Positions 1 to 64,000 of a stretch of DNA of 64,000 nt are shown piece after piece (position 1 is the stretch's first letter; every line of letters begins with the position of its first letter). The translations under genes were made by a program, and so were the position numbers. The stretch is from assembly GCA_029219245.1 (NCBI GenBank), contig JAQXTA010000040.1, forward strand, positions 1 through 64,000. The letters run 5' to 3'. The notes beneath the pieces were generated by a model. It had not been told where the DNA came from. It searched no databases and saw nothing but the letters and a program-made list of their open reading frames with translations. The DNA comes from Lachnospiraceae bacterium (GTDB taxonomy: Bacteria > Bacillota > Clostridia > Lachnospirales > Lachnospiraceae).

Positions 1-31
1 GGAAAAGGATTTGGCAGAAATTTTGAAATAA
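1..31 (+). CDS. C-terminal end of an upstream gene (possibly hybrid-cluster protein Hcp)
   Basis: Only the last nine codons are in the window. The frame starting at base 2 reads EKDLAEILK and then stops (TAA at 29-31). Hcp (hydroxylamine reductase) proteins usually end in a stretch like TPEEDLKAIL, and in Clostridia hcp is often followed by a small cupin and a ferredoxin, which is what follows here. The identification rests on this weak tail match plus context; the other frames end at different stops, so it is tentative. Confidence 0.3.
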   Translation, partial: EKDLAEILK

Positions 32-85
32 TATATAATTACAACACAAATAATAACTATAAATGAAACGTATCGGAGGCAAAGA

Positions 86-409
86 ATGTATAAGAATATT
101 GAAAAACAAGTTCCTTTGAAATTGAAAGATTTAGTAAATTATCAGAAAGGACAGGTAGTTAGTAAAACTTTAGTTCAGAACGAACAACTTAGTATGACCA
201 TTTTTTCCTTTGATAAAGGGGAAGAAATCTCGACTCATGCATCCGGCGGTGATGCCATGGTGACTGTACTGGAAGGTACAGGCAGATTCACAGTAGGTGG
301 AGAAGTCTTTATCTTGAACGCGGGAGAAACACTTATTATGCCAAAGGATATTCCCCATGCAGTCTATGGAGAAGAAGCGTTTAAAATGCAGCTTACCGTT
401 TCTTTCTAA
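86..409 (+). CDS. Small cupin-domain protein
   Basis: This is a 107-residue single-domain cupin. Residues about 35-105 form the double-stranded beta-helix. Motif 1 is recognisable around EISTHASGGDAMVTVLEG and motif 2 around GETLIMPKDIPHAV, giving the usual His ligands (His in STHASG, His in IPHAV). GGAGG lies 6 bases upstream of the ATG, so the start is firm. It sits 22 bp before a ferredoxin gene in the same direction and probably shares its transcript. Stand-alone cupins of this size in Clostridia often accompany Hcp or oxidative-stress genes, but the substrate cannot be read from the sequence. Confidence 0.85.
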   Translation: MYKNIEKQVPLKLKDLVNYQKGQVVSKTLVQNEQLSMTIFSFDKGEEISTHASGGDAMVTVLEGTGRFTVGGEVFILNAGETLIMPKDIPHAVYGEEAFKMQLTVSF

Positions 410-431
410 ACACAATCACGGGAGGTAATTT

Positions 432-611
432 ATGAATGCACAAATAAATGAAAATTGCATCGGTTGTGGCATGTGTACCGCCATCTGCCCTGAGGTATTC
501 AGCATGTCAGATGACAATGTGGCTGTAATCGATGATGAAAAAATACCAGGAAATGAGGAGTCGGTGCAGGAGGCCGCCGAGAGCTGTCCTGTAGGTGCCA
601 TTGAAGTATAA
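432..611 (+). CDS. Small 4Fe-4S ferredoxin
   Basis: This is a 59-residue ferredoxin with the first cluster motif CIGCGMCTAICP near the N-terminus (Cys 10, 13 and 16, with a fourth ligand nearby) and CPVGAIEV at the C-terminus. The two halves would bind one [4Fe-4S] cluster, as in the monocluster ferredoxins of Clostridia. It is preceded by GGAGG seven bases before the ATG. It probably serves as the electron donor for the partner enzyme encoded with the cupin upstream; that pairing is an inference from position. Confidence 0.9.
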   Translation: MNAQINENCIGCGMCTAICPEVFSMSDDNVAVIDDEKIPGNEESVQEAAESCPVGAIEV

Positions 612-654
612 CCATCCTTTTTTGACGAACACCTACGGTGTATGCAGAGCTAAA

Positions 655-673
655 GGGGCGAGATAGTCGCCCC
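655..673. terminator. Hairpin between convergent genes
   Basis: Seven-base-pair stem GGGGCGA/TCGCCCC with loop GATAG, between the ferredoxin (+) and the radical SAM gene (-). On the minus strand the stem is followed by TTTAG; on the plus strand by an A-rich run. It probably ends transcription from one or both sides. Confidence 0.5.
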
Positions 674-692
674 ATACATTAAAAAAAAATTA

Positions 693-1373
693 TCATTGGT
701 TTACGGAATAGGAATTCAAAATATCCATAATGCAATTTTGGTATATATTTCCATTAAATACATCGCCATTTGGATTGAAGGAAATGGACTGAATATCTCT
801 TGGGTCATCTTCATAGGGATTTACATATTCTATGCCATCCTGTATAAAGTCCTGCAATAATTCCTTTGTCCTTGTATTATATGGATTATCATCACTTTCG
901 TTCACAAGCCAGGCTGGATGAACACGAATTGAAATCCCCTCATTTTTTGCACACTTTGCAAAATACTTTACTGGTTCAAGCGGTATCGTTTCCTGATGAA
1001 ATGCATCCACTGAAAGCATGATATAGTTTAGTCCACTCTGAGCCAGCTTATGCACAACGTCTTTGATTCGTTTCTCATCTTTGCTGAAAAAGCCATTGGT
1101 AATCATCTCTCTTTTAGGAATACCTACCTCTTTTGCAACTGCATGAATCTTACACACATCCTCGGGATATAATAATGGTTCCCCGCCAAATGTCATTAGA
1201 GACTGTATTTTATAATTCTCACATACATCCTTTATGGCTTTTGCAGCACTTTCCCCATCAATATGCTCTCCATTGCAAACATGCTCGCCTTCGGAACAAT
1301 GTTTACAACGACCTGTACATGCCATCGTTATTACAAATTCGATTCGGTTTAAATTTTTTAAATATTCATTCAT
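693..1373 (-). CDS. Radical SAM protein
   Basis: The 226-residue protein begins with the radical SAM cluster motif CTGRCKHC (residues about 19-26; CxxxCxxC), followed by the GGEP motif in MTFGGEPLLYP, which contacts S-adenosylmethionine. It lacks the extra C-terminal Cys clusters of SPASM proteins and is near the minimal size for the barrel, so it may be a short member or may act on a peptide or protein. An AGGGA-like site precedes the ATG. It runs opposite to the cupin/ferredoxin pair. The substrate is unknown. Confidence 0.85.
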   Translation of the reverse strand: MNEYLKNLNRIEFVITMACTGRCKHCSEGEHVCNGEHIDGESAAKAIKDVCENYKIQSLMTFGGEPLLYPEDVCKIHAVAKEVGIPKREMITNGFFSKDEKRIKDVVHKLAQSGLNYIMLSVDAFHQETIPLEPVKYFAKCAKNEGISIRVHPAWLVNESDDNPYNTRTKELLQDFIQDGIEYVNPYEDDPRDIQSISFNPNGDVFNGNIYQNCIMDILNSYSVNQ

Positions 1374-1407
1374 ATGTAACTGCTTCCCTTACCAAAAACT
1401 ATACTCT

Positions 1408-2070
1408 TTACTTTGTTAAGTCCAACGCTGTTCCGTCCTCCCAGTCGTTGCAATAACGAAGATATTCCGCTTCGGTACTCAGGAAATTCTCCGCATTCTT
1501 CGGTAACACAATCGGCTCAATCGTATTGCTTCCGTAATCACAAACGTAAATCGTCTTCACACAGTTTAGAAATACCCAGTCAAATCGTTTCTTTTTGTTC
1601 TCCTGTGTAAATCGCATATACTCAAACAATGCTCCCGCATCAATATCATTCTCATCTGTTGGATGTAAAAAAAGATACAGCCCGTTGTATTTCTTGTGCA
1701 CATAATTCGTATTCAGCTTTTCCAGTTTTCTGTCAAAACGGTATTTTGCCTTAGAAAGATAATCCTGTTGCACTGTACGATCCGGTAGTATCGCCCAGAA
1801 TCTTCCATTATAAAAATTCAGGCGTTCTCCATATTTTTCAAATGCCTGTGGTGGAAGTTCTTCTTTCAGACAGCCCAGATAATTCTCAATAAATCGCTCC
1901 TCCTGCCCATCATCCGGTAGAAGTGCCTGGCTGACTTCCAGACCGAAATCCATCGTTTCATTGATCCAGTCCGGAGATTCACTCTTAATAAAATATGGTC
2001 TATATTCTTTCCACAAATATTTGAGCGATACCGCTGCATAGATTTCGTTCAAAAGTTTTTCATAAGCCAT
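1408..2070 (-). CDS. Hypothetical protein, 220 residues
   Basis: I do not recognise a family. The protein is soluble, with many aromatic and charged residues, no signal peptide and no membrane segment. The ATG at 2070 is preceded by AGGTG at a normal distance; an in-frame GTG nine bases upstream is too close to that site. It follows the PAP2 remnant on the same strand and may share a promoter with it or have its own in the short gap. Confidence 0.7.
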   Translation of the reverse strand: MAYEKLLNEIYAAVSLKYLWKEYRPYFIKSESPDWINETMDFGLEVSQALLPDDGQEERFIENYLGCLKEELPPQAFEKYGERLNFYNGRFWAILPDRTVQQDYLSKAKYRFDRKLEKLNTNYVHKKYNGLYLFLHPTDENDIDAGALFEYMRFTQENKKKRFDWVFLNCVKTIYVCDYGSNTIEPIVLPKNAENFLSTEAEYLRYCNDWEDGTALDLTK

Positions 2071-2121
2071 CGCACGCACCTGCTATTACTATATTTTTCT
2101 GCACTCTATTTCTATAATCAA

Positions 2122-2580
2122 TTAAGTTTCGGATTGCAAACTGCAGATCTCTCTAAGCACTTTTTTCTTCATTCTGGTGTTCAATTGCATAATTGCTGTT
2201 GGCATTACGCACATCACAAGCATTGTTGTTGATGACGGATAGGAAGCCTCCAAGGATTCTCCTATCAATACAGGTCTATAGTTTATCACAAAGATTTCAA
2301 ATAGTATATATGCAGCCATTACAATAAGATAAAATCCACCAAGCACAAGAATACTGTAATCCACTTTCAAAAAGCTTCTTCTTTTTATCATCTGTACAAA
2401 CCCAAGAATTCCAAAACCAAACACAAAACAAAATGGCACCAGTCCTAACCAATCTGTGATGGTATATAGCTGCATATGAACTCCCGTAAGACGATGAAAG
2501 AATCCATTAAAGGTTGCAAAGCCAACTGTTGAACCTCTCCTTATATATTTTCCAGATCTATGTAGAATGTCCCTCTTGAA
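2122..2580 (-). pseudogene. Truncated PAP2-family phosphatase remnant
   Basis: The open stretch from 2475 down to 2122 encodes membrane segments and the motif NYRPV...SYPSSTTML, matching the central part of phosphatidic-acid-phosphatase-type (PAP2) proteins of Lachnospiraceae. The same frame stays open upstream to about 2580 without an ATG and reads GSTVGFATFNGFFHRLTGVH, the usual sequence just before this region. Further upstream a related segment (GTFYIDLENI) lies in another frame. At the C-terminus the protein stops after KKKVLREICSLQSET and lacks the distal SRxxxxxHxxxD-type motif. It therefore looks both frameshifted near the start and truncated at the end. Confidence 0.75.
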
Positions 2581-2618
2581 TTAATTTGCCGTTTATACAA
2601 AAAGACTATTGCCTAATA

Positions 2619-3386
2619 CTAATTCTTTCTAATATACCAACTATATCCAGAGAATATCAAAGTCCTTGTCCTATTCTGAAAAATGGATTGTAATGTATCC
2701 TGCATCCATTCCTTCGTTTCTTTCTCTGATATTTCACCGCTCTCTATTTTGGCATTTACATTTGACTGAATCATCATAAAATCAATAAAATCTTCCATAT
2801 TAAAGCCATATTCCATTTCATAAATTGTCTGTTTCTCCATTAGGAAATCTTCTGTCAAATCGTCTTGGTTCCAGACATTCTCATTTCTGGGTGGTTTGGG
2901 AAATTTTTTTAAATACTTCGTTTGATACCAATCTGTATATTCTGCTTTTTCATTCATTTTGTCAGTAATCCAGAAATCATATATAACCATAATACCCTTA
3001 GAATTCATAATCTGACTTGCATTAGCTAGAAATCTATCTTTGTCAACCCAGTTAATTACACCTGCTGCTGTTATAATATCATATTTTTCCTTTGGAATTC
3101 GTGTTTCTTCTGCTTTAGCTACATAAAAGTAATATAAATTATCTTCATAAAGCTTATTACAAACATTTATCATTTCTGACGAAATATCAGTTCCTGTAAC
3201 TTTATCACATATCAATTTCAATCCTTTTGTTGATAATCCGGCTCCACATCCAACATCTAATCCATTTTTAAAATTCTTCGTAATATGATAATCTGATTTA
3301 ATCTGCTCTATTACCTTCTCATGGAGCCATGGTCTTTTCACATAACCTTCTGCTATTCTTTTGGAATCAAATGATTTATTATCCAT
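2619..3386 (-). CDS. Class I SAM-dependent methyltransferase
   Basis: About 255 residues. The SAM-binding motif I is GLDVGCGAGLSTKGL (residues about 38-52), followed by the acidic residue of motif II in VTGTDISSEMI and a WVDKDRF segment typical of UbiE/BioC-like enzymes. The ATG at 3386 has GAGGA eight bases upstream and gives MDNKSFDSKRIAEGYVKRPW; an in-frame ATG at 3422 is less well placed. The substrate cannot be inferred. It is followed upstream by a GNAT gene in the same direction. Confidence 0.85.
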   Translation of the reverse strand: MDNKSFDSKRIAEGYVKRPWLHEKVIEQIKSDYHITKNFKNGLDVGCGAGLSTKGLKLICDKVTGTDISSEMINVCNKLYEDNLYYFYVAKAEETRIPKEKYDIITAAGVINWVDKDRFLANASQIMNSKGIMVIYDFWITDKMNEKAEYTDWYQTKYLKKFPKPPRNENVWNQDDLTEDFLMEKQTIYEMEYGFNMEDFIDFMMIQSNVNAKIESGEISEKETKEWMQDTLQSIFQNRTRTLIFSGYSWYIRKN

Positions 3387-3443
3387 AGTAATCTTCCTCA
3401 AATTTTGATAACTATTTTTCATGATTATCTGCCAAACAACTTA

Positions 3444-4205
3444 TCAATGAGTTCTCATATCAGCAGACACCTCATACACCGTATACTCATGTGAAAATTC
3501 ATAGCCCAGTTTTTCTGCCAGATGTACCGAATTCATATTCTGCGCATCCCAGCTTGGATAAAGCCCCTGCCTGATACATTCCAGAATCAATGCCGCACAG
3601 CATGCCGTCGCAAGATGCTTTCGTCTTTCTTCTTCCTTGGTATCTACTTCAATTTCAATTCCTTCTCTATATCGGGAGTACGACGAGGCTCCCGCCACGA
3701 TATTCCCATTCTTTAAAATAACCATACCGATTCCTGTTGCAAGATATTTTTCTTTTGTTTCAAACGAAGAAACAAAATCATAGGTTACCGGGTCCTGCAA
3801 ACACAAATCATACAGTCTGCCATCAATTTTATGAAGCTCATACCCTTCCGGGATAGCACTGACAAATTTAGACAGTTTCTCTTCATCAAATTTTGTGTCC
3901 TTTTTTATTGCATATCGCGTAACCCGTTTGGCATCCGGAAAGCATTCTTCTATCAGTCCGGCCCATTTTTCATTTTGGGGTGTCATAATTACAAAGCCTT
4001 CCGGCTTATTTAGAACAAGTTCCTTATCCGGTTCTCCTGCATAAAAAGAAAAACAACCTATAAATGCGTATGCAGACTTAGGATTTTCTTTATCTGTTAC
4101 ATACACTTTTCCCATCACCTTTTGAAGACATGAATAAATCAATGTTTCTTCCCAGCCAGCAAATAAGTGGCTCACTTTTGTTGTATCTTCTAATTCATAT
4201 ATCAT
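3444..4205 (-). CDS. GNAT-family N-acetyltransferase
   Basis: The 253-residue protein has an N-terminal helper region and a C-terminal GNAT fold. The segment IVAGASSYSRYREGIEIEVDTKEEERRKHLA contains strand 4 and the acetyl-CoA pyrophosphate loop (Q/RxxGxG position replaced by EERRKHLAT), and LGYEFSHEYTVYEV is the typical C-terminal strand. GGGGAG precedes the ATG by nine bases. Family members of this length in Clostridia are commonly annotated only as GNAT enzymes; the acceptor is unknown. Confidence 0.8.
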   Translation of the reverse strand: MIYELEDTTKVSHLFAGWEETLIYSCLQKVMGKVYVTDKENPKSAYAFIGCFSFYAGEPDKELVLNKPEGFVIMTPQNEKWAGLIEECFPDAKRVTRYAIKKDTKFDEEKLSKFVSAIPEGYELHKIDGRLYDLCLQDPVTYDFVSSFETKEKYLATGIGMVILKNGNIVAGASSYSRYREGIEIEVDTKEEERRKHLATACCAALILECIRQGLYPSWDAQNMNSVHLAEKLGYEFSHEYTVYEVSADMRTH

Positions 4206-4251
4206 ATAATTAACTCCCCAAATTCATCTTAACTAATTCTAAAATCGTTTG

Positions 4252-5115
4252 TTACTCTGAAATACTGCATATCGCCACCGTCAGTACCACGAACCTTCCA
4301 TCTTCATAACATAGCGAAACCTGATATTCTTCTCCGGTTTTCAAAACCTGCTCCTGTCTTGTTTCCCGAGGAAAATCATACTCGGTCTGTGCATTACAGG
4401 CAATCTCGATTTCACTTCCCTTTGACAAAAATCCTGTTTCATCTGTCTCCTGAAGCACCACCTGATAAAGCACCTCTCCTCCGGCTTCTGTTATATCCGC
4501 AATCTGTACCATTACAGGTCTAAAAAATTGTCCCTCATCGGGTGTGATATTTCCAGAACCTGCTGTATCGGCTGCTGCACTATCTTCTAAGCTATCGACA
4601 TTCCCGGTTGCTGCCATTTCCTCCTTCGCTTCTTCCCGCATTGTTTTATTCGCCTGCATTTCTTCTGTTTCTGCCTCCGCTGCATCTTCCATCGCTATAC
4701 CTTCTTCGGCCGCCGAACTGGCTTCTGTATCTTCCATTGCTTCTTCTGCTGCTTGTTCCTCACAGGGTGCCTCTTCCTCATAGGGCATTTCTTCTGATAC
4801 ATAAGAATCTGCCATTTCACTACTTTCGGACTGGCTGAAATTTCTTCTGGTTAAGGAAATCGCCGGGAGAACTAATAATAAGCATACAACAGCGGCTGCC
4901 AGTGTTGCCCATTTCTTCCATGCGTTCTTGTGCATTGGTACTATCCTGTCCGTTTCTTCTCTATCTATTTCTGTATTATGCTGTATGCTGCGTTCTTCTC
5001 CTGATGAGGCTACAGCATCTGTTTTTTCAGAGAGTCCGGCTTCAATCCGGTTCCACAAATCCGGTATTTCATCTTGTTTCATTTGTCTGAATTCCTGTTC
5101 AAAATCCCGTTCCAT
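4252..5115 (-). CDS. Membrane anti-sigma-type protein
   Basis: About 287 residues. The N-terminal 65 residues are cytoplasmic and charged (ERDFEQEFRQMKQDEIPDLW), followed by one membrane segment (WATLAAAVVCLLLVLPAISL), a long Glu/Ala-rich linker and a small extracellular C-terminal domain. The ATG at 5115 has AAGGAGG seven bases upstream, inside the end of the sigma-factor gene, which indicates translational coupling. The arrangement sigma/membrane partner suggests it holds the ECF sigma factor; no canonical zinc anti-sigma HxxxCxxC motif is present. Confidence 0.75.
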   Translation of the reverse strand: MERDFEQEFRQMKQDEIPDLWNRIEAGLSEKTDAVASSGEERSIQHNTEIDREETDRIVPMHKNAWKKWATLAAAVVCLLLVLPAISLTRRNFSQSESSEMADSYVSEEMPYEEEAPCEEQAAEEAMEDTEASSAAEEGIAMEDAAEAETEEMQANKTMREEAKEEMAATGNVDSLEDSAAADTAGSGNITPDEGQFFRPVMVQIADITEAGGEVLYQVVLQETDETGFLSKGSEIEIACNAQTEYDFPRETRQEQVLKTGEEYQVSLCYEDGRFVVLTVAICSISE

Positions 5116-5716
5116 AGCCACACCTCCTTAGTTTTTTCACTGCATTCTGATACCGCCACGTTACCGTTCCGATGGGAATGGACAATGCCCTGGCAATTTC
5201 CTGAAAAGTCATATCTCCCAGAATCTTCATATTCATAATCTGCCGCTCGCTTTCCTTCAAACGAGAGAAAGCCTCTTTTATCGACAAATTTGCAATAACC
5301 TCCTGCTCCACCGGACTTTCATTTTCTACTTCCTGTCCCGTAAAAGCATCCGGATCTATTTCCTCTAACAGCTCACTTGCTTCTTCTTTCCGGGATTTTC
5401 GCAGGTAATCAATCGACATATTTCTGGCTATCGTCGTCATCCATGTTTTATGTCCCATACCGCTTTTATAGGAATCTGCTTTGTCCCACAACTTAATAAA
5501 AAAATCGCTGGTAATATCTTCTGCGCTTTCCCTGCTTTGCACCACATCCTTTACAATCGAATAAATCAAACCAATATAGGCTTCGTAAATATCTTTCAAA
5601 CCCTGCTTATCGCCCTGGCAGATTCTGTGCATTGCAGATTCAAATTGTACATCCGTCATCTGCTTCTCCATTCTGTTTTCTTTACCATCTGTTTTCCGGT
5701 ACCAATATAGTTTCAT
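5099..5716 (-). CDS. ECF-type RNA polymerase sigma factor
   Basis: The 205-residue protein has sigma region 2 (around YEAYIGLIYSIVKDVVQS to FFIKLWDKADSY and TWMTTIARNMSIDYLRKSRKEE) and region 4 (AFSRLKESERQIMNMKIL to FQEIARALSIPIGTVTWRYQNAVKKLR, a helix-turn-helix). It directs core polymerase to a small regulon. The ATG at 5716 has only a weak AGG site; an internal Met (MEKQMTDVQF, 5671) could be the true start. Its 3' end overlaps the membrane partner gene by 17 bp. Confidence 0.9.
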   Translation of the reverse strand: MKLYWYRKTDGKENRMEKQMTDVQFESAMHRICQGDKQGLKDIYEAYIGLIYSIVKDVVQSRESAEDITSDFFIKLWDKADSYKSGMGHKTWMTTIARNMSIDYLRKSRKEEASELLEEIDPDAFTGQEVENESPVEQEVIANLSIKEAFSRLKESERQIMNMKILGDMTFQEIARALSIPIGTVTWRYQNAVKKLRRCGYGTGF

Positions 5717-5979
5717 TCTATACCTATTCGCTTATTTCCGCAAACCCAGCTTCCGTATGCGTTGAAATTAGAATATGAAAAAACACAGTAATCGAGTGTT
5801 GCCACCTGAAGACATCTATGTTATAATTCACGAATAATCAGTTATTTCTAAACGCATTCATTATATATCTTTTTCTATTTAATCTTTAGATTCCTGCTTA
5901 TCATCCAAACAATCATCAGGCAGGGGTCGGGGAATAAGAGAAGTAGTATGGGATGCCATAGCTCCTGCCGGAGTTATCA

Positions 5980-6306
5980 TTGCAGGACCATACGGTAAAA
6001 TATTTCTTTAATTGTACCTGCCAGGGAGATGGGCTACCGGATGGTATGCAGGCTCTGTACCAGTACATTATGACAGGAGAGCCGCTGGATGAGCTGACCG
6101 GAAAACTTCATAAGGCGGTGGAAGCAGGACGGCGCAATGAGAAATGGCGGTCGGAATATATGAAAGAGATTCTGCATGACGATGATATGCGAGAAGAAGG
6201 GCGCGCAGAAGAAAGAACCAATACAGAGCGTGAGAAAGCCAGAGCAGATGCCTTAGAGGCCAAAGTGCGTGAACCGGAAGGAATCATTAACAATATGAAA
6301 CAGTAA
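5980..6306 (+). pseudogene. C-terminal fragment of an Rpn/PD-(D/E)XK transposase-like protein
   Basis: The open stretch reads CQGDGLPDGMQALYQYIMTG and MKEILHDDDMREEGRAEERT, which is the C-terminal third of Rpn-type (recombination-promoting nuclease/transposase-like) proteins common in Lachnospiraceae. The N-terminal nuclease domain is absent, and the first codon in frame is a TTG with no ribosome binding site. The final residues form a charged coiled coil. I read it as a decayed fragment. Confidence 0.65.
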
Positions 6307-6619
6307 TATTATATTTCTGTGAAACAGAGTCTATCTGAGGCGGATAAGAGATTACCCGCCTCAATTTTGTTTTTCTACCCTATCATTATCCTTGTGCTGA
6401 TACTCTTGTTTGGCAAAATACTTTCCGGTATCTAACCCTCTTTTAATAAAGCGAAGCAAGTTTTAACGGTCCATACCATTCACAGCTGATATCCACCGAC
6501 TGAATGTTGAGAGAAGAATCTACTTCTTCGCCCTTACCTAAAGTTCCCTGTAATGATGCATTTGTATTAGGATTGTTCATTCTGTATATGACCTTGAGGG
6601 AAAGCAGCTTCTCGAATTT
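6307..6619. other. Gene-poor stretch between two gene fragments
   Basis: Apart from the terminator at 6337-6362, nothing convincing was found in this stretch. A 45-codon frame on the minus strand (about 6443-6580, beginning MNNPNTNAS) has an AAGG-like site, but it is short, unrecognised and in degraded surroundings. Confidence 0.5.
6337..6362 (+). terminator. Intrinsic terminator
   Basis: Seven-base-pair stem GAGGCGG/CCGCCTC followed by AATTTTGTTTTT. It lies 30 bp after the Rpn fragment and would have served that gene. Confidence 0.7.
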
Positions 6620-6895
6620 GTGAAAAAGCAAAGAGATTTGATGGAAACGATTATACAAAATAATCCGGTATGTGATGATGTTGCCCTACTGTCACAGGAA
6701 GAATTTGAGCAGCTCCATCCTAATTACCATTTAAAACTGGATACCGCACATGTATTCCGGAATATCCAGATACAAATCCACGAGGGTAAATGGGTAATGG
6801 TTTCCAAAAACAAAACACCGACCATTCACTTTGTCATCCGCCATTCCAAAATGCTGAATGCTTTTGAGAATTTTATTGCAGCAGCGTTGGAATAA
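6620..6895 (+). pseudogene. C-terminal fragment of an unidentified protein
   Basis: The frame is open upstream of the first GTG (HSVYDLEGKQLLEFV precedes it), and no proper start or ribosome site is present, so this looks like the tail of a larger gene. The sequence is soluble (DDVALLSQEEFEQLHPNYH; GKWVMVSKNKTPTIHFVIRH). I do not recognise the family. It ends just before a strong terminator, as a real gene end would. Confidence 0.45.
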
Positions 6896-6907
6896 AGTAA
6901 ACAACAA

Positions 6908-6946
6908 AAAAGTATTCTTATCCATATGACAGATAAGAATACTTTT
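6908..6946. terminator. Bidirectional intrinsic terminator
   Basis: Fifteen-base-pair perfect stem (AAAGTATTCTTATC and its complement) with a nine-base loop, A-rich on one side and T-rich (TTTTTCTTTT) on the other. It closes dapL from the right and the fragment gene from the left. Confidence 0.85.
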
Positions 6947-6973
6947 TCTTTTATCTTTCGTTTTATCTCTTTC

Positions 6974-8188
6974 TTACAGTTTCTTCAAACGGTCTACCGC
7001 TTCTACCGTATTCTCATAGCTTCCGAATGCAGTCAGGCGGAAGTAAGTCTCGCCGCTTGGACCAAAGCCGGAGCCCGGTGTACCGACTACGTTGGCATTC
7101 TCAAGCAGATAATCGAAAAATTCCCAGCTTGTCATGCCGTTTGGTGCCTTTAACCAGATGTAAGGCGCATTCACACCGCCGGAAACGCTGTATCCCGCAG
7201 ATTTTAAACCATCCAGAATGTATTTCGCATTTTTCATGTAATAAGCAACCAATTCTTTGGTTTCTTTCTTGCCCGCTTCGCTGTAAACCGCTTCGCCTGC
7301 TCTCTGGATGATGTAAGGTGCACCGTTATACTTGGTGCCATGTCTTCTTGCCCAGAGTGCATGCAGGGAAACATCCCCAACTTTCAATTCTTTCGGAATA
7401 ACCGTAAAGCCAAGACGCACTCCGGTAAATCCGGCATTCTTAGAGAAAGAACGCAGCTCAATCGCACAGGTTCTGGCTCCTTCGCATTCATAAATCGTAT
7501 GTGGTACGTCCTCTTCGGAAATATAAGCTTCATAAGCCGCATCATAAATGATAACGGAGCCGTTTTTGTTCGCATAATCTACCCATTCCTGCAGCTGTGC
7601 TTTGGTAATGGTAGAACCCGTCGGATTGTTCGGGAAACACAGATAAATCAAATCCGGTACTTCCTTCGGCAACTCCGGTGCAAAGTTATTTTCTGCGGTA
7701 CAAGGCATATAAATCACATCGCTCCAGTTGCCGGTTGTTGCATCATAAGTGCCGGTTCTTCCTGCCATAACATTGGTATCCACATATACCGGATAAACCG
7801 GGTCACAAACAGCAATTTTATTGTCTACGCTGAAAATTTCCTGAATGTTTCCGGAATCGCATTTTGCACCATCGGAAACAAAAATTTCATCTGCCTCAAT
7901 CTGACAGCCTCGCGCCTTATAATCATTATCCGCAATCGCGTTTCTCAAAAAATCATATCCAAGATCCGGTGCATAGCCTCGGAATGTCTTTGCATCCGCC
8001 ATCTCATCCACTGCCGTATGAAGTGCGCTGATAACTGCCGGGGATAAAGGCTGTGTAACATCGCCGATACCCAGACGGATAATCTTTTTATCCGGATTTG
8101 CTGCTGCATATGCATTTACTTTCTTACCGATGGTAGAAAAAAGATAACTGCCCGGTAATTTTAAATAATTATCATTTACTTTAACCAT
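6974..8188 (-). CDS. dapL: LL-diaminopimelate aminotransferase
   Basis: About 404 residues, the usual length. It converts tetrahydrodipicolinate directly to LL-2,6-diaminopimelate using glutamate, the short route to meso-DAP for peptidoglycan and lysine. The protein starts [20 protein letters not shown], as in the family, and has the PLP lysine in [16 protein letters not shown]. The ATG at 8188 follows GGAGAGG; an upstream in-frame ATG at 8203 sits too close to its AGGA. The gene lies 33 bp after dapF and is certainly co-transcribed. Confidence 0.97.
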
Positions 8189-8221
8189 TTTTCCTCTCCT
8201 CATGTTCCTTTCTGTAATATT

Positions 8222-9061
8222 TTACCATTCACCTTCAAAAACAGTTACCGCCGGTCCGGTCATATAAACCAGATTGGCTTCTCTGTCCCAGGTAATATCT
8301 ATTTCACCACCTAATAGTTTAACAGTAACCGACTCATCCGTCAAACCATTTAAAATACAGGCTACCACTGTTGCACAGCATCCGGTACCGCATGCCAGTG
8401 TTTCGCCGGTTCCTCTCTCCCAGACACGCATCTGTACGTTCTTTCTGTCGAGCACCTTGACAAATTCTGTATTGGTTTTCTTCGGAAAACGCTCATGCTT
8501 CTCAAAGTACGGCCCAATCTGCTCAATTTTCAGATTTTCCACATCTTCCATAAAAACAACTGCATGGGGATTTCCCATTGATACACATGTCATTTTATAT
8601 TCTTTTCCGCAAACCATAATCGGTTCCTCTACTACTTTTTCTTTCGTTCCATCCACAAGAACCGGAATCTTTTCTGCCAAAAGCTCCGGTTCTCCCATAT
8701 TTACCTTAACGGTATCCACTTTTCCATCCTTTAAGAAAAGCTCCAGATATTTTATTTTACCACTGCTTATAATGCTGATCTTCGTCTTATCCGTCAGTCC
8801 TTTGTCATAGACATACTTTGCCACACAGCGGATGCCGTTTCCGCACATCTCTGCCCTGCTGCCATCTGCATTGTACATCTCCATTTCAAAATCCGCCTCG
8901 TCTGAGGGATTAATAAAAATAGCACCATCCCCGCCGACACCAAAATGTCTGTCACTGATTTTTTGAACAAACTCCGGCTTTTCTTCCTGTGCTATCTTTT
9001 CTGTAAAACCATTGATGTAAATGTAATCATTTCCACAGCCATGCATTTTGGTAAACTTCAT
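8222..9061 (-). CDS. dapF: Diaminopimelate epimerase
   Basis: About 279 residues. It interconverts LL-DAP and meso-DAP by a two-base mechanism. Both catalytic cysteines are visible: one in EMCGNGIRCVAKYV and one in LACGTGCCATV. The N-terminus MKFTKMHGCGNDYIYI is typical. The ATG at 9061 has GGGG seven bases upstream; an ATG two codons earlier is too close to it. It is the first gene of a two-gene operon with dapL. Confidence 0.97.
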   Translation of the reverse strand: MKFTKMHGCGNDYIYINGFTEKIAQEEKPEFVQKISDRHFGVGGDGAIFINPSDEADFEMEMYNADGSRAEMCGNGIRCVAKYVYDKGLTDKTKISIISSGKIKYLELFLKDGKVDTVKVNMGEPELLAEKIPVLVDGTKEKVVEEPIMVCGKEYKMTCVSMGNPHAVVFMEDVENLKIEQIGPYFEKHERFPKKTNTEFVKVLDRKNVQMRVWERGTGETLACGTGCCATVVACILNGLTDESVTVKLLGGEIDITWDREANLVYMTGPAVTVFEGEW

Positions 9062-9114
9062 AATCATACCCCTTTCTAACTTTTTACGCTTACGCCTTTT
9101 TTACATTTTATCTC

Positions 9115-9130
9115 ATAAGTGGGTACTTAT
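9115..9130. promoter_or_regulatory. Inverted repeat upstream of dapF
   Basis: ATAAGT-GGGT-ACTTAT, a perfect 6-4-6 palindrome 54 bp before the dapF start. On the minus strand it is followed by GATAAAAT, which may be a -10. A second palindrome, TGCATA-TAAC-TATGCA, lies at 9144-9159 just past the MATE stop. They could be an operator and a weak terminator respectively. Confidence 0.35.
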
Positions 9131-9168
9131 AAAGCTTAGTAAATGCATATAACTATGCAAAAAGTGCT

Positions 9169-10599
9169 CTATTCGGATGTCTGGGCAATCGTTTTCATCC
9201 ATTTTCTTCTGCGGAAAATAACCCAGGAAATACCGAAACGCACGCATTCTTCCAAAGAAAGAATAAAATATACCAGATAAATCGGTAAATGCAGTACAAA
9301 CGCTGCCAAAAATCCAAGCGGGATACCAAAGCACCATGTTCCGATTGTATCCACCATCAAAACATACTTGGTCTGTCCGCCGCTTCGCAAAATTCCGCCG
9401 CCCAAAATCATATTCTGCACTTTTACCGGAGAAATCAGGGCATACGCAATCAGAATATAACCGGTCAACATTTTCACTTCCTCTTCTACCCGGAAAATCT
9501 GTACATAGTACGGATAAATCAACAAAAGCAGAATGGAAAAAAAGGCAGAACCAATCAGACCATATTTCATTAAGGACTTGGAACGGGCATACGCTTCCTC
9601 ATATTTCTCTTCGCCAAGCAGCTTGCCGACAATAATCCCTGCCGCTGCCGAAAGACCACTGAGTGCTCCGATGACAAGTGCCTGAATTGGGTTAATCAAT
9701 GTCATGGCTGCGCACTCCATCGTTCCCATCCGTCCGTAAATGACCGCGTAAATATTTTCTCCAAGACTCCATAAAAATTCACAAAGTAAAACCGGAAGAA
9801 GAATCGGAAGCAAAATCTGCCAGAAGGAAAATTCGCCCTGCTTCTTTTCTTCCGCATCTTCTTTGTCAATTCCCCAATTCCACGCATCTGCTCTTAATGC
9901 CCAAAGCAGACAGCCGACCAGCCACAAAGCCTCTATCATTCGCGCAATCGTCGTTGCCCATGCCGCACCGGCAATTCCCATTGCCGGAAATCCCGCTTTT
10001 CCAAAAATCATAGCATAGTCCAGAACCAAATTGATTACAATTGATGCCACACTTCCATACATCGGCAGCTTCGCCAGACCGGTACTTCTAAGCAGCGTGG
10101 ATAAAAACAAGGAAATAACCATCGGGATAAATCCAAATGCGATAATCCACAAATACTGTGCCGCTGCCAGAATCGTTGCTTCATCTTTGGAATATGCCGA
10201 CATAATCAGCCTCGGGAACAACAATGACAATAGCATAAAAATAACCGCAATCGCAAAAGCAATTCCCATATTAAAAAGCAGGCTTTCTTTCACTCTTTTC
10301 CTGTTTTTGCTTCCTACATACTGTGCTATCATGATGCCGGCTGCTGTTGCCACCGCACTGATTAAGACATTAAAAAGGGAAGCGAATTTAGAACCAAGAC
10401 CGATTCCTGCCACACTCACACTACCAAGCTGCCCGGTCATCACCTGGTCAACTACACTAAAGGATGCCTGAAAAATACTTTGCAAGGTAACAGGCAATGC
10501 TATTTTTAAAACAGAATCTTTCAAAAAATTATCTTTCTCTTCTTTTCTTTTTTCCATAATGGATATGCTCTCTTTCTTTTTTGCTTCTAAAGAAAGCAT
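9169..10599 (-). CDS. MATE-family efflux transporter
   Basis: The 476-residue integral membrane protein has about twelve hydrophobic segments in two homologous halves. The start of the first half (FLKDSVLKIALPVTLQSIFQ, VVDQVMTGQLGSVSVAGIGL) is diagnostic of MATE exporters, which couple Na+ or H+ entry to export of drugs or metabolites. GGAGG lies eight bases before the ATG at 10599; a second start at 10557 (MEKRKEEK) is possible. A palindrome at 10621-10644 sits in its upstream region. The substrate is unknown. Confidence 0.93.
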   Translation of the reverse strand: MLSLEAKKKESISIMEKRKEEKDNFLKDSVLKIALPVTLQSIFQASFSVVDQVMTGQLGSVSVAGIGLGSKFASLFNVLISAVATAAGIMIAQYVGSKNRKRVKESLLFNMGIAFAIAVIFMLLSLLFPRLIMSAYSKDEATILAAAQYLWIIAFGFIPMVISLFLSTLLRSTGLAKLPMYGSVASIVINLVLDYAMIFGKAGFPAMGIAGAAWATTIARMIEALWLVGCLLWALRADAWNWGIDKEDAEEKKQGEFSFWQILLPILLPVLLCEFLWSLGENIYAVIYGRMGTMECAAMTLINPIQALVIGALSGLSAAAGIIVGKLLGEEKYEEAYARSKSLMKYGLIGSAFFSILLLLIYPYYVQIFRVEEEVKMLTGYILIAYALISPVKVQNMILGGGILRSGGQTKYVLMVDTIGTWCFGIPLGFLAAFVLHLPIYLVYFILSLEECVRFGISWVIFRRRKWMKTIAQTSE

Positions 10600-10620
10600 A
10601 TCACAGTCCTCCCATTTTTC

Positions 10621-10644
10621 AATAGGTTAAACGCATAACCTATT
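10621..10644. promoter_or_regulatory. Palindrome upstream of the MATE gene
   Basis: AATAGGTTA and TAACCTATT, nine bases each, separated by AACGCA. It lies 22 bp before the MATE start and just after the lacI terminator. It is a candidate operator for control of the exporter, though a hairpin role cannot be excluded. Confidence 0.45.
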
Positions 10645-10648
10645 ACAA

Positions 10649-10677
10649 AAAAACGTCCTACTTTCAAGGACGTTTTT
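10649..10677 (-). terminator. Intrinsic terminator overlapping the lacI-type stop codon
   Basis: On the minus strand the ten-base-pair stem AAAAACGTCC/GGACGTTTTT closes a loop that contains the TGA of the LacI-family gene, followed by a run of T. The last codons of the gene (Lys-Arg-Pro) form the left arm. Confidence 0.85.
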
Positions 10678-11701
10678 GTATATTTTTGACACTGTCACGC
10701 TCTACAATCCGGACCGGAAGGACGGTATTTTTTTCAAACGGAGTGCCATCCCGCCATGCCGTTAATATTTCCATTGTTTTCTCTGCCCGCAGCTTCATGT
10801 CCTGATGAACCGTCGTAAGCTGCGGTCTGACGATGATGCTCTCCGGAATATCATCAAATCCTGCAACAGAAATCTGCTCCGGCACTTTGATTCCGTTATC
10901 CATAAGAAAATTCATAAATTCAATGGCATAGACATCCGATGCGCAAAAGGCTGCCGTATATTTTTTTATCTTGGGAAGTGCCTTTCGATAAAAAGACATC
11001 CTCTCTTCTTTCTGCATCGGCACAATCAACCGATTATCTTCGTCCGCTTCTATCCCATTTTCTTTCATGGCCTGCTGCAACCCAAGATATCGCTCGTGGT
11101 CCATACTGATATCGTTATCTGCCACAAAAAGAATCTTTGTATGCCCCATACAGACCAGATAATTTCCCATCTGATAACCGCCCGAAAAATGGTCGATTGA
11201 AATATCCGCATAGCGCTCCCTCGCTTTGGCAAATCCATCATAGACCACAAAAGGGACATGCATCCTATCGCGAAGCGTTTCATAATCCTGCTCACAAAAA
11301 CCAATCAGGACAAGTCCCGCTACATTCCACATAGAAGCATACCGGACAATATCCTGCAGATTTCCGGTTTTTTTCAACATCATAAAGAAACCCGTCTGTT
11401 CAATGACTTCCGCCAGATAATCAACGCTTGCTGTCACAAAAGCATCCTGAAAAACTCTTTTTTCATATTTTTCATGGTCATTTACCACAACGCAGATAAT
11501 CCTGGAATCATTCTGGGCCAGTAAAATCCCCGCCATACTCGGTATGTACTGCCGCTCTTCCAGAAGCTGCTGCACCTTATGTACTGTCCTGTCCGATATT
11601 TTCTTTGTTTTTCCATGAATCACATTGGATACCGTTGCCGTACTGACACCCAGCTCCTCGGCAATATCTACGATTCTGACACGTTCCATTTCCGGTTTCA
11701 T
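10664..11701 (-). CDS. LacI-family transcriptional regulator
   Basis: The 345-residue protein has an N-terminal LacI helix-turn-helix (VRIVDIAEELGVSTATVSNVIHG, residues about 7-29) and a periplasmic-binding-like effector domain (residues about 60-340) with VAGFDDIPESIIVRPQLTTV near the end, typical of the family. It should bind a sugar or related ligand and repress target genes. No sugar genes are adjacent; the neighbour downstream is a MATE exporter separated by a terminator. The target is therefore unclear. AAGGAAG precedes the ATG. Confidence 0.93.
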   Translation of the reverse strand: MKPEMERVRIVDIAEELGVSTATVSNVIHGKTKKISDRTVHKVQQLLEERQYIPSMAGILLAQNDSRIICVVVNDHEKYEKRVFQDAFVTASVDYLAEVIEQTGFFMMLKKTGNLQDIVRYASMWNVAGLVLIGFCEQDYETLRDRMHVPFVVYDGFAKARERYADISIDHFSGGYQMGNYLVCMGHTKILFVADNDISMDHERYLGLQQAMKENGIEADEDNRLIVPMQKEERMSFYRKALPKIKKYTAAFCASDVYAIEFMNFLMDNGIKVPEQISVAGFDDIPESIIVRPQLTTVHQDMKLRAEKTMEILTAWRDGTPFEKNTVLPVRIVERDSVKNIQKRP

Positions 11702-11848
11702 ACGGTTACTTCCTTATTATTTTATGCAAAATCTATGTTCCTATTATATCGTTCCTCTTTGTTTTTTGCCACAAAAAATACGCCGGTCGAAGTCAGAGCA
11801 TTACTAATCTCTTTCGTTCATCCTCTTCAACAGCAGAATTTTTTCTAT

Positions 11849-11887
11849 AACATTAATGTTGCTTTTATTCGTTTATGCGTATATAAT
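11849..11887 (+). promoter_or_regulatory. Promoter of the methyltransferase gene with overlapping palindrome
   Basis: TTGCTT (11859-11864), 17-base spacer, TATAAT (11882-11887). The perfect 12-bp palindrome AACATTAATGTT (11849-11860) overlaps the upstream edge of the -35. It could be the binding site of a controller, perhaps the helix-turn-helix part of the methyltransferase itself. Confidence 0.55.
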
Positions 11888-11920
11888 TTCCATTAGATGC
11901 TATTAAGGAGACGAATTGCA

Positions 11921-14089
11921 ATGGATTATATATCGGTCAAACAGGCTGCTGAAAATTTTGAATTATCCGAAAGACGTGTACAAAAGTTGTGTGAAACAAA
12001 TAGAATTAAAGGTTGTCGGATGGTAAGCGGAGTATGGCTTATACCCGCTAATGCCAAAAAGCCTGTTGACGAACGTCTTACAGAAATTCCGAAAGGTTCC
12101 GACTGCCTCTCACTAAAGGATTTATGTGATAAGCTGTCAATATCCACCGCAACTGGTCGAAATTGGATGAAACTGGGGAAAATAACTCCAGAGTATACAG
12201 ACAAAAAAACACCCTATTTCACAAAAGAATATGCTAACACTTTAAAATCAGAAATACAATCCGGCAAAAATAAAGCCTTGAAAAATAGACGAAATAAAAA
12301 ATATATTTCCGGCAACTCGCTATACAATTCATATGTTTCGGAACAATGTAAAAATATTGTTGTATTGCAAAAGCTTCTTGGAATGACGGAAGAAGAATCC
12401 ATTGGTTTCAGCACAAATATCATACAATATATTGTTGCTGATTGCGCACTACATTTATTTGCTCAAAAACTAAGTCTTCCTTACAAAAATGATAATTTAT
12501 TACTAAGCAAATTTCTAGAAGGCAATATAGTACTTGAAACCTATGGTGAACTCATCGATTCCCTTATAAAAGATAGGAAAGAAGCTCTCAAATTTTGCGA
12601 AAAACATCCTCTGCTATTCAGCCTTGATTATATATATGAAGTGAACGAAGATATTCTAGGTTTAATCTACATTTCATGTAAAAACATTGGTAATAGAAAA
12701 GCAACCGGTTCATACTATACACCAACAAAGGTAGTTAAAAAACTTATATCTAAATTAGATTTGACTGCTAACGATAAGATACTTGACCCTTGCTGTGGAA
12801 CAGGTAATTTCTTGTTACAATTACCCGCAACAGTTCCATTTGAGAAGATATACGGAAACGATATTGACAACATAAGCGTTAAAATAACTCGCTTAAACAT
12901 GGCATTAAAGTATGATAATCTTTCTATCAAGACGATAATGGAACATATTACGGAAAAGAACTACCTGACTGACTATACCGAAAGTAACTTCCAGTATATC
13001 ATCGGCAATCCACCTTGGGGGTATGAATTTACCGAAGATGAAAAAGCAGAGCTTCGAGGTATTTATAAAGCGGCAACCGGAAAGAATATCGAATCCTATG
13101 ATGTTTTTATCGAGCGTGCCCTAAAAAATTTATCACCAAATGGGCAGCTTGCATATGTACTGCCAGAGGCATTGTTAAATGTAAAAGCTCATACTGACAT
13201 ACGAAAAATCATAATGGAAGCAAACTCTATAAAATATCTTGAATATTTAGGCAATGCCTTTGATGGAGTTCAATGTCCTTGTATAATCTTGCTGTTGACT
13301 CACACCTGTCAGCCTTTTTCAACGGTAGGAATGACTGTAAACAATTCTGGTTACATCACTAACATTTCCATAGAGCGAAATGTCACACCGGAATACTTCA
13401 GTTTTCTTACAACAGATGGGGAATACCAAGTACTGGAAAAAATCAAGCACATTGAATCTGCGGAATTTTTAGCACATAATGCAGACTTTGCTCTAGGCAT
13501 TGTGACCGGAAATAATAAAGAATACTTATCTTCTGAAAAGAATAATGAGAATGAAATGATTTTGAAAGGTTCTGACATTTGCAAATATCACATTAACCCA
13601 ACTGACAATTACATTATTTTTAGGCCAGAAAGGTTTCAGCAAGTTGCACCTACCAAAATGTATCGCGCTCCCGAAAAACTGCTATATAGATTTATTAGCA
13701 GTCAACTTGTTTTTGCCTACGATAACAGACAAACTTTATCATTAAACAGTTGCAATATCGTAATTCCAAAATTGAAAAGAGCTAAGATAAAATACATCCT
13801 TGCAATTCTTAATTCCAGAGTTGCACAATTTATTTACAAAATGGATTTTCATTCCATTAAGGTTTTACGCTCGCATATAGAAAGTATACCAATTCCAATC
13901 GTTGATGAAGCTATTCAAAATAACATCATTCAAATAACAGATACTCTTATCGCAGGAATGACATTGGATGATGCACAAGCCACTTATGAACAACTCGACC
14001 AACTCATTTTTGAAGTTTTTGACCTTACACCAGACGAACAGAATATCATCAAATCTGCCATAGATGGTGAAAACAAATTCTTAGTATAA
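11921..14089 (+). CDS. Adenine-specific DNA methyltransferase with N-terminal helix-turn-helix domains
   Basis: About 722 residues. The N-terminus carries two short helix-turn-helix-like segments (ISVKQAAENFELSERRVQKLC and LSLKDLCDKLSISTATGRNWM). The catalytic domain has motif I DPCCGTGNF near residue 290 and motif IV NPPW near residue 362, which mark an N6-adenine methylase of the Eco57I/TaqI-like group. The C-terminal third resembles the TaqI-type specificity domain (CNIVIPKLKRAKIKYILAIL). AAGGAG lies ten bases before the ATG at 11921. It faces a probable endonuclease gene and is visibly A+T-richer than its neighbours, suggesting acquisition as a cassette. Confidence 0.9.
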   Translation: MDYISVKQAAENFELSERRVQKLCETNRIKGCRMVSGVWLIPANAKKPVDERLTEIPKGSDCLSLKDLCDKLSISTATGRNWMKLGKITPEYTDKKTPYFTKEYANTLKSEIQSGKNKALKNRRNKKYISGNSLYNSYVSEQCKNIVVLQKLLGMTEEESIGFSTNIIQYIVADCALHLFAQKLSLPYKNDNLLLSKFLEGNIVLETYGELIDSLIKDRKEALKFCEKHPLLFSLDYIYEVNEDILGLIYISCKNIGNRKATGSYYTPTKVVKKLISKLDLTANDKILDPCCGTGNFLLQLPATVPFEKIYGNDIDNISVKITRLNMALKYDNLSIKTIMEHITEKNYLTDYTESNFQYIIGNPPWGYEFTEDEKAELRGIYKAATGKNIESYDVFIERALKNLSPNGQLAYVLPEALLNVKAHTDIRKIIMEANSIKYLEYLGNAFDGVQCPCIILLLTHTCQPFSTVGMTVNNSGYITNISIERNVTPEYFSFLTTDGEYQVLEKIKHIESAEFLAHNADFALGIVTGNNKEYLSSEKNNENEMILKGSDICKYHINPTDNYIIFRPERFQQVAPTKMYRAPEKLLYRFISSQLVFAYDNRQTLSLNSCNIVIPKLKRAKIKYILAILNSRVAQFIYKMDFHSIKVLRSHIESIPIPIVDEAIQNNIIQITDTLIAGMTLDDAQATYEQLDQLIFEVFDLTPDEQNIIKSAIDGENKFLV

Positions 14090-14094
14090 AACAG

Positions 14095-14125
14095 GAGCCA
14101 ATGATAGTTCTTCTACCATTGGCTC
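14095..14125. terminator. Terminator between the two convergent restriction-modification genes
   Basis: Nine-base-pair stem GAGCCAATG/CATTGGCTC starting 6 bp after the methylase stop, followed by TTACTTTATCT. It could serve both converging genes. Confidence 0.65.
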
Positions 14126-14225
14126 TTACTTTATCTGCCTTTTCTTTGTTTCCTCCAGCCTGTTTTAATAATAAATCTAATTGCTTCTGTAGTTCTTTCA
14201 TATGATTTTCCCTTTCATCTATAAG

Positions 14226-15173
14226 TTAAACATTTGGTTCAAGCAATTGATATAAATCCCTATAAGAAAGCCATCCACAAAAGAATCCACTCTCTTCAAT
14301 ATGCCAACGTAAATTCAAGTTGTTAATATGCATCTGCCCTTCCGCTTTGTCATTTCCTCTATGCTGAAATGGTGAAATATTAGGAAAATTTCCTGTAACA
14401 GCAAATTCTTCTTCACAGAAATTCAAATATTCCCGACATATATTTAATAGCCTATCTCCTTGATGTGCTGCTGACAGTCCACTTGTCTCCAAATCGATAA
14501 TCATATTCTGCCATGGAGTAATCATCGAATTTGAGGCAATATACTCTTTTGCAGTATCTGCATATCTATTATTTGTTTCTGCTATCTCTTGTAATTTGCT
14601 TTTTACTTTGATTACAGAATCCTTTATTTTTCTGGCACTATTTGGATTATTTAAAACAAACTCCACTGTTTTTTCAACACATGGTTTTGGTGATTTTTGG
14701 GGAGAAACAAAAAACTGTGCAGTCATTCTATCTTTTAATTCATCCGAAGATATCAAAAAAATAGCTATTTGATCTTCAAAAAACAATCCATAATACATTT
14801 TGTCAAATTCATATGCCTTTATCTGCTCGATGTTTCTGTCAAATTCCATATTTCCCGATTTCACAAAATCCATATAACCAATTCTACGCGAAACCGGATT
14901 GGCATTTTCTATGCAGATTTTTCTGCAATTATTGAAATCCATATCGTCTTCCGTATATTCTACTCTAGAAAACTTTACTTCAATTTTTACACCATTTTGA
15001 TCTGTCAAATCATAATTAGTCTGGCCGGAAACTAATTCATAACTAAACAATTTAGCAATCATAAATTCAGCAACTTTTCCAAATCTGCGAGTGTTCAGAT
15101 TAAATATCCCATCTCTAAGTTTCCTTTCATCTTCAGATAATGCTAAATCATGTAAGACTTGTGACAATGGCAT
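14226..15173 (-). CDS. Probable type II restriction endonuclease
   Basis: The 315-residue soluble protein lies convergent to the methylase. Its N-terminal part contains D55 and EVK at 65-67 (YDLTDQNGVKIEVKFSRVE), spaced as in PD-(D/E)XK nucleases, with a preceding helix containing Glu36. The remainder has no family I recognise. GGGAGGG lies nine bases before the ATG. The role as the cognate endonuclease is inferred from the motif and pairing; the cut site is unknown. Confidence 0.65.
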   Translation of the reverse strand: MPLSQVLHDLALSEDERKLRDGIFNLNTRRFGKVAEFMIAKLFSYELVSGQTNYDLTDQNGVKIEVKFSRVEYTEDDMDFNNCRKICIENANPVSRRIGYMDFVKSGNMEFDRNIEQIKAYEFDKMYYGLFFEDQIAIFLISSDELKDRMTAQFFVSPQKSPKPCVEKTVEFVLNNPNSARKIKDSVIKVKSKLQEIAETNNRYADTAKEYIASNSMITPWQNMIIDLETSGLSAAHQGDRLLNICREYLNFCEEEFAVTGNFPNISPFQHRGNDKAEGQMHINNLNLRWHIEESGFFCGWLSYRDLYQLLEPNV

Positions 15174-15226
15174 TTCTTGTACCCTCCCATCTTTTCAGCT
15201 ACGACAATCAGAGCCGATATGTTTCA

Positions 15227-16927
15227 CTAGCATTCTCCCGCCTCGGCATTCGTATAATACGATTCCAGCTTATCCCGGCTCATAATAAATACCGGTTCCA
15301 GACTTGGATCGAAATGACTTCCCATGGATTCTATGATAATTTCATAAGCTTTTGAAAAACTCATTGCCTCTTTATAACACCGCTTACTTACCAAAGCATC
15401 ATAAACATCCGCAATCGCCATAATTCTGGCTTCTAATGGAATATGTTCGCCGGATAACCCCTTTGGATATCCCATCCCATTCCATTTTTCATGATGATAT
15501 CTTGCTACATTTACTGCAACATTTACAAAATATTCTTCTTCTACACCCCTTAAAATCCTTTCGATAATTTCTGCGCTCTTTTCCGCATGTGTTTTCATAA
15601 TCTCAAACTCTTCGTCCGTAAATCTCCCCGGCTTTTGCAAGATTCTATCTTCAATGGAAATTTTCCCCAAGTCATGCATTGGCGCAGCCTTAATCAAATC
15701 CCTGCAAAACTCATCTGATAATTCCAAAAGATGATTTTCTTTAATGGTTTCCACCAATATTCCAACTACATCACTGGTTCTCTTGATGTGGCCACCTGTA
15801 TTATTGTCTCTGTTTTCTACCATACTTGCCATACCAAGCACCGTTTTCTGCTGAATTAGATAAATATGCTGTATCTGCTGTTCTACCTGCTGCTTTAATT
15901 TTGCATTGTAGTCGGACAACAAATCCAAATATTTCTTCCGGTCAGTACAATCCTGCAATTCAATAATATAACCTGTATTCTTCTTGCCGGTAGTTAATAC
16001 TTTAATGACACATTCATAATAAGAAGCCTTATATTGCAACGTTTTTGCAAAAGTAGAACCTTCGCTATCTTTAAAAAGCTTAATCCACTCACACAAAAAG
16101 TCTAATTCCTTTTCCTGCGAAATAAAGGTATCCACCTTACAATCGGCCAAACCAGGAATACATTCTTTTGCTATTTCGTTGCAGCCAATAAACTTATTAT
16201 TCAAATCAAGCACGATATAGCCTGTTGTATTATTCTGTTGCATTGCTACATAAATACTATCCTCTAAGTTATACTGAGATAACTGCATCTGAATAATCAC
16301 CAAAATAAGACCATCCACAACATATACTGCGGGCATGATTTCAAAAGTCGGGTCGATTGCTCTTCCCAGCAAAAATGCAATAATTGTGATACATTGCATT
16401 GCAATTAGCAGATATAAATTCTTTTTTGTTACCTGCTTCTTGATGAAGGCAATGATGGTAATAGCAATATTCACAGCCATGTAGCCATACAAAATAATAT
16501 AAAAAAAGCAATATCCCGGTCCATGTTCCACAATCAAAGCCGTTGCATCATATACTTTACCCATTCGTATACTCGAATAATAAAAATTGGAAAAACCGGC
16601 AGTCAGTACCATTACATATACCATAGCAGAAAAAAAGATACATAAACACCGAAGCCAATGTTTTAATTTAATATTGCATATCGAGCACATGCAGACAGCT
16701 ATAATTGGCGGTAAAAAACATCCCCCAAGATAAGTTATCTTTTTTGCTAATACGGCTTCTTCTAATGTACTGCTCACGCCTAATGCCAAATAGCCCAGAT
16801 TTGCCACACACACTACAATAAGTAATATTTTTATATAATAATTTGTTTTTTTCTCATTATCTCGGAATATGAAGACAGCCAGATTTAAAAAAGATAAAAT
16901 GGCTGTAACAAAGTAATAACTTCTCAT
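15227..16927 (-). CDS. Membrane PAS/HD-GYP protein (cyclic-di-GMP phosphodiesterase type)
   Basis: 566 residues. The first 220 hold seven to eight membrane segments resembling a histidine-kinase 7TM sensor domain. A PAS-like domain follows (YIVLDLNNKFIGCNEIAKEC to YIIELQDCTDRKK), then a coiled coil and an HD-GYP domain: APMHDLGKISIEDRIL contains the HD pair, HHEKWNGMGYPKG the GYP motif, and IADVYDALVSKRCY the distal motif. These enzymes hydrolyse cyclic-di-GMP; all key residues look intact. GGAGGG precedes the ATG. It stands alone, with a terminator-like hairpin before it (17012-17036) that closes the previous transcription unit. Confidence 0.92.
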   Translation of the reverse strand: MRSYYFVTAILSFLNLAVFIFRDNEKKTNYYIKILLIVVCVANLGYLALGVSSTLEEAVLAKKITYLGGCFLPPIIAVCMCSICNIKLKHWLRCLCIFFSAMVYVMVLTAGFSNFYYSSIRMGKVYDATALIVEHGPGYCFFYIILYGYMAVNIAITIIAFIKKQVTKKNLYLLIAMQCITIIAFLLGRAIDPTFEIMPAVYVVDGLILVIIQMQLSQYNLEDSIYVAMQQNNTTGYIVLDLNNKFIGCNEIAKECIPGLADCKVDTFISQEKELDFLCEWIKLFKDSEGSTFAKTLQYKASYYECVIKVLTTGKKNTGYIIELQDCTDRKKYLDLLSDYNAKLKQQVEQQIQHIYLIQQKTVLGMASMVENRDNNTGGHIKRTSDVVGILVETIKENHLLELSDEFCRDLIKAAPMHDLGKISIEDRILQKPGRFTDEEFEIMKTHAEKSAEIIERILRGVEEEYFVNVAVNVARYHHEKWNGMGYPKGLSGEHIPLEARIMAIADVYDALVSKRCYKEAMSFSKAYEIIIESMGSHFDPSLEPVFIMSRDKLESYYTNAEAGEC

Positions 16928-17011
16928 TTGTCTATCCCTCCGCAGAACTGCTCCCTTTTTTCCTTAGTTATGTGCTTATTGTATCATATATTATAGCAAA
17001 ATGCATAGAAA

Positions 17012-17036
17012 AAGGCTGAGCATTACGCCCAACCTT
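17012..17036 (-). terminator. Terminator after the glnA-ANTAR unit
   Basis: On the minus strand, AAGGTTGGGC pairs with GCTCAGCCTT (two G-U pairs) around loop GTAAT and is followed by TTTC. It lies 22 bp after the ANTAR gene. Confidence 0.7.
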
Positions 17037-17058
17037 CCTTTCGTTTCCTTATCCAATC

Positions 17059-17607
17059 TTACACCTTCATCATAGACAAAACCATCTGCGCGGTTTCTAC
17101 CATATTGGTACAACTGTCCATACTGCACTTCTGAATATAACGATGTGCTTCTTCCTCTGTCATGTTATTCCGGTTCATCAGAAGCTCTTTTGCCTCTTTG
17201 ATAAGTGCTTTTTCCTCTTCGTTGCGTTCCTTTGGTTTCAGCTTAGCTTTCTTACGCCGGCGCAAAATCGCCTGTGCCATCATAGAAACCGTATTGATAA
17301 GATCATGTACCTTCAGCGGCATGGACAGACAGATAATATTATTATCCAGACAGTCATTCATAACATTCTGCGAAGCCATCATCAGCATATCAAAGCCTTT
17401 CGGAAGGCATTCGTGTAATTCTGAATACATCATATCGGTCAGCTTATATCCGCTTATGATAATCCCATCGTTCCATTCATCAATCTGGCTTAATACCTGT
17501 GCACCTGTCGTACATACTGCTGCCACCGGAAAGCCATTTTTCATCAATACTCCCCGGATACCTTTGGCATCTTCCAGTTTGGGAAGGGCTATAATGATAT
17601 TGACCAC
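17059..17607 (-). CDS. ANTAR-domain response-regulator-like protein with a degenerate receiver
   Basis: 182 residues. The first 115 residues form a receiver-like fold, but the usual phospho-acceptor Asp position reads IIISGYKL, with Ser in place of Asp, so ordinary phosphorylation is unlikely. Residues about 125-182 form the three-helix ANTAR RNA-binding domain (LIKEAKELLMNRNNMTEEEAHRYIQ). ANTAR proteins bind nascent RNA and block terminators. The start is GTG at 17607 with AAGGAGG seven bases upstream. It lies 41 bp after glnA and probably acts on nitrogen genes. Confidence 0.9.
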   Translation of the reverse strand: MVNIIIALPKLEDAKGIRGVLMKNGFPVAAVCTTGAQVLSQIDEWNDGIIISGYKLTDMMYSELHECLPKGFDMLMMASQNVMNDCLDNNIICLSMPLKVHDLINTVSMMAQAILRRRKKAKLKPKERNEEEKALIKEAKELLMNRNNMTEEEAHRYIQKCSMDSCTNMVETAQMVLSMMKV

Positions 17608-17648
17608 ACGAACACCTCCTTACTTCGTAGTTTTTATTTGACTTTATT

Positions 17649-18983
17649 TTAAAATTTGTTCAAATATTCATTGATTTCCCAATCAGTTACTTGGGAACGG
17701 TAGCGATACCACTCTTCTTTTTTCGCAGAAATATATTTTTGATAAGTATGCTCTCCCAGAACATCCTTGATAAAATCATCTTTCTCCATATCATAAACCG
17801 CTTCAATCAAAGTACCCGGAATTTCTTCAATACCGCATGCCTTTTTCTCGTCTTCTGTCATTGCAAAGATATTGCAATCCACACTTTCCGGCGGCATAAT
17901 CTGATTTACGATTCCGTCCAGACCCGCACGCAGGCATGCTGCCAGTGCCAGATATGGATTTGCCGATGGGTCAGGACAACGAAGCTCGATTCTGGTACCC
18001 TCTCCTCTGGATGCCGGAATACGGATTAACGGGCTTCGGTTCGTAGCACTCCACGCAATATAAACCGGTGCTTCATAACCCGGAACCAGCCGCTTATAGG
18101 AGTTTACCAGCGGATTCGTAATCGCCGTCATGCCTTTCATATGCTTCATAATTCCGCCTATGAAATAATAAGCCTCTTGGCTCAGCCCTAACTTATCCTT
18201 CTCATCTGCAAAGATATTTTTACCGTCCTTGGATAAGGACATATTGATGTGCATGCCGGAACCATTGACACCATACTTCGGCTTTGGCATAAAGGTTGCA
18301 TGCAGACCATGTCTTTTGGCAATGGTTTTTACTGCCAGCTTAAAGGTCATAATATTATCAGCTGTTGCCAGAGCTTCATCATAACGGAAATCAATTTCAT
18401 GCTGCGCCGGTGCTACTTCATGATGCGAAGCCTCAATGACAAAACCCATCTCTTCCAATGTCAGTACCATATCTCTTCTTGCATTTTCACCAAAATCCAC
18501 CGGTCCTAAATCAAAATAACCTGCCTGTTCATGAGTTATCGTGGTCGGCATAGCATTTTCATCCGTATTGAAAAGGAAAAATTCGCATTCCGGTCCTACC
18601 TCAAAAACATATCCCATATCCGCAGCCTCTTTGATGGCACGTTTCAAAATATAACGCGGATCTCCCTCAAAAGGTTCCCGATTCGGGCGGTATACATCAC
18701 AGATAAGTCTTGCTACCTTGCCCTGCTGTGGCCGCCATGGAAAAATTTCCAGAGTACTAAAATCCGGATATAAATACATATCCGATTCTTCAATTCTTGC
18801 AAAACCTTCTATAGAAGAACCGTCAAACATACATTCGTTGTCCAGTGCCTTTTCCAACTGGCTTGAAGTAATCGCAACATTTTTCAGATTCCCGAAGATA
18901 TCAGTAAACTGCAGACGGATAAATTCTACGTCTTCATCCTCGACTAACTGCATAATATCTTCTTTCGTATAATTTTTTCTCAT
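17649..18983 (-). CDS. glnA: Type I glutamine synthetase
   Basis: About 444 residues, the length of the GSI-alpha class. It makes glutamine from glutamate, ammonia and ATP. Recognisable parts are the beta-grasp N-terminus ([20 protein letters not shown]), the metal and substrate residues in [11 protein letters not shown] and [19 protein letters not shown], and NRSPLIRIP. The adenylylation loop Tyr of GSI-beta enzymes is not evident. ATG at 18983 has GGAGG five bases upstream; an ATG four codons earlier lacks one. A promoter and a strong leader hairpin lie upstream, and an ANTAR regulator follows. Confidence 0.96.
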
Positions 18984-19075
18984 CTCTTCCTCCATTCCGA
19001 AGCCTTTTCACTTCACATTCTCTGTTTCCTGATTCTATTGTTTCTATGTCTTTCATTTTCTGCCTTAACATGCAA

Positions 19076-19112
19076 AAAGGCATTCTTATCCCATAAAAAT
19101 AAGAACGCCTTT
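19076..19112 (-). promoter_or_regulatory. Terminator-like hairpin in the glnA leader
   Basis: On the minus strand AAAGGCGTTCTTAT pairs with ATAAGAATGCCTTT (14 base pairs, one G-U) and is followed by TTGCATG. It lies about 93 bases upstream of the glnA start and only a few bases after the expected transcription start. It could be an attenuator acted on by the ANTAR protein, or a 5'-end stabiliser. Confidence 0.6.
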
Positions 19113-19122
19113 GTCCTGTACC

Positions 19123-19152
19123 AGAATAACATCTAATTTGTGCGTTTGTCAA
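19123..19152 (-). promoter_or_regulatory. glnA promoter
   Basis: TTGACA (19152-19147), an 18-base spacer and TATTCT (19128-19123) on the minus strand. Transcription should begin near 19116, almost at the foot of the leader hairpin. Confidence 0.65.
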
Positions 19153-19240
19153 TACCCCTCAAGCTCTCTCTGTTTTACTTGTCATATTCTGTTTTGAAAT
19201 CACATACATTGATAAAAAAGATTTTCTATGGGGATATTTT

Positions 19241-19744
19241 ATGAGTTCCAAAACCAAAATTGTTGTGCTTCATGTAAAAGAATTAATATATACCGGAATT
19301 TTCGCTGTACTCGGTATCCTTTTCATCATTCTGCTGATTATTATGTTTCTGCCGAAGAATGAAAAAGAGTCTGCCGTTTCCACGATGACACAGACTACAA
19401 CCAACACCTATATTCCCGGTGTATACACTACCTCTTTGATTCTCAACGACAATGTAGTGGAAATAGAAGTTACCGTTGATGAAAAAAACATCAACTCCAT
19501 ACGGCTCGTAAATCTGGATGAAGCGGTTACAACGATGTATCCTCTGATTCAGCCCTCTTTTGAGGAGCTTTCCAACCAGATTATTGCCAACCAGAGTTTA
19601 GAGGGAGTTACCTATTCCGACGACACCAAATATACCTCTATGATTCTGTTAAACGCCATCTCTGCATCTCTGGAAAAAGCCATTGACCCGGAAACCGTTA
19701 CGGATTTGGAAACCGATACAGAAACAACGGCAGTTACAAACTAA
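19241..19744 (+). CDS. Membrane-anchored FMN-binding-like protein
   Basis: 167 residues: a charged N-terminus, one membrane helix (IFAVLGILFIILLIIMFL), then an extracytoplasmic domain. That domain (YIPGVYTTSLILNDNVVEIEV to SDDTKYTSMILLNAI) resembles FMN_bind domains, where the consensus SGATYTS carries the flavin-linked Thr; here the segment reads SDDTKYTS. Whether flavin binds is uncertain. It has its own upstream region, diverging from glnA, and no functional partner nearby. Confidence 0.55.
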   Translation: MSSKTKIVVLHVKELIYTGIFAVLGILFIILLIIMFLPKNEKESAVSTMTQTTTNTYIPGVYTTSLILNDNVVEIEVTVDEKNINSIRLVNLDEAVTTMYPLIQPSFEELSNQIIANQSLEGVTYSDDTKYTSMILLNAISASLEKAIDPETVTDLETDTETTAVTN

Positions 19745-19779
19745 AACTTCCTATTACATAAAGAAAAGAGGGATTCCAC

Positions 19780-19800
19780 AGGGATGCCGCAGGCATCCCT
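19780..19800. terminator. Hairpin between convergent genes
   Basis: Nine-base-pair stem AGGGATGCC/GGCATCCCT with loop GCA, between the FMN-like gene (+) and the LysM gene (-). On the minus strand it is followed by a CTCTTTTCTTT stretch. Confidence 0.55.
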
Positions 19801-21479
19801 CAGTCATATCCCTCTCCACATTCAAAGCGCACATCTTCATCGAAAAACTCGATAAAACAGGCATTTGGCAGCAGTTCTTCCTCCGGCACTACCTCTTTGC
19901 AACCCACATCGGATGCCAGACGTATGTAATAAATTTCAGGCAAATCTCCCATGAAATCATAACTTTCCACATTCCCCATAATCAGCCCCAGATATGCCAG
20001 ATGCGGACAATTACGAAGTACGGACAAATCCGTAATGTTCTCAAAGAACCTTGTCATATAACCTCCGCTCGTTCCGCACAGATACAATTCACGCAGATTT
20101 ACCAGACTGCCCAGAAAATCCACACTCTCTACCTGTTTTTCCACAGAGTATATCCTGCAACACAGTGACCGCAGGTTAACCAGTTCTCCAATACAGGATA
20201 AATCTGTGATAGAGGAGTTATGCAAGGTAATTTCCAGCCTTTTTAGTCCCCGGAAGTTTTTTAAATCCTCCAGGGTTCCGAGCAGACCTGTCGTTTCACT
20301 CTGTTCTACCGATACTTCTGCTCCCCACTTTCCATTTTCTTCACATCCATTCAACTGCACATATAAGCTTTCCATTGTAGCATCATGGTCATCAGGATAA
20401 TAAGAAAGCACCAATTCTTCTATGCCGTTCAAATCACTGACCGTCATATCACGTTCCATAAATGCCTGCTTTTCCTCCGGTGTAAGCTGCCACAATGCCG
20501 CCAGTTCCTCCCGCACCAGTTTTTCCAATTCCGGTTCCTTCCATTGAATGATTTCATCCTCCGAGGAATTCTCCGTTTGTACAAGCGGTCCCGTATACAG
20601 ACTGTGCATCGCATCTGTAAAAGGATTTCTAAGCTGTGGATACTTCCAGTCCTCCGCGCCAACATACTCATGCGCTTTCACATAATACACACCCGGGTCC
20701 AGATACCGTACGGCTGCGTAGAGGGCTTTTCCCTTTGCCAGTTGAAGCATTTTTTCCGTACAATATGCCTTATCACATAAAGCGAATGCTTCACTTTTCG
20801 TCGTGCTATTATAGCAGAAATATGCCATAACAACATATTCCGTATCTCCTGCATCAAACGTAAAGCTGTAACCGCACAAGGAACCAATCCCCGTCACCTG
20901 GTATCTTTCAAAAGAAATATCCGAAACCAGTTCACCGCAGACTTTGCTGCTGCACGCTTTTACCTCTCTCTGAAATTCTTCCCAGTGAACATAAGGGTCA
21001 GCTTCCTGTAAATCATTCGCATAGGGAACGCTTGCAAATATAGTATAAGGAGCGGTATACTCCTTCATCTCAAACGCTTCCGCCTCTAAGAGCAGATCAC
21101 CTCGAAACACATCATCATCAATATAATCTTCAATTCCTACTCCGGTATACAGTTTTTTCTTCCATTTCAGTTCTGTTCCGGGCATAAGCAGCCTCGGCTC
21201 ACTGACAACATCTCTGTTATCCGAAACGATCTGCCGGTAATATGCGCCGTTTCCCCAATAGGTCTCTGCAATCTCCCAGAGTGTATCTCCGGTTTTGACC
21301 GTATACGTTTCTTCATTGACAAACTCCAGATAATGCCCTTCCGCCCGGTTTGCCGGTTTTGCTATCTCTAAAAAATAATCTTCATTTTTACCAAAATAAG
21401 CGTAGCAATGCATCGGAACACATAGAAACGACACAAGAAAAATTATGGCTTTTAAAGCCAGCTTTACCCCTTTTTGCAT
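19800..21479 (-). CDS. Secreted LysM-domain protein
   Basis: About 559 residues. The N-terminus (MQKGVKLALKAIIFLVSFLCVPMHCYA) is a signal peptide. A LysM domain (YTVKTGDTLWEIAETYWGNGAYYRQIV, residues about 45-95) should bind peptidoglycan. The C-terminal third contains leucine-rich-repeat-like segments (LKRLEITLHNSSITDLSCIG; LRELYLCGTSGGY). The middle is unrecognised. GGAG lies eight bases before the ATG, and the first 16 bp overlap the end of nadE, indicating coupling. A cell-surface role is likely; no enzyme motif is seen. Confidence 0.8.
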   Translation of the reverse strand: MQKGVKLALKAIIFLVSFLCVPMHCYAYFGKNEDYFLEIAKPANRAEGHYLEFVNEETYTVKTGDTLWEIAETYWGNGAYYRQIVSDNRDVVSEPRLLMPGTELKWKKKLYTGVGIEDYIDDDVFRGDLLLEAEAFEMKEYTAPYTIFASVPYANDLQEADPYVHWEEFQREVKACSSKVCGELVSDISFERYQVTGIGSLCGYSFTFDAGDTEYVVMAYFCYNSTTKSEAFALCDKAYCTEKMLQLAKGKALYAAVRYLDPGVYYVKAHEYVGAEDWKYPQLRNPFTDAMHSLYTGPLVQTENSSEDEIIQWKEPELEKLVREELAALWQLTPEEKQAFMERDMTVSDLNGIEELVLSYYPDDHDATMESLYVQLNGCEENGKWGAEVSVEQSETTGLLGTLEDLKNFRGLKRLEITLHNSSITDLSCIGELVNLRSLCCRIYSVEKQVESVDFLGSLVNLRELYLCGTSGGYMTRFFENITDLSVLRNCPHLAYLGLIMGNVESYDFMGDLPEIYYIRLASDVGCKEVVPEEELLPNACFIEFFDEDVRFECGEGYD

Positions 21480-23389
21480 AATCCATTCTCCACCTGTTTT
21501 AACCAAAGTTCCCCGCAGGCATCCGACGGCATACGCAAATCCCCTCTCGGAGACAGTGCAACACTTCCCACCTTCGGGCCATCCGGCAGACAGGAACGTT
21601 TGAACTGTTGGGAGAAAAATCTTCTATAAAAAGTCTTCAGCCATTTCAAAATTACTTCATCCGAATACTGTCCGGCAAAAGCAAGTTTGGCAATACGGTA
21701 AACCTTCGCCGGTTCAAAGCCGTAGCGAAGCATATAATATAAGAAAAAGTCATGCAGCTCATAAGGGCCGACCAAATCCTCCGTTTTCTGGGAAATCACG
21801 CCATCTACCGGCGGCAAAAGTTCAGGACTGACAGGTGTGTCAAGTACATCCAATAAAATTTTCGTAAGTGCTTCTTCGCCACAGGTATCTGCATAATACT
21901 GTACCAGATGACGTACAAGTGTTTTCGGTACCCCTGCATTGACTCCATACATGGACATATGATCCCCGTTGTAGGTAGCCCATCCGAGTGCAAGCTCCGA
22001 CATATCCCCGGTTCCGATAACCAGACCACCCGTTTTGTTGGCAATGTCCATCAAAATCTGGGTACGCTCTCGTGCCTGTCCATTCTCATAAGTCACATCA
22101 TGATTTTCCATATCCTGTTCAATATCCCGGAAATGAACGGTTACCGCCTCTTTTATATCGACTTCCTTCAACGTTGTTCCCAGTACCTTTGCCAGTTCAC
22201 AGGCATTGGTATAGGTCCGGTCTGTGGTACCAAAGCAGGGCATCGTTACGGAAGTGATTTTGTCACGTGAAAGCCCCAGCATATCAAAGGCCCGTACCGT
22301 AATCAAAAGTGCCAGTGTCGAATCCAGACCGCCGGAAATCCCGATTACCGCTGACTGACAACCGGTATGCTCATACCGCTTCTTGAGGCCGTAAGACTGT
22401 ATGGACAAAATCTCATCACAGCGCTTCTCTCTTTCCTGCTTATCATCCGGGACAAACGGTGCCGTAGCAAAAGTACGTTCCAGTCTGGTATCCTCTTCTT
22501 CCAGATAAAACGGTATTATCTTATAATTTTCTTTCCCTTTTGATAAAAAGGTAGTCATTCTCCGTCTTTCGTGACAAAGTCTATGGATATCCACATCAGC
22601 ATAGATGGTTTCCCCGGTAAAACGCTTGGTCTCTGCCAGAACCGTTCCGTTTTCCGCTATGATATTATGACCGCCGAAAACCAAATCCTGCGTAGACTCC
22701 CCTTCTCCGGCAGAGGTATAAATATACCCTGCAATCAGCTTTGCGCTGGAGGATTTAACCAACATCTCCCGATAGGCATCTTTCCCTATGGTTTCATTGG
22801 AGGCCGACAGATTCACAAGTACCGTTGCTCCTGCCAGTGCATGCGAAATGCCCGGAGAATCCGGCACCCAGATATCTTCACAGATTTCACAGCCTACTAC
22901 CAGTTCATTCATAGAGTCTGCCTGCAGCAGAATATTCGTCCCAAAAGGTATCTCTTCTTCCTCCCAGACATACTTCTCCGGTATCCGGTTCCCCGGCGAA
23001 AAATGTCTGGCCTCGTAAAACTCCGCATAAACCGGAATATAGGACTTCGGGATAAACGCCAGAATTTTGCCGTCCTGAATGACCGCTGCCACATTGTAAA
23101 GCTTATGGTCTTTTTCAAGGGGCAGACCTACGAAAACAAGGGCATCGTTTCCTCCCGATTCCTGGGCAATCACCTTTAACTGCTCTTTGGCTTCCCTTAA
23201 GAGAATCTCCTGCAAAAACAAATCCTGGCAGGTATATCCGGTCAGACACAACTCCGGAAAAACAATGATTTTTGCGCCTTTTTCTACCGCCTCTTCCATG
23301 CGGGCGCATATCTGTTTTCCGTTGTATACCGGGTCTGCCACTTTTATCTTCGGTGTAACCGCTGCTACTTTTACAAATCCATGCTTCAT
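21464..23389 (-). CDS. nadE: Glutamine-dependent NAD+ synthetase
   Basis: About 641 residues. The N-terminal nitrilase-type glutaminase domain (residues about 5-300) has the catalytic Glu in FPELCLTGYTC and Cys in VGCEICEDIWVP; the C-terminal synthetase has the PP-loop GISGGLDSTLALLI and GTGDMSELALGWATYNGDH. It amidates nicotinic-acid adenine dinucleotide with ammonia channelled from glutamine. ATG at 23389 has AAGGGA eight bases upstream; earlier in-frame codons have none. It lies between hslO and the LysM gene in a run of same-strand genes. Confidence 0.97.
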   Translation of the reverse strand: MKHGFVKVAAVTPKIKVADPVYNGKQICARMEEAVEKGAKIIVFPELCLTGYTCQDLFLQEILLREAKEQLKVIAQESGGNDALVFVGLPLEKDHKLYNVAAVIQDGKILAFIPKSYIPVYAEFYEARHFSPGNRIPEKYVWEEEEIPFGTNILLQADSMNELVVGCEICEDIWVPDSPGISHALAGATVLVNLSASNETIGKDAYREMLVKSSSAKLIAGYIYTSAGEGESTQDLVFGGHNIIAENGTVLAETKRFTGETIYADVDIHRLCHERRRMTTFLSKGKENYKIIPFYLEEEDTRLERTFATAPFVPDDKQEREKRCDEILSIQSYGLKKRYEHTGCQSAVIGISGGLDSTLALLITVRAFDMLGLSRDKITSVTMPCFGTTDRTYTNACELAKVLGTTLKEVDIKEAVTVHFRDIEQDMENHDVTYENGQARERTQILMDIANKTGGLVIGTGDMSELALGWATYNGDHMSMYGVNAGVPKTLVRHLVQYYADTCGEEALTKILLDVLDTPVSPELLPPVDGVISQKTEDLVGPYELHDFFLYYMLRYGFEPAKVYRIAKLAFAGQYSDEVILKWLKTFYRRFFSQQFKRSCLPDGPKVGSVALSPRGDLRMPSDACGELWLKQVENGLCKKG

Positions 23390-23449
23390 TGTTTCGTTCC
23401 CTTTCTGAGACATTCTCTGATGCTTTCTGCGCACAAAACCGTTTTCTTT

Positions 23450-24331
23450 TTATGCCTTAGCCTTATGCAGAATCTGCTTTAGTTCCTCTATCGTAAACGT
23501 GTAATTGGTATTACAGAAATGGCAATTCAACTCCACTTCCCTGCCTTCCGCTATCATATCCTTCAGTTCATCCTTACCCAGACTAATCAGCACTTTCTCT
23601 ACACGCGCTTTGCTACAGTTACATTGAAACTGTACCGGCATCTTATCCGTTATTTCCAGTCCCATATCGCCAAGCACTGTCTCCAGAAGCTGCTCCGGTG
23701 TCTTCCCTTCATCTAACAGTACCGTTACCGATTGGATGGCAGAAATTTTCTCTTCTAACTTCTGTATCACTTCTTCCTGGGCAAAAGGCATAAGCTGAAT
23801 AATAAAACCGCCTGCCTGCTTAACCGTATTGTTTCGTTCCATCAAAACCCCTAATGCCACACAGGACGGAACCTGTTCCGATGCCGCAAAATAATACGTC
23901 AAATCATCACCAATTTCTCCGGTCTGCAGCTCTATCTGAGAAGAATAGGGTTCTTTCAACCCCATATCCTTAATCACGCTCAGATAACCGTTTCCGATGA
24001 CGCCACCCACATCCAGCTTGCCCTGTGCATTCGGCGGCATCATTGCCTGTGGTACCTGTGCATAACCTTTTACATTTCCCTTGGAATCCGCGGTAACGGT
24101 AAGTCCTCTGACCGGGCCATCACCGGCTACCTGTAATGTCAGTATGTCTTTTTCTCCTTTTAACATACTTCCCATCATAACCGCACCTGTCATCAATCTG
24201 CCCAGTCCGGCTGTAACCACCGGACTTAAATCATGCCGGCTTCTTGCCATTTCAACCAAATCCTTTGACGTAACCGCAAATGCTCGAATCTGCGCATCCG
24301 CTGCCGTCGCTCTTACCAAATAATCTGCCAT
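23450..24331 (-). CDS. hslO: Hsp33 redox-regulated chaperone
   Basis: The 293-residue protein has the zinc-binding redox switch near the C-terminus: CNC (FQCNCSKARVEK) and CxxC (ELNCHFCNTNY). When oxidised, these cysteines form disulfides and the chaperone is activated to hold unfolding proteins. The N-terminal substrate-binding domain is complete (MADYLVRATAADAQIRAFAV). It starts one base after the upstream methyltransferase gene ends, so the two genes are coupled. Confidence 0.97.
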   Translation of the reverse strand: MADYLVRATAADAQIRAFAVTSKDLVEMARSRHDLSPVVTAGLGRLMTGAVMMGSMLKGEKDILTLQVAGDGPVRGLTVTADSKGNVKGYAQVPQAMMPPNAQGKLDVGGVIGNGYLSVIKDMGLKEPYSSQIELQTGEIGDDLTYYFAASEQVPSCVALGVLMERNNTVKQAGGFIIQLMPFAQEEVIQKLEEKISAIQSVTVLLDEGKTPEQLLETVLGDMGLEITDKMPVQFQCNCSKARVEKVLISLGKDELKDMIAEGREVELNCHFCNTNYTFTIEELKQILHKAKA

Positions 24332-24332
24332 T

Positions 24333-25226
24333 TCACACCTCGCTTATATTATCTGAATTCTGAAAATTCTTTTTCCCCTGCTCTCTGGCCACCACATAAA
24401 TTCTCTCGCTTACCTCAGTCACTTCTTCATGGGTATCCGCATCGATTGCCTCGATAAATTTCATTCCTGCTTCCTCCACCAGCCTTTTCATCTGCTCTAA
24501 GCGGTAGCCTCGCTGGTAATGATTCTCACAAAACCGCCGGAAATACCCATTATCGTTTTCCTCGGCTTTTTGTGCCACGCTGTCATCCTTTACAAAAATT
24601 GTCAAATCGTATTCGTTGATTTCTTCCTCCGGATGATAATAGTTTTCCCAGATAAAGCTACAGTCTTCCCGGTTTTCGGCAATCGTCGTATCGCCGATGA
24701 CCACCTCATATTTATATACCGTATTGAAATCAAAAATAAACAAGCCGCCCGGATACAGATAATTATTGACCAGACGAAAGGTTTCTGCCAAATCTTTTTC
24801 ATCCAATAAATAATTCAGGGAATCGCATACGCTGATGACAGCTCCCACTGTACCATACAATTCAAACTCCCGCATATCCTGCAAAAGATATAGGATATCC
24901 AGTCCGGACTGTTCTCTTTTTTCCATTGCGATACGCAACATCTCCGGTGAATTATCAATGCCAATCATGTCATAGCCTTTGGCTGCAAGAAGCCCTGTCA
25001 AGGTTCCTGTCCCACAGCCCAGATCCAGAATGGAATTGCGCTCCTGCCGCAACTTTTCATCCGGAAACTTTTCCTTCTGTATCTTTTCATCCTGTGCCTG
25101 CTCGCACCCATCCGTTTCGGTTCCATATTGTTTCAGCAAACCGACAAGAAACTCACACCATTCTTCATAGGGCGTTTCATCCATAAAGGTATCGTAAACT
25201 CCGGCAAAATCCGTATATGCTTCCAT
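24333..25226 (-). CDS. Class I SAM-dependent methyltransferase
   Basis: 297 residues. Motif I is ILDLGCGTGTLTGLLAAKG and motif II lies at MIGIDNSPEML; a 20-residue charged insert (GCEQAQDEKIQKEKFPDE) precedes motif I. Proteins of this kind (starting YTDFAGVYDTFMDETPYEEW) are common next to hslO in Lachnospiraceae, but I cannot name the substrate. It is 14 bp downstream of the GH20 gene and 1 bp before hslO. Confidence 0.88.
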   Translation of the reverse strand: MEAYTDFAGVYDTFMDETPYEEWCEFLVGLLKQYGTETDGCEQAQDEKIQKEKFPDEKLRQERNSILDLGCGTGTLTGLLAAKGYDMIGIDNSPEMLRIAMEKREQSGLDILYLLQDMREFELYGTVGAVISVCDSLNYLLDEKDLAETFRLVNNYLYPGGLFIFDFNTVYKYEVVIGDTTIAENREDCSFIWENYYHPEEEINEYDLTIFVKDDSVAQKAEENDNGYFRRFCENHYQRGYRLEQMKRLVEEAGMKFIEAIDADTHEEVTEVSERIYVVAREQGKKNFQNSDNISEV

Positions 25227-25240
25227 TGTCCAGACTCCTT

Positions 25241-28159
25241 TTACTCTGCTGTAATCTTAACATCTTTTATCATACCACGAAAACTGTTCGTTTGGGACCC
25301 AATTCGCTTGAGCGGGAATACAAAAGTCGCATATTCGCTGAAGGGTTCTGCATCTCCCAGCGTATCTACCAATTCTCCGTTCACATACAAGCTTGTCTGA
25401 TTCTGTGTTCCTTTTACTGTCAGAGTCACCCATTCGCCTTCCGGCAACGTATATGCGAAGGAATAGTCTCTGCCTTCTCTGGAAAAACCTACCTGACCCG
25501 TTCCCGCCTGTACGGCTTTGAACGCGGTCTGTCCATAGGCACTGTCTGCTTCAAACAAAATTTCTTCTGCCTGTGCATCCCTTCCCGGTTCCCGGTATAC
25601 CTGCATGCTGATGCTGTAATCACCACCGGTTCCGACACATCCGTCATTTTCGTCTTCGTAACCGGTTTCCACACAATCAGACTGTCCATCCAGGGTAATG
25701 ATTTCTTCCTCTCCCAGTATGGTGTATTCTGCCCAGACAGCTTTCGCATAAGGATTGCTGCCCGGCGCGGTGCCAAGCCTCTGTGTCAGTTGCATCCACT
25801 CCTCATACGATAATTCTTCGACAGATGACTTCTCATCAGATGCCAGATCCTGCGCGTTTTCTCCCCAAAGTTTTCCGCTGATTACACTAAGCGGTTGATA
25901 GAAGCGGTCAAACAAATCGTACTCGCTGATGCCCACATCCAGATTGTCACACATATCATTCCAGATCATATAGGCAGCCCCAAGCATCTGCGGCGAATAA
26001 GCCGGAATGACTTCTACCTTGTTATAATCATAAAATTTATTCGGCTGCCAGTTGTCATACAATTCCTTTGCATCCAGATAATCATAGCCGCCGCCCGGTA
26101 TGATATAGAGATGATTGTTCTGCATATTGATGATAGAATACCCGGCCTGATACATCTCCATCGGATCGGCCCAGACATCACTCCATATATTCATCTGTAC
26201 CTTTTGTGTCGGAGGCATCGTTGTCCCTTTCATGTTGCTCAGACTCCCCCATAACCGCACCGTTTTCGCCTCATCCTCTGTCTGAATCAATTCAATGATT
26301 TCGTTCATATACAGGCGGTAGGTCTCGCCATCGCCATAATATTCATCCATACCGATGTTTACAACATCTGTCCCTGCAAAAGTATCCTGCACTTCCCGCC
26401 AGATATCCTTCACAAGTTCTACGGCATTCCGGTTACTTAAATCAATCTGGTCTACCGCCTCATTGCGGACCGTCAACGCATATTCCGGAAACAGCTTTGT
26501 AATCGAAAGGGAATGTGCAGGGGTATCTATTTCCGGTACAATCTGTACTCCATATGTCTTTGCCGTTTCTATCAACGCGGCAAATTCTTCTTTGCTATAA
26601 GAATAATCCCCCGCAGTAAGCTTCTCTCCTTTTTCATTCATGACACTTGTGTCAAGTCGAAAAGCACTGTATGAGGTCATTGCTTCTTCCGTCGAATCTG
26701 TCCTGCCACTGGTACTTAAAATCGTATTATCATTCAGATGAATTTGTAAGTCATTCATCTTATACCAGGACATCGTTTCTATCATCTGATACAGCATATC
26801 CAAAGAAACCGGCTTTCTTGCCACATCAATCCCGAAGCCCCGCACTTCATATTTCGGATAATCCCTCATCACGCCTTGCGGAATACAACCGTCCTGCTCT
26901 TTTAAAATCTGTAAAAGAGTAATCGTTCCCCAGTAGATACCCTGGTTATGTGTTCCAATTATGACACATTTGTCGGAAATATTGCATATATAACCTTCTT
27001 CTCCGATGCCGGTTACCAAGTTTGTTCCTATTTCAAAATCTATTTGCTCCGTTTCTTTCTGCCTGACATCTTTCTGCTCTGCATCTGTCTCATCCACAAA
27101 AGCTAAGAAAAAGTCTCCGGCTTGCACATCCGCTTCCGTTCCTTCTATAACCGGAATCTCATAACCCATAATTTCGGCATACCTGTCCGCAAATCGTTCT
27201 GCGGTCTGCCACAGGTCTTTTGAAACAACAATGCGTGAATTTTCATTTGGCACAAAATTTCCTGTACTGCCTGCCCATTCGGCGATTGTCGGAATTACTT
27301 GCGGAACGCTGTTTATTTCTTCTTTCGCTGCCTTATTATCCACAAATACATTTTCGGATGCCGGCACAGGAATCGTGAAAGAGATTTCTTCCGCATCCTC
27401 TTTTCCTTGCAGGCTTTCTATCCGATATCCGACTTCCACGTCCTTATCCTGTATGGTTTCATAAACTTCCCCGTCATCTCCGATAATCTGTTCATAATCA
27501 GCTCCCAGATAAGTTATCTGATAGCCCTCCGGTACTTCCGGAGTCTGTAAATAACGGCTGCCATCCTCTCTGGTAACAATCTCCGGTGCCACTATCTGAT
27601 AAGCAACCGGCAAACTTTCATACACCTCAAACTCATAGAGCGATACATTCTGATATAAATTGGAATAGTCTTCTTCCGTCCGGGAGACCGCATTGGTAGA
27701 TAACCTGAGATATTTCACACTGACGGCTTCCTCAAACGGTATTTCCTGCTTCTTGGCTGCCGGTGCCTGCTCAAATGTTTTCAAAACCTCCCAGTTTTCC
27801 CCATCCAGAGAGCCTTCTAACCGATAGGAAATCACATTCGTCCTTTCCCATTTCAACACAACAAAAGAAACTGAAATTTCTTCCGGAAATTCCAGTTCTA
27901 TATAATGAGAGGCATCCTCCCAGTTATTCTCACTTGACCAACGGGAAGATAAGCTCTCATCATCCCCGTCGATTGCCTTATCCGCTGCCAGTTCTTCCGT
28001 TTCCATGCTGTCGCAGGTTGCCTTTACCCCTTTTTGCAGAGCAAGGTTACCCGACTTTTCCCCGAAAAAACCCTTTTGCCATAAAAGGAATGTTCCCACG
28101 CAGAAAAGTACAGCCAAAAACAAAATACCGCCAGTCAGCCACCTTGTTTTTTTCTTCAT
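25241..28159 (-). CDS. Surface beta-N-acetylhexosaminidase (GH20) with carbohydrate-binding domains
   Basis: 972 residues. An N-terminal membrane anchor or signal peptide (LTGGILFLAVLFCVGTFLLW) is followed by an F5/8-type C domain (residues about 40-185), a GH20b domain (about 300-430) and the GH20 TIM barrel (about 430-830). The catalytic Asp-Glu pair is in VVNIGMDEYYGDG; RGFGIDVARKPVSLDML begins the barrel. A C-terminal LamG-like domain (TLTVKGTQNQTSLYVNGELV) ends the protein. It should release N-acetylglucosamine or N-acetylgalactosamine from host glycans such as mucin; the exact linkage is not predictable. Confidence 0.92.
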   Translation of the reverse strand: MKKKTRWLTGGILFLAVLFCVGTFLLWQKGFFGEKSGNLALQKGVKATCDSMETEELAADKAIDGDDESLSSRWSSENNWEDASHYIELEFPEEISVSFVVLKWERTNVISYRLEGSLDGENWEVLKTFEQAPAAKKQEIPFEEAVSVKYLRLSTNAVSRTEEDYSNLYQNVSLYEFEVYESLPVAYQIVAPEIVTREDGSRYLQTPEVPEGYQITYLGADYEQIIGDDGEVYETIQDKDVEVGYRIESLQGKEDAEEISFTIPVPASENVFVDNKAAKEEINSVPQVIPTIAEWAGSTGNFVPNENSRIVVSKDLWQTAERFADRYAEIMGYEIPVIEGTEADVQAGDFFLAFVDETDAEQKDVRQKETEQIDFEIGTNLVTGIGEEGYICNISDKCVIIGTHNQGIYWGTITLLQILKEQDGCIPQGVMRDYPKYEVRGFGIDVARKPVSLDMLYQMIETMSWYKMNDLQIHLNDNTILSTSGRTDSTEEAMTSYSAFRLDTSVMNEKGEKLTAGDYSYSKEEFAALIETAKTYGVQIVPEIDTPAHSLSITKLFPEYALTVRNEAVDQIDLSNRNAVELVKDIWREVQDTFAGTDVVNIGMDEYYGDGETYRLYMNEIIELIQTEDEAKTVRLWGSLSNMKGTTMPPTQKVQMNIWSDVWADPMEMYQAGYSIINMQNNHLYIIPGGGYDYLDAKELYDNWQPNKFYDYNKVEVIPAYSPQMLGAAYMIWNDMCDNLDVGISEYDLFDRFYQPLSVISGKLWGENAQDLASDEKSSVEELSYEEWMQLTQRLGTAPGSNPYAKAVWAEYTILGEEEIITLDGQSDCVETGYEDENDGCVGTGGDYSISMQVYREPGRDAQAEEILFEADSAYGQTAFKAVQAGTGQVGFSREGRDYSFAYTLPEGEWVTLTVKGTQNQTSLYVNGELVDTLGDAEPFSEYATFVFPLKRIGSQTNSFRGMIKDVKITAE

Positions 28160-28177
28160 TCTAAAACACTTTCTTTA

Positions 28178-28678
28178 TCATCCAATCAATGCTCCTAATA
28201 AGCCATAAGAAACAATGGACATAATAACCGTTGCAATTGCAATACCAAGAAGCTCTGCCAAAATCGCCTTTTTAAAATCAATCTCAAGCAATGCGGCAAT
28301 CAAAGATCCTGTCCATGCTCCGGTTCCCGGAAGCGGAATCCCAACAAACAGGACAAGTCCCCAGAACTCATATTTTTTAATGGAATCACTTTTGCCCATT
28401 GCCCGGTTTTCCAGCTTTTCAATGAGTCCTCTGAAAATTTTAAATTTCTTCATCCATTTGAAAATCTGCTTGATAAAAAGCAGAATAAACGGAATCGGAA
28501 TAATATTTCCGATAATACAAATCGGTATCGCTGTGGTAATCGAAACATTCAGTAAAGAAGCGGCTAACAATCCGCCTCGAAGCTCCAGAATTGGTATCAT
28601 GGAAATGATAAAAATAACCACTTCCCTGGATACATACTGTCCCAACGTATTTGTAAACCAAATTGCCAAACTTTCCAT
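28178..28678 (-). CDS. Small multidrug-export-type membrane protein (COG2426)
   Basis: 166 residues with four to five membrane segments. The sequence VIFIISMIPILELRGGLLAASLL and the loop VGIPLPGTGAWTGSLIAALL are characteristic of this COG, named for putative small multidrug export; the actual substrate is unproven. It lies 18 bp before the GH20 gene and 21 bp after hisC on the same strand. Confidence 0.85.
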   Translation of the reverse strand: MESLAIWFTNTLGQYVSREVVIFIISMIPILELRGGLLAASLLNVSITTAIPICIIGNIIPIPFILLFIKQIFKWMKKFKIFRGLIEKLENRAMGKSDSIKKYEFWGLVLFVGIPLPGTGAWTGSLIAALLEIDFKKAILAELLGIAIATVIMSIVSYGLLGALIG

Positions 28679-28699
28679 AAACGTTCTCCTCTTTCTCTA

Positions 28700-29758
28700 T
28701 TATTGACCTAAAATTTCTTTTAATGCAGCAAGGAGCGCATCCATCTGTTCATCCGTTCCTATCGTGATGCGCAGATAATTGCTGATTCTTGCTTTATCCC
28801 AGTGTCTGACATATATGTCATGTTCTTTCAGCTTCTCAAAAATTTCCTTTGCCGGAACACTCTTATGGGAAACAAAAAGGAAATTACTGTAAGACTTCGG
28901 GAACGTAAAGCCAAGCGCTTTCAGTTCTTCTGCCACCCGTTCTCTGGTCGCCATAATTTTGCCACAGATTTCCTTAAAATAAGCATCGTCCTTAACCGAT
29001 TCCGCACCGATTGCCAATGCCGGGCGGTTCATGGTATAGGAGTTTACCGAGTACTTCGCATCGTTTAAATAATCGATTAACCTTTTACTGCCAATGGCAT
29101 AACCGATCCGGCTTCCCGCCATGGCTCTGGACTTGGAAAAAGTCTGTACCACCAGAAGATTCTCATATTTTTCGATTAATGGCAGACAGCTTACCCCACC
29201 AAAATCGATATAGGCCTCATCAATAATGACAACCACATCCTGATTTGCCTTCACAATTTCTTCTATGGTGTCAACATCCATGAAAATACCGGTAGGCGCG
29301 TTTGGATTCGGGAAAATCACTCCACCATTTTCTCCCAGATAGTCCTCCTTCCGGATACAGAAATTCTCATCCAGCGGTTTTACCTCATAAGGTATCCGGT
29401 ACAAATCTGCCCATACATCATAGAAAGAGTAAGTAATATCCGGGAAAAATACCGGCTTGCCGGAATTAAAAAAGGTTAAAAATGCCATAGACAGCACATC
29501 ATCCGAACCCACACCGATAAAAATCTGGTCTTCTCCCACATGATAGTATTTTGCAAGCTCTGCTGAAAGCGATGTCTTCTCCGAGAATTCCGGGTACAGG
29601 CGTAAATCCTCATATGCGAGCTCTTTCATTTTTTTCTCTACCATAGGAGATGGCGGATAAGGACACTCATTGGTATTTAATTTGATAATTCCTTTTTTCT
29701 GTGGCTGTTCCCCAGGTACATAGGGAACCACCTTTCTGACATTCTCTTCCCACTTCAT
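28700..29758 (-). CDS. hisC: Histidinol-phosphate aminotransferase (HisC-type)
   Basis: About 352 residues, a fold-type I PLP aminotransferase. The PLP lysine is in VVQTFSKSRAMAGSRIGYAIG, the Asp and Tyr pair in VVIIDEAYIDFGG, and the N-terminal signature in LNTNECPYPPSPMV. It transfers an amino group between glutamate and imidazole-acetol phosphate in histidine synthesis. There are no other his genes in the window, so a related role (for example aromatic amino acids) is possible. ATG at 29758 has GGAAAG upstream; 29776 is an alternative. Confidence 0.85.
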   Translation of the reverse strand: MKWEENVRKVVPYVPGEQPQKKGIIKLNTNECPYPPSPMVEKKMKELAYEDLRLYPEFSEKTSLSAELAKYYHVGEDQIFIGVGSDDVLSMAFLTFFNSGKPVFFPDITYSFYDVWADLYRIPYEVKPLDENFCIRKEDYLGENGGVIFPNPNAPTGIFMDVDTIEEIVKANQDVVVIIDEAYIDFGGVSCLPLIEKYENLLVVQTFSKSRAMAGSRIGYAIGSKRLIDYLNDAKYSVNSYTMNRPALAIGAESVKDDAYFKEICGKIMATRERVAEELKALGFTFPKSYSNFLFVSHKSVPAKEIFEKLKEHDIYVRHWDKARISNYLRITIGTDEQMDALLAALKEILGQ

Positions 29759-29813
29759 TTCTGACTTTCCATACACCTTAACTTTCGTGATGTAATTCCT
29801 TTCCTCTTGTAAT

Positions 29814-30830
29814 TTATTCTATCTTCCATGCCTCCGCAAGCTTTTCATATTCCGCTGCCTGCTCCTCATTTCCCTCTAACCGATAGCACTCTGCCAGTCC
29901 GCGCAGTGGAATATCTCCACTACTATGTATATTAAGAATACTCTCCGTTTCATACGCGCCATTATAAAACCAGATAATCGCCTCATCATAATCCTGCTGC
30001 TCCAGATAATATTGTCCCAGTTCACAACAAATTTCCGCGCAACCCTCACAGGCAACCACCTTCAAAGCATACTTGAAAAATTTCGCCGTATCCTTCGCAA
30101 TTCTTGCCGCTCTTGCTACAACACAGGCTGCTTCCTTGGTTTCCTCCAGAGAACGCTCTATGTCCAGACAGGAGCTTTCAAAAAAAGTCGAGGCTTTCAA
30201 AAAGTCCTGATCTTCTCCCGCTACAAACAACTCTTTCGCATAAATATTATGGAGCCTTTTGGACAATCGCTGTCCAGCTTCCACCATCCGCGCAAAAGAT
30301 GCTAAATCCCGGTCCTTATGGTTGTTTTCAGGCATATGCATAATTGTGACATCACTGTCATAAATAACCGGTTCCAAAATAACCTGTTCATGAATCGGCT
30401 CTGCCCAAGTAAAAGTCCGTAGTCTTTTAAAAAGCTTGGGACGAAGTTCTTTATCATAATTATAAATCGTTCCAAAAGAAAGCTGATTGGCATAATACAT
30501 CTGTACAATGTCAATTTCCGGCAGAAGTGCTCTTTTTAACTGTAAAAATGCCGCCCGGTTCTCTTCATCCAGCACCTCATCCGCATCCGCAGAGTAAATA
30601 TATTCTTTTGTGGCTTTGGAAAAGGCGAAGTTTCGCGCCGCAGCAAAATCCTGAATCCAGACAAAATCATAAATCTTATCCGTATAGCGTGCCGCAATCT
30701 CTTTGGTCCGGTCTGTGGAACCGGTATCCACAATGATAATTTCATCTATCAAATCTGCCACACTGTCAAGACATCTTGCAAGCAGCTTCTCTTCATTTTT
30801 TACAATCATACAAAGACTTATCGTAATCAT
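29814..30830 (-). CDS. Family 2 glycosyltransferase with a helical repeat tail
   Basis: About 338 residues. The GT2 domain (ISLCMIVKNEEKLLARCLDS, IIIVDTGSTDRTKEIA, and the DXD-like YSADADEVLD) occupies the first 180 residues; the rest contains TPR-like helices (CELGQYYLEQQDYDEAIIWFY). It uses a nucleotide-sugar donor; the acceptor is unknown. GGGAG precedes the ATG at 30830. It is followed on the same strand by a small membrane protein and an acyltransferase, which suggests surface-glycan work. Confidence 0.9.
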   Translation of the reverse strand: MITISLCMIVKNEEKLLARCLDSVADLIDEIIIVDTGSTDRTKEIAARYTDKIYDFVWIQDFAAARNFAFSKATKEYIYSADADEVLDEENRAAFLQLKRALLPEIDIVQMYYANQLSFGTIYNYDKELRPKLFKRLRTFTWAEPIHEQVILEPVIYDSDVTIMHMPENNHKDRDLASFARMVEAGQRLSKRLHNIYAKELFVAGEDQDFLKASTFFESSCLDIERSLEETKEAACVVARAARIAKDTAKFFKYALKVVACEGCAEICCELGQYYLEQQDYDEAIIWFYNGAYETESILNIHSSGDIPLRGLAECYRLEGNEEQAAEYEKLAEAWKIE

Positions 30831-30884
30831 TGCTTCTCCCATCAGCTTATACCTGCTTCGGTTCTAAGTATACCAAAACTTTCC

Positions 30885-31241
30885 CTAAAAGGGAATCTCT
30901 GTTTTCATCGCTTCTTCCTCTATGGGCAGATAGCTTCTGCTGCCATCTGCATAAACGAACATATCCTGATAACGGTATTTCCTGCAAAACCGCCTGCCGG
31001 GACATATCCGGTACAAGGTGGTATGTGATAAATCCACCATGGATTCCCGGATAGAAACCGCAAAACCTTTCCCTTCTCTCTGAATCGGCACCATCCCAAG
31101 ATAACAATACTTTTTCCCATTCCAGTTATAAATCCGCGCCATCCGGTAGGTTCCTGCATACAAAGCCGTTAACAAAAGCACAAATACCAGCAATAATAAT
31201 ACGGTAATAAGCCACCGGAACATTTCTTCTCCCCAATACAT
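30885..31241 (-). CDS. Small membrane-anchored protein, unknown
   Basis: 118 residues with one N-terminal membrane helix (LITVLLLLVFVLLLTALYAG) and a basic, Tyr-rich cytoplasmic or outside tail containing two Cys (RICPGRRFCRKY). I do not recognise the family. Either ATG at 31241 (GAGG upstream) or at 31223 (GGGGAG upstream) could be used. It is 5 bp downstream of the acyltransferase stop and is likely coupled to it. Confidence 0.6.
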   Translation of the reverse strand: MYWGEEMFRWLITVLLLLVFVLLLTALYAGTYRMARIYNWNGKKYCYLGMVPIQREGKGFAVSIRESMVDLSHTTLYRICPGRRFCRKYRYQDMFVYADGSRSYLPIEEEAMKTEIPF

Positions 31242-31246
31242 GTAAA

Positions 31247-32407
31247 CTACCTCAACTCCTCTTTTCCTTTGTCACAGACGTATGCTATACCATGCATTCT
31301 CCGCATGTTCTTCCGCACACAATCTATTCCATACTGCAAAAGCAGCGGTAAAATAATCCCCGCAAGCAGGTACACCATTTTAAACGGCTCGGCACCTCCT
31401 GCCAGATAATAATAATCGATATTCGTATAAAACTGCTGCCAGTCAAAATCTGTACAAAGCGGCATAAACGCTGCAAAGGCAGCAAGAATCATTTTCACAA
31501 GCATGAATGCCATCACATGATGCATCATAATGGCATAAGTATTTTTCCCCAGATAAAGGACATATTTGTTTTGTTCCAAAAGTGGTGTCAGAACTCTTGC
31601 CATTCGTAACCAGAACGCAATTCCCGACACGACTGTCACATATGGAATCAAAGGACCATTGGCAAATCCGGTACACCACACACTGCTGAATGCCAGTCCG
31701 TTACAGCACAGCGTTAATAGCAGTTGAACACCGATAACGATTGCAAAGTAAGGCAGATTTCTAAGCGTATCTTTTTTCTCCAGCTTCTTTTGATAAAACT
31801 GCCCCATCTGGAAACAGGGAAACAGGAAAAGAATCCTGCCCGGCATCTTATAATAGCCCCATACATGCCCGCCAATCGCCAACCAGACTACTGCCATACC
31901 AACCGCAAGACTTCCCGCTAGAATCAGCCATTCATAGCACAGATGCAGCTTCCGCAAGATGAGCCGCATCAGCAGATTTACAATTTCTATCACAAACAGA
32001 ACCGGCACAAACCAAGCCGCATAATTGTAGATAAACTGATAACCGCTCAAAAAAGGCTCCAGAAAAAGTGTCCATAGGCTGATGTCCTCGCCCATTCCGA
32101 ATCCTGCCAGCCGAAGAAGCCATGCTAAAATACCATAAATCAGATTCCAGATAAAATAAGGTACTAAAAGTCTTTTCATTTTTTTCTTACAATAGGCAAG
32201 CGGATGCTCCTCTTCAGTGTCCTTATAAAAATAACCGGAAATAAACAGAAAAAGCGGCACATGAAAGGAATAGTAGGGAAACAAATCTCCTACCGTCAGA
32301 ATGTTATAGCCTACATGTCCGGCTACAATCATAATGATGGCGATGCCCGACAGAATACAAAATGTCATATTATATGCTTTTTCCGTACGCGCTCTGACCT
32401 GTTCCAT
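31247..32407 (-). CDS. Acyltransferase-3 family membrane protein
   Basis: 386 residues with about ten membrane segments. The family signature is visible near the N-terminus (MIVAGHVGYNI, then SFHVPLFLFISGYFYK), with the His of the first motif. These proteins usually O-acetylate or O-succinylate sugars of surface polymers. It heads a run of minus-strand genes with the small membrane protein and the glycosyltransferase; GGAAAGG precedes the ATG. Its acceptor is unknown. Confidence 0.9.
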   Translation of the reverse strand: MEQVRARTEKAYNMTFCILSGIAIIMIVAGHVGYNILTVGDLFPYYSFHVPLFLFISGYFYKDTEEEHPLAYCKKKMKRLLVPYFIWNLIYGILAWLLRLAGFGMGEDISLWTLFLEPFLSGYQFIYNYAAWFVPVLFVIEIVNLLMRLILRKLHLCYEWLILAGSLAVGMAVVWLAIGGHVWGYYKMPGRILFLFPCFQMGQFYQKKLEKKDTLRNLPYFAIVIGVQLLLTLCCNGLAFSSVWCTGFANGPLIPYVTVVSGIAFWLRMARVLTPLLEQNKYVLYLGKNTYAIMMHHVMAFMLVKMILAAFAAFMPLCTDFDWQQFYTNIDYYYLAGGAEPFKMVYLLAGIILPLLLQYGIDCVRKNMRRMHGIAYVCDKGKEELR

Positions 32408-32461
32408 CCCTTTTCACCTTTCCACATGATTACATCCTGTTTCGGACATTATAGCATATTC

Positions 32462-32489
32462 TTGTCAATAATGTTATGATAAGTATAAG
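32462..32489 (+). promoter_or_regulatory. Promoter of the secreted-protein gene
   Basis: TTGTCA (32462-32467), a 16-base spacer and TATAAG (32484-32489), with GGGAG before the ATG at 32515. Confidence 0.55.
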
Positions 32490-32514
32490 AATCACTTAAA
32501 TCGGGAGTAAAAAA

Positions 32515-33591
32515 ATGAAGAAAAAAACCTTTTACCTTGTTGCATGCATCCTTTTTATCATAGTCATCTTCTTTCTCTGCTGCTTTCTGAGAAAAAATGG
32601 CACCGCGAAGCAGCAAGTCTCTGACCTTCAGAAATCTGACACAGTTGTCACACCGAAAGGTCCCGCTGAAGTCACTGACTATCTGAAAGCTTCTGAACCG
32701 GTAGACAAAGCCTCTGTTACCGCAGCCCTACAGGCAGAAGTTCCAACCAATCCTTATACGGACCTGAGCGTTCCTACCTACCTTACCAAAATTGACGGCA
32801 CCTATTTTCTGGTAGACTGTTATCATGATCAGGTCATTTATCACGACAATCTGACCTCTCCTTTGAACGAGTGGAAGGTTATGACAAATGATATGAGCAA
32901 AGGACATACCGTTGCCGGTGACGGCACCGTATACTTAATTGACGATACTGAAAATCACCGCATTCTGGTATTTGAGAAAAAAGAGAATCAATTTGTGCAT
33001 ACACAGACTTTTTCGGGAATCGGAAACAGACCCCATTATGTGATTTATGATGAACCGACGGATACCTTTTATGCATGGAGTTCCATGAGTGGCGAAATGT
33101 ATCTTTTCCGTCATAATCCGGAGGATACCCGTATGTACTTAACGGAAATCCGCCGGATAGAAGCCCTGAACAATGTATATGTACGTTCCTTTACGATAAT
33201 CGGAAACGATATTTATTTTGTATCCGGCAATTCCACCATTATCCGGGCAGATTTAAGTACCTTTGAAGTGCTGGAAACCTATCCGGTTCCGGATTCTATG
33301 GCAGGCATGATTCAGTTAACAAAAATACAGGATTATTTCTATCTTACCGTTTCTACGGATATTACCGGGAATCAGGACTATGCTACCATTCTGCGCACCC
33401 GCGACTTATCCTTACTGGCAGAGGGTAACTACGAAGATATTTACCATTATTTCATTGGCGGCGGTACCCCCTATTACATTACGAGCTTTGATGGGGCTTA
33501 TTATCTGACCGAGCACCGCCTGCCTGGGCATTCCGTATGGCGTTTTCAGGTAAAGGAGAATGAAATTACAGATGTGGAGAGCATTTATTAG
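32515..33591 (+). CDS. Membrane-anchored extracytoplasmic protein, probable beta-propeller
   Basis: 358 residues. The N-terminal segment (FYLVACILFIIVIFFLCCFL) is a membrane anchor, and a flexible linker follows. Residues about 80-350 are rich in repeated beta-strand patterns (GTYFLVDCYHDQVIYHD; GTVYLIDDTENHRILVFEK; NDIYFVSGNSTIIRAD), as in NHL/six-bladed propellers. No catalytic motif is seen. It is transcribed alone, opposite to its neighbours, from its own promoter. Confidence 0.7.
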   Translation: MKKKTFYLVACILFIIVIFFLCCFLRKNGTAKQQVSDLQKSDTVVTPKGPAEVTDYLKASEPVDKASVTAALQAEVPTNPYTDLSVPTYLTKIDGTYFLVDCYHDQVIYHDNLTSPLNEWKVMTNDMSKGHTVAGDGTVYLIDDTENHRILVFEKKENQFVHTQTFSGIGNRPHYVIYDEPTDTFYAWSSMSGEMYLFRHNPEDTRMYLTEIRRIEALNNVYVRSFTIIGNDIYFVSGNSTIIRADLSTFEVLETYPVPDSMAGMIQLTKIQDYFYLTVSTDITGNQDYATILRTRDLSLLAEGNYEDIYHYFIGGGTPYYITSFDGAYYLTEHRLPGHSVWRFQVKENEITDVESIY

Positions 33592-33605
33592 GAAAAGTAA
33601 CTTGT

Positions 33606-34940
33606 CTACTGTTTCACCGTCATAACACTCATATACGCCGGACGAATAATCTTATCCGCTGTTATCATTTCTTCAATACGATGGGCACTCCAGCCAACAA
33701 TTCGTGCCGTTGCAAAAATTGCAGTATATAGCTCCATAGGTATTCCTAACATCTCATAAACAAAACCACTATAAAAATCAACATTAGGACTTACCCCTTT
33801 TTGTATATGGCGTTTCCGTGCAATTAACACCGGAGCTACTTCTTCTATCGTGTTATACAAGAGCAAGTCTTTCTCTTTTTTCTTTTCCATTGCCAGTTTT
33901 TCTACATAACCTTTGAAAACACGCTCTCTTGGATCGGACAATGAATAAACCGCATGTCCCATGCCATATATGAGTCCTTTACCGTCGAAGGCTTCTCCAT
34001 CCAGTATTTTACTTAAATAGGCAGCAATTTCTTCCTGATCCTCCACATCCTGAATGTGTGCTTTGATATCCGCTATCATTTCCATTACTTTCATATTGGC
34101 TCCGCCATGCTTCGGTCCCTTCAGAGAAGACATCGCTGCCGCCATTGTGGAATAGGTATCCGAACCTGACGAAGTGACAACTCTGGTAGTAAAAGTAGAA
34201 TTGTTCCCTCCGCCATGTTCCATATGTAAAATCAATGCAGTATCCAAAACCTTAGCTTCCACCGGAGTAAACTGTTTATCCTGTCGCATCATCATTAACA
34301 GATTCTCTGCAGTAGAAAGATTCGGGTCGGGATGATGAATAAACATACTTTCATCCTTTTCATAATGATTGTAGGCATTATATCCATACACCGCTAACAA
34401 TGGGAATTCACTAATCAGCTGTATACACTGCCGCAGAGAATTGCTCACACTGGCATCCTTTGCATTCTTATCGTAGGAGGCAAGCGTTAAAATACTCCTG
34501 GTCATAGAATTCATAATGTCTTCCGTAGGTGCTTTCATAATGACATCCCTTGTAAAATTGGTCGGAAGCATACGACACTGTCCAATGAACCGCTTAAATT
34601 CCTTTTCCTGCTCCTCTGACGGCATTTCTCCCATCAAAAGCAGGTAAGCAATTTTTTCAAAACCAAGTTCATTACTTCCCAGACTGTTAATTAAATCTTC
34701 TACCTTATATCCCCGATACCACAATTCTCCATCACAGGGAACTTTCTTTCCTCCTATATTCCGGGAAGAAACGATTTTGGATATATTGGTAAGCCCGGTC
34801 AGTACACCATTTCCTTTTTCATCACGAAGTCCCTGATTTACTCCGTATTCTTCATAAAGTCGTGGTGCGATGGTATCATTTTCCCGGCACACTGCTTCTT
34901 TTTGTTTTGCATATTCATTCAAAGAATTCATTGTATTCAT
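33606..34940 (-). CDS. gltA: Citrate synthase
   Basis: About 444 residues, condensing acetyl-CoA and oxaloacetate. The active-site residues are visible: His in LHMEHGGGNNSTF, His in LKGPKHGGANMKV and Asp in GVSPNVDFYSGFVYEML. The N-terminal extension (KQKEAVCRENDTIAPRLYEEYGV) is typical of clostridial type II enzymes. No aconitase or isocitrate dehydrogenase genes are in the window, though in these bacteria citrate synthase feeds glutamate synthesis. The start (34940, GAGGGG upstream) overlaps the end of the MarR gene by 26 bp, so the two are co-expressed. Confidence 0.96.
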   Translation of the reverse strand: MNTMNSLNEYAKQKEAVCRENDTIAPRLYEEYGVNQGLRDEKGNGVLTGLTNISKIVSSRNIGGKKVPCDGELWYRGYKVEDLINSLGSNELGFEKIAYLLLMGEMPSEEQEKEFKRFIGQCRMLPTNFTRDVIMKAPTEDIMNSMTRSILTLASYDKNAKDASVSNSLRQCIQLISEFPLLAVYGYNAYNHYEKDESMFIHHPDPNLSTAENLLMMMRQDKQFTPVEAKVLDTALILHMEHGGGNNSTFTTRVVTSSGSDTYSTMAAAMSSLKGPKHGGANMKVMEMIADIKAHIQDVEDQEEIAAYLSKILDGEAFDGKGLIYGMGHAVYSLSDPRERVFKGYVEKLAMEKKKEKDLLLYNTIEEVAPVLIARKRHIQKGVSPNVDFYSGFVYEMLGIPMELYTAIFATARIVGWSAHRIEEMITADKIIRPAYMSVMTVKQ

Positions 34941-35481
34941 CCTGCCCCTCTCTTCCTTCCATCTCACTGCTCATAATCGTTTCCAACTGCTTCATTAACT
35001 GTAACAGCAATACCAGATTTTCTTTTCCATATTGTCCGATGACACATTCATAAAATTTTTTTAGAATATCCTCCTGCTCCTTAAAAAGCCTCTGTCCGGT
35101 TTCCGTAATTGTCACATAAGTTCCTTCACTTCCGTTTCCGTCATGCGACCATACCAATAAACCTCTGTCTTTTAAATTGCCAACCATTTTCGATGTCTGT
35201 CTGATAGAAAGCTGCATTTTATCTGCCAGTTCCTTTAAATAAGTTCTTCCGGAATAAATTTCCGATGTTTCATTGGTTGCGGAAATAATGTGCAAGGCGA
35301 TATATTCCGGTGCACTGATTTCCCGGAAAAGCTTCTGTATCTGGTCTTTATTCATAAGGTATCTGCGATACGTCAACTCATTTGACAGTTTTGTAATATC
35401 ATCTTTGGTAATTTTATCCTTACTAATGTTACCTTTTGTTATCATTTCCCTTTTTTTCTGTATTTCTTTCTCTTCCTGCAT
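34915..35481 (-). CDS. MarR-family transcriptional regulator
   Basis: 188 residues with a winged-helix domain: EYIALHIISATNE, LADKMQLSIRQTSKMVGNLKDRGLL and GTYVTITETGQRLF are the helix-turn-helix and wing. A Lys-rich N-terminal extension (about 35 residues) precedes it. AAGGGG precedes the ATG. It is the first gene of a two-gene operon with citrate synthase and has a strong promoter upstream; autoregulation is likely, and control of citrate synthase is inferred from position. Confidence 0.88.
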   Translation of the reverse strand: MQEEKEIQKKREMITKGNISKDKITKDDITKLSNELTYRRYLMNKDQIQKLFREISAPEYIALHIISATNETSEIYSGRTYLKELADKMQLSIRQTSKMVGNLKDRGLLVWSHDGNGSEGTYVTITETGQRLFKEQEDILKKFYECVIGQYGKENLVLLLQLMKQLETIMSSEMEGREGQDEYNEFFE

Positions 35482-35558
35482 TTTCTTCCCCTTCCTTCTC
35501 CTTAGAACCTAAAACCAAGTCTAGTCTTTTTTAATTTTAAACTGTTTGTTTTTAAACT

Positions 35559-35586
35559 ATTATAGAGAAAAAAAATTACTTGTCAA
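35559..35586 (-). promoter_or_regulatory. Promoter of the MarR-citrate synthase operon
   Basis: TTGACA (35586-35581), 16-base spacer, TATAAT (35564-35559) on the minus strand. Just downstream lie two TTTAAAC repeats and the small palindrome AAACTGTTT, a likely MarR-binding region. Confidence 0.7.
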
Positions 35587-35614
35587 TATTCTTTATTCTT
35601 ATTTAATACTTTAT

Positions 35615-36070
35615 TCATTCTTTTTTATTTTCCTCCTGTTTCATCATTCGTTCCATGTTTTTTCCCATTTTCCCTGCAATTCTTTTCAATTCCTCCATCT
35701 CTTCTTTCGTGATTCCCATAAACAGCTCCTGTGTCAGTTCATTCCACTTTCTGGTTATTTCCTGAACGATTTCTTTGGCGGTTTCTGTAATGTGGTAGTG
35801 TACATATCTGCGGTCTGCAGTATCCGGAATCGCCACCAAATAATTTCGTTTGCACAAATTGTCTACCGCTTGGGAAATATGACCTTTGTTTGCTTTCAGC
35901 CGTCTGCAGATATCTGCTGAAGTATTATTCTCTCCCGCTTTTGACAAAAAATATAAAATTTCTATTTCAATTCTTTTTAAATCATAGCTCTTCCGGATTT
36001 CCGCCATTTCACATTCATTCAATTTTTTAAACTGGCTTCCCCGCAGTAATATTTCAATTTTTTCTTCCAC
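35615..36070 (-). CDS. MarR-family regulator of the phosphorelay operon
   Basis: About 151 residues with the MarR winged helix (EIEILYFLSKAGENNTSADIC, RLKANKGHISQAVDNLCKRNYL, DTADRRYVHYHITETAK). The best start is GTG at 36070, with AGGAG seven bases upstream; an in-frame ATG at 36142 would need a long basic extension and run into the preceding gene. It lies 40 bp after the HD-GYP gene, the last of five same-strand genes. A role in controlling the operon is inferred. Confidence 0.85.
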   Translation of the reverse strand: MEEKIEILLRGSQFKKLNECEMAEIRKSYDLKRIEIEILYFLSKAGENNTSADICRRLKANKGHISQAVDNLCKRNYLVAIPDTADRRYVHYHITETAKEIVQEITRKWNELTQELFMGITKEEMEELKRIAGKMGKNMERMMKQEENKKE

Positions 36071-36110
36071 CACTTTGCTCCTAACCAATCTTATCAATAT
36101 CCGTCTGTTT

Positions 36111-38036
36111 TTACACACACCCCCAACTGTTGGTAATACCACGCACTGTTTCCTTTACCACAAATGCGTGCAATGGCTTCGTTAAATAATCATCGATGCC
36201 AAGTTCGCTGATTTTCTGTATTGTTTCTATACACCGGTCGGCTGTCACGAGCACAACGGGAATGTGATATTTTTCCCGAATCATCTGATAAAGTTCAAAT
36301 CCATCCGCATCAGGCATCTTTAAATCCAACAGAATGAGATGCATCTCCTGTTCTTCTAATGCATGGAAGGTTTCTTCTTTCGTCATCGCACCAATTACCC
36401 GGAAATCCGGTTCATCTTTCAGTATATGTTGTACCATCCTGATATTCATAATTTCATCATCAACTACCAGAATATTTTTTCTGCCTCCTTCTGACTGACA
36501 CATGGAATAATCCTTATCTTCATCAATCATTTGAAGCATGATATCTGCGATCGTTGCATCAAACTGCTGTCCCCGTCCTTTTTCTATTTCTGAACGTACG
36601 ACCTGCTGGGGCAAGGCATTACGATAGCTACGGTTGCTTGCCATCGCATCATACGCATCTGCTACGCCAATGATTCTGGCAATCTCCGGTATGTTTTCTC
36701 CCTCCAATCCATTGGGATATCCTTTCCCGTTATATCGCTCGTGATGATATTTGGCACCATAAGCAACTCTCTCGTCTTCATGAATATCTTTCAAAATATG
36801 ATACCCACTGACCGGATGAACTTTAATCTGATCAAACTCCTCCTCTGTCAATTTGCCCGGCTTATTGATTACTTCTTCCGGAACTCTTATCTTTCCTACA
36901 TCATGCAACAAACCTGCATAATAAATCGTCTTCTGTTCCTCTTCCGATTTCCCCATTCGCTTTGCAATCGCGAGAGAATAGTCCGCAACTCTTTGTGAAT
37001 GACCGCTTGTATAGCGGTCTTTTGCATCAATCGTAGATGCCAGCGCACGAATAATATTTGTGTTCATACGCTCAAGCTTTTCCCGGCTTTCATATTCTTT
37101 TTGCTGATATTTACCGATCTTCTTTGCAGAAACGGCACAAAATACTACAACAATCAAAAACACCACAACGGATACCAAAACACCAATCATCATCTGTGTT
37201 CTCAGGTCATGGAACAGCTTCGTATTGCTGACAATCATTACAACATACCAGTCATTCATGACCTGATTGGAGAAAACCGTACAGTTCTCTCCATTGATTG
37301 TCATCCCAAAACTCTCCTGCTTATTATCAAAGATTTGATGCAACATTTCCTCCTGCTCTTCATTTACAGGGTAAATCTTACCTTTCTCTGATTTTTCAAA
37401 ATGAGCAATAACTAATCCTGTACTATCCATGATAAAACCATAACCCATACCGTTCATTGTCATGTCTTCTGTAATGGCCTGCACCTCATTCAAAGCGACG
37501 TCTAACGATACCACGCTTTCTCCATCCGAAAGCAGTTGACTTACAGAAAACATAACCGTATTTGTCTGTGCATCCAAATATGGCGGAACAATGGTTGCCT
37601 CACCGTCTGCTTCTTTGGCTGCAATATACCAGTCCCTCTCCGTCGGGACATAATCTTCCGGAGGAATCCATCCAATCCCATCCAGATATTCTCCATTAAT
37701 ATAGCCATAGATTCCTGTGAAATTCTCATCAATCTGCTGGGTTTCATGCTCTGCTTCTGTCGTCAGATACTGTAATATTTCATCGGAAGATGCACTATTT
37801 TGCAACATATAATTTACGGTGTCCGCTGTTACCCACAACACATCCATACTTTTATTCAGATAGTTTTCAATCATTGCTGCTTCACTCTTCATGTTACTGA
37901 CACCCAGCTCCTCAATACGAGTCACAGAGCTATGATAAAAAGAAGTAAAGATGTAAGTGACCATGAAAACCAAAAGACAAAAGACCGTTATAATAGTTAT
38001 TAAGAATTGTTTTAAAATAGTATTTTTTGCTCCCAT
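36111..38036 (-). CDS. Membrane sensor HD-GYP protein with C-terminal receiver
   Basis: 641 residues: membrane helix, an extracellular dCache-like domain (residues about 35-280), a second membrane helix (MMIGVLVSVVVFLIVVVFC), HD-GYP domain (HD in AGLLHDVGKIRVPEE; GYP in HHERYNGKGYPNG; VADAYDAMASNRSY) and a C-terminal REC domain (VVDDE near residue 525; phospho-acceptor Asp in ILLDLKMPDADG; Lys in DDYLTKPL). HD-GYP enzymes degrade cyclic-di-GMP. Receivers are usually N-terminal in this class, so the order here is unusual. It is the probable output of the kinase upstream, 34 bp away. Confidence 0.93.
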   Translation of the reverse strand: MGAKNTILKQFLITIITVFCLLVFMVTYIFTSFYHSSVTRIEELGVSNMKSEAAMIENYLNKSMDVLWVTADTVNYMLQNSASSDEILQYLTTEAEHETQQIDENFTGIYGYINGEYLDGIGWIPPEDYVPTERDWYIAAKEADGEATIVPPYLDAQTNTVMFSVSQLLSDGESVVSLDVALNEVQAITEDMTMNGMGYGFIMDSTGLVIAHFEKSEKGKIYPVNEEQEEMLHQIFDNKQESFGMTINGENCTVFSNQVMNDWYVVMIVSNTKLFHDLRTQMMIGVLVSVVVFLIVVVFCAVSAKKIGKYQQKEYESREKLERMNTNIIRALASTIDAKDRYTSGHSQRVADYSLAIAKRMGKSEEEQKTIYYAGLLHDVGKIRVPEEVINKPGKLTEEEFDQIKVHPVSGYHILKDIHEDERVAYGAKYHHERYNGKGYPNGLEGENIPEIARIIGVADAYDAMASNRSYRNALPQQVVRSEIEKGRGQQFDATIADIMLQMIDEDKDYSMCQSEGGRKNILVVDDEIMNIRMVQHILKDEPDFRVIGAMTKEETFHALEEQEMHLILLDLKMPDADGFELYQMIREKYHIPVVLVTADRCIETIQKISELGIDDYLTKPLHAFVVKETVRGITNSWGCV

Positions 38037-38070
38037 ATTTTTTCTCTCCGACGTGATAGTCTACTGTAGT

Positions 38071-40590
38071 TTATTCTGCTGCTTTTAATATTTTTTCTGC
38101 TTCCAGAACCGTCTCCTTGTATAAATTCATTACATCATTATGATGTTCTTTTACAAATACCTTCTCTCTCTCAGCCTGGCTCGATTCCCGAATCACTTTT
38201 CCTGCAGCTTCCAGTTCCTTTGCGGCTTTGGAAAGCTGCTCCCCTCCAATGTTCAGCGATGTGGATTTTAATCCATGTACAAAAACCGTATAATTTTCCC
38301 AATCTTCCGACTGGAATGCCTCCGTTATCTTCGTAACATGTTCCTCATAACTATTACAGAATAATGCAAGCATTTCCCGATAGAACTCTTTACTGCCTGC
38401 ACAATATTGTAACCCCGTTTCTGTATTGATATAGGCTGTAGAATCACACGTTTCCGATTGGCTATTGTCATTCTCATGAGCTGACTCTTCCTGTGACTGA
38501 CTCACCTTATCCCCGGGAAGATATTGCAATAGCATTTTTTCCAACGCTGTTCCCTCAATCGGTTTCGATAAATAATCAGAAAAGCCCGCTTTTATGTATT
38601 CTTCTTTCGCACCTACAATGGCATTTGCCGTCAATGCGATAACCGGTGTGGACTGACATTTATTTTCCGATTGTTTCAGTCTTGCAAGAGTTTCAATACC
38701 ATCCATCTCCGGCATCATGTGGTCGAGCAAAATTACATCAAAAGATTCCTTTGCTACCATTTCCAAACATTCTCTGCCACTCATACAGGTTGTAATCTGC
38801 ATTTTCGTATTTTTCAGAAGGGCTTTCACGACTGCCAGATTCATCTCGTTATCATCTACTACAAGCACCTTTGCATCCGGTGCAAGGAAACTTTCCCGGT
38901 ATTTTTCTCCTTGTTTTGCCACCTCTTGAAATTTCTGTTTGAAATCACCAATTGGCGTATCATCTCTTACCTCTTGAGTCAGATAAACGGTAAACACTGA
39001 ACCTTTCCCATACTCACTGGAAACCTCCATGCGCCCATTCATTTGTTCCACTAAGCTGTGAGTAATTGCCAGGCCAAGTCCTGTCCCCTCAATGCTGCGA
39101 TTCTGTTCCAGCTCCAACCGCTGAAAGCCTTCAAAAAGCTTATTTAAGTCTTCCTTTTTTATACCGATTCCACTGTCAGACACCTGCATCTTAAGGGTAA
39201 AGACATTTTCTTCCTCAATTCCCTCTACCTGAAGCTTCACCCTGCCTTGCTTGGTATATTTCACTGCATTGTTCAAAATATTTACAATAATCTGACGATT
39301 ACGAACTTCATCCCCATAAAGTACCGAAGGCAGCTCTGGATCAATTTCCACTTCAAAATCAAGCTGTTTTTGTTTTGCTTTAATTCCTATCATATTTACT
39401 ACATCATTAAAAAAAACTGCTGTTTCATAAGGAGCAGGAATAATTTCCATTTTCCCTGCTTCTATTTTGGAAAAGTCCAAAATATCATTTATCAACGATA
39501 ACAAAGTCTTACTGGCACTTTGAATATTCACTGCAAATGCTCTTACTTCCTCATCCTTACTCTCCCTTAATACCATTTCATTCATACCCATTATGGCATT
39601 AATGGGCGTACGGATTTCATGAGACATATTCGCAAGGAAATCGCTTTTGGCACGATTTGCCTGCTCGGCCATTTTTTTAGCTTCTCTAAGCTCATCACTT
39701 TCTCTAACTTTTTCTTCTGCGCTAAGCAGATACACCATTCCGATTACAAACAGAAGTATCAATAAACCAAATACCCATAGTATCAATGCTGTAATGGTTT
39801 CGATACCGTCCGTCAGAGTAGCCTCCGGCACAGTACCTACCAAATATATCCCAAACTGCTTTATCTCCGATGTAAATAAAAAATGTCCACCTTTTTCGTC
39901 TTTATAATAAATTGTTGCAGCCGTATCAACATTCATTTTCTCTGCTAATTTCAACAAGCCATCTTTTACAACATCCAGATTTAGAAATTCTGTTGTAAGA
40001 GCCTTTGAATCCGAAAGAGGAATGATTACCTGCCCCTCTTTATCGATAATCGTTACCTCTGCCTGCCCATCGTAGCAGGTTATTCCAAATTCCTTCAATA
40101 AAGCACTATCATCATACAGCTTATATAACGTATATCTAACGTTTTCTCCATCAAAAATAGGTGTTGTGAAAAGAATCCCCTGCCCCTCTTTGTAACACAC
40201 CGAGGAATTCCCACGAAATGCATTCTGTATTCCCGGGAAATCCGAAAAGTTCAGCGCAGGACCCACCAATGCTGTTCCATCCAGGCATAAAAGTCCCATC
40301 GTCACATTTTCCTTATCCCCAATAACCATATCCAAAATGGCCGCATCCGTCGTTGCATCAGAGGATATATTTTTCGCAATGCTTTCCAGATTATGGATCT
40401 CCAGATCGAACTGTTCTGAAGAAAGAGCAGCCAATGTTCTCGCCTGTTCCGTAACCTGCTTCTCCACATAATTTTGTATGAAGCTTTTCAATCTGAAGTT
40501 CATCAAAGCACCTACGCTGCCCATAATGATGATAACCGTAATCAGAACTATGATGATTCTGTATTTTCCATTTATCCACTTATTTATCAT
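38071..40590 (-). CDS. Hybrid sensor histidine kinase with receiver and Hpt domains
   Basis: 839 residues: membrane helix, dCache-like extracellular domain (about 35-265), membrane helix (ITALILWVFGLLILLFVIGM), HisKA (phospho-His near residue 323 in FLANMSHEIRTPINAI), HATPase (ILNNAVKYT; DSGIGIKKED; GTGLGLAIT), REC (VLVVDDNEMNLAVV; Asp in VILLDHMMPEMDG) and a C-terminal Hpt domain with His772 in FVHGLKSTS. All phosphotransfer residues are present. The gene overlaps the preceding binding-protein gene by 11 bp. I infer that it passes phosphate from its Hpt to the receiver of the HD-GYP protein. Confidence 0.95.
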   Translation of the reverse strand: MINKWINGKYRIIIVLITVIIIMGSVGALMNFRLKSFIQNYVEKQVTEQARTLAALSSEQFDLEIHNLESIAKNISSDATTDAAILDMVIGDKENVTMGLLCLDGTALVGPALNFSDFPGIQNAFRGNSSVCYKEGQGILFTTPIFDGENVRYTLYKLYDDSALLKEFGITCYDGQAEVTIIDKEGQVIIPLSDSKALTTEFLNLDVVKDGLLKLAEKMNVDTAATIYYKDEKGGHFLFTSEIKQFGIYLVGTVPEATLTDGIETITALILWVFGLLILLFVIGMVYLLSAEEKVRESDELREAKKMAEQANRAKSDFLANMSHEIRTPINAIMGMNEMVLRESKDEEVRAFAVNIQSASKTLLSLINDILDFSKIEAGKMEIIPAPYETAVFFNDVVNMIGIKAKQKQLDFEVEIDPELPSVLYGDEVRNRQIIVNILNNAVKYTKQGRVKLQVEGIEEENVFTLKMQVSDSGIGIKKEDLNKLFEGFQRLELEQNRSIEGTGLGLAITHSLVEQMNGRMEVSSEYGKGSVFTVYLTQEVRDDTPIGDFKQKFQEVAKQGEKYRESFLAPDAKVLVVDDNEMNLAVVKALLKNTKMQITTCMSGRECLEMVAKESFDVILLDHMMPEMDGIETLARLKQSENKCQSTPVIALTANAIVGAKEEYIKAGFSDYLSKPIEGTALEKMLLQYLPGDKVSQSQEESAHENDNSQSETCDSTAYINTETGLQYCAGSKEFYREMLALFCNSYEEHVTKITEAFQSEDWENYTVFVHGLKSTSLNIGGEQLSKAAKELEAAGKVIRESSQAEREKVFVKEHHNDVMNLYKETVLEAEKILKAAE

Positions 40591-41680
40591 AAAATTCTAC
40601 ACCTTCTACATACCAGTCAAACTGTTCTAACAAAATCTCATCCCGAATCGTTTCCTTTTCTTTGCAGCGAAGATTTCCTTCATTATCATATATGACTCCC
40701 GAAAAAACATCCCGCCCTGCCAATATCTGATTGGTAGCCCTGTTCACTTCATCTTTTATATCTTCTGAGACAGCTCCTGAAAAATCAGCCAGCTTCACTG
40801 CATTTTCTTCCATGCCTACCCAATAGACTTTGATGTTTGCTGAGTTTCCTCTTAAATACTGTCTGATAATTGCTTCATAGGTCAGTTTCCAGTCTCCTAC
40901 GACTGCCGTCAGGTATTTATCGGAAACATTTTCCAGCCTTTGATGATAGCCAATGGAATAAATGTTGGCCTTTTCTGCTTCTTCCACCACATATGCCTGA
41001 TTTTGGTGATATGTAATAACATCCACTCCTGTGTTCTCAATCAGATTGTCTGCCTGCTTTCTTTCTTCATCCTCATTATCCCATGCATTGCTCCATGCCA
41101 CCGTTACAACCGCTTTGGGATTTACTCGCCTGACACCTAAAGTAAATGCATTAATACCACGATTGACTTCACTGGTTGGCATAGCTGCCACATAACCTAT
41201 CTTATTGGTTTCTGTCTGCATTCCCGCTACAATTCCCGCCAGATAACGGGCCTGATACATTCTGGAAAAATAAGAGGTCACATTGTCTGCATGATAATTA
41301 AAAGAATTACAATAAAAAGATACCTCCGGATATTTTTGAATAATATCCTTCCCTTCTTCCACATAACCGTAACTCGTCAAAATAATCATCTTACATCCCT
41401 GATTCACGAGATCCTCTATCGCCGGCCCGCATTCTCCTTGAAATTCCCTGATGTTTTCCTTTACCCGAAGCTCTACACCAAGCTCTTCACATGCTGCTGA
41501 TACCCCCTCATAATGCATACCATTCCAGCCTTGTTCATCCATGGAACCCGTTATGATAAAACCTATTTTTTCTTTTTGGGTATAGGTTTTACCCATAAAA
41601 AGCAATAGCGCCACAATAACGATAAACACCATTGCAAATATGATTAATAGTATCTTTCTCTTCTTCTTATTCAGCTTCAT
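40580..41680 (-). CDS. BMP/PnrA-family binding protein, membrane-anchored (second copy)
   Basis: About 366 residues: an N-terminal membrane anchor (ILLIIFAMVFIVIVALLLFMG) without a lipobox Cys, then a two-lobed periplasmic-binding fold of the BMP (PnrA-like) family (IGFIITGSMDEQGWNGMHYEG; VNRGINAFTLGVRRVNPKA). BMP proteins usually bind nucleosides for ABC uptake; none of those transporter genes occur here. It overlaps the upstream paralogue by 14 bp and the kinase by 11 bp, which points to a sensory role. GGGG lies before the ATG at 41680. Confidence 0.9.
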   Translation of the reverse strand: MKLNKKKRKILLIIFAMVFIVIVALLLFMGKTYTQKEKIGFIITGSMDEQGWNGMHYEGVSAACEELGVELRVKENIREFQGECGPAIEDLVNQGCKMIILTSYGYVEEGKDIIQKYPEVSFYCNSFNYHADNVTSYFSRMYQARYLAGIVAGMQTETNKIGYVAAMPTSEVNRGINAFTLGVRRVNPKAVVTVAWSNAWDNEDEERKQADNLIENTGVDVITYHQNQAYVVEEAEKANIYSIGYHQRLENVSDKYLTAVVGDWKLTYEAIIRQYLRGNSANIKVYWVGMEENAVKLADFSGAVSEDIKDEVNRATNQILAGRDVFSGVIYDNEGNLRCKEKETIRDEILLEQFDWYVEGVEFYDK

Positions 41681-42767
41681 CAATCACTACCCCTTCTACA
41701 TACCAGAAAAAATCATTCAGCATAGTAGCATCTGTCATACTTTCGCCTTCCTTTACCCGTAGATTCCCTTCATTATCCACAACCGGTCCATAAAACACAT
41801 CGAAGGTTCCACTCATCAGGCGGGCACGCGCCTCCTCCACCTTTTGGGCAATTCCCGGCTTGACATTCTCGGTAAGCGGCGCAAGATCCACAATACCGGT
41901 TTCAACCCCTTCCCAATAATGTATTCCTTGGAATTTTCCTTGCAGACACTCTAAAATTCTCGGTTCATAGAAGCATTCCCAGTTCCAGACAGGCGCCGTC
42001 AAATAGGTAGACGGAAATTTATCGCTGTTGTCCACATTATACCCAATGGTCCATATTCCATTTTCATCCGCAATTTTCAGAGGTGCCATAGCATCTGTAT
42101 GCATGGCCAGTACATCAATATTATGCTCCCCTATTAATTTTGTAGTTGCCTCAGCATTTTCTTCTTCTCCCGTCCAAGAATTACTCCACTTTACATAAAC
42201 GGTTGCTTCCGGATTAACCGACCTTACCCCTAACGCAAAGGCATCAATTCCCCTGTTTACCTCCGCAATGGGAAGAGCCGCCACATACCCAATCTCATTT
42301 GTCTCCGTCTGCATTCCCGCTACGATTCCGCTCAAATATCGCATCTGGTATATTCGCCCAAAATAAGTTGCCAGATTATCTGCCTGTTCCACCCCTGTAG
42401 CATGAAAGAAATAGACCTCCGGATGCTCTTTCGCACATTCCAGTTCCCAGGTACCATAGCCAAAAGAATTGCAAATGACAATTTTACATCCATCTGCAAT
42501 CAATTCCTCCATCACTTCTACCGAATTTTCATCCTCTGGAACATTTTCCTTATATATTATATTCAGATTCAATTCCTTTGCACTGATTTCCATCCCATTA
42601 TAATGAGATTCTCCCCAACTATGATCATCTACCGTACCATTCAGTATAAAACCAACTTTGGTTTGTGTCTTTGTTATATCCGTTTCCTGCTGATTAATGC
42701 GTATCCAAAATATACCTGCAACAATAATACAGGCAAAAATAAGTATCGTTGCCAAAATCTTTTTCAT
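41667..42767 (-). CDS. BMP/PnrA-family binding protein, membrane-anchored (first copy)
   Basis: 366 residues, the same architecture as its neighbour: membrane anchor (ILATILIFACIIVAGIFWIR), then a BMP domain (VGFILNGTVDDHSWGESHYNG; MQTETNEIGYVAALPIAEV; EVNRGIDAFALGVRSVNPEA). It is closely similar to the next gene in the core motifs, indicating duplication. It is the first gene of the operon, with GAGG before the ATG and a good promoter 80-110 bp upstream. The ligand is unknown; nucleoside is the family default. Confidence 0.9.
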   Translation of the reverse strand: MKKILATILIFACIIVAGIFWIRINQQETDITKTQTKVGFILNGTVDDHSWGESHYNGMEISAKELNLNIIYKENVPEDENSVEVMEELIADGCKIVICNSFGYGTWELECAKEHPEVYFFHATGVEQADNLATYFGRIYQMRYLSGIVAGMQTETNEIGYVAALPIAEVNRGIDAFALGVRSVNPEATVYVKWSNSWTGEEENAEATTKLIGEHNIDVLAMHTDAMAPLKIADENGIWTIGYNVDNSDKFPSTYLTAPVWNWECFYEPRILECLQGKFQGIHYWEGVETGIVDLAPLTENVKPGIAQKVEEARARLMSGTFDVFYGPVVDNEGNLRVKEGESMTDATMLNDFFWYVEGVVIDEAE

Positions 42768-42850
42768 GGTATCTCACCTCAAACTATCATTTGTATGAAA
42801 TGAATCATCAATCAAGTTACTTCTACTGTGCGTTTTTTCTATTTTATAGC

Positions 42851-42879
42851 ATTATACCTTGTTATGGTAGGAAGTGTAA
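42851..42879 (-). promoter_or_regulatory. Promoter of the binding-protein/kinase operon
   Basis: TTACAC (42879-42874), 17-base spacer, TATAAT (42856-42851) on the minus strand, 84 bp before the first ATG. Confidence 0.6.
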
Positions 42880-42946
42880 ACTACCCAAAAGAATAAAACT
42901 GAAATATCTCCAGTTTTTGACGAAATTTTTCCTTTTAAAAAAGTAC

Positions 42947-42975
42947 TTGACATATATATCGTACTGCGATATATT
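42947..42975 (+). promoter_or_regulatory. PadR-operon promoter containing an operator palindrome
   Basis: TTGACA (42947-42952), 17-base spacer, TATATT (42970-42975). The spacer and -10 are filled by the perfect palindrome ATATATCG-TACTG-CGATATAT (42954-42974). This is a typical position for PadR repression. Confidence 0.75.
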
Positions 42976-42982
42976 TTGTTTG

Positions 42983-43005
42983 GATGTATCGTAGTTCGAT
43001 ACATC
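42983..43005. promoter_or_regulatory. Second PadR operator palindrome
   Basis: GATGTATCG and CGATACATC (nine bases each) around TAGTT, just past the expected transcription start. It shares the ATCG...CGAT core with the palindrome in the promoter, so the same PadR dimer could occupy both sites. Confidence 0.7.
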
Positions 43006-43091
43006 GAGTTGAAATATATTTGTACATTTATATGTTTTCTAAGAAATAGAAATGACGTATGTAGTGGGCATACGCGGAAATGAGGTTTCAT

Positions 43092-43427
43092 ATGGAAGAT
43101 CGAATTAAAAGAATCTATGTTCCCATGACCGAAACCTGCTTCTATATCCTGTATTGTTTGCAGGAAGAGATGCATGGCTATAACATCGGGCTGAAGGTAA
43201 AGGAAATGACCGGCGGCGAAATCACAATCAGTCCCGGAACCATGTACGGTAGCCTTTCTAAAATGGAGAAAGACGGACTAATCCGCTTCGTCAAGGAAGA
43301 AGAAAAAAGAAAGATTTATACAATTACCGATTTGGGCAAACAATTGCTGGAATTGGAGCTTACGCGAATTGAACGACTCTATTTAAACAGTAAAGGGGGA
43401 ATTTGGAATGGAATCGAAAACTTATAA
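43092..43427 (+). CDS. PadR-family transcriptional regulator
   Basis: About 111 residues with the PadR winged helix (CFYILYCLQEEMHGYNIGLKV; ISPGTMYGSLSKMEKDGLI; KRKIYTITDLGKQLLELE). ATG at 43092 has GAGG six bases upstream; an ATG at 43080 lacks one. It overlaps the next gene by 20 bp. Two palindromes upstream are probable operators, so it should repress its own operon, which includes DUF2812 and a CPBP protease-like gene. This trio is common in Bacillota. Confidence 0.93.
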   Translation: MEDRIKRIYVPMTETCFYILYCLQEEMHGYNIGLKVKEMTGGEITISPGTMYGSLSKMEKDGLIRFVKEEEKRKIYTITDLGKQLLELELTRIERLYLNSKGGIWNGIENL

Positions 43428-43971
43428 AAAACTTTTTCGCTTTTTCACCATAGCAGATTTTGAAAAAGAAGAAATTTTCCTGCGGGAGCAGCACAAGCAG
43501 GGATGGCGCGTTGTAAAATACACGTTGCCCGGAATTTATACTTTTGAGTCCTGTACTCCGGAGGATGTTGTCTATCAACTGGATTTTACCGACATTGGTA
43601 CTGATCAGAAATCAGCCTATTTGCAAATGTTCACTGATTATGGCTGGAAATACTTATTTGATGTGAATGGCTTTTCCTATTTCTGTAAACCGGCAGCTTC
43701 CCAAAGGCCAGAGGATCTGACTATTTTCAGTGATTCCCAGTCCAAGCTGGATATGGTTAAAAAAATAGCGTTACGGAGGGTGCTTCCTCTCTGTGTCATT
43801 TTTCTCTGCGGTATCATACCACAATTACCTGTTCAGGCACAGTTTGACAGCCTGCCCAACCGGATTCTCTTCGGATTTCTTGTAGTAATGTTCGTTCTCT
43901 ACATAACACTGTTCATACACTTTGGAATTACTTTTTTCAAATTGAAAAAAAATATCAGAAAGGATGATTGA
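43408..43971 (+). CDS. DUF2812-family membrane protein
   Basis: 187 residues. The first 120 form the DUF2812 domain (EEIFLREQHKQGWRVVKYTL; VYQLDFTDIG; YLFDVNGFSYFCKPA). Two membrane helices follow (LPLCVIFLCGIIPQL; ILFGFLVVMFVLYITLFI). DUF2812 genes are nearly always paired with PadR regulators, but the function is not known. GGGGG precedes the ATG, and the start overlaps the padR-type gene. Confidence 0.88.
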   Translation: MESKTYKKLFRFFTIADFEKEEIFLREQHKQGWRVVKYTLPGIYTFESCTPEDVVYQLDFTDIGTDQKSAYLQMFTDYGWKYLFDVNGFSYFCKPAASQRPEDLTIFSDSQSKLDMVKKIALRRVLPLCVIFLCGIIPQLPVQAQFDSLPNRILFGFLVVMFVLYITLFIHFGITFFKLKKNIRKDD

Positions 43972-43973
43972 AA

Positions 43974-44888
43974 ATGATGAAAAATGATAAAAAATACTTT
44001 TCCGGAATTGGATTCCGGTTCTTAATTGGCACGATTGTTATCTTTGCCGTACAGTCACTGGCTGTCTTTCTTATGACGAAACTTGGGGAAAACGTTCCGG
44101 CAATCGCAGAAAACTATACTTATACGTTTCTGGCATCCATGCTGTCCATGTATCTGATTGGTTATCCGATTACCCTGAAACTGCTAAACAAAATCCCCGC
44201 ACAGAAAATCGGTGAGAAGAAAAAAATGACCATCGGTCAGTGGTTTATTGCGCTTTTCATTTGCATTGCCATCCTGTATTTCTTTAATATAATCGGTCAG
44301 CTTATTACCAGCCTGATTGGTTTATTAAAGAACGGAAGCGTTGTAAATGTACTCGGAACAATTACCGGAAGCATCCATCCCCTTGCCAACTTATTTATTA
44401 TCGTAATCTGTGCCCCGTTTGCCGAAGAATTGCTGTTCCGCAAATTCCTTATTGACAGAACCATTCAGTATGGGGAACTGTTATGTGTTATCTTTTCCAG
44501 TTTTGTTTTTGCGCTCTATCATGGTAACCTGAATCAGTTTATTTATGCCTTCCCTCTTGGTCTCTTTTTCGCCTTTCTTTATGTAAAGACAAGAGATATC
44601 CGGTATAGTATTACCATACATATGGCAGTTAACTTTCTCGGTTCCTTTGTAAGCCAGACATTGATGGATTACAGCGAAAAACTGCTTACCATTTATAGTA
44701 CGTTTATCGTCTACGCTATGCTTGCGGGTATTATATTGTTCCTGTTGTTCCACAAAAGATTTGCCTTGCAGAAAACTACGCAATCCGGTGAAAAAACGCC
44801 CTCATTTAAGACCATTGTTATGAACCCGGGCATGGGACTCTATACATTATTCTGGTGTGTCATTATGATAGTTATGTTAGTTGTATGA
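43974..44888 (+). CDS. CPBP-family intramembrane protease-like protein
   Basis: About 304 residues with eight membrane segments. The CPBP (Abi) motifs are intact: EELLFRKFL (EExxxR), FALYHGNLNQF (FxxxH) and IHMAVNFLG (HxxxN). The best-known members are CAAX-type proteases and bacteriocin-immunity proteins. AAAGGATG lies before the ATG at 43974; it starts two bases after the DUF2812 stop. Expressed with PadR, it may process or resist a membrane-active peptide (inference). Confidence 0.9.
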   Translation: MMKNDKKYFSGIGFRFLIGTIVIFAVQSLAVFLMTKLGENVPAIAENYTYTFLASMLSMYLIGYPITLKLLNKIPAQKIGEKKKMTIGQWFIALFICIAILYFFNIIGQLITSLIGLLKNGSVVNVLGTITGSIHPLANLFIIVICAPFAEELLFRKFLIDRTIQYGELLCVIFSSFVFALYHGNLNQFIYAFPLGLFFAFLYVKTRDIRYSITIHMAVNFLGSFVSQTLMDYSEKLLTIYSTFIVYAMLAGIILFLLFHKRFALQKTTQSGEKTPSFKTIVMNPGMGLYTLFWCVIMIVMLVV

Positions 44889-44934
44889 TAAATTGTATAA
44901 AGGAATTGATTTGTAACACAGGGGAGAAATACCA

Positions 44935-45831
44935 ATGCAGGAGAGCCGCTTATTTAAAATCCTATACTATCTGCTTGATAAAGGTTCTGCAACCGCTGCC
45001 GAATTAGCCGAGAGATTTGAAGTATCTGTAAGAACCATTTACCGGGATATCGATGCGCTAAGCAGTGCCGGCATCCCGGTTTATACCGAAGCCGGTCGAA
45101 ACGGCGGGATTCATTTACTGAACGATTCTATTTTGGATAAAACAATCATATCAGAACCGGAAAAACAGGAAATATTATCTGCTTTACAGGGACTGTCTGT
45201 TATGAGTAACGAATATAAAAAAGATACCTTTGAAAAGCTTTCAGCACTCTTCCAGGTATCATCTGTCAACTGGCTGGAAGTAGATTTTTCCAGGTGGGGT
45301 ATTCCATCACAGGATAATCAAAAATTCGAGACGATAAAAACAGCCATCCTTCACAACAGATGCCTGAAAATTTTTTATGCAAACTCTTCCGGCAAAGCGG
45401 ATGAAAGAGTCGTCCAGCCTCTGAAGTTATTTTACAAATCCGAGGACTGGTACCTAAAGGCATACTGTAGATTCAAGCAGGATTTCCGCCTTTTTAAGTT
45501 AAATCGTATTTTAAAGTGGGAGCTTTTGGAAGAGCCATTTGAGCCCATGATTTTTCCCGAAGTTACGGATAACGGGCAGCAGATTTACGACCAGGTAACA
45601 CTTCGTTTTCCTAAGGAAATCGCTTATCGTGTTTATGATGAATTTGATGTCACTCAGATTAAATCCGAGAAAAATGGCACTTTTACCGTTACTGCCAATA
45701 TGACGGTAGATGACTGGCTCATCGGCTATCTTCTTTCCTTCGGGACACAGATTGAAATCATGAAACCTATGCATCTGAAAAAAAGAATATCTGCCAAAGC
45801 AAAAGAAATCTATGAAAAGCATAAAACATGA
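44935..45831 (+). CDS. WYL-domain (YafY-type) transcriptional regulator
   Basis: 298 residues: an N-terminal HTH_11 domain (ILYYLLDKGSATAAELAERF to YRDIDALSSAGIPVYTEAGR) and a WYL domain (residues about 135-215; ADERVVQPLKLFYKSEDWYLKAYCR). The C-terminal WCX region completes it. GGGGAG precedes the ATG. A palindrome that overlaps its stop codon and provides the -35 for the ClbS/DfsB gene downstream is a likely target site. Confidence 0.92.
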   Translation: MQESRLFKILYYLLDKGSATAAELAERFEVSVRTIYRDIDALSSAGIPVYTEAGRNGGIHLLNDSILDKTIISEPEKQEILSALQGLSVMSNEYKKDTFEKLSALFQVSSVNWLEVDFSRWGIPSQDNQKFETIKTAILHNRCLKIFYANSSGKADERVVQPLKLFYKSEDWYLKAYCRFKQDFRLFKLNRILKWELLEEPFEPMIFPEVTDNGQQIYDQVTLRFPKEIAYRVYDEFDVTQIKSEKNGTFTVTANMTVDDWLIGYLLSFGTQIEIMKPMHLKKRISAKAKEIYEKHKT

Positions 45832-45866
45832 CATACGATGTCAGTTTTTATCCCTTATACTATAAT
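45829..45866 (+). promoter_or_regulatory. ClbS-gene promoter with WYL operator forming the -35
   Basis: The palindrome TGACAT-ACG-ATGTCA (45829-45843) begins at the TGA stop of the WYL gene. Its right arm ATGTCA (45838-45843) is spaced 17 bases from TATAAT (45861-45866). Binding there would directly control the downstream gene. Confidence 0.65.
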
Positions 45867-45884
45867 AAAGAAATAGTAAATAGA

Positions 45885-45926
45885 TAATTGCGAAACTCAA
45901 ATAATATTTGCATCGTTTTGCAATTA
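45885..45926 (+). promoter_or_regulatory. Hairpin in the ClbS-gene leader
   Basis: TAATTGCGAAAC pairs with GTTTTGCAATTA (12 base pairs, one G-U) around an 18-base loop, in the roughly 90-base untranslated leader. No T-run follows, so it is not a plain terminator. It could affect mRNA stability or translation. Confidence 0.4.
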
Positions 45927-45961
45927 CCTAAAAACATTGTGAACAAAAGAGAGGTAAAAGC

Positions 45962-46501
45962 ATGGGTAGACCTACATCAAAATCTGAACTCATAAGTGCC
46001 GCAGCCGCAAACTATGATGAAATGAATGAATTTATTGCAGCCATGAGTGAAAAAGAATTATCAACGCCTTTTTCCTTTGATGACAGCAAAAAGGAAGCAC
46101 ATTGGAAGCGGGACAAAAATCTCCGGGACGTACTAATCCATCTTTATGAATGGCATCAACTCTTATTAGACTGGGTTTTCTCCAATCAAAAGGGAGAGAA
46201 CAAGCCCTTTCTCCCCAAACCCTATAATTGGAAGACCTATGGGAAACTGAATGAATGGTTCTGGCAAAAACATCAGAATACAAGTCTGGAAGAAGCCAAG
46301 TCGATGCTGGATAAATCCCACAAAGAAGTTATGGCTCTGGCAGAAACCTTTACCAATGAGGAATTATTCTCCAAAGGAATATATCAATGGGTTGGCAATT
46401 CTACGCTTGGCTCCTATTTTGTTTCCAATACAGCAAGCCATTATAACTGGGCTATCAAGAAACTGAAAGCACACAGGAAGAACTGCCAAAATACAAACTG
46501 A
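45962..46501 (+). CDS. ClbS/DfsB-family (DUF1706) protein
   Basis: 179 residues, a four-helix-bundle protein of the DinB-like superfamily. The N-terminus MGRPTSKSELISAAAANYDEM and the segment NLRDVLIHLYEWHQLLLDW are typical. ClbS inactivates the genotoxin colibactin and DfsB-type homologues are linked with stress; most family members are uncharacterised. GAGAGG lies before the ATG. It follows the WYL regulator in the way such pairs do, and a strong terminator follows it. Confidence 0.9.
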   Translation: MGRPTSKSELISAAAANYDEMNEFIAAMSEKELSTPFSFDDSKKEAHWKRDKNLRDVLIHLYEWHQLLLDWVFSNQKGENKPFLPKPYNWKTYGKLNEWFWQKHQNTSLEEAKSMLDKSHKEVMALAETFTNEELFSKGIYQWVGNSTLGSYFVSNTASHYNWAIKKLKAHRKNCQNTN

Positions 46502-46580
46502 CCATATTCCGCCAACTAAAGAGGTATTCCTCTTGCTGTTTACATTAGTAACCGACAGTCCTATACGAAACATAAACGTC

Positions 46581-46622
46581 AAAAAAGCAACCGCCATCTG
46601 CCAAGGTAATGGTTGCTTTTTT
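46581..46622. terminator. Strong bidirectional terminator
   Basis: AAAAAAGCAACC and GGTTGCTTTTTT form a 12-base-pair stem between the ClbS gene (+) and the interrupted deacetylase (-). Confidence 0.85.
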
Positions 46623-46650
46623 GATAAATAACTAACATTTCTCACTCTTT

Positions 46651-46883
46651 TTAATCGGAAATCTGCCGCCCCTCATGGTTCAGATGATAATTATCTTTAT
46701 AAATCAACTGGGAAATCGGAACGAATTCATAACCTTGATCCTGCAAAGTCGTAATCAGTGTTTCCAGTGCCTGCGCCGTGTATTTGGCACCATTGTGGCA
46801 GAGAATAATGCTTCCGTTACCAAGATGCTTATGCTCCGTTACCGTTTTGATAATCGAATCCACACCATAGTCCTTCCAGTCTA
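46651..46883 (-). pseudogene. C-terminal part of an interrupted polysaccharide deacetylase
   Basis: Read from 46883, the strand encodes LDWKDYGVDSIIKTVTEH, GNGSIILCHNGAKYTAQALE and ISQLIYK, the distal part of NodB-type deacetylases (motif LCHNGAKYT). The N-terminal part lies at 52761-53465. The mobile element between them separates the two halves, so no complete enzyme is made. Confidence 0.9.
46879..46883. other. Left crossover point of the element (att)
   Basis: The five bases GTCTA (TAGAC on the minus strand) occur here and at 52761-52765. Around them, both ends encode Asp-Ser/Thr-Leu-Asp of the deacetylase, so the crossover most likely occurred within this shared core. Confidence 0.55.
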
Positions 46884-46929
46884 AGCTGTCACATCTATAT
46901 ATAAAAGTAAATATTTCTAGTCAATAAAA

Positions 46930-46952
46930 AAACTGGGTTTATTTCCCAGTTT
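46930..46952 (-). terminator. Terminator overlapping the stop of the RHH gene
   Basis: On the minus strand AAACTGGG/CCCAGTTT with a seven-base loop, followed by TTTTATTG. The stop codon of the RHH gene lies in the loop. Confidence 0.8.
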
Positions 46953-47124
46953 CCTTATCATCAAAATTCTTCATTGCATATTCACAACATTTTACCACAA
47001 GTTGATTTAATGATATATTCTTACTTGTAGCAATCACATTTAATTCTTCCAATAGTTCAACTGGAAAGCGTAAGGTTCTATTTGAATATTCTTGCTTTTT
47101 TATGTGGAATTTATCAACAGCCAT
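46939..47124 (-). CDS. Ribbon-helix-helix (Arc/CopG-type) DNA-binding protein
   Basis: 61 residues. The beta-strand YSNRTLRFPVELLEELNVIA and the helix NISLNQLVVKCCEYAM are the ribbon-helix-helix pattern. AAAGGTG lies seven bases before the ATG at 47124; the frame upstream is longer but has no site. It diverges from the lipoprotein gene across a perfect palindrome at 47199-47219, which is its likely operator. In mobile elements such proteins usually control copy number or mobilisation genes. Confidence 0.8.
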   Translation of the reverse strand: MAVDKFHIKKQEYSNRTLRFPVELLEELNVIATSKNISLNQLVVKCCEYAMKNFDDKETGK

Positions 47125-47198
47125 AACAACACACCTTTTTACATTTGTTCTATGTATCATTATAGTTGCAAATAGCATTCATTTATATACATTGAAAC

Positions 47199-47219
47199 AA
47201 TACGCAATTATTGCGTATT
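47199..47219. promoter_or_regulatory. Perfect palindrome, probable RHH operator
   Basis: AATACGCAAT and ATTGCGTATT around a single T, 75 bp upstream of the RHH start and 70 bp before the lipoprotein gene. It sits just before the lipoprotein promoter (TTTACT 47226-47231, 17-base spacer, TATAAT 47249-47254). Confidence 0.7.
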
Positions 47220-47288
47220 AAATAATTTACTCTATTATATGTTTATGATATAATACAACTTATAAAACATTACATCTGGGAGGACGAT

Positions 47289-48173
47289 ATGCACAAAAGA
47301 TTACTAATCATTTTAACAACAATAACTTTATCAACTGCCCTTTTAGTAGGTTGCGGAAACAAACAAGAAGAAATACCACAAGCCACAACTGAAGAAATCG
47401 CACCAGAACAAACAGAAGAAGAAACTACACCTCCAACGGAAATTGCAGAACCGACACCCGAAGCAACTACTGAACCAGTTGAAGAAGCGACTACCGAACC
47501 AGAAACAACAGAAACAACGGAAACAGCAGAGTCTGAACAGGCAGAAATCCCGACACCAGAACCAGAACCGCAGGCAATATATACATATACTGATATGTCC
47601 GCTACAATGTATGCACAGCAGACGGTTAATGTTCGTGATTTGCCAGATACAAGCGGAAACAAACTCGGTTCATTATCTACAAATGATGAAATAAAAATCT
47701 TTGGACAATGCAATGAAACTGGTTGGTATATGTTTGAATATAACGGAAGTGTTGCTTATGTAAGCAATAAATATATTGGTGAAAATAAGGTTGAAATTCA
47801 AGCACCTGCTAATAACAGCGGTTCTGGTGGTGGAAGCACCGCTGGCACTGGAAGCACTTCTGGTGCTTTCAATGAAGCAGATTTCCCTACGCCTTACCAA
47901 ATCATCAACAAAGGTGGACTTAATGTGTACTTTGTGATGGGGACAGATGCTGACAAGAATTATGATACAAAGATGCAATGTATTGATACCGTTGGTTCAA
48001 ATCTTGGAATTGCTATGACTTATGATGGTATTGGCACATATTATTTCTTTGGCGACTATTACCATGGTGGTTCAAATGCAAATGGTGTCGTTGCATTATT
48101 TTTCCCATATTATTACGATGCAAATGGAAATGAATTAGGACAATCACCAGAAACACAAAAGAAAGTCTACTAA
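47289..48173 (+). CDS. SH3-domain lipoprotein carried by the element
   Basis: 294 residues. The signal peptide ends in a lipobox (STALLVGCGNK), so the protein is lipid-anchored outside the cell. A Thr/Glu/Pro-rich linker follows (residues about 30-95), then an SH3b domain (QTVNVRDLPDTSGNKLGSL; YNGSVAYVSNKYIGE) and a Gly/Ser linker to a C-terminal domain of unknown fold rich in Tyr and Gly. GGGAGG precedes the ATG. It is cargo of the element, perhaps a surface or exclusion protein (inference). Confidence 0.85.
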   Translation: MHKRLLIILTTITLSTALLVGCGNKQEEIPQATTEEIAPEQTEEETTPPTEIAEPTPEATTEPVEEATTEPETTETTETAESEQAEIPTPEPEPQAIYTYTDMSATMYAQQTVNVRDLPDTSGNKLGSLSTNDEIKIFGQCNETGWYMFEYNGSVAYVSNKYIGENKVEIQAPANNSGSGGGSTAGTGSTSGAFNEADFPTPYQIINKGGLNVYFVMGTDADKNYDTKMQCIDTVGSNLGIAMTYDGIGTYYFFGDYYHGGSNANGVVALFFPYYYDANGNELGQSPETQKKVY

Positions 48174-48184
48174 TTTCAACAACC

Positions 48185-48214
48185 AAAAAAGGCACTGCTT
48201 CGGCAGTGCTTTTT
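48185..48214. terminator. Terminator with UUCG tetraloop
   Basis: GCACTGC-TTCG-GCAGTGC flanked by A and T runs, between the lipoprotein (+) and mob (-) genes; efficient in both directions. Confidence 0.9.
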
Positions 48215-49121
48215 ATCGTTCATTTTCAAATATAGGACACATACTCCTAAAATTTTCGCCCTGTGCATTTACATACAAATTCTGTTCCAATTCTTCCAAT
48301 TTTTGCTTCTGGGCGTTTATCTGCCTATCTAGTAAATAAATCTCTTGTCGTTTTTGCTTGATTTCTGTCCCTTGTTCTATTAACTGCTTATTATGGTTTT
48401 CAATTTCTTCTTGTAGTTTTTTATCCTTGTATTCCAATACAGTTAAATGCTTTTGACTTGGACTTGATACCGTTTCATCAATCTCAATACCATTTCTCCT
48501 AATAATCGTGTTCCAGATAAAGCGTATTTGTTCTGTAAAGGTCTGCAAGGCGTTATTATATCTGTCTGCTTTGGCTGTGGCTTTTGGCGGTTTTATTCCT
48601 AACGCCTTTAATGCCTTATCTGTGCAGATTTTTTTATGTCCGTCTTTATCCGTATAATCACAGACCAAGCGAATATGAGCGTGTGGCGATTTTTCATCCC
48701 CATGTATCGCAATATCAAGTATATGGACATTCGTTCCATATCTGCGGTTAAATTCTTCATTAAATTGATAGATACACTGTAAAAGAACTTCTCTGTCTGG
48801 GTGGTTGTCCTTGTTTCCTATCTGTAAAATCATTTCCTTTGGCTGTGTCTTTTCGGCTTTCAATAAATCGTCAATGGTACGGATATAGCCATACTGTCGG
48901 CGTTTTCTATATTTTTCATTTTGTGCCTCCAATCCCTGCAAATAATTTTCTTGATAATACCGCCTCTCACATTCCTCAAAAGTGATCGTATCATCTAAAT
49001 ATCGGTTAATATAGAAGTTTTCGTTTTGTCTAGTCTGGTCTATGTGTCTGGCATTATCAAGGTTAAAGTTCCTGTCATTGTGTTTTACAGTTCCCCTGCC
49101 TATGTGTAAAGTTGCTTTCAT
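48213..49121 (-). CDS. MobV/Pre-type relaxase
   Basis: About 302 residues. The histidine motif IHGDEKSPHAHI (His140, His147, His149) and the N-terminal RHIDQTRQNENFYINR match MobV/Pre mobilisation proteins, which nick oriT and lead the strand into the recipient. The C-terminal 90 residues are coiled coil. ATG at 49121 has GGGAGGG eight bases upstream. The oriT probably lies just upstream of this gene, around 49130-49270, but no match to a known nic site could be made by eye. Confidence 0.88.
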   Translation of the reverse strand: MKATLHIGRGTVKHNDRNFNLDNARHIDQTRQNENFYINRYLDDTITFEECERRYYQENYLQGLEAQNEKYRKRRQYGYIRTIDDLLKAEKTQPKEMILQIGNKDNHPDREVLLQCIYQFNEEFNRRYGTNVHILDIAIHGDEKSPHAHIRLVCDYTDKDGHKKICTDKALKALGIKPPKATAKADRYNNALQTFTEQIRFIWNTIIRRNGIEIDETVSSPSQKHLTVLEYKDKKLQEEIENHNKQLIEQGTEIKQKRQEIYLLDRQINAQKQKLEELEQNLYVNAQGENFRSMCPIFENER

Positions 49122-49289
49122 TCCATTATCCCTCCCCTCGATAATAGTATGAAAGGACAACAAACACCCACGCAGGAAACTGCTCAACACAATAACCCAA
49201 TACAGAAATTGAGCAAGGCTCAATTACCTTTGGGCAAGGCGTTGCACCCTTAACCCGCTAAAAACAGACACAAGCAAAAATAAGGGGCG

Positions 49290-49436
49290 TTACCGCTCCT
49301 CATCTTTGTTTATTTCTGCTGTGCATTTTTGCAACTGGTACTCTGTTTCTGCCTTTGCTTTGCTTTCTTCTATATTTGCGCAATCTGCTTTTACTCGTTC
49401 AAAAATCGCTTCTAATGTCATTTTATCTATTTCCAT
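49290..49436 (-). CDS. Small protein, 48 residues, unknown
   Basis: The frame MEIDKMTLEAIFERVKADC runs for 48 codons and is very hydrophilic, with Cys at two positions. GTAGGAGGTG lies just upstream of the ATG, an excellent ribosome binding site, which supports it as real. It lies upstream of mob on the same strand. I do not recognise the family. Confidence 0.6.
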   Translation of the reverse strand: MEIDKMTLEAIFERVKADCANIEESKAKAETEYQLQKCTAEINKDEER

Positions 49437-49794
49437 AATCTTCACCTCCTACTAATAGTATGCTTTTTGATATTTCTGCCAAAATCAATTTTTGATACTG
49501 TCATTTACTGATTTTAGTTTTTTTCAAATTAAAAACCTGCAAACCCTTGAAAATACTGCATTTTCAAAAATCAATTTTTTATGATGTTTTACATTTTCTT
49601 TTAAATCTCTATTTTTTACAAAAAGGCTATACAGAAAAAATTATCCGTAATCTTATCTTGCATATTTTTTGTGTAACCAATTGTAGTACGTAGTAAAACC
49701 ATTGAAAAGCCTTAAAAACAGGCGAACAGTGGGCTTGTCTGTTCGCCGTAGTTTTACTGTCGTATGTAGTAAATCATAGGAGGAATTTATTTAT
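49437..49794. other. Origin-like intergenic region of the element
   Basis: The 358 bp before rep are very A+T-rich with several repeats: TTGAAAAT/ATTTTCAA (about 49550), two copies of a 15-base direct repeat (49683-49697 and 49759-49773, differing at two bases), and a nine-base-pair hairpin GGCGAACAG/CTGTTCGCC (49721-49747) between them. AGTAAAAC and GTTTTACT flank the hairpin as an outer inverted repeat. This looks like a rolling-circle origin with iterons or nick-site hairpin. Confidence 0.5.
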
Positions 49795-51048
49795 ATGCAA
49801 GTTAGATTATGTGAAATTGTATCAGATGTGGAACACATTGACATTGAAAAGATTGTAAAAGTTTTAGACACACAAAAACCATTCAAAGATTATGCTTATA
49901 TCTTACATAACAAAGATACTTATACTGAAGAAGATGAAAAGCAAAATGCAGACCATAAGGCTGGCACACTTAAAAGGGCTCATTATCATATTGCTATCCG
50001 ACTTGAATATGGTACAGATACCAAGTATATTGCTAACTGGTTAGGCATCAAGGAAAACTTTATCAACAGGGTAAAAGGAAAGTGGGTTGATATGTTGAAA
50101 TATCTTACCCACGAAAACGCATCAACCAAATACCAGTATGCCGAAGATGAAGTAATCAGCAATTATAACTGGAAAGTAGAAAAAGCCAAAGCAATCAACA
50201 AAACTAATAGTGAAACAAGAAAAATTCAAATTATAAACGACATTGTAAGTGGTGTTATTCGTGAATTTAATTATCACGAACATATAACCATTAGCGAATA
50301 CGACAGATATAAAAAATCTATCGACAATGCGTTTAAATACAGAACCGATATTATGAAGGGGGCAAAAAGAAATATGGAATGTGTATATATTACTGGAAAA
50401 AGTGGGACAGGAAAAAGCACCTATGCAAAAATGATGTGCGAAGATAAGGGTTATAGCGTTTTTGTGTCAAGTGGCTCTAACGATGTACTTGACGGATATG
50501 CAGGACAAGACTGCATTATCCTTGATGATTTAAGGCCTAGCTGTATGGGTTTAAGTGACCTATTAAAGATGCTAGATAATAACACCGCATCTACTGTTAA
50601 AAGCCGATATAAAAATAAGGTTTTGGAATGTAAACTCATTATCGTAACTTCGGTATTGAAAATTGATGAATTTTTCAATGGGGTGTTTAAGGAACAGAAA
50701 GAACCAATCGTTCAGTTAAAGCGAAGGTGCAAATTACACTTGCGTTTTGAACAAAGCCATTATTACGCAAGCCTCTTTGATGATAAAGCGGGCGATTACT
50801 CCGAAGAATTTGAATATGTCAATCCAGTTGCGACAATGTATCCAAAAGTAGAACTCACCGACGAAGAAAAACTTAATTATATCAACAATTTATTAGTTGC
50901 AGGGGCTGAACTTATCGGCAAGACGGAAGTTCCTGCACCACAAAGCACCGACACACTAACACCCAAAGAACAAGACCTACAAAATAAGGTTGCTATGTTG
51001 CAAAGACATAATGATTTATTGATGAACGAATTAGATAAAGTAAAATAA
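49795..51048 (+). CDS. Rep protein: HUH endonuclease plus superfamily-3 helicase
   Basis: 417 residues. The N-terminal nuclease has the two-His metal motif HYHIAI (His63, His65) and the catalytic Tyr103 in MLKYLTHE. A helicase domain follows with Walker A GKSGTGKST (201-209) and Walker B IILDD (241-245). This HUH-S3H architecture is that of bacterial Rep proteins related to CRESS-DNA viruses. It initiates rolling-circle replication at the origin-like region just upstream. AGGAGG precedes the ATG. Confidence 0.88.
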   Translation: MQVRLCEIVSDVEHIDIEKIVKVLDTQKPFKDYAYILHNKDTYTEEDEKQNADHKAGTLKRAHYHIAIRLEYGTDTKYIANWLGIKENFINRVKGKWVDMLKYLTHENASTKYQYAEDEVISNYNWKVEKAKAINKTNSETRKIQIINDIVSGVIREFNYHEHITISEYDRYKKSIDNAFKYRTDIMKGAKRNMECVYITGKSGTGKSTYAKMMCEDKGYSVFVSSGSNDVLDGYAGQDCIILDDLRPSCMGLSDLLKMLDNNTASTVKSRYKNKVLECKLIIVTSVLKIDEFFNGVFKEQKEPIVQLKRRCKLHLRFEQSHYYASLFDDKAGDYSEEFEYVNPVATMYPKVELTDEEKLNYINNLLVAGAELIGKTEVPAPQSTDTLTPKEQDLQNKVAMLQRHNDLLMNELDKVK

Positions 51049-51051
51049 TTA

Positions 51052-51075
51052 GGGGAACCACTTGCGGTTTCCCCC
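51052..51075. terminator. Terminator between rep and the recombinase gene
   Basis: GGGGAACC and GGTTTCCCC form a stem with one bulge, followed by CTTTCTTTCTC. It separates two convergent genes. Confidence 0.7.
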
Positions 51076-51083
51076 TTTCTTTC

Positions 51084-52610
51084 TCAAATATTCCAAACAA
51101 TCTCAAAATTATTGATATCGCTAGTTAGAATAATTTTGTCAATCAACAGTTTCACGACTTCTTTTTTCTGGTCTGGGCGCAAATCTTCATATACAATATG
51201 ATGATTAAATTCATCTGCTATATTGACATTATTAGAAAAATAAACTGTTGTCATACTTGCCGCTGTTTTATTCATTTGATATTTCAACTCCAATTGGTTT
51301 AACTCCGCCTGCTTCTTTTCAATCGCAGACGCAAGCGCCTCCGCGGTTAATTCACTATGCAAAGATAGTTCAATCAATTTATCAATGTCAGCTTGAATTT
51401 CACTAATCTGCTTTTCGATTTCAGCATTTTCAACTTCCTTTTTATGCCTCAAATTCTCCATATCGTCTAACTGTTTCTGTATTTCATCACCGATAATCCT
51501 TTGCAAATCATAAAAATTGATTTTATTATATCTTGCCTCACATATATGCAAAGTTCGATTGCCATAACAATCAAGATAGGGGCGTCCGTTTGTACTTTTA
51601 CTGTATGACTTGATAGCATACCCACAGCAGCCACATTTTAATTTTCCGCTTAATTCTTCCAATATACCGCCTGCATTTGCTCTGGCAAACTGTTCATTCA
51701 TTGCAAGACGCTTCTGCACATTGATATAAATAACACTTTGAATAAATCCCTCAAAGTTCGTAAGATAAATGCTTTGTTCTTTCATTGTGGTATATTTTCT
51801 TATATTTGAATTGCCTACTTTTTTACCGATAACGTGAGCACTTCTTGTGCCGTCCCATTGTTCCTCATCATTTAGAAAATTGATTTTTCTTGTCTTAAAA
51901 TAGGCATAAAGTGTTTTATCTGCTATCACATAAATGGGATTTTGTAATATCTTTGATACTGTCACGCTGTCAAATACATCTCGCTTATGTGGTTTATATC
52001 CGTTTTCATTCAGCCACCTTGCGACCTCTCCAAGCGTGCAAGTATCAACTCCATAATACAAAGCAAAGGCAGACATAACAGCCTCAATTTCTTTTTCAAT
52101 CGGTATCAGTGTCGGCTTGCCTTGTTCGTTTCTTCCATTTTTGAAACCATAAGGGGCAGGCCCGCCCGCCCAACTTCCAGTTTGTGCGGTTCTGTAATAA
52201 TAATTATCTTTTACACGCTTTTGAATGTTCTCCCGTTCCATCTGTGCAAATACCGCCAGTATTCCCATCATAGCCCGACCCATAGCGTTAGATGTATCAA
52301 AAGCCTCTGACACACTGACAAATTCACATTTATGCTCATTCATAATTTCATACAGTTTATAAAAGTCTGTAATGTTTCGGCTTATTCTGTCTAATTTGTA
52401 AACAACAACCTTTTCAATTTTATCGGCTACAATGTCCTCCAATAGTCTTTGAAGTTCTGGGCGTTCGGTATTCTTGCCGCTATATCCCTTATCCCGATAA
52501 ATAACTGCATTTTTATCAATGCCTTGGCATAGTTCAATTTGTCCTTCTATGCTCAAACTTTCCTTTTTGTCCACTGACTGCCTTGCGTAAATTGCTGTTT
52601 GCCTTGTCAT
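51084..52610 (-). CDS. Large serine recombinase (integrase)
   Basis: About 508 residues. The catalytic domain has the nucleophile Ser12 in AIYARQSVDKK, the Arg-rich motif YKLDRISRNITDFYKL and the resolvase helix EFVSVSEAFDTSNAMGRAMM. A recombinase domain follows (AGGPAPYGFKNG), then a zinc ribbon (CGCCGY...YLDCYGNRTLHIC) and a coiled coil. This is the enzyme that integrated the element into the deacetylase gene and would excise it. ATG at 52610 has GGAGG nine bases upstream; TTG at 52616 is too close. Confidence 0.95.
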   Translation of the reverse strand: MTRQTAIYARQSVDKKESLSIEGQIELCQGIDKNAVIYRDKGYSGKNTERPELQRLLEDIVADKIEKVVVYKLDRISRNITDFYKLYEIMNEHKCEFVSVSEAFDTSNAMGRAMMGILAVFAQMERENIQKRVKDNYYYRTAQTGSWAGGPAPYGFKNGRNEQGKPTLIPIEKEIEAVMSAFALYYGVDTCTLGEVARWLNENGYKPHKRDVFDSVTVSKILQNPIYVIADKTLYAYFKTRKINFLNDEEQWDGTRSAHVIGKKVGNSNIRKYTTMKEQSIYLTNFEGFIQSVIYINVQKRLAMNEQFARANAGGILEELSGKLKCGCCGYAIKSYSKSTNGRPYLDCYGNRTLHICEARYNKINFYDLQRIIGDEIQKQLDDMENLRHKKEVENAEIEKQISEIQADIDKLIELSLHSELTAEALASAIEKKQAELNQLELKYQMNKTAASMTTVYFSNNVNIADEFNHHIVYEDLRPDQKKEVVKLLIDKIILTSDINNFEIVWNI

Positions 52611-52704
52611 TTGCAATTTCCTCCCTATTCATAAACTCCAATAACTTCATATAGATAGCCAGTTTTTCATCTTGTGTAAGGTTCTTATATGTGTTTATAA
52701 TCAC
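52534..52704 (-). CDS. Possible small protein overlapping the recombinase start
   Basis: A 56-codon frame starting at GTG 52704 (AAAGGTG six bases upstream) reads IINTYKNLTQDEKLAIYMKL and is Lys/Glu-rich, overlapping the recombinase gene out of frame by 77 bp. Small proteins before serine recombinases often act as directionality factors, but there is no motif to support that here. Confidence 0.4.
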   Translation of the reverse strand: MIINTYKNLTQDEKLAIYMKLLEFMNREEIANDKANSNLRKAVSGQKGKFEHRRTN

Positions 52705-52760
52705 TTATACACCTTTAAGATTATTTTACTACATATCTATTAAAAAGTCATTCCTTTTAT

Positions 52761-52765
52761 GTCTA
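52761..52765. other. Right crossover point of the element (att)
   Basis: GTCTA, identical to the left end at 46879-46883. Just inside the right end (52725-52738) lies TTTTACTACAT, the complement of the repeat motif found in the origin-like region. Confidence 0.55.
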
Positions 52766-53465
52766 GTGTATCAACATCCCACTGAATTGGATAATACCCA
52801 CACTTTTTCGCCACTTTTATGACATCATTATCATAATCTCCATAGGGTGGGCGGAACAGAAACATATCATATCCGGTCAGTTCTTTTACCTTTCTATGTA
52901 CCGCCATCAGTTCTTCTTCAATTTCACTGTCGGAAAGCTGTGACATATTCTTATGATTTTCACTGTGGTTACCCAGGTCGTGCCCGTCTGCCAAAATTGC
53001 TTTCACATCCTCTGGATAAGACTCCACCCAACCACCGGTCATGAAAAACGTTACTTTTACATTATACTTCCGCAAAATTTCCAAAATCGTAGCCGTATCC
53101 TCATTCCCCCATGCAGCATCAAAACTAAGTGCAATCTGTTTCTTATCGGTTTCCACACAGTAAATCGGAAGTTCTCTTCCGTCTACGGAATTACTGACCG
53201 TAATACTGTCCGGCAGCACCTTGACGATTCCCTGTATCAATGCCACCGTTGCCAAAAGAAAGGCCGCCGATTTTACTGCCTGCAACAAAATTTCCTGTCG
53301 AAATCTCTTCTTCTTCCATTTTGCCTTTTGGGACTGTATCTTCGGCTGCCTTCCTGCCTCTTGTACTCTGCTCCCTTTCTCTGTATTTTCTGTACTAATT
53401 CTGTTTTCCAGTTCTTCTAAAATCAGTTTAACCTTCTCATCCCATGTTTTTTTCTCATTGCTCAT
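52761..53465 (-). pseudogene. N-terminal part of an interrupted polysaccharide deacetylase
   Basis: The strand encodes a membrane anchor (LLQAVKSAAFLLATVALIQG) and most of a NodB domain: motif IALSFDAAWGNEDT (the usual TFDDG is changed to SFDAAWG, as in PdaA-like enzymes), HDLGNHSENHKNM with the two metal His, FRPPYGDYD, and QWDVDTLD at the break. It then runs six codons into the element and stops. AAGGTG precedes the ATG at 53465. The enzyme would deacetylate peptidoglycan-type glycan if intact. Confidence 0.9.
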
Positions 53466-53550
53466 GGAAATCACCTTATGCGAATCAATTAGTAAAGTAT
53501 ATGCCGATTTCTTCTAATCCTTGAAAAAAACTTATAATTGCTTTACAATG

Positions 53551-53590
53551 TGTCTTGACAGCTGACAAGACAGCTTGTAAAAAATATAAT
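53551..53590 (+). promoter_or_regulatory. Promoter and operator of the PTS-IIC-like gene
   Basis: CTGACA (53562-53567), 17-base spacer, TATAAT (53585-53590). A 22-base imperfect palindrome (53551-53572; arms TGTCTTG and CAAGACA around CAGCTG) covers the -35. Its core TTGACAGCTGACAA differs by one base from the palindrome at 62354-62367. Confidence 0.6.
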
Positions 53591-53615
53591 GAAATGTGAA
53601 AGGAATCTAGAAAAC

Positions 53616-54665
53616 ATGAAAGAATTTTTCAAGCGTAAAAATATAATCTTCTCTTTCAAGCGATACGGGGTAGACTGTCTGGGTGCCATGGCACAGGGAC
53701 TTTTCTGTTCCTTATTAATCGGTACTATTATTAAGACATTGGGACAACAGACAGGACTGGAATATCTGGTTACAGTCGGTACCTATGCAACTGCCTTTGC
53801 CGGTCCCGCAATGGCAATTGCCATCGGTTATTCCTTGCAAGCACCTCCATTAGTACTTTTTTCTCTGATTGCGGTCGGTGGTGCCGCCAACGAGCTGGGT
53901 GGAGCAGGCGGTCCTCTGGCTGTTCTGATCATTGCAATCCTTGCAGCAGAATGTGGTAAGCTGGTTTCCAAAGAAACCAAAATTGATATTCTGGTAACTC
54001 CTTTTGTCACTATTTTTGTGGGTGTTTCCCTTTCATCCCTACTGGCTCCGGCTATTGGAAGTGCCGCAAGCTCCGTCGGACAGCTCATTATGTGGGCAAC
54101 CGATTTGCAGCCATTCCTAATGGGTATCTTAGTTTCCGTTGTAGTAGGCATCGCCTTGACACTACCTATTTCTTCCGCGGCTATCTGTGCTGCCTTGTCC
54201 CTGACCGGACTTGCCGGTGGTGCCGCTGTTGCCGGATGCTGTGCTAATATGGTTGGCTTTGCTGTAATGAGTTTCAAGGAAAATAAGTGGGGTGGTCTGA
54301 TATCTCAGGGACTTGGTACCTCCATGCTGCAGATGGGCAATATAGTGAAAAATCCGAAAATCTGGATTCCTCCGATTATTGCTTCTGCCATTACCGGGTC
54401 GCTTGCCACCTGTGTCTTCAAATTGCAAATGAATGGTACTCCGGTTTCCTCCGGCATGGGTACCTGTGGCCTTGTCGGACAAATTGGTGTCTATACCGGA
54501 TGGTTAAATGATATTGCTGCCGGAACAAAAACGGCGATTACCGCTTTTGACTGGATAGGACTTGTTTTAATTAGTTTCATCCTTCCTGCCATTATCAGCC
54601 TTCTTTTAGGTAATCTGCTCCGTAAAATCGGCTGGATTAAGGAAAATGACCTGAAACTGGACTAA
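53616..54665 (+). CDS. PTS-IIC-like membrane permease
   Basis: About 349 residues with eight or more membrane segments and many Gly/Ala stretches (ALSLTGLAGGAAVAGCCANMVG; GLISQGLGTSMLQMGNIVKNPKIWIPP). This resembles the PTS_EIIC_2 family, permeases found without their own IIA and IIB genes nearby. ATG at 53616 has GAAAGGA upstream; an earlier in-frame ATG at 53589 overlaps the promoter. The substrate is unknown. It is a single gene under a palindromic operator. Confidence 0.8.
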   Translation: MKEFFKRKNIIFSFKRYGVDCLGAMAQGLFCSLLIGTIIKTLGQQTGLEYLVTVGTYATAFAGPAMAIAIGYSLQAPPLVLFSLIAVGGAANELGGAGGPLAVLIIAILAAECGKLVSKETKIDILVTPFVTIFVGVSLSSLLAPAIGSAASSVGQLIMWATDLQPFLMGILVSVVVGIALTLPISSAAICAALSLTGLAGGAAVAGCCANMVGFAVMSFKENKWGGLISQGLGTSMLQMGNIVKNPKIWIPPIIASAITGSLATCVFKLQMNGTPVSSGMGTCGLVGQIGVYTGWLNDIAAGTKTAITAFDWIGLVLISFILPAIISLLLGNLLRKIGWIKENDLKLD

Positions 54666-54796
54666 GAAAAACCAAAAAAATAAAAAAATTTCATTTTCCC
54701 CTTTACAAATCACAGGAAAAACCGAGATAATATATATAAGAATGAATCTGTTAACAAGACATGGATGTCAATATTTATAATCAAAGGAGTGATATT

Positions 54797-55513
54797 ATGG
54801 CAATCGGTATTACAGGATTAACCTCCGGTAAGGGAGATGTATATTCCAACTTATTAAGTTCCGGCACTGTTTCATCTGCAAGCGGATTAGATGCTTTTGG
54901 CAGCACAAGCCTTTTATCTGATTATGCTTCTATCAAGAACGGAAGCTACGGCAAAATGATGAAAGCATATTATCAGAAACAGGAAGATGCCTCTGAAACT
55001 TCCTCTGACAGCAAGACCGAAAAAGAAAAAAAAGATACTGTTACCGCTTCTTCTGCCAGCAGTGCTTATAAGAGTGCAGAAAAATTAAATACGGAAGATT
55101 TTAGTGAAGAAAATAAAGACAACCTTTATACAAGCATATCTTCTTTTGTAAAAGAATACAATTCCATGATAAGGAATGCATCAAACAGTGAACTGGACAA
55201 TGTCAGAAAACAGGCTGACTGGTTAAACGATACCACCTATGCAAACTTTAAGCTTTTATCCTCCGTCGGTATTACGATGAATACGGATCGTACTTTATCT
55301 CTGGATGAGGATATTTTCAAGAAAGCAAATGTGACAACCGTAAAAAGCCTTTTTGCCGGTAACGGTTCTTATGCTGACAGGGTTTCTGCAAAAGCAAGCC
55401 AGATTTACCGCTATGCAAATGGTGGCAGCTCCATTACCGCCAAAAGCTACACCAGTACAGGCTCCTACAGCCAGACAAATACAGAAGCTTCAACCATTAA
55501 CAGTGTAACGTAA
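54797..55513 (+). CDS. Protein with a FliD C-terminal-like domain
   Basis: About 238 residues. The first 115 are low-complexity and Ser-rich (SSGTVSSASGLDAFGSTSL). The rest (ISSFVKEYNSMIRNASNSEL; FKLLSSVGITMNTDRTLSLD; VTTVKSLFAGNGSYADRVS) resembles the C-terminal domain of the flagellar cap protein FliD. Full FliD is around 500 residues or more and has other domains, so this is a short relative. No flagellar genes are in the window. AAAGGAG precedes the ATG. It may be a surface or motility-linked protein. Confidence 0.6.
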   Translation: MAIGITGLTSGKGDVYSNLLSSGTVSSASGLDAFGSTSLLSDYASIKNGSYGKMMKAYYQKQEDASETSSDSKTEKEKKDTVTASSASSAYKSAEKLNTEDFSEENKDNLYTSISSFVKEYNSMIRNASNSELDNVRKQADWLNDTTYANFKLLSSVGITMNTDRTLSLDEDIFKKANVTTVKSLFAGNGSYADRVSAKASQIYRYANGGSSITAKSYTSTGSYSQTNTEASTINSVT

Positions 55514-55594
55514 TGCTAGTGAGATGTATTTTAATAGCATATTGGAGTAATCTATACAATACATAAAAGCAAGAATAAAAATGTGACACTAAGC

Positions 55595-55628
55595 AAAATC
55601 ACCGGAAGTTTTATCTCCCGGTGATTTT
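55595..55628. terminator. Strong terminator after the FliD-like gene
   Basis: AAAATCACCGG and CCGGTGATTTT form an 11-base-pair stem followed by TT. The reverse side is A-rich, so it also ends the isomerase operon. Confidence 0.9.
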
Positions 55629-55678
55629 TTATACTAACAATGCCTTTTTATACAATTTCCCTCTCGTAATAAAACATC

Positions 55679-57163
55679 TTATGCAAACGGATTTTCGGTC
55701 GGATACGGAAGGCTCTTGGGCTGATTGTAACCAATTTCGCTTACATCCACTCCGATGTATTTAAATACTTCATACAGCGCTTTACCATAGTGTCCGAAAG
55801 CAACGGCTCCATGATGCGGGTAATTCTTCTCAATCAATACATGACGATAAAATCTTCCCATTTCCGAAATAGCGAACACACCGATACCACCAAAGGATTT
55901 GGTTGCTACCGGAAGGACTTCGCCTTCTGCTACATAGGCACGCAGAATATTGTCTGCTGTACTCTGTAAACGATAGAAGGTAATGTTGCCCGGAACGATA
56001 TCTCCCTCCAAAGTACCCTGTGTAACTTCTTCCGGAAGGCTTCTTGCCATAATCATCTGGTATTCCATGCTACACTTAGACAGCTTCTTGGAACAGGTAT
56101 TTCCACAGTGGAAGCCCATGAAAGTATCGGTAAATTTGTAATCAAATTTGCCTTCAATGGATTCCTTATACATATCCTTCGGTACAGAGTTGTTAATATC
56201 AAGCAGGGTAACGATATCATCACTTACTGCTTCACCGATAAACTCACTTAAGCATCCGTAAATATCCACTTCGCAGGATACCGGAATGCCTCTTCCTGTC
56301 AGACGGCTGTTGACATAGCATGGAACAAATCCGAACTGTGTCTGGAAAGCCGGCCAGCATTTTCCTGCAATGGCAACATATTCTCTGTATCCTTTGTGTC
56401 CTTCAATCCAATCAAGCAGTGTCAATTCATACTGAGCCAGTTTCGGAAGGATTTCCGGTTTATTGTTTCCGGCACCGAGTTCTTCCTCCATATCCTTTAC
56501 AACATCCGGAATACGAGGATCATTGGCATGCTTATTGAATGCTTCAAACAAATCCAGTTCGGAGTTCTCTTCAATTTCAACACCCAGATTATAAAGCTGT
56601 TTGATTGGTGCGTTACAAGCTAAGAAGTTTAACGGACGAGGTCCGAAAGAAATAATCTTTAAGCTGGAAAGTGCAACGATAGCGCGTGCAATCGGAACAA
56701 ATTCATGAATCATTTTTGCACAGTCCTCTGCATCACCTACCGGATATTCCGGAATATATGCCTTTACATTACGCAGCTTTAAGTTATAGCTTGCATTCAA
56801 CATACCGCAGTATGCATCACCACGTCCCTGCACCAAGTCATTCTGGGATTCTTCTGCTGCAGCCACAAACATCTTTGGTCCTTCAAAATGTTTTGCCAAC
56901 AGTGTTTCGGAAATTTCCGGACCAAAGTTTCCAAGATATACGCAGAGTGCATTACATCCGTTGTCTTTGATGTCTTTTAAAGCATTTACCATATCAATTT
57001 CGCTCTCAATAATGCAGACAGGACATTCATAAATGTCGGATGCATCATACGCTTTCTTGTATGCTTCCACCAAAGCTTTTCTTCTGTTCACTGCCAATGA
57101 TGCCGGGAAACAATCGCGGCTTACTGCTACAATACCGATTTTTACTTTTGGTAAATTGTTCAT
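55679..57163 (-). CDS. L-fucose/L-arabinose isomerase-family protein
   Basis: 494 residues. The N-terminal region (VKIGIVAVSRDCFPASLAVNRR) and the C-terminal metal-binding segments (DTFMGFHCGNTC; HGAVAFGHYGKALYEVF) place it in the FucI/AraA superfamily of aldose-ketose isomerases. It would turn an aldose into the ketose that the kinase upstream phosphorylates. It is the last gene of a three-gene operon with a DUF4867 protein and a xylulokinase-like kinase. The true sugar is not clear; D-arabinose, L-fucose and L-ribulose chemistry all fit. Confidence 0.85.
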   Translation of the reverse strand: MNNLPKVKIGIVAVSRDCFPASLAVNRRKALVEAYKKAYDASDIYECPVCIIESEIDMVNALKDIKDNGCNALCVYLGNFGPEISETLLAKHFEGPKMFVAAAEESQNDLVQGRGDAYCGMLNASYNLKLRNVKAYIPEYPVGDAEDCAKMIHEFVPIARAIVALSSLKIISFGPRPLNFLACNAPIKQLYNLGVEIEENSELDLFEAFNKHANDPRIPDVVKDMEEELGAGNNKPEILPKLAQYELTLLDWIEGHKGYREYVAIAGKCWPAFQTQFGFVPCYVNSRLTGRGIPVSCEVDIYGCLSEFIGEAVSDDIVTLLDINNSVPKDMYKESIEGKFDYKFTDTFMGFHCGNTCSKKLSKCSMEYQMIMARSLPEEVTQGTLEGDIVPGNITFYRLQSTADNILRAYVAEGEVLPVATKSFGGIGVFAISEMGRFYRHVLIEKNYPHHGAVAFGHYGKALYEVFKYIGVDVSEIGYNQPKSLPYPTENPFA

Positions 57164-57213
57164 TTCTTATTATCCTCCTTTTAACCGGGGTTACCGGTAC
57201 ATTTTCTTATTAT

Positions 57214-57837
57214 CTACTGTCTAATATCCAGGTTTTTGCCAATCAGTCCGATGTGTGCACCTGCATCCAGTCCACCTTCCGCATGGCCAATCAGCCATTT
57301 GTTCTGTGCGGTAATCAGGGAGTCTTCCCATCCCTCATGTGCTTCCTTTAACGGATAATTGGTACCTGCCGGCAATACGATTCCAACTTTGAAACCGTCC
57401 TCATTGGCACTGCAAGGTGCATAATGAAGGGTTGTTGCATAAATTTCAACAGCCGTACCTGCCGGTACTAAGAATGCTTCCATCCGGGAAGTATCATAAG
57501 TAAAATCATCAGTAATATCCTGCTGCATACCAAGCAATAGAACCGCATCCGTTGCTGCCACATTGATTTCGGAGCTTCTGTGGTATTCTACTGCATTCAA
57601 TTTGTAGTTATGACCATTGCAGTAACCTACCTGAATCGGCAGTTCACCATAGGTTCTTTTTTGTAATTCCTTCGCTGTCTTTGTTGCTTCCAATACGGCA
57701 ATCGAAGGTTCATAAGCCACGCCTTCCGGAAGTGGTGTTTCTTTTTGAATGACTTCCACCAATTCCTTAAAATCAATCTCCTGTACGACTCTGCCGTATT
57801 TACGGAATGCCGCATCTGTTACTTTCTTAATTTCCAT
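57214..57837 (-). CDS. DUF4867-family protein
   Basis: 207 residues, soluble. It has a cupin-like C-terminal half with MEAFLVPAGTAVEIYATTLHYAPC, resembling ureidoglycolate-lyase-type cupins. The family is found next to isomerase and kinase genes in Lachnospiraceae and may act on the sugar (for example as a mutarotase or lactonase-like protein), but its function is not known. It lies between the kinase and isomerase genes. Confidence 0.82.
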   Translation of the reverse strand: MEIKKVTDAAFRKYGRVVQEIDFKELVEVIQKETPLPEGVAYEPSIAVLEATKTAKELQKRTYGELPIQVGYCNGHNYKLNAVEYHRSSEINVAATDAVLLLGMQQDITDDFTYDTSRMEAFLVPAGTAVEIYATTLHYAPCSANEDGFKVGIVLPAGTNYPLKEAHEGWEDSLITAQNKWLIGHAEGGLDAGAHIGLIGKNLDIRQ

Positions 57838-57863
57838 TGGTCTGATCTCCTTCCTTTCCGGCC

Positions 57864-59333
57864 TTACTGAATCTTATTAAAAAGCTCTTTGCATGCCGGA
57901 TAAATTTCCTTAAACTGCTGATAACGTGCTTCGTATTTTTCTACCAATTCTGCTTCCGGTTCTACCGTATCCACTACCTTGACAATCTTAGCCGCCGCTT
58001 CTTCCACACTCGCATATTCTCCACATGCTACAGCTGCTAACATGGCACCACCCATTGCCGGACCTTCCTCACTTTCAATCACATCTACTTTTAAGTTAAG
58101 AATATTGGCAATCATTTTTTTCCAAAGAGGACTCTTCGCACCACCACCGCATATTTTCGTTCTTTCAATCTTGATACCAAGTGATTTTGCCACTTCAAAA
58201 GAATCTCTAAGTGCAAATGCCACGCCTTCTAAAACTGCCTGTGTCATATCGGATCTTGTAGTATCCATGGTCATACCGATAAAGGTACCTCTGGCATTCG
58301 GATTGTTATGAGGAGAGCGCTCACCCATCAGATAAGGCAGGAAATAAACATGGTTTTCACCAAGTTTCTCAATTGCCTTCTGCTCTGCCGCATAATCTTT
58401 TGTACCAATGATTTCATCCATCCACCATTTATTACAGGAAGCTGCGCTTAACATACATCCCATCAGATGATAGTGACCGTCCGCATGCGCAAATGCATGC
58501 AGTGCATTGTATTTATCTACTCCGAATTTATTGGAAGAAATGAAAATCGTTCCACTGGTTCCGAGAGAAATATTACACATGCCATCGCCTACCGTACCGG
58601 TTCCGACTGCTGCTGCCGCGTTGTCACCTGCACCCGCCGCCACCTTTACATTTTCCGGAATGCCAAGTTTCTCTGCAATCTCCGGGAGAACACAGCCTAC
58701 TGTTTCATAGCTTTCATAAATCTTCGCCAACTGTTCTTCCTTAATACCGCAGATATCGCACATCTCTTTGGACCAGCAACGGTTCTTCACATCAAAAACT
58801 AACATACCCGAAGCATCGGACACATCGGTACAGTGAACCCCTGTCAATTTGTATGCGATGTAATCCTTCGGAAGCATGATTTTCTTAATTCTCGCAAAAT
58901 TTTCGGGTTCTTTATTTTTTACCCACAGAATCTTAGGTGCTGTAAATCCGGTAAAGGAAATATTTGCCGTATATTCGGAAAGCTTTTCTTTCCCAATTAC
59001 ATTGTTCAGATAATCACATTCTTCATAAGTTCTGCCGTCATTCCACAAAATAGCCGGCCGGATTACTTCATCCTTTTCATCCAGAATAACCAGACCATGC
59101 ATCTGCCCACCAAAGCTGATTCCTGCCACCTGGCTTCTGTCAGCATCTTTGAGTAATTCCTCAATTCCTGCCATCGTCTGCTCATACCAGTCCTCCGGTT
59201 TCTGTTCTGACCAGCCCGGATGCGGGAAATACAACGGATATTCTCTGGAAACAATATTCAAAATTTTACCTTCTCCATCCATCAGAAGCAATTTTACTGC
59301 TGATGTTCCTAAATCTACACCTATGTACAGCAT
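57864..59333 (-). CDS. xylB: Xylulokinase-type FGGY kinase
   Basis: About 489 residues. FGGY-family motifs are present: the N-terminal ATP-binding MLYIGVDLGTSAVKLLLMD, the GQMHGLVILD and ILWNDGRT segments that bind the sugar, and KICGGGAKSPLWKKMIANIL near the C-terminus. It phosphorylates a ketopentose such as D-xylulose; the neighbouring isomerase suggests the real substrate may differ. ATG at 59333 has GGGAGG six bases upstream. It heads the operon and has a LacI-type operator near its promoter. Confidence 0.9.
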   Translation of the reverse strand: MLYIGVDLGTSAVKLLLMDGEGKILNIVSREYPLYFPHPGWSEQKPEDWYEQTMAGIEELLKDADRSQVAGISFGGQMHGLVILDEKDEVIRPAILWNDGRTYEECDYLNNVIGKEKLSEYTANISFTGFTAPKILWVKNKEPENFARIKKIMLPKDYIAYKLTGVHCTDVSDASGMLVFDVKNRCWSKEMCDICGIKEEQLAKIYESYETVGCVLPEIAEKLGIPENVKVAAGAGDNAAAAVGTGTVGDGMCNISLGTSGTIFISSNKFGVDKYNALHAFAHADGHYHLMGCMLSAASCNKWWMDEIIGTKDYAAEQKAIEKLGENHVYFLPYLMGERSPHNNPNARGTFIGMTMDTTRSDMTQAVLEGVAFALRDSFEVAKSLGIKIERTKICGGGAKSPLWKKMIANILNLKVDVIESEEGPAMGGAMLAAVACGEYASVEEAAAKIVKVVDTVEPEAELVEKYEARYQQFKEIYPACKELFNKIQ

Positions 59334-59357
59334 CACAAACCTCCCGTTTTTTCTTTG

Positions 59358-59371
59358 CGTGCTCGCGCACG
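59358..59371. promoter_or_regulatory. Palindrome in the kinase/LacI intergenic region
   Basis: CGTGC-TCGC-GCACG, 25 bp upstream of the kinase start. The right half extends to GCACGTTT, as in LacI-type operators. A TATAAA (59382-59377, minus strand) puts the transcription start over the palindrome, so bound repressor would block the operon. Confidence 0.55.
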
Positions 59372-59615
59372 TTTATTTTATAATAAACCTTCTTTTCCAG
59401 AAAATCAACCATTTGAAAAATTTTTGGAGAAATGTACAAAACACAGCCATTTTCATAACATCTACGCCTTACGTTTTTGGTCATAATAACGATATTGTTC
59501 ACGTTCACATTTTTTATTTGACTTGCCTGTGGCTGTATGGTAACTTAAATTCATAAAATGAAACATTTTGCGATAGGAATTTATCAGAAACGTATTATTT
59601 ACACAAGGAGAAGCT

Positions 59616-60632
59616 ATGGCAACGATTAAAGAAATTGCAGCACTTGCAGGCGTATCACGCGGCACTGTAGACCGTGTTCTGAATCACCGCGGTGCAGTGA
59701 ATCCTCAGACAGCCGAAAAGATACTGGAAATTGCACAAGCTCTAGATTATAAACCCAACAAAGCCGGTATCGTTCTTGCTGCCCAGAAACGCAGGCTGAA
59801 AATTGGTGTTGTGCTGCTTGGTCAGAACAATCCTTTTTATGACGATGTCCTTCGCAGCATCATGGAAAAAGCCACCGAATTAGAAAGCTACAACTGCACT
59901 GTCGTAATCCGCCAAACCGATTACAATCTGGAAGAACAGCTCCTTGCCATTGATGAACTTGTTTCCGAAGGTATCAACGGACTCGCTCTGTCTCCTTATA
60001 ATGCCAATGCTATCCGTTGTAAAATTGATGAATTATACGAAAAAGGTATTCCGGTTGTTACATTGAATACTGATATTGAAAATTCCAAACGAATTGCTTA
60101 TGTTGGCAGCAATTATTATCTTTCCGGTCAAACTGCCGGTGGTCTAATGCATCTTGTGACCTCCGGACAGGTTTATATCGGCATCGTCTCAGGTTCCCAG
60201 AATATTCTCTGTCATACCGAACGTATTGCCGGTTTTCACAGCGTAATAGACAACTATGAAAATATGCATATTTCCGCCACTATCATGAATCAGGATGATG
60301 ATTTTGAAAGCTACGAGCTGACTTCCCGACTGTTAAAGGCACATCCCGAAATCAATGCCCTATACTTTGCCGCAGGCGGTGTCTACGGTGGTTGTCGCGC
60401 TGTAGTTGCCTCCGGCAGACAGTATGATATTAAAATCATTACCTATGACATGGTAGAAACTACACAAAAAATGATAAAACAAGGACTGATAGCAGCAACC
60501 ATCTGCCAACAGCCCTTGTTACAAGGCTCTAAGCCTCTTGATATTCTGTTTGCAAATCTGACTACGGGAGAATCTCCTCAATCAGAGTACAATTATGTGG
60601 ATGTTGACATCCGTATCAAAGAGAATCTTTGA
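59616..60632 (+). CDS. LacI-family transcriptional regulator of the sugar operon
   Basis: 338 residues: the LacI helix-turn-helix (ATIKEIAALAGVSRGTVDRVLNHRG) and a ribose-type periplasmic-binding domain (IGVVLLGQNNPFYDDVLRSI; VTLNTDIENSKRIAYVGSNYY). The VSRGTVDRVLNxRG version is common for sugar regulators in this family. AAGGAG precedes the ATG. It diverges from the kinase operon across the palindrome at 59358-59371, which is its probable target. Its end overlaps the following convergent gene by 17 bp. Confidence 0.93.
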   Translation: MATIKEIAALAGVSRGTVDRVLNHRGAVNPQTAEKILEIAQALDYKPNKAGIVLAAQKRRLKIGVVLLGQNNPFYDDVLRSIMEKATELESYNCTVVIRQTDYNLEEQLLAIDELVSEGINGLALSPYNANAIRCKIDELYEKGIPVVTLNTDIENSKRIAYVGSNYYLSGQTAGGLMHLVTSGQVYIGIVSGSQNILCHTERIAGFHSVIDNYENMHISATIMNQDDDFESYELTSRLLKAHPEINALYFAAGGVYGGCRAVVASGRQYDIKIITYDMVETTQKMIKQGLIAATICQQPLLQGSKPLDILFANLTTGESPQSEYNYVDVDIRIKENL

Positions 60633-62304
60633 GGTATTTTTCCTCAAATTCCTCTGCGGAGCAAGGTTTTCCAAAAAGATAACCCTGAATCATATCCGGG
60701 TTGGCTCTTTTCATTTTTTCCAATTCATGCTCGTATTCAATGCCTTCCATACAAACCGATGAACCGATGCTATGCACCATATCGATGATATATCGAATTA
60801 CGGTATAGTCATATTCGTTTTCAAGTGCCTGTAATACAAAACTCCGGTCAATCTTAACTGTCTTTGCTGAAATATCCTCCAGATAACGCATATTGGAATA
60901 TCCGGTTCCAAAATCATCTATGGCAAGGCTGATGTTTTTCTCTTTCAGCTCCTGAAACAAATCCATAATACGGCTGTCCGTTTCAATATAACCGCTTTCC
61001 GTCAATTCCAGTACCAGACTATTCGGCTCAATTCCAACCTCCTTGATACACCGGTCTACATCGTGCATTAAATCACTCTTCCGAATCTGTACATAAGACA
61101 AATTGACATTCACATGAAAATCCGGTATCGTTTTTTGCCATTTCTTACAGGTTCTGGCGGCTTCCCAAAGTACATATCTTCCTACCGGAATAATCAAACC
61201 ACTTTCTTCCATAATCGGAATAAAAACAGCCGGAGAAACATTTCCATACTTCTCATCCTTCCAGCGAAGCAATGCCTCCGCCCCAATGAGCTTATAGGTA
61301 TTGGCATCCACAATCGGCTGGTAAAATACCTGAAAACCATGAAAATCGTTTGCAATATCCAGCCGGATTGCTTTTCGAATACTTAAACGCTTCAAATATT
61401 CATTATAGGCATTCCGGTCGAACAGAGCCATCTGGTTTCTGCCGTTTCTCTTTGCCTCATTTAATGCGAACTCCGTTAAACGCAAGATATCTTCACTCTT
61501 CTTGCCGACAAATTCCTCTTCCTGTTCCAAAACGCCTGCGGAAACGGTGTAAAATCCTGTATATTCCTTCTTCCGTACCATTTCGGCGACCTTACGCTTA
61601 ATGCATTGATAAATGTCCGCTGCCTTGTCCGTTGATTCTGGACAGGCATCCACAATCATAAATTCATCCGCTACCAGACGGTAAATGTCCACTCCCGAAT
61701 GAACGGTCTCGATAATGCAGTCTGCCAGTTCATGTAAAATGTTATCCCCCGCATCCAGTCCGTCTTTCTCATTGATTTCTTTAAAATTATCAATACCGAT
61801 GCGCATACAATACTTAATGGCCTGCGGATTTTTGGTAAGAATCCGGTCAATATCCTCGCGGAAACGCACTTCTTTCCTAAGACCAGTAACATTGTCCGCC
61901 TTCGCCTTCTTCCCGATTTCCCTCACTCTTCCTACCAGCAGATAGTGATTATCATCGGAAATCACAACGGTGCCGCGGCATTCAATCCATACAACCTGTT
62001 TGTCCCGACTGCACCAGCGGTATTCCATATTATGAAGCGTCTGTTTGCCGCTTGCGCACCGCTCTATATCTTTCGACAGTTCATCGTAATCATCCGGATG
62101 TACAATCTCTTTCAATACAGCACTGCAATTTTCCACATGAACAGACGGAAAGGCAAAACGTCTTACTGCTGACTGTGAAACCATCATTATATCATAGCTC
62201 AAATCCAAAACATAAAAATAAGAATCCGATGCCTTCTGGATAATCTCAAGAACTTCTATAATTTCTTCCAACGATATTCTTTGCCTAATTCCCTGTTCTT
62301 TCAT
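60616..62304 (-). CDS. PAS-GGDEF-EAL protein with a degenerate GGDEF motif
   Basis: 562 residues: a PAS domain (residues about 15-130; FYVLDLSYDIMMVSQ), a GGDEF domain in which the signature reads VADEF instead of GGDEF, so cyclase activity is unlikely, and an intact EAL domain (AEALLRW; LELTESGY; IDDFGTGYSN; KIDRSFV; GYLFGKP). It should hydrolyse cyclic-di-GMP, possibly with GTP acting as an activator at the degenerate domain. AAGGATG precedes the ATG. A palindromic operator covers its -35. Confidence 0.9.
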   Translation of the reverse strand: MKEQGIRQRISLEEIIEVLEIIQKASDSYFYVLDLSYDIMMVSQSAVRRFAFPSVHVENCSAVLKEIVHPDDYDELSKDIERCASGKQTLHNMEYRWCSRDKQVVWIECRGTVVISDDNHYLLVGRVREIGKKAKADNVTGLRKEVRFREDIDRILTKNPQAIKYCMRIGIDNFKEINEKDGLDAGDNILHELADCIIETVHSGVDIYRLVADEFMIVDACPESTDKAADIYQCIKRKVAEMVRKKEYTGFYTVSAGVLEQEEEFVGKKSEDILRLTEFALNEAKRNGRNQMALFDRNAYNEYLKRLSIRKAIRLDIANDFHGFQVFYQPIVDANTYKLIGAEALLRWKDEKYGNVSPAVFIPIMEESGLIIPVGRYVLWEAARTCKKWQKTIPDFHVNVNLSYVQIRKSDLMHDVDRCIKEVGIEPNSLVLELTESGYIETDSRIMDLFQELKEKNISLAIDDFGTGYSNMRYLEDISAKTVKIDRSFVLQALENEYDYTVIRYIIDMVHSIGSSVCMEGIEYEHELEKMKRANPDMIQGYLFGKPCSAEEFEEKYLKDSL

Positions 62305-62338
62305 TGCACATCCTTCTTTACCATTGTAATATACCTTA

Positions 62339-62367
62339 ATTTTACAAATCTACTTGACAGCTGTCAA
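62339..62367 (-). promoter_or_regulatory. Promoter and operator of the GGDEF-EAL gene
   Basis: TTGACA (62367-62362), 17-base spacer, TAAAAT (62344-62339) on the minus strand. The perfect palindrome TTGACAGCTGTCAA (62354-62367) includes the whole -35. The same core with one change lies at 53555-53568. Confidence 0.7.
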
Positions 62368-62517
62368 TGGGAATTTTGCGAACTTTTGCATATGCGATGT
62401 AAATTTTACAAAAATTTTTATTCAATTATAACAAAATTATACACAAATTCATTCTATACAAAATCTGCCCTTTTTGGTATACTTTAAGAACAAAGAACAA
62501 AAAAGAAGGGAATTATC

Positions 62518-63456
62518 ATGAGTAAAAAGAAAGTTGTTGTATCTCTTGGACACGAAGCATTAGGCTATACAACGCTGGAACAGTGGGACGCAGTAAAAAA
62601 GACTGCCAAAGCACTTGCTGATCTTGTAGAAGCAGATTATCAGTTAACCATTACCCATAGTAACGGTCCCCAGGTCAGCATGATTCACAAGGCAATGACC
62701 GAACTGCGCCGCGTTTATATCGATTATACACCGGCCCCTATGTGTGTATGTTCTGCTATGAGCCAGGGATATGTCGGATATGACATTCAGAATGCACTTC
62801 GTTCAGAGCTTCTTAGCCGAGGGATTTCCAAACCTGTCAGCACTATTCTGACACAGGTAACAGTTGATCCTTACGATGAAGCTTTTTATGAGCCAACGAA
62901 AGTAATCGGAAGATATATGTCCAAAGAAGATGCTGAGATAGAAGTGAAAAAAGGAAATTATGTCAAAGAAGAACCGGGCAAAGGGTTCCGCCGCGTAGTT
63001 GCAGCACCCAAACCGATTGATATCGTAGAAATTGATGCTATACGCACCCTTGCGGATGCCGATCAGGTTGTTATTGCCTGTGGTGGTGGTGGTATTCCGG
63101 TCATTGAACAGAATCATCTCTTAAAAGGTGCTTCCGCTGTTATTGAAAAAGACTCCATTGCCGGAAAGTTAGCCAGCGAGCTGAACGTAAATGAACTGAT
63201 TATTCTGACAAGCGTCCCTTGTGTATATAAAGATTTTGGCAGCAAAAATCAGGCTCCCATCAATCAGATGAATGTTTCCGATGCGAAAGATTTGGTAGCG
63301 AAAGGTGAATTTGAGGCAGGCACCATGCTTCCCAAAATCGAAGCCGCTATTTCCTATCTGGAAAACAATCCAACCGGAAGTGTATTGATTACTTCTCTGG
63401 ATGCTGTTTCTGATGCCATTAAAGGCAAGAACGGAACGATTATCACGATGAATTAG
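62518..63456 (+). CDS. arcC: Carbamate kinase
   Basis: 312 residues. It makes ATP and carbamate from carbamoyl phosphate and ADP. Family motifs are clear: QVVIACGGGGIPVIE, IEKDSIAGKLASELN and VPCVYKDFGSKNQ, and the C-terminal GSVLITSLDAV. No arginine deiminase or ornithine carbamoyltransferase genes are adjacent, so it could also serve allantoin or agmatine breakdown encoded elsewhere. AAGAAGGG precedes the ATG; a possible -10 TATACT lies at 62478-62483. A terminator follows. Confidence 0.95.
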   Translation: MSKKKVVVSLGHEALGYTTLEQWDAVKKTAKALADLVEADYQLTITHSNGPQVSMIHKAMTELRRVYIDYTPAPMCVCSAMSQGYVGYDIQNALRSELLSRGISKPVSTILTQVTVDPYDEAFYEPTKVIGRYMSKEDAEIEVKKGNYVKEEPGKGFRRVVAAPKPIDIVEIDAIRTLADADQVVIACGGGGIPVIEQNHLLKGASAVIEKDSIAGKLASELNVNELIILTSVPCVYKDFGSKNQAPINQMNVSDAKDLVAKGEFEAGTMLPKIEAAISYLENNPTGSVLITSLDAVSDAIKGKNGTIITMN

Positions 63457-63482
63457 CAAAAGTATAATATATGACAAAAAAT

Positions 63483-63553
63483 GAAGCAGGCATATAGGTT
63501 ATCCTGAGAGGTTTCTTTCACATCCCTTTGTAGGTAACCTATGTACCTGCTTC
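63483..63553. terminator. Long terminator hairpin between arcC and lspA
   Basis: GAAGCAGG and TAGGTTA pair with TAACCTA and CCTGCTTC in one long stem with a small internal loop and a 30-base terminal loop; followed by TTTATC. Confidence 0.8.
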
Positions 63554-63576
63554 TTTATCTCTGTTTCAAACTTTCT

Positions 63577-64000
63577 TTATTTCAAGCTTCCGATTACCAT
63601 GCACAGGGCTCCTATCATAATACAGAAATCGGATAGATTGAACACGATGCGTCTTATGGCTTTGTTTTTTACCGGAAAGCTCACATAGTCTACAACATAT
63701 TTCCGCCGCAGTCTGTCATAAGTATTACTGTAAGCACCACCAAGCAGCAGTGAAAGTCCAGTTTTTAAAAGACTGTTTCCTTTCATGGTAAAGGTCACCA
63801 GAAACAAAACAGTCAGCCCCAGTGTCAAAAGAACAGAAAGAACAGCCACGAATTTACTTTTCTTTTCTCCTGCATTTAAAAAAGCACCCTTGTTATGATA
63901 TTTTCTAAGCAGCAGCATACCGCTGCATATTTTTTTCTCCTCGCCTTCCTTTCCGTCCTGCTCTATCCGGTTTTTAATCAACCAGTCGAGAGAAAAAACA
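63577..64000 (-). CDS. lspA: Lipoprotein signal peptidase (LspA-type), partial
   Basis: The frame runs off the right edge of the window, so the start is missing. The visible 140 residues include FSLDWLIKNRIEQ near the beginning (end of first helix), HNKGAFLN, two membrane helices, the first catalytic Asp in YSNTYDRLRRKYVVDYVSF and the second in FNLSD. Signal peptidase II cuts prolipoproteins before the lipid-modified Cys. The sequence is a divergent member. A TTG near 63981 is not the true start. Confidence 0.8.
   Translation of the reverse strand, partial: VFSLDWLIKNRIEQDGKEGEEKKICSGMLLLRKYHNKGAFLNAGEKKSKFVAVLSVLLTLGLTVLFLVTFTMKGNSLLKTGLSLLLGGAYSNTYDRLRRKYVVDYVSFPVKNKAIRRIVFNLSDFCIMIGALCMVIGSLK

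Follow-up and report, generated by a model that had tools for sequence, protein, structure and literature searches.

Bilobal binding proteins that act on the ectodomain of a sensor kinase are known from three solved complexes, XylFII-LytS, LuxP-LuxQ and TorT-TorS (PMC6321045), and by the count of a 2022 survey no more than about ten binding proteins that activate sensor kinases have been characterised (PMC9602780). On the output side, AsrK-AsrR of Vibrio furnissii has a dCache kinase that phosphorylates an adjacent HD-GYP regulator and sets c-di-GMP, with phosphorylation lowering the activity of AsrR and the unphosphorylated form being the more active one (PMC11796354). With dCache_1PU receptors, external purines alter c-di-GMP via a diguanylate cyclase (PMC11245519).

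Here, we describe a locus in a window of 64,000 nucleotides (positions 1 to 64,000 of contig JAQXTA010000040.1, Lachnospiraceae assembly GCA_029219245.1), both halves of which have known counterparts. Our searches of the open-licence literature turned up no paper that combines an anchored pair of BMP-family binding proteins with a dCache kinase bearing an Hpt domain and with c-di-GMP outputs that vary, and none whose title or abstract opening describes a BMP-kinase-c-di-GMP module. As in the three solved pairs, a bilobal binding protein is proposed to act on a kinase ectodomain, and as in the LuxPQ type the binding proteins of the window and its relatives are encoded beside the kinase without a transporter of their own; in contrast to XylFII-LytS, LuxPQ and TorTS, however, the locus has a BMP-family pair, two transmembrane (TM) anchors, an Hpt domain within the kinase and c-di-GMP enzymes as outputs. 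XylFII is itself membrane-anchored, and the ectodomain of LuxQ is a tandem PAS. The likeness to AsrK-AsrR lies in a dCache kinase that adjoins an HD-GYP regulator with a receiver (REC), whereas AsrK binds AI-2 directly and AsrR consists of REC and HD-GYP only, versus a BMP pair and a dCache-HD-GYP-REC protein here. In dCache_1PU receptors, the dCache itself binds the purine, whereas in our proposal a separate BMP pair would be the binder. To our knowledge, few signals that set c-di-GMP are known in gut Clostridia.

All five ORFs lie co-directionally on the minus strand—to which the coordinates of all features refer—in the order BMP1 (41667..42767), BMP2 (40580..41680), hybrid kinase (38071..40590), dCache-HD-GYP-REC gene (36111..38036) and MarR gene (35615..36070). 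BMP1 overlaps BMP2 (ATG at 41680) by 14 bp, and the end of BMP2 at 40580 gives an 11-bp overlap with the kinase gene (ATG at 40590). A gap of 34 bp (38037-38070) separates the kinase from the HD-GYP gene, and one of 40 bp the latter from the MarR gene, provided that MarR starts at its second GTG (36070), preceded at 7-8 nt by a GGAG; in the longest ORF call the gene begins at 36142. An earlier note on this DNA had described this layout, together with a HisKA-REC-Hpt kinase with Hpt His772 and an HD-GYP protein with its own receiver, and all of it was borne out, the domains by Pfam and by alignments of 27 kinases and 22 HD-GYP-REC proteins.

The kinase (839 residues) runs from a TM segment through an ectodomain and a second TM segment into HisKA, HATPase_c, REC and Hpt domains, the last four assigned by Pfam. 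The HisKA phospho-acceptor His324 (39619..39621) and Asp623 of the receiver (38722..38724) are invariant in 27/27 kinases; His772 of the Hpt domain (38275..38277) is kept in 26/27 and replaced in one. The kinase core gives matches to the models of LuxQ and TorS, but with scores far below their cut-offs. A dCache fold is predicted for the ectodomain (residues ~32-262; 39805..40497), which had no Pfam match above cut-off and no sequence match to any solved dCache; we dropped its assignment to a known ligand-binding dCache and kept the predicted fold.

The adjoining protein (641 residues; dCache-TM-HD-GYP-REC) is a predicted c-di-GMP phosphodiesterase with intact HD and GYP motifs. Pfam finds HD_5 (E 1e-38), the receiver and, slightly below cut-off, dCache_1 (43.7 versus 45 bits). 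Across the 22 aligned proteins, H346, H378, D379, K382, H407, H431, H432, G439-Y440-P441 and D460 of the catalytic domain (PF13487; 36549..37043) are invariant, as are T598, K620 and the predicted phospho-acceptor D571 (36324..36326) of the C-terminal receiver. With His324, Asp623, His772 and Asp571 aligned, all four phosphotransfer stations that the earlier note had placed in the locus are present. The dCache of this protein (37239..37889) gave profile matches to Mlp24, Mlp37 and PctA, and its residues Y129, R134, W136, Y137, Y153, D155 and D179 are invariant or at least 90% conserved in 16 sequences and resemble the set of amino-acid receptors. In PctA, the residues of that motif include R126, W128, Y129, Y121 and D173 (PMC10104139). 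The dCache of the HD-GYP protein would read a second signal, probably an amino acid.

From the gene content, its recurring order, the residues, anchors, predicted folds and genomic linkage, we infer—and consider somewhat probable—a phosphorelay through which extracellular purine bases would set c-di-GMP, with the BMP proteins as co-receptors, the hybrid kinase as relay and the HD-GYP protein as output. Their N-terminal helices would tether BMP1 and BMP2 to the outside of the membrane, where they would serve as co-receptors rather than transporter parts, each closing on a purine-type ligand. Loaded or empty BMPs would contact the dCache ectodomain of the kinase and shift its kinase/phosphatase balance, with phosphate passing from His324 to Asp623, on to His772 of the Hpt domain and finally to Asp571 of the adjoining HD-GYP protein, where phosphorylation would alter c-di-GMP phosphodiesterase activity; its own dCache would give this protein a second input, probably an amino acid. 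In some relatives a diguanylate cyclase would replace or join the phosphodiesterase as the partner of this sensor. Because unphosphorylated AsrR is the more active form, polarity is not readable from sequence, and we lean weakly towards the ligand lowering c-di-GMP in this strain. The genome (2.79 Mb, 73 contigs, ~90% complete) has domain matches to 14 HD-GYP, 19 GGDEF, 3 PilZ and 5 Bmp domains, the last within four genes; by the HD-GYP, GGDEF and PilZ counts, the cell has a c-di-GMP network on which such a phosphodiesterase could work.

The conserved unit is BMP1-BMP2-kinase, found mostly in Lachnospiraceae. A BMP2 search at E 1e-20 matched 176/299 genomes of the family, mostly through weaker BMP paralogs, and besides the window genome 15 genomes reached E 4.5e-89 or better; 47/60 genomes matched in the genus sample, again mostly with paralogs, and one genome (G303) holds a close kinase homolog without a BMP match. 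From a BMP1 alignment scan we took the best 80 of 294 relatives, nearly all of them metagenome bins (Lachnospiraceae 62, Eubacteriaceae 5, Oscillospiraceae 4, single other families 4, none given 5). A kinase of the same type follows the BMPs in 74 of these 80 loci, and the remaining six stretches (L164, L167, L175, L193, L196, L199) stop before or inside the kinase gene. Outside Lachnospiraceae, tandem BMPs are found together with this kinase in three genomes, all from a single further family of the phylum (L253-L256). This recurrence in many species argues that the BMP-kinase gene set is not due to chance.

The search of relatives for the same gene order, proposed as a check by the earlier note, recovered the exact window order BMP1-BMP2-kinase-dCache-HD-GYP-REC in 7 of 74 loci (L132, L157, L169, L173, L174, L177, L191), and six more (L126, L176, L182, L186, L188, L190) carry a shorter HD-GYP-REC gene without dCache after the kinase. 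The HD-GYP gene lies upstream instead in L057 (genome G200), L170 and L175, and no adjacent HD-GYP was seen in other close relatives of the window, e.g., L127, L129 and L133. In L124 the contig stops within the HD-GYP gene; in L123, with a kinase that sits near the L124 one on the tree (path of 0.043), only 62 residues of the HD-GYP receiver are left, directly after the kinase gene; this is, if the bin is right, a recent loss relative to L124. ABC exporter-like genes were observed near the units of L123, L124 and, by eye, L064.

Loci were annotated for c-di-GMP outputs in BLAST searches whose domain queries came from the window and its relatives; weak domains may have escaped them. Evaluable were 49 two-BMP and 8 single-BMP loci, with 17 of the 74 excluded because one flank was shorter than 2 kb. 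A c-di-GMP enzyme lay within 300 bp on the same strand, or was fused, in 31/49 two-BMP loci, a count that uses an EAL query and allows a 250-bp start overlap (adding L161; otherwise 30/49). HD-GYP alone accounted for 21, GGDEF alone for 7, both for 2, and HD-GYP plus EAL for 1; no adjacent enzyme was found in the other 18. Extending the count to all signalling genes of the same-strand run gave 33/49 (HD-GYP without GGDEF 20, the reverse 7, both 6). The linked HD-GYP proteins listed have intact motifs and the linked REC-GGDEF proteins have (G/A)GDEF, the exception being a GGDEF-EAL protein in L054/L145 without the GGDEF motif.

Control hybrid kinases were hand-chosen from kinase matches in 40 regions of the window genome (G000) and six same-genus genomes (G299-G304), with none from G305, G306 or beyond the genus; L235, which matched the sensor query, was removed. 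They had a c-di-GMP neighbour in 2/38 evaluable cases and 9/51 overall, and those bearing an Hpt domain in 2/13 and 9/22, respectively. Compared with the Hpt-bearing controls, 31/49 yields p values of 0.004 (2/13) and 0.12 (9/22), the latter not significant; both are only a guide since the loci are related. Seven of the nine Hpt controls with such a neighbour share the layout REC-HD-GYP, Hpt kinase, ~890-residue kinase and are perhaps one orthologous operon. Because 9/22 Hpt-bearing controls also have a c-di-GMP enzyme, an enrichment peculiar to BMP kinases is not established; these bacteria may generally tend to couple Hpt hybrid kinases with enzymes of c-di-GMP turnover, and this locus would then be one case. 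On the kinase tree (75 rows; a quick method, with some long branches), at least six changes of output kind are needed when HD-GYP, GGDEF and both are treated as three states, and at least two when HD-GYP alone is set against GGDEF alone, each of which occurs, in different lineages; a count of at least four HD-GYP/GGDEF switches, based on the nearest gene only and including L145, was not upheld with whole gene runs and L145 dropped. One conserved sensor with opposite c-di-GMP enzymes across lineages offers a natural experiment.

As to the input, the earlier note had called the binding proteins BMP/PnrA-like. Membership of the BMP family held, with whole-protein scores for PF02608 of 159.8 bits (BMP1; E 1e-46) and 170.1 bits (BMP2; E 7e-50) against a gathering threshold of 24.1; the likeness to PnrA lost ground. 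Among solved structures, AtzT (6pi5) and the Brucella BMP 3s99 come nearest in sequence and, in the case of BMP1, in fold too, with nucleoside-binding PnrA more distant. Moreover, PnrA is a lipoprotein with a lipobox, whereas the window BMPs have a TM anchor and no lipobox. A TM-like N-terminus was present in 79/79 BMP1 and 71/71 BMP2 proteins long enough to judge (at least 36 residues of segment), and the lipobox pattern, which missed 3/20 lipoprotein-type loci, in 0/79 and 0/71.

AtzT binds guanine with a KD of 0.11 µM and adenine with one of 2.5 µM (PMC6834077). Of its guanine contacts, an aromatic residue, Ser, Glu and Trp are retained in both BMPs, the pocket residues being W51, S101, E169, W198, H223 and D225 in BMP1 and W52, S103, E171, W200, H225 and N227 in BMP2. 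Asn218 of AtzT is replaced by His in both, and Asn220 corresponds to Asp in BMP1, as in 3s99, and to Asn in BMP2, as in AtzT. Furthermore, Asn169 aligns with Gly and Thr139 with Arg; with His, Gly and Arg in place of Asn218, Asn169 and Thr139, ligand specificity may therefore differ. Among BMPs of the 80-locus set that cover most of the domain, the six pocket residues recur in 73-78/78 BMP1 and 67-68/68 BMP2 proteins, and a smaller second genome set kept the Asn of BMP2 in 15/18 and the Asp of BMP1 in 21/23. The window BMPs thus share most of the purine-base pocket of AtzT and 3s99, with a systematic Asp/Asn difference; AtzT, however, is periplasmic and thought to serve uptake, whereas they are anchored, in tandem and kinase-linked. 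In transporter-linked relatives, where selected neighbouring genes were named (eight proteins), we found xanthine phosphoribosyltransferase (L257, L259), adenine deaminase (L261) and purine-nucleoside phosphorylase (L263), with a cytidine deaminase instead of a purine gene near L258; xanthine phosphoribosyltransferase is also present at a more distant BMP locus (L045).

Judged by pocket and family, the BMP pair probably binds purine bases, and the Asp/Asn difference suggests that BMP1 and BMP2 prefer different ones; the module offers a cheap prediction of which base each would bind. That the BMPs instead bind nucleosides, in the manner of PnrA, or another small heterocycle, with the remaining mechanism unchanged, we regard as unlikely; PnrA-type nucleoside binding was downgraded on comparison of fold and pocket. 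The sensor of the earlier note, inferred to adjust c-di-GMP to a small ligand, perhaps a nucleoside, is partly supported: linkage to c-di-GMP enzymes was seen, and the nucleoside is less favoured. A doubtful extension of the purine-base phosphorelay is a two-channel comparator, in which BMP1 and BMP2 would bind different bases, the kinase would read their balance and the output enzyme (HD-GYP or GGDEF) would vary by lineage; if so, one external purine signal would lower c-di-GMP in some species and raise it in others.

It also seems improbable to us that the BMP-kinase, though a real sensor, has another response regulator as its main output, with the HD-GYP protein driven by its own dCache or by HK2, another hybrid kinase (~920 residues). 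HD-GYP homologs adjoin HK2 in genomes G094 and G086, HK2 adjoins the BMP kinase in L125 and L137, and L126 has both; in addition, 0/8 evaluable single-BMP loci have an adjacent c-di-GMP enzyme, seven carrying a REC-only regulator of ~260-290 residues instead—as do L253 and L255 from the other family of the phylum—and one an MCP. However, several c-di-GMP enzyme architectures are repeatedly adjacent to the BMP kinase, up to a full fusion in L160 (one metagenome contig), where a single 1842-residue ORF comprises the kinase, then a second kinase-REC-Hpt-REC and finally HD-GYP. Among the 13 regions of the window genome sampled for other hybrid kinases, moreover, the nearest HK2 relative (L208) shares no more than 46% identity over the sensor part, although at ~90% completeness a closer one may be missing. 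That the pair are uptake proteins of a distant ABC transporter, beside the kinase by chance or co-regulation, is very improbable: BMP1 does share 37-46% identity with transporter-linked BMPs, but TM anchors replace lipoboxes, one kinase type follows in 74/80 loci with the other six ending too early, and no BMP-type transporter permease was found within 3 kb of the 74 kinase units. The purine-base phosphorelay suggests a role as membrane-anchored co-receptors for BMP proteins, which are normally annotated as transporter parts.

At the downstream end of the locus, Pfam agrees with the earlier note that the fifth gene encodes a winged-helix MarR regulator. Its membership of the system did not stand: the gene is co-directional, but no other annotated relative locus has a matching ORF, and we rejected it as a component. 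Promoter-like sites are not above chance in the region (28 versus 28.7 in shuffles); one of them (TTTACA-18-TATAAT; 42851..42880, 11/12 consensus match) precedes BMP1, and a second, matching at 12/12, lies at 35586-35559 ahead of the next unit.

The kinase linked to the BMP genes and its proposed HD-GYP output occur in several arrangements among the relatives. At one locus, both lie in a single 1842-aa ORF (L160:12175–17703), with the BMP-linked kinase at the start and REC-HD-GYP at the end. In L123, whose kinase is closely similar to that of L124, a receiver remnant of the HD-GYP gene (L123:14747–14932) is located after the kinase gene and marks a loss relative to L124, provided that the bin is sound. 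A close homolog of the BMP-linked kinase was also found with no BMP gene adjoining (L235:4609–7161; genome G303).

Other signalling genes were also noted. Immediately upstream of two BMP-kinase units is a gene for an SBP_bac_3-GGDEF-EAL protein (L054:5352–8225 and L145:6949–9822; domains assigned by Pfam for the L054 protein). A second hybrid kinase of ~920 aa, HK2, repeatedly adjoins the gene for either the HD-GYP protein or the BMP kinase (L126:15838–18615, L116:3636–6395, L117:3741–6515, L137:4594–7323, and L125:6199–6837) and is a possible second input. Regulators of ~265 aa (L106:4504–5304, L109:3727–4536, and L253:10576–11373) combine one REC with an unrecognised N-terminal half that, by eye, looks like a degenerate receiver; no output domain was found in these three.

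BMP domains also occur with other partners. In some loci, a lipoprotein-type BMP gene is directly followed by one for a methyl-accepting chemotaxis protein, as on contig C56 of the window genome (L068:1178–4129), where the latter has an sCache_3_3 domain; the same order recurs in L039, L040, L044, L046, L047, L051, and L082–L086, all identified via a sequence pattern. This is a second BMP-receptor pairing, here with a chemoreceptor as partner. In fusion proteins of about 650–700 aa (L069:1627–3624, L070:1551–3659, and L088–L090), the BMP domain is joined to a cytosolic-looking N-terminal region that appears ParB-like. The next gene in L070 encodes a metallophosphoesterase (Pfam), and genes resembling it by eye come after the fusions in L088–L090.

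Within the window, a MarR-like gene (a weak match, NCBIfam only) and citrate synthase (33606–35586) are preceded by a perfect TTGACA-16-TATAAT site (35586–35559). Two further c-di-GMP-type proteins are encoded there. One, at 15227–16927, is an HD-GYP protein whose N-terminus is hydrophobic; the other, at 60616–62304, is a GGDEF protein in which the motif is degenerate and an apparent EAL part is present.
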